Shown: positions 1-21,068 of the stretch, in pieces
Numbering within the stretch: the stretch's first letter is position 1
How the letters are laid out: every line of letters begins with the position of its first letter
DNA from: a virus
DNA length: 21,068 bases
Reading direction: 5' to 3' (one strand)
Virus record (IMG/VR): IMGVR_UViG_3300006754_000241
Location: 1-21,068 of that record
Notes under the pieces: model-generated
What the model was told of the DNA's origin: nothing
Database searches by the model: none
The model's input: only the letters and a program-made list of their open reading frames with translations
Translations under genes and position numbers: made by a program

Positions 1-1883
1 GTAATATTTGTATCAGCTTTAAGCAATCCGCTGGGTAGGATTTCTTTAGCTGCATCTTCCATGAGCCCTGTCATTTTATTTGCCCATTCATTTGCACATT
101 CTTTAGCACATATAGTATCTATTTGGTCATGTACAGTCATAACTAACTTAACTTTATCTTTCCAATTTCTTTGAATCTCTTCTCTGATAAGTATAAGAGC
201 TTTCTTAGTCATATCCGCACCAGTTCCCTGGATCGGAGTATTTTTAGAAGCACGTTCTATACGTCCGAGCGTTTTCATAGAAGTCTTTTGATATTTAAGC
301 CGTGGAGACCAGTCATCAAACCATCTTATCCTACTAAAAGGAGAATAAGTTTTAATGTGCCCAAAATGCTTACCATAATTGCCTAATGCTTTAAGAAATT
401 TATTAATAGCAGGAAAAGCCTTGAAATATTTATCAATTAACTGTTCTGCAGCTTGAAAGGTTATCTGTAATGTTTCAGATAACTTCATTGCACTCATTCC
501 ATAAGCTAAACCAAAATTGATAGTTTTAACATTAGTTCGTAAGCTTTTATGAGCTTTACAATTACATTTTTGCTTGTTATGCAAATAGAATGCACAGTTG
601 TCATCAGCTGCATTCTTCCATTCCTCTCCATAAACAAGTTCTGCACATATACTATGCAGATCTTCTCCTGCATTCAATGCTTTTAACCAAACAGGATCCT
701 TTGCTCCTTCAGCGATGATACATAATTCCTGAGAACTATAGTCAGAGCTAACGAAGACCCATCCCTCTCCAGGAGTAATAAAACAATTTCTATATTTATT
801 ATCACTTGGAATCTGTTGCATATTAGGACTATTACTAGATACTCTTCCCGTATTTAATATTTGATTAAAAGAAGTATGTACTTTACCATCTGATTTAACA
901 AACTTAAAGAACTCACGTCCATAAGATGTAAATAGCTTCATCTTCTCCTTAAATTCTATATAGTCTTTTATAATAGGATTAGAGTAAGCATGCTTATATA
1001 GATTCTTTCCATTGACATCTTCTAAATCAGCTATTAAAGTTTTAAAAACCTTAAGAACTTGTGTAGGGCTGGTCCATTTAACATCTACACGCCGTAGCTC
1101 TTCCACAGGCATGAATAAATCAGTTTGAATAGATTTAGATCTAAATGATTCAAAAAGCACATCATTTTCTATATATGCATCTAGTTTATCAAGAATTCTA
1201 AAAGCTTCTTCTCCTGATATATCTGCTATTTCATCCCATTTCTGCAGATCTATATCTATGCCATTAAATTCTATATCAGCAAATGACAGTGCGACATCAT
1301 TTTCCAGTTTGAGAGTATTTTCTAAACTATGATTATTTATTTGTATCATTTGATCATCTCTTATTAAAGGAAGATACACTACATCTTGAGCTCCATATAC
1401 TACTTGATATTTTGTAAATGGTTCTCCAGTCATGCCAACAAACTTATTTCTTATCTCTTTATCCAATGCTACACCACAATAGTATTCAGTTAGGCTTGTG
1501 AGGCTATAGCTTTTATTTTGCCTCCCGCAATGAATAACTTTTTCAGCAATCATAGTATCATATATATTCTCACATGTTATATCAGCCCATTGCTTAATAA
1601 ATTTATAATCGAATTTAACATTATGAAAGATTTTAAGAACTGTTCTAGATTCTAGAATATCTCTTAAAGCTTCTATAGAATATATACGTGTATCAATTAC
1701 ATATTGATTATGTTGATTTCCTATTTGAAACATTATAAGTTTCTTGGACAGAAAATCAAGTCCTTCAGTTTCAGTATCTACACCTAAAACTGCCTGTTGG
1801 GAACAATATTTTACAATATCTTCCATAGTACAAACCTCAAAGCCATCAGGTGTTAGCCCTGGAGGTCCTAAATAATAAATCAT
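1..1883 (-). CDS. polA: Family A DNA polymerase with 3'-5' exonuclease domain (3' end cut by window)
   Basis: This is the phage replicative DNA polymerase of the Pol I family; 627 residues are visible before the window edge cuts the C-terminus. The exonuclease domain is intact: Exo I VDTETEGLD (D36, E38), Exo II HNVKFDYKF (D92), Exo III YGAQD (Y163, D167). The polymerase domain has motif A SDYSSQEL (D381), motif B with R449, K453, F457 and Y461-G462, and motif C VHDQID (H585, D586). No 5'-nuclease domain precedes them, as is usual in phage enzymes. A Cys/His cluster (C430, H435, C440, C442, H445) sits between motifs A and B and could bind a metal. The first ATG at 1883 is used, six bases after the stop of the upstream gene at 1890, so the two are probably co-transcribed. 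Confidence 0.95.
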   Translation of the reverse strand, partial: MIYYLGPPGLTPDGFEVCTMEDIVKYCSQQAVLGVDTETEGLDFLSKKLIMFQIGNQHNQYVIDTRIYSIEALRDILESRTVLKIFHNVKFDYKFIKQWADITCENIYDTMIAEKVIHCGRQNKSYSLTSLTEYYCGVALDKEIRNKFVGMTGEPFTKYQVVYGAQDVVYLPLIRDDQMIQINNHSLENTLKLENDVALSFADIEFNGIDIDLQKWDEIADISGEEAFRILDKLDAYIENDVLFESFRSKSIQTDLFMPVEELRRVDVKWTSPTQVLKVFKTLIADLEDVNGKNLYKHAYSNPIIKDYIEFKEKMKLFTSYGREFFKFVKSDGKVHTSFNQILNTGRVSSNSPNMQQIPSDNKYRNCFITPGEGWVFVSSDYSSQELCIIAEGAKDPVWLKALNAGEDLHSICAELVYGEEWKNAADDNCAFYLHNKQKCNCKAHKSLRTNVKTINFGLAYGMSAMKLSETLQITFQAAEQLIDKYFKAFPAINKFLKALGNYGKHFGHIKTYSPFSRIRWFDDWSPRLKYQKTSMKTLGRIERASKNTPIQGTGADMTKKALILIREEIQRNWKDKVKLVMTVHDQIDTICAKECANEWANKMTGLMEDAAKEILPSGLLKADTNI

Positions 1884-1889
1884 AAAATT

Positions 1890-2444
1890 TTATTTAAATA
1901 AATTACCAAATAATCCTCCCATTTGGTTACCTGCCTCTTCATCGAAAGAAAGAGAAGGTTTTAATTTTCCTTTTTCTTCTATTGTGAAAGACATCATGGT
2001 ATCTTTTCCTTTTTTAGCCTGAAACATAAAAACTACTCTATCTTCTCCTAGAGTATCTGTTAATAATCTATGTTCCTCCTCATCAAAATGAGGTTCAGAT
2101 ACTCCATCCTCATTATATTTTTTAAACTTTTCAAGGATTTGTCTTCCTAGTACAGTTTGTTTTAATTTTTCCCTTCCATCTCCTATATCTATTTGTGTTA
2201 CAGTACACTGCATAATAAAACAGAAATATTTTGATCCTGTTTTTGCTAAAAGGTCTGTAAGTATTTGAGGAAGATATTCTTTATATGCTTTGCTAGCAAA
2301 CATCTGTGGAGGAAGCACTAAAAGTTTGTTTTGACCCTTCTCTCCTTGAAAACATATAATAGGAGGAAGGTCATGATGTTCAAGATACTTGCTTGTTACT
2401 TTCTGCAGTACCTTTAATTTAAATTCTTCATATCCTTCTTGCAT
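1890..2444 (-). CDS. Conserved-looking phage protein of unknown function, next to the polymerase
   Basis: A 184-residue soluble protein that I do not recognise. It has mixed alpha/beta character, an acidic middle section (DGVSEPHFDEEEHRLL near residues 114-129) and a short C-terminal tail ending MGGLFGNLFK. No signal peptide, membrane segment or metal motif is visible. It starts at an ATG preceded by an A-rich stretch, as in the neighbouring genes, and ends six bases before the polymerase start. That position suggests a replication accessory role, for example a polymerase partner or ssDNA-binding factor, but this is inferred only from location. A hairpin with a T-run lies just upstream and could separate its expression from nrdJ. 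Confidence 0.8.
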   Translation of the reverse strand: MQEGYEEFKLKVLQKVTSKYLEHHDLPPIICFQGEKGQNKLLVLPPQMFASKAYKEYLPQILTDLLAKTGSKYFCFIMQCTVTQIDIGDGREKLKQTVLGRQILEKFKKYNEDGVSEPHFDEEEHRLLTDTLGEDRVVFMFQAKKGKDTMMSFTIEEKGKLKPSLSFDEEAGNQMGGLFGNLFK

Positions 2445-2462
2445 TTTTTTACATTTAATTTT

Positions 2463-2502
2463 AAAAAAAACAGAGCAAAGAAGGGCTTTGCCCCTCTCTG
2501 TT
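2463..2502 (-). terminator. Rho-independent terminator between nrdJ and the 184-residue gene
   Basis: On the - strand an outer stem AACAGAG/CTCTGTT encloses an inner stem GGGC-AAA-GCCC and is followed directly by a run of eight T. It lies after the nrdJ stop at 2537 and before the start at 2444, so it would end or attenuate transcription leaving nrdJ. Confidence 0.8.
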
Positions 2503-2536
2503 CATAGTAAAACCAATCATAAACTATGAGTCTCTG

Positions 2537-4396
2537 CTATACATTCACTACTTCACATGAACCTCCTGAACAAGCTATTTCTTGACTTAATGATGTATTA
2601 TCATCAGTCTCTTTAATAGCAGTTAGATCTACTTTTTGTAGGTCTTCATAACGTCTATCAAATTCTTCTTTGCTTATAGCTTCAAAAGGTGCTTGCTCAT
2701 ACGTTCCACCGTCCCACGGTAAAACAGATAGGCCATTGAAGCAGTCTTTATTTTTCCACATCCAATCAAAAACTTCATCCCATTCATCATCTTTTACTGA
2801 TATAGTAGCAGATACATTATTTCTGTTAGAACCTTCCTTGTGTCCATTCTTGACCCAGTCATTATTAAATGTACTGACTCTTTCTAACAGATCTAAGGAT
2901 GTTTCATCTTCTCTACATATACCTGTTTCAGGTGCAGCTTGTGGTATCTCAATAACTGCAGTGTTTGGTATAGCTTTATAGTCTTTAACTAATTCAGGAT
3001 GATGTTTAACCAAATATTTATATAAAGGTTCATCTTTAGTGCATTGCATCCTACGTATATAATACTTTGAATGCCAGGCATGTATTCCTGAAGAAGTCCC
3101 AACTACGCAGCTGGTCGTTCCTGACGGTTTAATTGTGGTTACTCTTGCCGCAGGTGCAATTCCAATTCTCTCTGCAATTACGGCGTTTATTACTTTAGCT
3201 GATTGAGCAGCCATTCCTAAATCATACTGACATATAACACCATTACATATACCAGTCATTCCCACACCTATAAGTGCTTCTTTTTCTGTTGTAGTTTGCC
3301 ATATACGTCTTAAGTAATGGAAGTCTGTAAAACCTGCCTGCAGTGTTCCAAAGAATGCCGCAGCTGTTGCTCTCATATTAAGATCCATTTGGTTTTTAAT
3401 ATTACCAACATTTATTTCAGTAAGATTACAAAATTGGAATGGACGAAGTGCTATTTCACAACAGGGATTGGTTCCCCATTCTCGGTCATGTGAGAAATAT
3501 AGGCCAGGTTCTCCCGACCCATTCTCTTTCACTCTGGTCCATATATCTTTAAAGAAGCCTTTAGTTACTCTATGTCTTAATATAACTGCTGAGTTATTTG
3601 CTCTTCCACGCTGAGGATTTGTTTCCCACCAAACTCCTGCTTTAGCTGATAACATTAGTTCGTCATCAGCACTAAAAAGAGAGATGAGAGCAGCCCTTCG
3701 GATACCTCCAGCCAGAACAGCATCAGCAATGTAACATACAATATCATGAACTTCAATCGGTGTAAGTTTTTCTCTGTCATTTTTGCTATCTAATATTAGT
3801 TCTAAATTGAATAAACATTTCTTTAAAGGATCAGGGCCTGGAGCTTTTCCGCCCGCAGTTACTAGCCTTGAACCTTTTGTTCTTATATCAGAGAAATCAA
3901 ACATTGGTTTAGTTCTGCGTTCTCCAAAATATGCAGCCATTAAATGTCTTACAGCATCAGCCCATCCTTCAATGGAATCACTGATAAGGTATTTTTGTTT
4001 ATCTAATGGTTTACGTATTTCAGGTAACTTATCAACATGGTGATATTGAACAGAGTAACCAACTCCTGTCCCTCCTAATAGAAGGAACATAATCTCTGAA
4101 AATGCTCTCCAGTCATCAACTGGTAAATATGCACAATTATAAATCCGTGACTCAGATTTTTTAATTGCAGGTCCAGCGAATTGAGCAGCTCGCATGGACA
4201 TTAGTACTTGTTTCTTTCTTATAAAGGGCATGAAATCTTTTATATCTTCAATCAAGCTAGGATATTTATCTATCATCATATCTTCATACCTATTACATAT
4301 CTCATCCCATGTTTCTCTTCTTCCTAATTCTGGGATAAACTTTGCATATTTATTAAATACTACAATGTCACTTAATATTTGGTTATTTTTTTTCAT
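2537..4396 (-). CDS. nrdJ: Adenosylcobalamin-dependent (class II) ribonucleoside-triphosphate reductase
   Basis: This enzyme reduces ribonucleotides to deoxyribonucleotides with coenzyme B12 and so supplies dNTPs for phage replication. The key residues of the monomeric class II enzymes are visible and correctly spaced: C88 in the YNCAYLPV motif, N310, thiyl-radical C312 and E314 in NPCCEI, and the partner C323 in FCNLTEIN eleven residues later. The C-terminal redox pair C609/C614 (CSGGSC) matches the CxxxxC tail of the Lactobacillus RTPR. The loop KPSGTTS is also present. At 619 residues it is shorter than the ~739-residue Lactobacillus enzyme but close to compact phage forms. It follows the 112-residue gene by 15 bases. 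The host must supply or salvage cobalamin. No B12 riboswitch is seen upstream. Confidence 0.95.
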   Translation of the reverse strand: MKKNNQILSDIVVFNKYAKFIPELGRRETWDEICNRYEDMMIDKYPSLIEDIKDFMPFIRKKQVLMSMRAAQFAGPAIKKSESRIYNCAYLPVDDWRAFSEIMFLLLGGTGVGYSVQYHHVDKLPEIRKPLDKQKYLISDSIEGWADAVRHLMAAYFGERRTKPMFDFSDIRTKGSRLVTAGGKAPGPDPLKKCLFNLELILDSKNDREKLTPIEVHDIVCYIADAVLAGGIRRAALISLFSADDELMLSAKAGVWWETNPQRGRANNSAVILRHRVTKGFFKDIWTRVKENGSGEPGLYFSHDREWGTNPCCEIALRPFQFCNLTEINVGNIKNQMDLNMRATAAAFFGTLQAGFTDFHYLRRIWQTTTEKEALIGVGMTGICNGVICQYDLGMAAQSAKVINAVIAERIGIAPAARVTTIKPSGTTSCVVGTSSGIHAWHSKYYIRRMQCTKDEPLYKYLVKHHPELVKDYKAIPNTAVIEIPQAAPETGICREDETSLDLLERVSTFNNDWVKNGHKEGSNRNNVSATISVKDDEWDEVFDWMWKNKDCFNGLSVLPWDGGTYEQAPFEAISKEEFDRRYEDLQKVDLTAIKETDDNTSLSQEIACSGGSCEVVNV

Positions 4397-4411
4397 GTCC
4401 CTTTGATTTTG

Positions 4412-4750
4412 TTAAAAAATATTTCCTTGTTGAAAAGGAGTCTTCCTTTTCATTTCTTTATTGACTTGTTTAGCTTTTCCTTGCCTTTTATTATACTGCT
4501 GTCCTCTTAATTCAGGATACTTCTCTTGGACTTTTCTTCTGCATCTTGTAGCAGATTCCCAAGGTGTTAGTTGTCTTTTAGCAATGGCTATAAGTAATTC
4601 TGTAGCATTTTCTATAAGACCTTGAGAGGCAGCAATTTCATCATGCCATATTCTTGCCATCAACATATTATCGCTGTCTCTTAGCATTGGAAATTTTATT
4701 AGGTAGGATTTTATTCTTCTATTCAAGTCAGTGGTGATAAAATTATTCAT
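4412..4750 (-). CDS. Small basic phage protein with a SATRCRRKxQExxPELRG motif
   Basis: A 112-residue basic protein. Its helical middle reads LTPWESATRCRRKVQEKYPE followed by LRG and a Lys/Arg/Gln-rich tail. I have seen this [ST]xxRxRRKxQExxPELRG pattern in uncharacterised phage proteins near replication genes, but no function is known to me. The basic tail suggests nucleic-acid binding; that is inference. It lies 15 bases upstream of nrdJ and one base after the preceding small membrane gene, so it is part of the same leftward transcript. It ends FQQGNIF. Confidence 0.8.
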   Translation of the reverse strand: MNNFITTDLNRRIKSYLIKFPMLRDSDNMLMARIWHDEIAASQGLIENATELLIAIAKRQLTPWESATRCRRKVQEKYPELRGQQYNKRQGKAKQVNKEMKRKTPFQQGNIF

Positions 4751-4751
4751 A

Positions 4752-4874
4752 TTATTTCTTTTTTAAGTCTTTCTCTTGAGCGTCTTTATATGTCATATAT
4801 GCTGCTAATATGAGCAGTCCAAACATAAATATAATTGAGACACTTGTCAGAGCAAGTTGATCTATATTTTCCAT
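4752..4874 (-). CDS. 40-residue single-pass membrane protein
   Basis: The reading frame MENIDQLALTSVSIIFMFGL continues to a Lys-rich end (AQEKDLKKK). One hydrophobic segment (about residues 8-27) is followed by a charged cytoplasmic-looking tail, so it is probably an N-out single-pass inner-membrane peptide. Its start overlaps the end of the upstream 49-residue gene in another frame (ATGGAAAATATAG holds both the start and the TAG), which indicates translational coupling. Size and topology would allow a holin-like or membrane-remodelling role, but nothing specific supports this. Confidence 0.6.
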   Translation of the reverse strand: MENIDQLALTSVSIIFMFGLLILAAYMTYKDAQEKDLKKK

Positions 4875-5011
4875 TTAAAAATGTTTAAAATTAAATATTT
4901 GCAAAAAGTTAGTAGGGCAATTGCAGGTAAAAATATTATCCACAAAAGAATAGATACACTATAATATAGTACATACAATATGGATCTTATGTTAGATAGT
5001 ATATTTTTCAT
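4862..5011 (-). CDS. 49-residue hydrophobic membrane protein
   Basis: The protein begins MKNILSNIRSILYVLYYSVS and has one or two hydrophobic segments (residues 11-40) between basic ends, finishing NIFKWKI. It overlaps the next small membrane gene by 13 bases. A hairpin with T-runs lies about 36 bases upstream, leaving little space for a promoter, so it is probably reached by read-through of that hairpin. The function is not recognised. The pairing of two tiny coupled membrane proteins recalls phage lysis or membrane-takeover peptides, but this is inference. Confidence 0.55.
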   Translation of the reverse strand: MKNILSNIRSILYVLYYSVSILLWIIFLPAIALLTFCKYLILNIFKWKI

Positions 5012-5046
5012 TTACAGCGAGCCCTTGGTAAGGTGGGGGAAGATAG

Positions 5047-5070
5047 ATAAAAAGGATTTACATATCCTTT
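5047..5070 (-). terminator. Probable intrinsic terminator or attenuator
   Basis: On the - strand AAAGGAT and ATCCTTT pair around a short loop and are followed by TTT and a further T/A-rich tract. The other strand also has a T-run (TTTTTT) two bases after the stem, so it could work in both directions. It separates the RNA-containing region 5071-5690 from the small membrane genes downstream. Confidence 0.5.
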
Positions 5071-5280
5071 AATTTTTTATCACACACTAACTCAAAGTTA
5101 GTAGAAATAGTTACGGTTTCCAAACCAAAATATAGCTATTTTCCACAAAGTTATGCACTGTCTATTTAAGCGTACAGGAGGGTCAAGCGATGATAATTTA
5201 GATAATCTAGAGGGACTTCGAAGAGTATGCGTAGTATAAATAAATCTATGATCCTTGCCCTTCCCTGATTGCTTCCTTAG
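5071..5280. other. Gene-free spacer with small hairpins
   Basis: No start codon leads to a credible protein here. Short inverted repeats are visible, for example CTAACT-CAA-AGTTAG at 5087-5101 and GGTTT-CC-AAACC near 5115-5126. On the - strand, the frame of the 41-residue gene stays open for about 60 codons after its TAA stop but has no start codon, and its predicted product does not look like a protein. The stretch is probably the 3' part of the leader transcript from the RNA at 5451-5566. Confidence 0.4.
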
Positions 5281-5406
5281 TTACTTCTTTATCCAGGTTT
5301 CTAAAGCTGCCCTGGCGTAATCTTTCTTAAGAGGCCTTTTATTTATTTTTAGCTTCCGCCCAATTACAATCCTAGAATTTAGGTATACAATTATTTCTTT
5401 CTCCAT
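5281..5406 (-). CDS. Possible 41-residue basic protein
   Basis: The frame MEKEIIVYLNSRIVIGRKLK continues to LETWIKK. It is basic, with a beta-like N-terminal half (IIVYL, IVIG) and a helical C-terminus (YARAALETWIKK). It has sensible amino-acid content for a protein. It lies 44 bases downstream of the structured RNA at 5451-5566 and in the same orientation. There is no clear Shine-Dalgarno sequence, only GGGG close before the ATG. It could be a small DNA-binding or regulatory protein. Its reality is uncertain. Confidence 0.4.
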   Translation of the reverse strand: MEKEIIVYLNSRIVIGRKLKINKRPLKKDYARAALETWIKK

Positions 5407-5450
5407 CCCCGCAGTGTCCTGTATCTTCACAGAACTCAAAGTTATTTTAA

Positions 5451-5566
5451 AAAGGAGTCACGGGTCGTTAATCTCCTATGGCTCCGTAGGCCACACCAAT
5501 CTAGGATCGGATTTGAATAGCGGAGTTCTCGCCTCGCATAGGATATTTAAACAGTTTGACTCCTTT
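5451..5566 (-). ncRNA. Candidate structured small RNA (~116 nt)
   Basis: Four nested helices are visible. The outer ten-base-pair stem joins 5451-5460 with 5557-5566 (AAAGGAGTCA/TGACTCCTTT). A second stem of seven pairs joins 5474-5480 with 5537-5543 (TCCTATG/CATAGGA). A third of five joins 5482-5486 with 5521-5525. A terminal hairpin joins 5496-5500 with 5506-5510. The terminal hairpin needs a G-U pair that exists only in the - strand transcript, and the outer stem ends in a T-run on that strand, so the RNA is read leftwards. I find no tRNA, 6S, hammerhead or cobalamin riboswitch signature. No protein is credible here. Confidence 0.6.
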
Positions 5567-5688
5567 ATAACAAAAGGACAATGGGTTGCATCCAGTGATC
5601 ATGTTTTTTTATCCCCAATTAAAGCTCTGACATTATAGATTCAACTATAACCGTGGGTAGCTGAACAGATATGTTACGGTCTTGTCCC

Positions 5689-6054
5689 TTATCTTCCCCT
5701 GTTTACTTCTGAAATCCATTCAAAATCAGGTTCATTAATTCTACTTGGCATGTGATCAGCTATTTTATTTCTTCCAAAATATACTGAATCACCATACTTA
5801 AGATTATGCTTTAACTTATGAATAGCTTCATTATCTATTCTACCTCTTATAAGACTATTATTAATTCCTACTTCTTCTACTTCTATCCACATCCATTCTT
5901 TATTCTCTTCTCCATCGTCCATATAACAAGTAAAAGCTATTTTAACATAGTCTTTCTCTTTAACAGGAGTTTCAGAATTATTCTTTTGCCATTCTTTATG
6001 GCGATCTTCTCCACAATCTTTGCACATCCAATCTATATTATTTTCTTCTGTCAT
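5689..6054 (-). CDS. DUF2314-like protein with an N-terminal CxxC
   Basis: A 121-residue acidic protein. Residues 36-100 read as a DUF2314-type domain: YVKIAFTCYMDDGEENKEWM, then WIEVEEVG, LIRGRIDNEA, KYGDSVYFGRNKIAD. The order (a 'K(I/V)xF...EWMWI' strand pair, a 'GxIxNxA' segment, then 'GDxVxFxxxxIAD') is the family pattern. The family role is unknown. A CKDCGEDRH segment at residues 11-19 could add a zinc knuckle. It sits two bases after the preceding HTH gene and is the last gene before the RNA locus at 5451-5566. The sequence supports the family only by eye. Confidence 0.7.
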   Translation of the reverse strand: MTEENNIDWMCKDCGEDRHKEWQKNNSETPVKEKDYVKIAFTCYMDDGEENKEWMWIEVEEVGINNSLIRGRIDNEAIHKLKHNLKYGDSVYFGRNKIADHMPSRINEPDFEWISEVNRGR

Positions 6055-6055
6055 T

Positions 6056-6328
6056 TTATCGTCTTTTAAATATACTTAGAAATGAATCTAAAGATCCAAA
6101 AGCTTTTTCTATTTTTTCAGCTTCCTTTTCTATTGTGTGTTTCCATTGATCAAACTCTTGTCCATTACCAGGATGCTTTGATTCAAAGTATTCACTTAAA
6201 GTATTTCCTACAGCAGTCAAAGATAGATTAAATTTAGCTGCTATATTCTTCATAGTCTCTCCAGAATTATTAAATTCTGTTACTATTTGAGCTTTTAGCT
6301 CTTTTGTTAATGGCTTTCCTTTTGTCAT
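6056..6328 (-). CDS. Small helix-turn-helix protein
   Basis: The protein MTKGKPLTKELKAQIVTEFN... carries a resolvase/homeodomain-like helix-turn-helix: helix 1 KAQIVTEFNNSG, helix 2 TMKNIAAKFN, turn LS, helix 3 LTAVGNTLSEYFE. A charged helical tail (residues 60-90) could dimerise. It is probably a DNA-binding regulator or a small accessory factor. The start at 6328 is preferred because GAGAAAAAGAATT precedes it and the overlap with the upstream gene is smaller; a longer in-frame start at 6382 would add 18 residues inside that gene's 3' end. The downstream DUF2314-like gene begins two bases later. Confidence 0.7.
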   Translation of the reverse strand: MTKGKPLTKELKAQIVTEFNNSGETMKNIAAKFNLSLTAVGNTLSEYFESKHPGNGQEFDQWKHTIEKEAEKIEKAFGSLDSFLSIFKRR

Positions 6329-7127
6329 AATTCTTTTTCTCAGTTTTTTTCCTACAAGTGAAGCATCTAAAACTTCGTACATTTATATAATAAATTTCTC
6401 CATTTACTTTTGTAAGCATTCTCTCATAGTCTTTTTTAAATTGATTACGAAGTTGAATCTTTTTACAAGCACTACATCTTTTTTTACCGACTTGTTCTTC
6501 TTCTCTCTCGTAATACTTTTTCTTCTTTTCTCTATGTAAATCAATAGCTCTCATCTTTGCTTCTACCATATCATCAGAAAGTTCTGATTTATGTACAGTT
6601 ATATCATGCTCTCTTTTAATATCTTGAACTATTATAGTTCTGGCATAAGCTTCTGGGTTTCTAAATTTATAAGTTCTTTTCATTTCTACCCTTCGTTCAG
6701 TATTATCTCTATTGTTTAAACATGTTCTACATATTTTTCTACGCCCGCATAGAGTTAATCTACTAAATTTACCAAATTGTGTTACATCTTTCGTTTCATT
6801 ACATAAAGTACAAGTTATTATTCTCTTTGCAGCTTCTCTTTTTTGATGTCTAGCTTTCTCTCGCATTTGTATATCATCTATATATCCTCTTAAATTAAAT
6901 CTCTTAAATAATTTATCTAAATACCTTATTGAACATCCTAATGCTTCTGCAACTTGTGTTCTATAAGTGAACCTATAGCCTACTGAATTAGGCCAAGGTC
7001 CATTTTTACACAATCTATATCTTCCTAGTTTTCTTATAAGAGCTCTAACCTGTGTAGCTGTATATTTACTTACTCTTATCATTTTCTTTTTACCATCCTT
7101 AGTATAGTTATATTTTTTATTGCCCAT
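6270..7127 (-). CDS. Zinc-finger nucleic-acid-binding protein with two CxxC...CxxC modules
   Basis: A 285-residue, strongly basic protein. The N-terminal ~80 residues (TATQVRALIRKLGRYRLCKN, then AEALGCSIRYLDKLFKRFN) resemble a helix-turn-helix. Two treble-clef-like zinc modules follow: ITCTLCNETKDVTQF...ICRTCLNNRDN (about 103-140) and KRCSACKKIQLRNQF...FRCFTCRKKTE (about 216-262). The 'CxxCxxxKxxxxF' plus 'CxxC' arrangement is typical of HNH-related phage proteins, but I see no HNH catalytic histidines, so endonuclease activity is doubtful. It overlaps the next gene's start. It could be a homing-type remnant or a transcription factor. Confidence 0.75.
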   Translation of the reverse strand: MGNKKYNYTKDGKKKMIRVSKYTATQVRALIRKLGRYRLCKNGPWPNSVGYRFTYRTQVAEALGCSIRYLDKLFKRFNLRGYIDDIQMREKARHQKREAAKRIITCTLCNETKDVTQFGKFSRLTLCGRRKICRTCLNNRDNTERRVEMKRTYKFRNPEAYARTIIVQDIKREHDITVHKSELSDDMVEAKMRAIDLHREKKKKYYEREEEQVGKKRCSACKKIQLRNQFKKDYERMLTKVNGEIYYINVRSFRCFTCRKKTEKKNYDKRKAINKRAKSSNSNRI

Positions 7128-7129
7128 TT

Positions 7130-7822
7130 TTATAGTTTTCCTCTATATTGTTTTCCTCTTGCATCTATACCTAGAGCACTTCTTCTCCTACTATCTAATC
7201 TCCACTTAGCTTTACGCACTTGATATAATAACTCTTTACCAGCAAATCTATGAGTTTTAGCATGTTTAGCTCTTACTTCCGCTATTATTTCAGTTTTAGT
7301 AAAATGTAAAGAATTTAAAGCTCTTGCTATAGCCTTATTATATTTACTCGTAGTCTTGGCACCAAATACATTTGTACCATTATCTGTAGTAGGTGGGCCA
7401 TGCTGTAAAACTACAGTACCTTCTTCCTTGGCTTTAGTAATTTTCTTTTTATAAGGACCACGCTTTACTCCTAATTGAGCTTTACTTCTATTAGATAAAG
7501 CAGTTTTAAGTTCTTTTAAAGGACCTTCTCCCAAAGTTTTCTTTGATTTATCAATATCAAAATCAGATCCTTCATCCAATTTTGTCTTATTTTCTTGACT
7601 TCTTAATCTATCTATTGTTCTTTCTACAGTATCTAAACGTAATAGTAGTTCTGATAATCCTTCAAAAGCTTTCTCTACATTACTAAGTCTAACATTTATA
7701 CTTTCTAGTAGCCCTTTAAATTGTGATTCGTTTAAATGCGAAAGAGGGCTACCACTTTCTGAATCTTCTTTTAACTGGAGCACCTTTAAGATGATCTCAA
7801 TTAGAGTATTATTATTGTTCAT
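7130..7822 (-). CDS. Coiled-coil protein with basic C-terminal domain
   Basis: A 230-residue protein. The N-terminal part (NESQFKGLLESINVRLSNVE, then LLLRLDTVERTIDRLRSQEN) has heptad spacing of a coiled coil. A basic linker follows (VKRGPYKKKITKAKEEG, AT-hook-like RGP). The C-terminal 80 residues are basic and helical (KYNKAIARALNSLHFTKTEI, RFAGKELLYQVRKAKWRLDS). This suggests an oligomeric DNA-binding protein; the family is not recognised. The ATG at 7822 is preceded by AAAAATTTAA and is preferred over an upstream ATG at 7876 that would add an odd Cys-rich stretch. It ends two bases before the zinc-finger gene. Confidence 0.7.
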   Translation of the reverse strand: MNNNNTLIEIILKVLQLKEDSESGSPLSHLNESQFKGLLESINVRLSNVEKAFEGLSELLLRLDTVERTIDRLRSQENKTKLDEGSDFDIDKSKKTLGEGPLKELKTALSNRSKAQLGVKRGPYKKKITKAKEEGTVVLQHGPPTTDNGTNVFGAKTTSKYNKAIARALNSLHFTKTEIIAEVRAKHAKTHRFAGKELLYQVRKAKWRLDSRRRSALGIDARGKQYRGKL

Positions 7823-7950
7823 ATTTAAATTTTTGAAAAAATAGAGGCTCAAACCACAACGATTACAGCCCATCAAGTAACTCCTAAGCTACCTGCGGTT
7901 AATCTATTGGTGATTGGTTTTAATTTGAGTCTTCACGACACCTCTATATA

Positions 7951-8649
7951 TTAGTAAATATTAAATCCTCCACAATGCTTTAAGAATGTAGAGAATTTTT
8001 TAATGTGAGTATAACTTACAGAATAGCTTGAATAAATTGCTTTGCCAGAGTCTTTTAGTCTAAATTCTGATGGAAGCAAACTGTGTGTTATTGCTTTACC
8101 ATTTAAATATTTCTTATACTCTTTTGCTGTAGATTCTGTCCAATCCTGGGCAGCAACAAATTTCCCATCGGTATAACATATACCATAAGGTTTAGAATAG
8201 TCATCATTTAATACCATCATATTAATATATAGTCTTAAATCTTCAACTTTCTGTTCAGGACTAACTAGCAATGCTGTTTCTAACATATCTAGAAATATAT
8301 CTATTTCTTTAGCTAACCTATCACATTTCTTTTGTTCTTCTATACCATATCCGCTATTCTCTCCCCACCCATCAGTAGGTATTTTAAGATCTTTCTCTCT
8401 TATAATAGTTTCACATAGCATATGAATAGGCCTCCATGACCAAAGATTTGCTCTAAAATATTTACCTGGATTATAGTTATCCACTATTGTTTCCAATTCT
8501 AGAACTGCTTTCTTTTGATCTTCATGTAATTCATTAAAAGACTCTCCTATCTTTTCTTTCATTATTACATACGCTTCTAAAGCAGCGTTTCCTTGGGCTT
8601 CCTTTCCCTTAAGAGGAATAGGATTTGCCCCATATATATCCATGCCCAT
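7951..8649 (-). CDS. MGMDIYG-family phage protein of unknown function
   Basis: The protein begins MGMDIYGANP and contains PGKYFRANLWSWRPIHMLCE near residues 65-85. The N-terminal MGMD(V/I)YGxxP, the (G)xYFRxNxWxWRP segment and the later DGWGENSGYG are hallmarks of a recurrent uncharacterised family in phages and some bacteria. The conserved aromatic/Asn core suggests an enzyme or ligand-binding fold, but no activity is known to me. The start at 8649 follows from the family's N-terminus; an in-frame upstream extension to 8718 overlaps the preceding gene and lacks family character. It begins eight bases after the upstream gene ends at 8657. Confidence 0.8.
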   Translation of the reverse strand: MGMDIYGANPIPLKGKEAQGNAALEAYVIMKEKIGESFNELHEDQKKAVLELETIVDNYNPGKYFRANLWSWRPIHMLCETIIREKDLKIPTDGWGENSGYGIEEQKKCDRLAKEIDIFLDMLETALLVSPEQKVEDLRLYINMMVLNDDYSKPYGICYTDGKFVAAQDWTESTAKEYKKYLNGKAITHSLLPSEFRLKDSGKAIYSSYSVSYTHIKKFSTFLKHCGGFNIY

Positions 8650-8656
8650 ATAACAG

Positions 8657-9115
8657 TTATTTAATAGTATTATGTAATTTCTTGATCTGTTTCTCCAAAA
8701 CAGTTTGCATTGCTTCAAGCATAGCTAAAAAGGTAACATTTGTAAGGTCATTAATATCTGTATCAAGAAAAAATCCTTGATTCTTCTTTGTGCCTGTTGC
8801 TCCTCCTTCTAATACTTTCTCAATGTCTCCAATAGCTTTCATAAAAGAATCAGCACTATCTGCAGATTTTATACGATCTAAGATTTGTTTAGGAGATTCT
8901 TTTCCTTCTATTACTTCTATCTTTTTTGTTATCTGAACATTTAAATTCATTTTCACTTCCGCATCTTCATTTTCTAAAGCCTTTATGGCAATATCATCAA
9001 GAACTTTCTTATAGTTCTCGTATTTTTGAATACGTTGTAGTGTATTCTCAATTCTTTTCATGTCTTTCTTAACATTTCCAAAATTGTTTACATCTAATTT
9101 TAGTTTATTTGTCAT
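8657..9115 (-). CDS. Lys/Glu-rich helical protein, function unknown
   Basis: A 152-residue, mostly helical and highly charged protein. Residues 15-60 (VKKDMKRIENTLQRIQKYEN onwards) and the C-terminus (MLEAMQTVLEKQIKKLHNTI) look like coiled-coil or helical-bundle segments, with an acidic loop and a Gly-rich stretch (EGGATGTKK) between them. No catalytic motif, signal peptide or membrane segment is visible. It is followed directly by the MGMDIYG-family gene, so the two are probably translated from one message. It could be a scaffold or DNA-metabolism accessory factor, but nothing specific points to either. Confidence 0.7.
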   Translation of the reverse strand: MTNKLKLDVNNFGNVKKDMKRIENTLQRIQKYENYKKVLDDIAIKALENEDAEVKMNLNVQITKKIEVIEGKESPKQILDRIKSADSADSFMKAIGDIEKVLEGGATGTKKNQGFFLDTDINDLTNVTFLAMLEAMQTVLEKQIKKLHNTIK

Positions 9116-9178
9116 TTTATAAATGATTTAAGTATAATAAAAAACATTTACCTAGATAGATCAATTTAAGTAATTCTA

Positions 9179-9202
9179 ATGACTTTTGCAATTAAAAGTC
9201 AT
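9179..9202 (-). terminator. Perfect inverted repeat overlapping a stop codon
   Basis: ATGACTTTT and AAAAGTCAT pair perfectly around six bases, and the stop of the 117-residue gene lies inside the repeat. There is no clear T-run after it on the - strand, so it may be an RNA 3' stabiliser or processing site rather than a terminator. Confidence 0.35.
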
Positions 9203-9545
9203 CAGAATCATCTTTCATTTTATCTAGTGTATCCTTGACAAAGCTCTTTACATCTTCCGATAAAATAGCTCGTTGAAGGTCTTTCTGCATATAAAAGAAT
9301 GCACCTATTAAATGTCCTGCGAGGAACATATGTGCACTATCATTTTGGTCTATAACTAATACATCATTCAATATGAATTGAATCTGATAAGAGTTAGGGG
9401 TCTTGGAAAAAGAATTCCTAAATCTGTCATTAGTAAAGTATAATTTACTAAAGTCACTCATTTTAGTTATAAAATCATGAGTGACATCAGCATCATAACC
9501 CATTGCAGTCCAGATATCAGCTTTGGAATGGTCAAATTTTAACAT
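9192..9545 (-). CDS. Small protein of unknown function with acidic C-terminus
   Basis: A 117-residue protein that I do not recognise. It has an amphipathic helix (MSDFSKLYFTNDRFRNSFSK), a strand-rich centre (SYQIQFILNDVLVIDQ), a hydrophobic helix (AHMFLAGHLIGAFFYMQKDL) that is short for a membrane span, and an acidic tail ending KMKDDSDDF. The tail, two or three acidic residues then a final Phe, resembles protein-interaction tails of ssDNA-binding proteins, but the body does not look like an OB fold. It lies downstream of a terminator at 9575-9620, so it may have its own promoter; none is obvious. Confidence 0.7.
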   Translation of the reverse strand: MLKFDHSKADIWTAMGYDADVTHDFITKMSDFSKLYFTNDRFRNSFSKTPNSYQIQFILNDVLVIDQNDSAHMFLAGHLIGAFFYMQKDLQRAILSEDVKSFVKDTLDKMKDDSDDF

Positions 9546-9574
9546 ATCTGTTTTTATTTATGTCAGTTAGTAAG

Positions 9575-9620
9575 TAAAAAAAAGAAATCCACTCAACTCT
9601 ATTAAGTCAAGTGGATTTCA
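9575..9620 (-). terminator. Strong intrinsic terminator after the 174-residue gene
   Basis: On the - strand GAAATCCACT and AGTGGATTTC pair around a loop that extends the stem further, and the hairpin is followed directly by eight T. It lies between the stop at 9649 and the next start at 9545, so it ends the leftward message coming from the 174-residue gene. Confidence 0.9.
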
Positions 9621-9648
9621 AAAATCTATGAGACAGATTTATTTTAGC

Positions 9649-10173
9649 TTAAGCTCCCGCAGGTGCTGTCGCTTCAGTAGTATTGGCAGTTTCTTCCTGT
9701 TCGCTAGACTCATCTTCGTCTATAGCATCTAGGATAGCATCATAATCTTCATCAGATGTTCCACCTATTTCATGTCCTTGTTGTCGGAAAATTGTCTCGA
9801 TATTTTCTCCTTTAAGAACAACACATGAATAGAAATTTACTGTATTATCTCCTACAGTGTATTCTTCTACTTCATTAGATACAATATCGCCTGGTATTAA
9901 TTTACCAATGAATTGTTTTATTTGTGCAGGATTTCCTGATCTCCAAACGGCATTACCTCCAGAGTCCGTTTGTTGACTAATTACTCGGTATCTTTCAACT
10001 CCAAAAGGATTAGTCGGATCCTGAAAAGTTGCGATGTAATACTTCCTTCCATCTTTAGTTAAATTTAATTTACCCTCAATACCATCTGTATCTTCTACAG
10101 TAGTTGCTTCAGGATTTGCTGACAATCTCATGGATGTCAATTTTAGTTTTGCGTCTTCACTTATTGTACTCAT
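9649..10173 (-). CDS. Acidic-tailed protein, possibly ssDNA-binding
   Basis: A 174-residue protein. The central 100 residues are rich in beta strands (GRKYYIATFQD, ERYRVISQ, GDIVSNEVEEYTVG, VNFYSCVVLKGEN) and compatible with an OB fold. The last 35 residues are very acidic (SDEDYDAILDAIDEDESSEQ) and end in an Ala/Thr/Pro tail. Phage ssDNA-binding proteins often combine an OB fold with an acidic tail, but the usual terminal aromatic residue is absent. It is flanked upstream by the giant RNA and downstream by a strong terminator, so it is likely expressed at high level as a single unit. Function is inferred. Confidence 0.75.
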   Translation of the reverse strand: MSTISEDAKLKLTSMRLSANPEATTVEDTDGIEGKLNLTKDGRKYYIATFQDPTNPFGVERYRVISQQTDSGGNAVWRSGNPAQIKQFIGKLIPGDIVSNEVEEYTVGDNTVNFYSCVVLKGENIETIFRQQGHEIGGTSDEDYDAILDAIDEDESSEQEETANTTEATAPAGA

Positions 10174-10201
10174 AATTTATATGTTTTTCATTATTAAAAT
10201 T

Positions 10202-10237
10202 GTTAAAAGTTGTTAAAATTGTTTATGCGTGTTAAAA
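10202..10237 (-). repeat. Three GTTAAAA repeats upstream of the acidic-tailed gene
   Basis: GTTAAAA occurs at 10202-10208, 10212-10218 and 10231-10237, between the 3' hairpin of the giant RNA and the start at 10173. Spacings of about one and two helical turns suggest a protein-binding site or promoter element, but A+T richness makes chance recurrence possible. Confidence 0.35.
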
Positions 10238-10244
10238 TAATTTT

Positions 10245-11168
10245 GGAGATGACATCCTTAACTATCATCTCCTGGGATTCCAACCATACTACTTAATTGT
10301 TATTAACCTTTTCCCCACGTCATAGGAGGGGTTCGACATTTGTGTGCTTTAAACAGGTATGGTATCGGTATTGGCCCTGGCTTTGGGCGAGGATACTATC
10401 CACCGAAGTGGTGAAAGCCTGAGATTACGGCTTTCGTGTAGAGAATCTTTCATGGGCTAGTTCCGTATGGTTACCCTTTTATCCACCTTATTTGCATAAG
10501 GTATTTCTCTAATGACGGTCAATTGCGTTGACCACTCGTATCGTCATCATCTACTCAAATCTTACTCATAGCATGTTAAGGATGGCCGTCCCTAACATGT
10601 ATTTTCTTATTTAAATCTGCAGATCTTTGAGGGATCTGGAGACTCTCTATTCACCGAAGTGTAGAGAATTAGTCACCTTTCGATGATTGACGCTGCAAGT
10701 GTTTCTCTTTCTAGTTAATGCCTTACGGCGTTTTCCAGATTTCTCATATTTAACTGTAGTCCTTACAGAATAGCTTCATACTCTTTTGGAGCACAAAATA
10801 CTAAACTACAGTTTGCGATGCCTTCTACATCACCGTTATATACGCATACTCGCAAGAGCACCATTTATAACTGATATATACTATTATCTATCTGAAGAAG
10901 ATAGTTCATAACTATACCTACGAATTTTCCTATTGCCATTTCTGACTCAACTCTGCATGAGAATGCAAAATAGAAACTCAGGGATTTCCCCATTGTTCCT
11001 GTTGTCCGTGTGCTTAGATTGACCATCTTGCGATGGCAACATATTAGGGATCTAATCCCCCTAATACATCTTTATACTCTCTCACGAGAGTTATCGGGCC
11101 AAGCCCCATATATTTTAACTAATTGTAAGGAGTTTCAGCAATGCTGATCAACCTACGTTTTTACTAAA
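10245..11168 (-). ncRNA. Giant, highly structured noncoding RNA candidate (GOLLD/ROOL-like class)
   Basis: About 920 nt with no credible protein but many hairpins, several capped by stable loops only when read on the - strand. These include two cUUCGg loops (10400-10411, 10643-10668), GCAA on a six-pair stem (10486-10501), GUAA (10720-10729), GCAA (11023-11036) and GUGA on a six-pair stem (11076-11091). The stems at 10572-10599 and 10643-10668 also need G-U pairs that exist only on this strand. A nine-pair helix joins 10752-10760 with 10805-10813, and a perfect eight-pair hairpin at 10245-10272 marks the likely 3' end. Size, phage context and a tRNA-like neighbour recall GOLLD and ROOL RNAs; homology is unproven. 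Two hairpins would have GNRA loops on the other strand. Confidence 0.7.
10315..10347. repeat. Copy 1 of a ~34-base shared motif
   Basis: This stretch contains TCATAGGAGGGGTT and AT(T/C)TGTGTGC, shared with 12752-12785. It lies inside the giant RNA near its 3' end. Confidence 0.6.
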
Positions 11169-11174
11169 ACGTTA

Positions 11175-11182
11175 CAAAAATA
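11175..11182 (-). promoter_or_regulatory. Bacteroidetes-type -7 box before the giant RNA
   Basis: The - strand reads TATTTTTG, an exact match to the Bacteroidetes consensus TAnnTTTG. It would start transcription near 11168, just where the structured RNA begins. No convincing TTTG -33 element is visible at the expected distance, and the region is A+T-rich, so chance is possible. Confidence 0.4.
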
Positions 11183-11228
11183 TGAAATTGAATTGAATAT
11201 TGTTTAAATATTAAGCCAATTACAGTAG

Positions 11229-11308
11229 TGGAGATGGGCGGATTCGAACCACCGTCCTGTCTGTGCTCATAATAAGCCCTGCAGACAGTCAATGCCTGTA
11301 TCATCCCC
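11229..11308 (-). ncRNA. tmRNA-derived tRNA-like mini-RNA lacking the mRNA domain
   Basis: The 5' end GGGGATG pairs fully with CATCTCC at the 3' end and places a G-U pair at position 3-70, the alanine identity element of tmRNA and tRNA-Ala. The 13-base D-region (ATACAGGCATTGA) has the same length as, and matches at 8 of 13 positions, that of E. coli tmRNA as I recall it (AUUCUGGAUUCGA). A seven-pair stem CTGTCTG/CAGACAG takes the place of tmRNA helix P2, followed by the conserved GAC and a proper T-arm, GGTGG-TTCGAAT-CCGCC. Between the P2 strands are only 18 bases instead of ~280, so no tag frame or pseudoknots fit. The discriminator is A, followed by CTA rather than CCA. It starts six bases after a CDS ends. 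Confidence 0.75.
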
Positions 11309-11314
11309 AGCATT

Positions 11315-11569
11315 TTAATAATCTCTTTCCCCATATAGTCTATCATCATTAATACAAGTTCCCCAATATATATTACATATTACTACTACAAATACCCACA
11401 AAACCCATAAAGGGATTTGTTGGAGTAATACATCATGAGTTTCCCAATTAAATAAAATAGCACTTGCTACTGCAAATATCTTTCCTAGCAATAGTACAGT
11501 GAAAGGAGTAGAAACTACCAATAAAACAAATTTGAAACCATAAGCGGTTTCGGACATTCTTCTAGCCAT
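11315..11569 (-). CDS. Two-pass membrane protein (84 residues)
   Basis: The protein has two hydrophobic helices (FKFVLLVVSTPFTVLLLGKI and IPLWVLWVFVVVICNIYWG) with a short loop between them (ILFNWETHDVLLQQ) and a charged C-terminus (NDDRLYGERDY). It is the last of three small genes running leftwards, ten bases after the 31-residue peptide gene, and ends six bases before the tmRNA-like RNA. Size and topology are compatible with a holin-like or host-takeover membrane protein, but no family is recognised. Confidence 0.65.
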   Translation of the reverse strand: MARRMSETAYGFKFVLLVVSTPFTVLLLGKIFAVASAILFNWETHDVLLQQIPLWVLWVFVVVICNIYWGTCINDDRLYGERDY

Positions 11570-11579
11570 TTGATCAGTT

Positions 11580-11675
11580 TTAATAGATTAAATAATAAAT
11601 CGGAAAATATGCTAATATCAGTATATCAATTAACAGTATAATCCCTAAAAGTATTCTCTTCCTTATTGTATTCAT
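11580..11675 (-). CDS. 31-residue single-pass membrane peptide
   Basis: The frame reads MNTIRKRILLGIILLIDILI and then LAYFPIYYLIY before a stop. Basic residues at the N-terminus (R5, K6, R7) followed by more than 20 hydrophobic residues predict an N-in membrane anchor. It lies ten bases upstream of the 84-residue membrane protein and 15 bases after the 118-residue gene, in the same orientation, so it fits a three-gene operon of membrane proteins. Its function is unknown. Confidence 0.5.
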   Translation of the reverse strand: MNTIRKRILLGIILLIDILILAYFPIYYLIY

Positions 11676-11690
11676 ACATTATAGCTTAAA

Positions 11691-12047
11691 TCAAAAAGTT
11701 CCGACATAGACACACTTTGGTATCGTTGTTATTAGTGCGAAATCAATCCCCAGTATGGCTTTGCTATCCATACGCCTATGATAACGGAACTCTTTGTCTA
11801 TCTCAGATATTATTTTCATATCGTATACAATCAAGTATCTAGATAGGAATATAATTCTATCTGTTGTGATAGATATAATGATACTTATAAACAGCGTTTG
11901 TATCATTGACAGGCCTATTGCTGTTATCCTGCTTGTTGTTACATTTGTTTCAGAGTATACACCCTTACTAAACCCAATACACGGAAGTCGAATGGGACTA
12001 AGACGGTTGTAACTTATTGGAATTATAAAATAAAGCAGTTTAGCCAC
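11691..12047 (-). CDS. Possible 118-residue hydrophobic protein with a GTG start
   Basis: The frame begins GTG GCT AAA CTG and has hydrophobic segments at residues 4-11 and 44-68 (ITAIGLSMIQTLFISIIISI). A charged part (MKIISEIDKEFRYHRRMDSK) and another apolar stretch (AILGIDFALITTI) follow. The A+T-rich codons and membrane-like profile fit the two small genes downstream. The start codon lies inside a hairpin (AAAGCA...TGCTTT), which may limit translation. An internal ATG at residue 48 is an alternative. Part of the reading frame could be fortuitous next to the structured DNA upstream, so confidence is moderate. Confidence 0.45.
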   Translation of the reverse strand: MAKLLYFIIPISYNRLSPIRLPCIGFSKGVYSETNVTTSRITAIGLSMIQTLFISIIISITTDRIIFLSRYLIVYDMKIISEIDKEFRYHRRMDSKAILGIDFALITTIPKCVYVGTF

Positions 12048-12203
12048 TTGCTTTAGGTGATGATGTTTATAATGTCAATCCCTGACATAGTGTGATGATT
12101 TACAAAGCCACTAAACTTTGAGTAAAAATATTTTATACATTCTAATTCTGTTACTAGCAGAGAATGTGCGTCTTCATGTTAATCACGCAAGCCTTAGTTT
12201 TAA

Positions 12204-12553
12204 CAGATAGAGTGAAGATAAATCTTTTTCTTTCTTTTTGCAATGACCCTGGTACTCACTGATCAAGTGGATCTCTCACAGGTTTTCATATAAATAGACA
12301 ACCAGTCTAATCAGTCCTTGTCAAGGTGAACATCTGATTTGCGGGAATCGAACCCTACCATATCTATACTAGTCAAAGAAATACTAAATGATTATATCTT
12401 CTCTATCTGTAGGACCTTTTTAACGTGCGCCCTAACACTTGAATATGTTTCTCTCCCATATTCTAGGATTACATCATAAGAGTACTATAAGCTTAGTCTA
12501 GACCCTGACTTCCTTATAACTGTAGGTTCATCACCCCTATATACTCTTATGAT
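12204..12553 (-). ncRNA. Second structured RNA candidate (~350 nt) with a T-loop-like element
   Basis: A perfect 12-pair stem joins 12473-12484 with 12542-12553. A seven-pair hairpin (GAATATG/CATATTC) lies at 12441-12463. A long-range helix joins 12204-12224 with 12390-12409: 9, 6 and 4 pairs separated by small bulges. Inside it, the - strand carries a T-arm-like GGG-TTCGATT-CCC at about 12341-12356. It is followed by AATCAG, a 19-base segment containing a CCTTG-A-CAAGG hairpin, and CTGATT. No protein is credible. The - strand is assumed from the T-loop motif and its neighbours. I cannot match it to RNase P, a group I intron or a normal tRNA. The exact ends are unknown. Confidence 0.55.
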
Positions 12554-12619
12554 TTCTTGAGTTGTTAACTCCTTTTACGGTCCTTACATCACCAAAACAA
12601 TAAGGTGAACGCCTCTGAA

Positions 12620-12832
12620 TTACCATAATTGGCTATATATGTTCCCATTAAATGGTAGACATACATTGGTGTTTAACGCCTTAAAAATGCGCTGGATTAG
12701 CTCCCTCTCATCCTTGGAAACACCACCAAGAACGTGCAGAACTCTATCCTGCCATCTCATAGGAGGGGTTAGACGATCTGTGTGCCCAGAGTGAGTGTTG
12801 TTTCTGTGAGCGTTAGCGGTTGTGGGAGCCAT
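12620..12832 (-). CDS. Doubtful 70-residue reading frame
   Basis: The frame starts MAPTTANAHRNN and ends YSQLW. Its C-terminal half (GGVSKDERELIQRIFKALN) looks like a plausible helix, which is the main reason to list it. Against it stand the lack of a ribosome-binding site, the position beside structured RNA, and the fact that the segment encoding HTDRLTPPMRW is a nucleotide motif repeated inside the giant RNA. It may be a decayed gene. An extension to 12952 adds Arg/Ser-rich sequence from the repeat region and is not credible. Confidence 0.25.
   Translation of the reverse strand: MAPTTANAHRNNTHSGHTDRLTPPMRWQDRVLHVLGGVSKDERELIQRIFKALNTNVCLPFNGNIYSQLW
12752..12785. repeat. Copy 2 of a ~34-base shared motif
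   Basis: It shares TCATAGGAGGGGTT and AT(T/C)TGTGTGC with 10315-10347 in the same orientation, about 2.4 kb away. Here it lies outside the giant RNA, in the G+C-richer region and inside a doubtful reading frame. Confidence 0.6.
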
Positions 12833-12904
12833 AACATTTACGATAACGGAGACACGGCTACATCTTGAAGAACATTTGTCGATACCGTTTCCCCCTTTCA
12901 CGTA

Positions 12905-13035
12905 ATACAGTGAGCGAAGCGAACTATAAGCTCGTCTCACGTAGTGAGACACCTTTATGTGATACGGCTATGTAATACGGCGACGAAGGAGCGAATCACT
13001 CATAAGACCGTCGAGCGTAAGCGAGACACCTTTTT
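12905..13035. repeat. GAGCGA-type low-complexity cluster, copy 1
   Basis: The + strand has degenerate repeats such as GTGAGCGAAGCGAAC, GAAGGAGCGAATCAC and GAGCGTAAGCGAGAC, plus the palindrome GTCTCAC-GTA-GTGAGAC. The same vocabulary recurs at 14795-15130. Such G/A/C-rich short-period repeats are unlike the A+T-rich surroundings. No protein product is credible in either direction. Confidence 0.5.
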
Positions 13036-13830
13036 AAGTTACCTACAGCAAGAGGTTGGAATGCTCTCTTTGTAGGATTACAGATGATAGGATCAAAACA
13101 AGCACTACAGTCCAACAGCCTCAAGCTCTGTATCTGTGCTAAAAATCAATCACTATCTATAAGCCCGTCCTCTGTTAAGGCTCATGCTTTTCGTTAAACA
13201 GAATCGTTACCCATAGCCGTTATCTCTAGTCAGTACCACAAATGGGTAATGAGTAAAGTCCAAGTTTTGTACACTAACACGGTTGTGTTTTTGTCCTTGG
13301 TTTACAGTCTATCCGTGTATATCTGCAAGTGGTACGTACTCTCGAATGGAGAATGCCCGTTAGCTACACGACTATGGATGCGAATTCTGGATAGGAGGTA
13401 TTGTATTGCCCCTCCTGTACAGGCTTTGTAAGAAGGATAACGGTCTGTTTCAGCAAACAGCTAATGATATGTCTATCAAACCGAAATCCTATGATGTCGT
13501 GTGCCCTCGGACCTAGTCTCCCTATGGAGTACGTCAACGGCTTTTTGGCGAGGGACTAGAGACTTACGCACTTTTGTCGGCTCTAATAACACACATCAGT
13601 ATATGTTCTTCACTCTCCCCGAAGGGGACAGACCAAAAAAGAAAGGTTCGTGTTTATTCGTTTCGCACCTGTTATCAGCAGGGAAAGGAAAAACGGTCTG
13701 ATGACGCAAGTGGGAAGAACACTCACGCCAATAAATAGTAGGAGTTTGAAATCTGCGTGCTTTAGCACGAGAAGCAGGCGTAAACGAAGTGTCGCCTTGC
13801 ACATAGGAGCCTATGTTACCACGGATTCTT
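13036..13830. other. Gene-free, structure-rich DNA in the G+C-richer block
   Basis: Several short open frames exist on both strands but none has protein-like composition or a start signal. Instead there are hairpins: a two-part stem at 13260-13300 (CCAAG...AACAC-GGTT-GTGTT...CTTGG), CTGTTT-CAGC-AAACAG at 13445-13460, and a CCCC/GGGG hairpin near 13616-13627 with a UUCG loop on the - strand. Two interleaved six-base pairings are also present: CCCTCG 13504-13509 with CGAGGG 13549-13554, and CTAGTC 13513-13518 with GACTAG 13554-13559. They would make a pseudoknot or two alternative folds. It may be a further structured RNA or decayed DNA. Confidence 0.4.
13734..13757. repeat. Copy 1 of a 24-base repeat (AATAGTAGGAGTT...)
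   Basis: AATAGTAGGAGTT is followed by NGAANTCTGNG in both copies (other at 14764-14787). In both cases a short CG-rich segment follows (here CGTGC-TTTA-GCACG). Confidence 0.55.
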
Positions 13831-13831
13831 C

Positions 13832-14137
13832 CTATCTCGTGGTTTCGGTAAAACAAGCCGTTAGTGCATCAGATAAAGGATCTAGATGCAGCCAATGTTT
13901 GTCTTCACGAAGAACGTAGATTGCTTGAATATGTTTGATGGTCGCCTTAACAAAGTCAAGCGTTCCGTCTTCATCTTCAAGAATCTTATACCCCCAATAG
14001 GTATCGTCTTCGATATTACCTGTCCCTGAATCACGCATTATACGTAACGTATCGGGATTAAAATACGTTAAATTACCACCACCAAATACCAAGGTAGTAT
14101 CATAAAACCACTTGTCTTCTTGCATAAGCATAGGCAC
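13832..14137 (-). CDS. Acidic protein of unknown function (~101 residues)
   Basis: The protein has normal globular composition: KWFYDTTLVFGGGNLTYFNP, then RIMRDSGTGNIEDDTYWGYK, IKHIQAIYVLRED. It is acidic and aromatic, predicted mostly beta, and I do not recognise it. Codons are richer in G and C than in the rest of the left block, like those of the next gene upstream. The start at 14137 or an in-frame ATG three codons later are both possible; a stable hairpin ends about 12 bases before it. It lies downstream of the 129-residue acidic-tailed gene. Confidence 0.65.
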   Translation of the reverse strand: MPMLMQEDKWFYDTTLVFGGGNLTYFNPDTLRIMRDSGTGNIEDDTYWGYKILEDEDGTLDFVKATIKHIQAIYVLREDKHWLHLDPLSDALTACFTETTR

Positions 14138-14149
14138 GGTTTTTATATC

Positions 14150-14172
14150 CCCGTGACCTGAATGGCCACGGG
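14150..14172 (-). promoter_or_regulatory. Stable hairpin just upstream of the 101-residue gene
   Basis: On the - strand CCCGTGGCC pairs with GGTCACGGG over nine pairs, one of them a G-U that exists only on this strand. It is followed by an A-rich stretch rather than a T-run, so it looks like a leader hairpin affecting mRNA stability or translation rather than a terminator. Confidence 0.5.
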
Positions 14173-14223
14173 AAAAGGTTAGGGAATGGGGCTTGAGAGC
14201 CTTACGCTAATACGTTCTTTACC

Positions 14224-14246
14224 TAGACGCAGTATCATTACGTCTA
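14224..14246 (-). terminator. Hairpin after the 129-residue gene
   Basis: TAGACG and CGTCTA pair around an 11-base loop, 23 bases after the stop at 14270. There is no T-run, so termination would be weak; it may protect the 3' end of the message. Confidence 0.35.
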
Positions 14247-14269
14247 CCTATAGTAGGAATTCAAGGACC

Positions 14270-14659
14270 TTAACCCTTGAACGGCGACGGTTCGTCTTCA
14301 TCGTCAGAGACTGCAGAGTCATCATCCTTTTTGAGGAAGTCAAACTCTGACGCATCAATGGCAATTCTATCCCCGACCTTAAGGTCTTTGAGGATACTCT
14401 CAACGTTGAAGATACTCAAATTGTATCCTGACGTTAAGTCCTTGATGCCGTCTTCTGCAACGGAGGCTTCACTATCGGGCTTGAAGTTGATAATCGTATA
14501 AGGATTACCCGTCTTCTTTGCCGTGAGAATAACAGGGGCATTAACTGCCTGACCGTCATTATCATAGGAAGCGTCCATGAAGAAACGAATCGTGCCAACT
14601 ACTACAGAACCTTTAAGGAAGCCTGCATCTCGCATGAGCACAACTTTAATTACGTGCAC
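14270..14659 (-). CDS. Acidic-tailed protein, possible ssDNA-binding protein
   Basis: A 129-residue protein from a GTG start with GAGGG five bases before it; an ATG nine codons in is the alternative. Residues 15-100 are strand-rich (SVVVGTIRFFMDA, APVILTAKKTG, YTIINFKP, VGDRIAIDASEF) and could form an OB fold. The C-terminus is strongly acidic and ends DDDSAVSDDEDEPSPFKG, close to the acidic tail with a late Pro-Phe seen in SSB proteins. It is the first gene of the leftward block. Codon use is richer in G+C than in the polymerase side. It resembles the 174-residue protein at 9649-10173 only in layout. The function is inferred from the tail. Confidence 0.75.
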   Translation of the reverse strand: MHVIKVVLMRDAGFLKGSVVVGTIRFFMDASYDNDGQAVNAPVILTAKKTGNPYTIINFKPDSEASVAEDGIKDLTSGYNLSIFNVESILKDLKVGDRIAIDASEFDFLKKDDDSAVSDDEDEPSPFKG

Positions 14660-14763
14660 TATCCCTCAACCCAATACGGGCGACTAGGGGCACTGACCTT
14701 CCCTGCAAAGGGCGAATTCCACGTAAGGCTGACCGTGGACACATATCCAATGCATGTGCAATG

Positions 14764-14787
14764 AATAGTAGGAGTTAGAATTCTGTG
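14764..14787. repeat. Copy 2 of a 24-base repeat (AATAGTAGGAGTT...)
   Basis: Same pattern as 13734-13757, in the same orientation about 1 kb away, upstream of the first leftward gene. A weaker relative (TATAGTAGGAATTC) lies near 14249. Confidence 0.55.
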
Positions 14788-14794
14788 CGACGAG

Positions 14795-15130
14795 CTTGCG
14801 AGGAGCAAGAGCGAACGCAGTGAGCGATGAGCGAGTGAGTCAATGAGTGATGTATATGCGTAATCAGATATAAAGCAAGCGTCACGCACTAGCGTGCAAT
14901 GACCGAAGGATCATTGAGCATCACAACTTGTTGTGTGCTTTATATGTGATGAGCATCATCAACGAGTGACGAAGGAGCGACAAGCGAACGGAGTGAGCGA
15001 GTGAATAACTTTAATGCAGCGTCACACAAAGGAGCGAAGCGAGTGGTAGTGTGCATCGAACGCAGTGAGATGAGCTTCAATGCTTGCATTGTGCATTAAA
15101 TGTTCTGAACGAAGAGAATGTAGTGAGCTT
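14795..15130. repeat. GAGCGA-type low-complexity cluster, copy 2
   Basis: The + strand repeats short units such as GAGCGAACGCAGTGAGCGA, GAAGGAGCGACAAGCGAACG, GGAGCGAAGCGAGTGG and CGAACGCAGTGAGATGAGC. Small palindromes are interspersed: GCACGCTAGTGCGTG (- strand), CAATG-CTTG-CATTG, CACAACTTGTTGTG. It lies between the two divergent gene blocks and shares its vocabulary with 12905-13035. It could be an origin- or regulation-associated repeat, or simply slippage-expanded DNA. No protein is credible. Confidence 0.55.
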
Positions 15131-15459
15131 TCAACGGGGGGAGTTTCATTTGGTTTTGAACCCAGGGAGTGTTTTTTCTGGTCCCTTACTCAAACGAAAT
15201 TATTCACATTATTTTTTTATTTTTATTTTTTTTTCTAACTTGCGGAAGTAACCACTGACACTTGAAAATATATTCAAGGATACCTCTCCAGGAAAACAAA
15301 ATGGTGTAATGAAGAGAGGCCACTACGTCTCAGATCTATATATTCAATCAAAAATCCCTGGTGGATTCTTAGCGACAGTTGAAAGCGTCGTTGAGTTTCT
15401 GGGAAATTCATGGCCGCAAAATTTGAGGGAGGGAATAAGGCGGTCTGACTTGTTGGGAT
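15131..15459. other. Divergent intergenic region with T-tracts and leader-like hairpins
   Basis: No gene. A very T-rich tract (runs of seven, five and nine T) lies at about 15210-15235. To its right, hairpins line up before the rightward genes: CTTGAA-AATATA-TTCAAG near 15262-15279, CCTCTC...GAGAGG near 15283-15319, and CGAC...GTCG near 15372-15389. This arrangement would fit an origin or promoter region followed by a structured rightward leader. I cannot point to a specific promoter inside it. Confidence 0.45.
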
Positions 15460-15546
15460 ATGAATGAAGACTTTACCAAGATGTTAGATAGGCTTACTGC
15501 AGTTGTATTTTTTCTTATCTGTATAGCAGCCATTGCAGGTTGTTAA
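15460..15546 (+). CDS. 28-residue membrane peptide
   Basis: The frame reads MNEDFTKMLDRLTAVVFFLI and then CIAAIAGC before TAA. A charged N-terminal dozen residues is followed by 16 hydrophobic residues ending in Cys, so it would sit in the membrane. It is the first rightward frame after the divergent region. The short length makes it uncertain, but the clean charged-then-hydrophobic pattern and sensible codons favour a real peptide. Confidence 0.45.
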   Translation: MNEDFTKMLDRLTAVVFFLICIAAIAGC

Positions 15547-15588
15547 TTATTATTTTTTGATAATATTTCTTATTATGACCAAATGTTG

Positions 15589-15596
15589 TATATTTG
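15589..15596 (+). promoter_or_regulatory. Bacteroidetes-type -7 box for the right-hand operon
   Basis: TATATTTG matches the Bacteroidetes -7 consensus TAnnTTTG exactly and lies 24 bases before the ATG at 15621, the right place for a short-leader transcript. A clear -33 TTTG at 19-21 bases upstream is not seen. Confidence 0.5.
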
Positions 15597-15620
15597 TGAT
15601 AGAGCATAATAGCGAATGTT

Positions 15621-16007
15621 ATGAAAAGAGTCAAGAATGAAGTAGTCAAAGCGACAGACTTCTATCCTAAGTACTTAAAATTAATAAATGTGATACTCCC
15701 ACAGCCTTTAACTCAGAAAGAGATAGAGGTGTTAAGTGCATTCATGGAACTCAAGGGCGATTTAGTTGAAAGTAATAGGTTTGGCACTGAAGCCAGGAGG
15801 CTTATAAGGAATAAGTTTGGTTTCAAGACACATTCTAATATAGATAATTATATAAAGTACTTTAAAACAAAGGGAATATTAGTAAAGAACGATCAAACAG
15901 GATTACTGGAGATGAATAAAGTAGTATCTGTTCCAAATGGGGAAGAAGAGATAGAATTAGTATTTCGATTTAGAATAGATCATGGAAATAATGAAGAAAG
16001 TAATTAA
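15621..16007 (+). CDS. Possible winged-helix DNA-binding protein
   Basis: A 128-residue protein. Residues 30-100 have a helix-turn-helix/wing layout: LTQKEIEVLSAFMELKGDLV, then FGTEARRLIRNKFGF, HSNIDNYIKYFKTKGILVKN and a short strand wing (GLLEMNKVV). The N-terminus is basic and the C-terminus acidic. It is the first substantial gene of the rightward operon, which leads to the terminase, so it may be a late-gene regulator or a small-terminase-like DNA-binding subunit. Its 3' end overlaps the next gene by 26 bases. The fold is judged by eye. Confidence 0.7.
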   Translation: MKRVKNEVVKATDFYPKYLKLINVILPQPLTQKEIEVLSAFMELKGDLVESNRFGTEARRLIRNKFGFKTHSNIDNYIKYFKTKGILVKNDQTGLLEMNKVVSVPNGEEEIELVFRFRIDHGNNEESN

Positions 16008-16278
16008 AGAGATAAGTGAAGAAACTGGTACTCCTATAGATATTGTAGAGGCTGCAGCTAGAGCTCAATTTGGTTATGCACGGAAGGTGATGCAGGAGGG
16101 TGAGATGCATGATGTCTTATTACATGGTCTTGGAAGGTTCAAAGTAAAGAATGGAAGACTTAATCATATAATAAAGAACTTAATTAAAAGGATAAAAAAG
16201 GGACATGTAAACCGTGATGAAGGAATGAAGAGACTAACAGAATTATGGCAGGTAAGACAAAAGAGAATAAAGAAGTAA
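15982..16278 (+). CDS. HU/IHF-like DNA-binding protein
   Basis: The first ~55 residues follow the HU/IHF pattern: KKVIKEISEETGTPIDIVEA, AARAQFGYARKVMQEGEMHD, then VLLHGLGRFKVKNGR, where the family has '(v)xLxGfGxFxv(k)'. The long DNA-binding arm of HU is absent or replaced by a basic helical tail (IIKNLIKRIKKGHVNRDEGM). Such IHF-like genes are common in crAss-like and other Bacteroidetes phages. It probably bends or packs DNA at the packaging or replication site. The ATG at 15991 is an alternative start three codons in. It overlaps both neighbours, showing tight coupling. Confidence 0.7.
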   Translation: MEIMKKVIKEISEETGTPIDIVEAAARAQFGYARKVMQEGEMHDVLLHGLGRFKVKNGRLNHIIKNLIKRIKKGHVNRDEGMKRLTELWQVRQKRIKK

Positions 16279-16472
16279 TTAATATTATTACGGTATTAAA
16301 GGCTAAGGCCCATTGGGTTACTAAGCTAAGAAAACAGAAATACGTAGTAATGGGAATGATAGAAGATTGGTATGAGATGCCGATCACAGAGAGTTGGGAA
16401 GAACTCCAGAAGGAGTTAAAGAAATATAATGAATTAGAAGAATTAGTAAATTTTTTAAATAAACAAACATAA
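16245..16472 (+). CDS. Small helical protein of unknown function
   Basis: A 75-residue protein with an N-terminal basic segment (MAGKTKENKE), a hydrophobic strand or helix (VINIITVLKAKAHWVTKLRK) and a C-terminal amphipathic helix (SWEELQKELKKYNELEELVN). It overlaps the HU/IHF-like gene by 34 bases and is followed two bases later by the next gene. I do not recognise it. Size and position between an IHF-like gene and packaging genes would fit a small DNA-packaging accessory protein. Confidence 0.65.
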   Translation: MAGKTKENKEVINIITVLKAKAHWVTKLRKQKYVVMGMIEDWYEMPITESWEELQKELKKYNELEELVNFLNKQT

Positions 16473-16474
16473 TT

Positions 16475-16705
16475 ATGGCAACTACAGTACAAACACCTCC
16501 TGTGCAGGAAACTTCAAATGGTGAAATGCAGGAAGAAGAGTTAAAAATGCGTCAAGCGGCATTTCATAGAGATATGTTAATGCGATCTGCAAATCTATTG
16601 ATGCAAGGACTATCTATAGGAGGTCCAGAGGTAAAACCTTTGTTTGATAAAGAACAAAGAGCTATTTTAGAAGAGAAACTATATGGGTTTTTAAAGGTAT
16701 TATAA
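16475..16705 (+). CDS. Small helical protein, possibly structural accessory
   Basis: A 76-residue protein: disordered N-terminus (MATTVQTPPVQETSNGEM) followed by two predicted helices (EEELKMRQAAFHRDMLMRSA and FDKEQRAILEEKLYGFLKV). Its stop overlaps the next start (TAATG), a sign of translational coupling with the lipoprotein gene. No family is recognised. The Pro/Thr/Gln-rich start and helical body are common in small virion-associated proteins, but the role is unknown. Confidence 0.65.
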   Translation: MATTVQTPPVQETSNGEMQEEELKMRQAAFHRDMLMRSANLLMQGLSIGGPEVKPLFDKEQRAILEEKLYGFLKVL

Positions 16706-16878
16706 TGAAAGCTATAAAAGGAATAGCCTTAATAGGCATATTAGTATATATTTTTTCATGCAGTGGTGAGCATGCAACTGAAGAGGGATCAGCAACAACT
16801 GATTCCTCGGCAGTTGTTAAAGTTGATAGTATAAAAGGAGATACAGTCTTTATAGAAGAGGATGTATCGAAACCCTAG
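16705..16878 (+). CDS. Small lipoprotein (57 residues)
   Basis: The frame begins MKAIKGIALIGILVYIFSCS. Basic residues, a hydrophobic stretch and a lipobox-like YIFSC predict cleavage before C19 by signal peptidase II. The mature 39-residue part is acidic and rich in Ser/Thr/Glu (GEHATEEGSATTDSSAVVKV). It starts within the stop of the previous gene and overlaps the next gene by 17 bases. Phage lipoproteins of this size act as outer spanins or in superinfection exclusion. A downstream murein-hydrolase-like gene makes a lysis role possible, though no inner spanin is obvious. Confidence 0.65.
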   Translation: MKAIKGIALIGILVYIFSCSGEHATEEGSATTDSSAVVKVDSIKGDTVFIEEDVSKP

Positions 16879-17092
16879 CATTATGCGTTATGACAAAGAC
16901 ACCGATGAAGAGTTAAAGATCACTTTCTGCAGGACATGTAAGACTTGTCCTTCAGTGGAGATCAGAGTAGACAGTAAAGAGGTTATTATCGGAGGGGAGA
17001 AAGAAGGAATATGTAGATTTGATAAAGGAGAATTTGAGATGTTGGTAGAGGCTGCTAAAAGCGGTGTCTTCGACAAATATTTTAATAATTAA
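16862..17092 (+). CDS. Small Cys-containing protein of unknown function
   Basis: A 76-residue protein. The centre reads ITFCRTCKTCPSVEIRVDSK, holding a CxxCxxC cluster, followed by beta-like VIIGGEKEGICRFDKGEFEM with a fourth Cys, then a helix (LVEAAKSGVFDKYF). The four Cys could bind one zinc. Because its first 17 bases overlap the lipoprotein gene, a later ATG at residue 8 is an alternative start. It is unrecognised. Position in the packaging operon is the only hint of function. Confidence 0.65.
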   Translation: MYRNPSIMRYDKDTDEELKITFCRTCKTCPSVEIRVDSKEVIIGGEKEGICRFDKGEFEMLVEAAKSGVFDKYFNN

Positions 17093-17103
17093 AATTTTTA
17101 ATA

Positions 17104-17343
17104 ATGGCAAGAGTAAAAATAGGTCACAAAACAACAACTTTGATTAGAACTAAAGTTGTAGGAGATGTCAATAATGATGGAAAGTTAGATGAAAAAGATC
17201 TTTCTATTATTCATAAGGAATATGCTAAAGTAAAGAAGGCGGCTCCTAAAAAGAAAGCAGCTCCAAAAGCGGCGGCTAAACCTGCAGCTAAGGCGGCTAA
17301 AGCACCTACAAAAAAGAAAGCACCCGCTAAAAAGAAAAAGTAA
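17104..17343 (+). CDS. EF-hand/dockerin-like peptide fused to a histone-H1-like tail
   Basis: A 79-residue protein in two parts. Residues 19-36 read VGDVNNDGKLDEKDLSII, a canonical calcium loop of dockerin type (D-x-N-x-D-G-x-[LI]-x-x-x-D). From residue 42 on, the sequence is only Lys, Ala and Pro with a little Thr (KKAAPKKKAAPKAAAKPAAK...), like histone H1 or bacterial histone-like tails. The tail should bind DNA or other polyanions. One calcium loop alone is unusual, since dockerins carry two. It may be a DNA-condensing or virion protein. It ends directly at the GTG start of the next gene. Confidence 0.7.
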   Translation: MARVKIGHKTTTLIRTKVVGDVNNDGKLDEKDLSIIHKEYAKVKKAAPKKKAAPKAAAKPAAKAAKAPTKKKAPAKKKK

Positions 17344-17694
17344 GTGGGTATTATAGGTGATGTTAAAGATGGCTGGGGGAATTATCTTAAAGCTCTTAAG
17401 TGGAGAGATAAAGCTGATCCTGAAATTGAAAAAATAGCTACAGAGAGAGCAGAGATATGTGGACAATGTCCTGAACTTAAGGAATCAGGATTATTTTCTT
17501 TTGTAGAACGTATAGTTACCAATGTAACTACGGGAGATAAGGTACATAAAAGAACAAAGGTAATGATGGATTCTGTAACAGCTGAAAAAGACAGTAAAGA
17601 TATCTATAGGGGATATAAATGTGGAAAATGCGGATGTGGATTTCCTGCAATTGTCTATGCTCCTAAGAAATCATGTCCTTTAGAAAAATGGTAA
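17344..17694 (+). CDS. Zinc-ribbon-like Cys-rich phage protein
   Basis: A 116-residue protein beginning at GTG, immediately after the stop of the previous gene. It has one knuckle at AEICGQCPELKESG (C39, C42) and a C-terminal cluster YKCGKCGCGFPAIV...KKSCPLEKW. The combination 'CxxCP' near the N-terminus plus 'CxxCGC...CPLxKW' at the C-terminus recurs in Bacteroidetes phage proteins near terminase genes, as far as I recall. It should bind one or two zinc ions. The function is unknown; a role in packaging or late transcription is possible from its location. Confidence 0.75.
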   Translation: MGIIGDVKDGWGNYLKALKWRDKADPEIEKIATERAEICGQCPELKESGLFSFVERIVTNVTTGDKVHKRTKVMMDSVTAEKDSKDIYRGYKCGKCGCGFPAIVYAPKKSCPLEKW

Positions 17695-17697
17695 TGA

Positions 17698-18246
17698 ATG
17701 AGACTTTTAGATTTAAAGAATTCCAGGGTAGTAATAGCACCCGAAGCTTTATTGATACCAGAATTCCAGAAGATCTGGGAGAAGGACAAGTCTGAAGACA
17801 AGGAAAAAGCTTTAAAAGAGCTTTCATATGTTTATTTTATAAGTGATTATAAGTCTCCCTATCTTACTTCGATGGGAAAAGATAGGGTAAGAATTGCAGT
17901 CGCTAAGGATTTTATGAAAGATTCTTCATATAAGCCTAATGCAGAAATAGAAGAAGCAATTGAGAAATATAAAGATCTACAGATTACTCCTTCTATGAGA
18001 TTATTGGAAGCTTCTATAAGGACAGTTTACAATTTGACAGATTATTTAGAAAATGTAGATCTACAAGAAAGAGATAAAGGTGGTAAACCGATTTATAAAC
18101 CTACTGATGTCACAAACTCTCTCAAGTCGATTGGTGGAATTGTGGAATCCCTCAACAAAGTCAGAGAACAAGTTGAGCGAGAGCAGACCACTAAAGGTAC
18201 ACTTAGGGGGCAGAGGCAAAAAGGAAATAGAGAAGATCCTAGCTAA
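17698..18246 (+). CDS. Conserved-looking helical protein upstream of the hydrolase and terminase
   Basis: A 182-residue, mostly helical protein. Recognisable parts are ALLIPEFQKIWEKDKSEDKE, a motif LSYVYFISDYKSPYL, a basic region (KDRVRIAVAKDFMKD) and a C-terminal helix (SLKSIGGIVESLNKVREQVE) followed by a basic tail. Similar 'YfisDykSPY' proteins occur near the terminase of Bacteroidetes phages in my memory, but I know no function. Placement suggests a packaging or neck-associated protein. The start at 17698 follows the previous stop by three bases. Confidence 0.75.
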   Translation: MRLLDLKNSRVVIAPEALLIPEFQKIWEKDKSEDKEKALKELSYVYFISDYKSPYLTSMGKDRVRIAVAKDFMKDSSYKPNAEIEEAIEKYKDLQITPSMRLLEASIRTVYNLTDYLENVDLQERDKGGKPIYKPTDVTNSLKSIGGIVESLNKVREQVEREQTTKGTLRGQRQKGNREDPS

Positions 18247-18247
18247 T

Positions 18248-18832
18248 ATGGATATGACAATAGAAAATATAAGAAATGTCCTAGTAAAAAAGGGATATAT
18301 GGTTTTTGAAGATGATTCAAAACCTTTTAATTTGAATATCGTAGGTATACGTACTAAAGATGAGCGGTCAAATGCTTTTAATGACTGGATGGTTATTTTC
18401 TGGAAGTATGCAGGTCAATGGAATAGCATGACATTTCCCATTACTACAGACCCAGGGCTTTATTGGAGGGAAAATCCTATGAATATCAAGGGTACAGCTG
18501 TCCTAAAAGAGGGACAATATCGTGGGATGTGGAAAATTGCCAAGCACCAAGGAAAATATGAGGCATTATGCCAGAGAAAAGCTTGCACAGTGCTACGAGA
18601 TGGCAATAAAGATGGTAAAATAGACTTTACGGGTGAAGAGGATACGGGATTATTTGGTATTAACCACCATAGAGCTGGAAAATCCAGTACCCAGGTAGAT
18701 AAGTGGAGTGCAGGATGCCAGGTACAACCTAATCGCTCACTTTATGACATAGAAATGAATATATTTAAGGCAAGTGCGGAGAACTGGGGTAATAGTTTTA
18801 CGTATACACTAATACACGAAAGGGATTTATAG
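18248..18832 (+). CDS. Murein-hydrolase-like protein with EF-hand-like loop and HxnSxGC signature
   Basis: A 194-residue protein from the ATG at 18248 (an ATG two codons later is the alternative). A longer in-frame start at 18080 lies wholly inside the preceding gene and is not believed. The catalytic-looking region is FGINHHRAG...VDKWSAGCQV: a His followed about 17 residues later by SxGC, the arrangement of YkuD-type L,D-transpeptidase cysteine enzymes. Just before it, LRDGNKDGKIDFTGEED looks like a calcium-binding loop. The family is widespread in phages. A role in cell-wall entry or lysis is likely, but the exact reaction is inferred. No signal peptide is seen. The terminase follows one gene later. 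Confidence 0.75.
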   Translation: MDMTIENIRNVLVKKGYMVFEDDSKPFNLNIVGIRTKDERSNAFNDWMVIFWKYAGQWNSMTFPITTDPGLYWRENPMNIKGTAVLKEGQYRGMWKIAKHQGKYEALCQRKACTVLRDGNKDGKIDFTGEEDTGLFGINHHRAGKSSTQVDKWSAGCQVQPNRSLYDIEMNIFKASAENWGNSFTYTLIHERDL

Positions 18833-18833
18833 A

Positions 18834-19016
18834 ATGGCACATGACAATCATACAGATGTAAAGCATGGATTGGATTTAACAAAAGATACGGTTAAAGTAT
18901 TAAGAAAAAAGTACTTGGAAGCGTTAGACTACAGAAGGAATTGGATAGATTTTCAAAATAAGAGGTTATCCAGAAATTTTGTAACTTACGTTTTAGCGTA
19001 CTATGCAGAACCATGA
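18834..19016 (+). CDS. Small basic protein before the terminase
   Basis: A 60-residue protein: an amphipathic helical centre (LDLTKDTVKVLRKKYLEALD) and a basic, aromatic C-terminal part (RRNWIDFQNKRLSRNFVTYV). It starts one base after the hydrolase gene and ends seven bases before the terminase start. The position just ahead of the large subunit is where small terminase genes often lie, but it is short for one and has no clear helix-turn-helix. The role is unknown. Confidence 0.6.
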   Translation: MAHDNHTDVKHGLDLTKDTVKVLRKKYLEALDYRRNWIDFQNKRLSRNFVTYVLAYYAEP

Positions 19017-19023
19017 GGTTCTG

Positions 19024-21068
19024 ATGAGCAATAAGGGAATAATAGTAGCTAAGTCCTGGGAGAAACTCGATTCTCAGATAGTAAGTCCTGTGCGACATAC
19101 GGGTCAAGACTATCTTAAGTTTATCAACACTGATATCTTTAGCGAAACAGCTAAATTCTACTTAAAACATAAAACTTATACACATGCTCCTGAAGGCACA
19201 GCTGAATATAATGAATATTGGGATGAGCAGGAGATAAGATGTAGAGAGGGATACACTGTAGGTGGGGTAAGAATAACGGGAGAGCACTATGCCTATCTCA
19301 ACTTCGGTAGGATCCTGGCAACAGTCAATACGGGTAAGCGTCAACGTAAGATTGATACTTTTCCCAAGTTCCTGGACATGGATTATTACTGGTATCATGA
19401 GCTAGAGACAGCAGAAGAAAACGGTCAGGGGATGATCGTAGTTAAAGCCCGACGTAAGGGCTATTCTTATAAAAATGCCTTTGGTATGGTCTGGCGTTAC
19501 AACTGGTTTCCTAGTTCAATTGCCATATTAGCTGCATTTGAGAAGACATTCTGGGCCAATACTATGGAGATGGCCAAGCATATGATAAACTTCTTGAATG
19601 AAAATACCGATTGGAAGAAGGGATTCTTAGTGGATAGGCAAGACTACGTTAAAAGTGGGTACATTGAGAAAGACCCCATTAGTGGAATATCCATTCAAAA
19701 GGGATATAAGTCAGAAATACTAGCTCTGTCTTTTAAAGATTCTCCACATAAATCCATCGGACGTACAGCTGAGAGGATGTTGTTCGAGGAGGCTGGTGAC
19801 TGGCCAGGACTCATGCAGGCATATCAAAGATCGTATCCGCTATTTAAAGATGGTAACATAATGGTAGGAATTCCTATTATATATGGTACAGGAGGTAACA
19901 ATCGAAGTGGTATAAACGCTGACTTCGAGGCTATGTTCTATAATCCATCGGCATATGGACTCAGATCTTATGAGAATGTATATGATGAAACAGCTGTCGG
20001 AGAAGCTGGGTGGTTTATTGATGATGCATGGTACAGAGAACCTTTTGTTGATGCAGCGGGCAATGCGTTAAGGGAAAAAGCTAAAGAAGATATCCTTCTA
20101 GAGAGGGAAGAAAAGAAGAAAGCAGATCCTGCGGCTTATAACCTGATGGTTACTCAGCACCCTAACACACCAAAAGAAGCTTTCTTGAGAAATGAAGGGG
20201 CTGTCTTCCCAGCTGTGGAACTCTATAATGTGCTTGCCAAGCTTAAGTCTGATGAGAAGTATAGGAAAATCGCAACTCCAGGCATCTTATTTGAAGAGGA
20301 AGGACAGATACGATTCAGACCTGATCATGAAAAGAAGCTAAATGCGATAATGAAATTTCCTCACAGGCCGAACGATCCTGTCGATGGTGCTATAGTAATT
20401 TATCAACACCCTCCTGAAGATATGCCGCACGGACTTTATAAGATCGGTCTTGATCCAGTAGCTTTTGATAAATCAGGAAGTAAATCACTTAATGCCGCCT
20501 ATGTTTACAAATCTTATCAACGATTTGATTATGGTTATGATGAGATAGTAGCTGAATATGTAGGTAGACCAGATAATATCGAGATATACAATAGAAATCT
20601 TGAGTTATTATCTGAATATTATGGTAGAGCAGAAATTATGTTTGAGAATGATAGGGGAGAGGTCCTATCGTACTTCAAGAGGAGGGGGAAACTGGGACTT
20701 CTCGCCGATCAGCCTGACAATGTTATCTCAAAAGTAATAGAGAATTCTACTGTATCCAGGATAAAGGGATGTCATATGAATGACAGAATGAAAGATGCAG
20801 GAGAGAAATATATTTTGCGTTGGCTTTGGACAGAAAGGGGGAAGACAGAAGATGGAAGTCATATATATAATATGGATTTAATTCCTTCAGTTCCTTTATT
20901 AGAAGAATTGATAGCTTACGAAAGAATGGGTAACTTTGACAGAGTTATGGCATTCATGCAATTAATGTTTACTATTGAAGAACAATATGATAGAGAGATA
21001 AAGATGAACCCAGACCCACATCCTGCTGCAACTTTCTTAGTAAATAACTTAGATAATATGTTTAAAAA
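19024..21068 (+). CDS. terL: Terminase large subunit (3' end cut by window)
   Basis: This is the DNA-packaging motor: an N-terminal ATPase and a C-terminal nuclease. The frame from the ATG at 19024 stays open to the window end (681 codons). A Walker A-like VVKARRKGYSYK lies at residues 139-150, lacking the classical GK[ST] but fitting the R/K-containing variant of some terminases. Walker B is MLFEEAGDW (252-260, with acidic pair E255-E256). The stretch VGIPIIYGTGG (281-291) fits the coupling motif. In the nuclease part, LYKIGLDPVAFD carries the first acidic residue D477, and IMFENDRGEV gives E541. The last metal ligand may lie near DREIKMNPDPH. It follows the small gene at 18834 by seven bases. 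Confidence 0.9.
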   Translation, partial: MSNKGIIVAKSWEKLDSQIVSPVRHTGQDYLKFINTDIFSETAKFYLKHKTYTHAPEGTAEYNEYWDEQEIRCREGYTVGGVRITGEHYAYLNFGRILATVNTGKRQRKIDTFPKFLDMDYYWYHELETAEENGQGMIVVKARRKGYSYKNAFGMVWRYNWFPSSIAILAAFEKTFWANTMEMAKHMINFLNENTDWKKGFLVDRQDYVKSGYIEKDPISGISIQKGYKSEILALSFKDSPHKSIGRTAERMLFEEAGDWPGLMQAYQRSYPLFKDGNIMVGIPIIYGTGGNNRSGINADFEAMFYNPSAYGLRSYENVYDETAVGEAGWFIDDAWYREPFVDAAGNALREKAKEDILLEREEKKKADPAAYNLMVTQHPNTPKEAFLRNEGAVFPAVELYNVLAKLKSDEKYRKIATPGILFEEEGQIRFRPDHEKKLNAIMKFPHRPNDPVDGAIVIYQHPPEDMPHGLYKIGLDPVAFDKSGSKSLNAAYVYKSYQRFDYGYDEIVAEYVGRPDNIEIYNRNLELLSEYYGRAEIMFENDRGEVLSYFKRRGKLGLLADQPDNVISKVIENSTVSRIKGCHMNDRMKDAGEKYILRWLWTERGKTEDGSHIYNMDLIPSVPLLEELIAYERMGNFDRVMAFMQLMFTIEEQYDREIKMNPDPHPAATFLVNNLDNMFK

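Follow-up and report, generated by a model that had tools for sequence, protein, structure and literature searches.

A divergent GOLLD RNA next to a message-less tmRNA in a crAss-like phage

Phage genes and RNA elements of the locus

The viral record IMGVR_UViG_3300006754_000241 was analysed over a stretch of 21,068 nucleotides (the window), in which genes for a terminase, a DNA polymerase, a ribonucleotide reductase and an endolysin-like protein place a GOLLD RNA among phage genes. The large subunit of the terminase is 35-38% identical to those of crAss-like and Flavobacterium phages, which makes a host among the Bacteroidota likely; the phage is crAss-like. BLASTN comparison of the locus with named phages gave no match. 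The elements with which this report is concerned are the following:

11315-11569, minus strand: ORF of 84 aa, hydrophobic and membrane-like, from the ORF list; a similar ORF lies near the mini-tmRNA of the related record L006
11226-11308, minus strand: mini-tmRNA of 83 nt, the tRNA-like domain of tmRNA only, with G3:U70 and CCA not encoded (Rfam RF00023, covariance model R1)
11175-11182, minus strand: TATTTTTG, candidate Bacteroidetes-type -7 promoter box, kept in L006 and in the related record L002
10245-11168, minus strand: GOLLD RNA, whole predicted transcript of about 0.92 kb (Rfam match inside, fold z -7.9, covariation)
10814-11118, minus strand: 5' domain of GOLLD, outside the Rfam model (alignment A4 of six relatives)
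10416-10813, minus strand: conserved 3' region of GOLLD (RF02032 positions 1-416, 213.9 bits)
10245-10415, minus strand: 3' extension past the Rfam model, ending in a terminal hairpin at 10245-10272 (sequence; compare L006 and L142)

Positions 10245-11168 hold no convincing gene: as an earlier sequence-only reading had remarked, about 920 nt are gene-free, the longest listed ORF wholly within them having 53 aa and stop-free runs on both strands reaching 68 codons at most. The ornate minus-strand fold which that reading described is borne out by a predicted energy of -280.7 kcal/mol against a mean of -224.0 kcal/mol in dinucleotide shuffles (z -7.9; none of 20 equalled it), and when both strands of the entire window were scanned at 200-nt steps, the strongest local fold fell at 11001-11200 on the minus strand (z -6.0). 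Its two UUCG loops on that strand (C(UUCG)G at 10654-10659 and 10403-10408), its four GNRA loops on good stems (11082-11085, 11028-11031, 10678-10681 and 10492-10495) and its 3' terminal hairpin (GGAGATGA/TCATCTCC, 10245-10272) are all present, and a fifth, weaker GNRA loop lies at 10939-10942.

The Rfam search that the sequence-only reading had proposed identifies the RNA: GOLLD (RF02032) matches 10416-10813 on the minus strand from model position 1 to 416 of 416 at 213.9 bits (curated cut-off 150, E 1e-59). GOLLD is the sole match of its class in the Rfam scans, which agrees with the suggested membership in the GOLLD/ROOL class; ROOL, OLE and HEARO, which are likewise large ornate RNAs (ROOL being, in addition, a cage-forming RNA of phages that is frequently close to tRNAs), have no match in the window either at the cut-off or at E up to 1. 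The further suggestion of a possibly new family gives way to a divergent member of a known one. A new giant RNA family merely analogous to GOLLD is scarcely credible, for although the score of 214 bits is low beside the 260-320 bits of most GOLLD relatives found, and the RNA bears its own 3' extension, the match spans the full model at E 1e-59 and the relatives align across both domains. Sub-threshold Rfam matches (Chlorobi-1, and snoRNA families within 11.6-15.6 kb) were disregarded.

The env-38 GOLLD, the structure of which has been solved, is a hollow RNA cage of 14 molecules (PMC12286853). With GOLLD as known from RF02032 and env-38 (PMC12286853) the RNA of the window shares a full-model 3' region, a separately folding variable 5' domain, a linker between the two, its place in a phage genome and a total length above 800 nt; it differs in its 5' domain, about 50% identical to that of the nearest other clade, in about 170 additional nt at its 3' end, and in the presence of a mini-tmRNA with no canonical tRNA in the window. 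The variable linker lies close to where the 3' region begins and is gapped, unpaired and A-rich (model positions 67-137; also columns 420-490 of A4). About 170 nt follow the Rfam model in the lineage of the window, tRNA-like elements occupying the same place in L142 and L143; the 3' extension of L006 has another sequence that again ends in a terminal hairpin, and the form found in the window was not seen in L142.

In Bacteroidetes the -7 promoter box has the consensus TAnnTTTG. The sequence TATTTTTG at 11175-11182 on the minus strand fits this box, and TATTTTTGTA is retained in L006 despite divergence of the surrounding leader and flanks. As a bare motif, TAnnTTTG shows no enrichment across the window (27 copies against 25 expected), and no clear -33 element was seen at the candidate GOLLD promoter. 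GOLLD is probably transcribed from this candidate promoter of its own, of the host (Bacteroidota) type, in line with the promoter-like site that the sequence-only reading had reasonably proposed; its transcript, of about 0.92 kb, is predicted to begin near 11168 and to end at 10245, the 5' end being placed by the TATTTTTG box and the 3' end by the terminal hairpin. One promoter common to the mini-tmRNA and GOLLD was considered and rejected, since the candidate -7 box sits between them.

The mini-tmRNA lies about 45-130 nt upstream, outside the coordinates of the sequence-only reading, which does not mention it. It matches Rfam tmRNA (RF00023) at 51.8 bits (cut-off 47), both ends of the model falling within 83 nt, and scores 82.2 bits with model R1, which was built partly from the same sequence. 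A 7-bp acceptor stem with G3:U70, a tmRNA D-loop lacking a D-stem, and a T-arm are present, and a short stem-loop stands in place of the mRNA-like domain, about 18 nt replacing 310 model positions; because the mRNA-like domain with its tag frame and pseudoknots is missing, the element was not classified as a full tmRNA. ARAGORN misses it and calls no canonical tRNA in the whole window, so that the proximity to tRNAs noted by the sequence-only reading for RNAs of this class does not extend here to canonical tRNAs, the neighbour being a tmRNA-like element. As a BLASTN query the mini-tmRNA returned fragments only.

The mini-tmRNA begins 6 nt past the stop codon of the 84-aa ORF, for which Pfam has no match, on the far side of the candidate GOLLD promoter, and the two are probably on one transcript. 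It is kept in L002 and, at 97.6% identity, in L006, where the genes are ordered otherwise and the DNA on either side is in good part divergent; it is therefore a separate unit. A fixed order of mini-tmRNA and GOLLD was rejected on account of the different arrangement in L006, where the mini-tmRNA is more than 1 kb upstream of GOLLD with ORFs in between. Confidence is high for what the GOLLD RNA and the mini-tmRNA are, as distinct from what they do.

Relatives and covariation of the GOLLD RNA

Pattern scans of IMG/VR followed by family searches yielded 56 further records with GOLLD above the cut-off, five of which (L002, L005, L006, L007/L142 and L009/L143) constitute the low-scoring lineage of the window. 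The Rfam model covers the 3' region only, and the 5' domain was therefore tested separately in the six-member alignment A4, in which this domain is 50-56% identical between the clade of the window and the others. Of the predicted pairs, 93.3% persist there, and two-sided changes are found in 36 of 83; in controls with the partners slid by 1-3 columns, pairing falls to 37-49% and two-sided changes to 4-12 pairs. The structure was predicted from A4 itself, which is somewhat favourable to it, but the margin over the controls is large. Compensatory changes far above slid controls occur in both GOLLD domains. The sequence-only reading had set conserved reading frames against compensatory base changes as the comparison to make among homologues; they show the latter and no reading frames, and its interpretation as RNA survives. 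The analysis thus establishes that the RNA belongs to the GOLLD family, which strand encodes it, how its domains are laid out and that its structure is under selection. Record L269, which contains a distant homologue of the GOLLD-adjacent gene, has neither GOLLD nor a mini-tmRNA in the sequence examined.

A family of mini-tmRNAs in phages

A first, stricter pattern, with the acceptor bases included, matched 14 viral contigs, of which 13 have mini-tmRNAs and one a normal tmRNA. Applied to 257 Gb of genomes of bacteria and archaea, the same pattern gave no genuine mini-tmRNA, the single match (L101) being rejected because its stems are not formed. From 14 sequences the covariance model R1 was constructed. 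A second pattern, in which the acceptor bases were left free, matched at least 120 stretches of viral contigs, and R1 confirmed at least about 109 mini-tmRNAs in viral contigs, at least 87 of them distinct (loci L014-L025 and L144-L259). An alignment of 71 distinct sequences, fitted to the model, has 96.8% of its cells paired and 407 two-sided changes, compared with 122 in shuffles. Among the matches listed, 86 of 87 distinct mini-tmRNAs have G3:U70, whereas compensated variation is seen at acceptor pairs 4-6. G3:U70 was no part of what the second pattern demanded, although R1 favours it mildly. Tag reading frames, even ultra-short ones, are not above shuffles in the family. No SmpB gene was found in 49 mini-tmRNA records, many of which are fragments, and this fits, if weakly, use of the SmpB of the host.

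Seven cultured Streptomyces phages (LuckySocke, GiJojo, pSt2308, Shaeky, BRock, Alone3 and Riptide) have mini-tmRNAs (L026, L027 and L262-L266), located among tRNA genes and without tmRNA annotation in the records. Five other mini-tmRNA loci (L015, L020, L021, L022 and L024) contain type II hammerhead ribozymes.

Mini-tmRNAs form a large, almost unreported family in phages; no report of a wider family of phage tmRNAs consisting of the tRNA-like domain only was found in the open-access literature searched. One phage with such a tmRNA, mycobacteriophage DS6A, is named in tmRNA surveys of 2014 and 2025 (PMC4131195; PMC11915505). The DS6A molecule, likened here by description only, resembles the mini-tmRNAs in having little beyond the tRNA-like domain and in belonging to a phage (PMC4131195; PMC11915505), whereas the present family involves other host groups and comprises at least 87 distinct sequences. 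The tmRNAs of mitochondria and plastids that have no coding sequence also lack a tag reading frame, two plastid forms being only about 65 bp, but they are organellar, and the mitochondrial genes are usually permuted (PMC11915505). Standard phage tmRNAs (for example L019) have the identical type of tRNA-like domain with G3:U70 and differ in possessing pseudoknots and a tag frame within about 330-360 nt. A permuted tmRNA is present in the crAss-like phage crAssphage cr124_1 (L267 571-806, Rfam RF04321, 63.3 bits).

Possible roles and association of the two RNAs

The mini-tmRNA is probably cut from a message by tRNA-processing enzymes and, to judge from G3:U70, probably charged with alanine; it would probably bind the SmpB of the host and EF-Tu and enter stalled ribosomes. 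On balance we lean towards the view that, being message-less, it blocks or short-cuts trans-translation. A similar molecule, consisting of the tRNA-like domain only and chargeable or not, reportedly inhibits the tmRNA of E. coli, possibly through titration of SmpB (PMC4131195; PMC11915505, citing Mao et al. 2009). It counts against simple titration of SmpB that G3:U70, though near-invariant, would be unneeded for it, the uncharged domain being reported there as inhibitory too.

The near-invariance of G3:U70 suggests that alanine charging matters beyond titration of SmpB, and it makes a serious rival of rescue without a tag, in which the alanine-charged mini-tmRNA would accept the stalled peptide and release it with no degradation signal, thereby sparing phage proteins. 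The mitochondrial tmRNAs without a coding sequence, which are thought useful there (PMC11915505), are in keeping with such a role, but the sole experiment reported in the two surveys (PMC4131195; PMC11915505) is one of tmRNA inhibition, and we consider this rival unlikely.

Lower still is the probability that the tmRNA-like and tRNA-like elements near GOLLD serve mainly in processing, as sites where tRNA-processing enzymes cut and so trim the ends of GOLLD. GOLLDs are often near tRNAs, and the tRNA-like elements of L142 and L143 directly follow the 3' region, as this explanation would have it; in the window, however, a candidate promoter separates the mini-tmRNA from GOLLD, and in L006 more than 1 kb containing ORFs does so. 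An integration-site remnant or decayed tmRNA is very improbable: tmRNA genes are common sites of phage integration, and the Rfam tmRNA match in the window exceeds its cut-off by only 4.8 bits, but an integration site would retain one end of the gene only, the 71 distinct sequences covary strongly in both halves, and L006 conserves 97.6% of the element amid much diverged flanking DNA.

By homology to env-38, the GOLLD RNA of the window is predicted to assemble into a hollow cage with the disordered linker inside. Other GOLLDs rise in expression at lysis, were recovered in ribosome pull-down, and have tRNAs in some of their linkers; GOLLDs are often near tRNAs, and ribosomes are reported to bind them (PMC12286853). 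These tRNAs in linkers, the reported binding of ribosomes and the adjoining mimic of a ribosome-rescue RNA are the grounds for proposing, tentatively and with chances clearly below even, that the target of the cage during infection is the translation machinery, either by holding or shielding phage RNAs of the tRNA type or by binding ribosomes.

The GOLLD RNA and the mini-tmRNA share a locus in the lineage of the window. In G080 and G125 a mini-tmRNA stands first in a tRNA island, for which 28 tRNAs were called in L217; about 6 kb on, on the same strand, lies a GOLLD-like RNA (G080 8961-9417, plus strand, 70.3 bits; G125 13351-13807, plus strand, 66.7 bits; E <1e-18), divergent and under the curated Rfam cut-off while spanning the full model. 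Co-occurrence therefore extends to two unrelated phage lineages, whereas most mini-tmRNA records listed have no GOLLD and most GOLLD loci have no mini-tmRNA. Since both RNAs occur preferentially in phages with many tRNAs, the link may be explained by a shared neighbourhood, and the co-occurrence is only suggestive.

Taken as a whole, the proposal would be that many phages encode tmRNAs of about 80 nt, lacking a message and chargeable with alanine, which seize or block trans-translation of the host, and that some, including the phage of the window, pair them with a GOLLD cage RNA in a programme directed at host ribosomes and tRNAs; we rate this combination as plausible and a little short of an even chance. 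The mini-tmRNA class is the more unusual and the more testable of the two outcomes. It turns a single curiosity (DS6A) into a widespread class of phage RNA with a near-invariant alanine identity element, and makes inhibition or hijacking of trans-translation by phages directly testable, also in the cultured Streptomyces phages. GOLLD is among the largest structured RNAs of bacteria and phages, and a divergent member next to an RNA of the ribosome-rescue type is a concrete lead.

Other structured elements were observed nearby. A tRNA-like minihelix of acceptor and T-arm directly follows the GOLLD 3' region in L142 (3703-3745), and in L143 its place is taken by a longer, tmRNA-like form that has G3:U70 (2254-2354; R1 17.1 bits, a weak match); L143 also has a pistol ribozyme near GOLLD (569-638). 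An element of about 60-110 nt, 86-91% identical among its copies, occurs in the window (12554-12617, minus strand), in L142 (about 1860-2000) and in L143 (just upstream of 1513); it seems to be a separate RNA with a terminator-like hairpin end in L142, and directly precedes the GOLLD 5' domain in L143. The region 11700-13830 of the window, where plausible genes are almost absent over about 2 kb and GC is raised, has low local folding energies at 12401-12600 and 13601-14000 and possibly contains further structured RNAs; a lone T-arm motif lies at 12343-12355 on the minus strand. The non-coding stretch 14700-15110 contains repeats of a short hairpin motif rich in GC (CGCTTCGCTC type).
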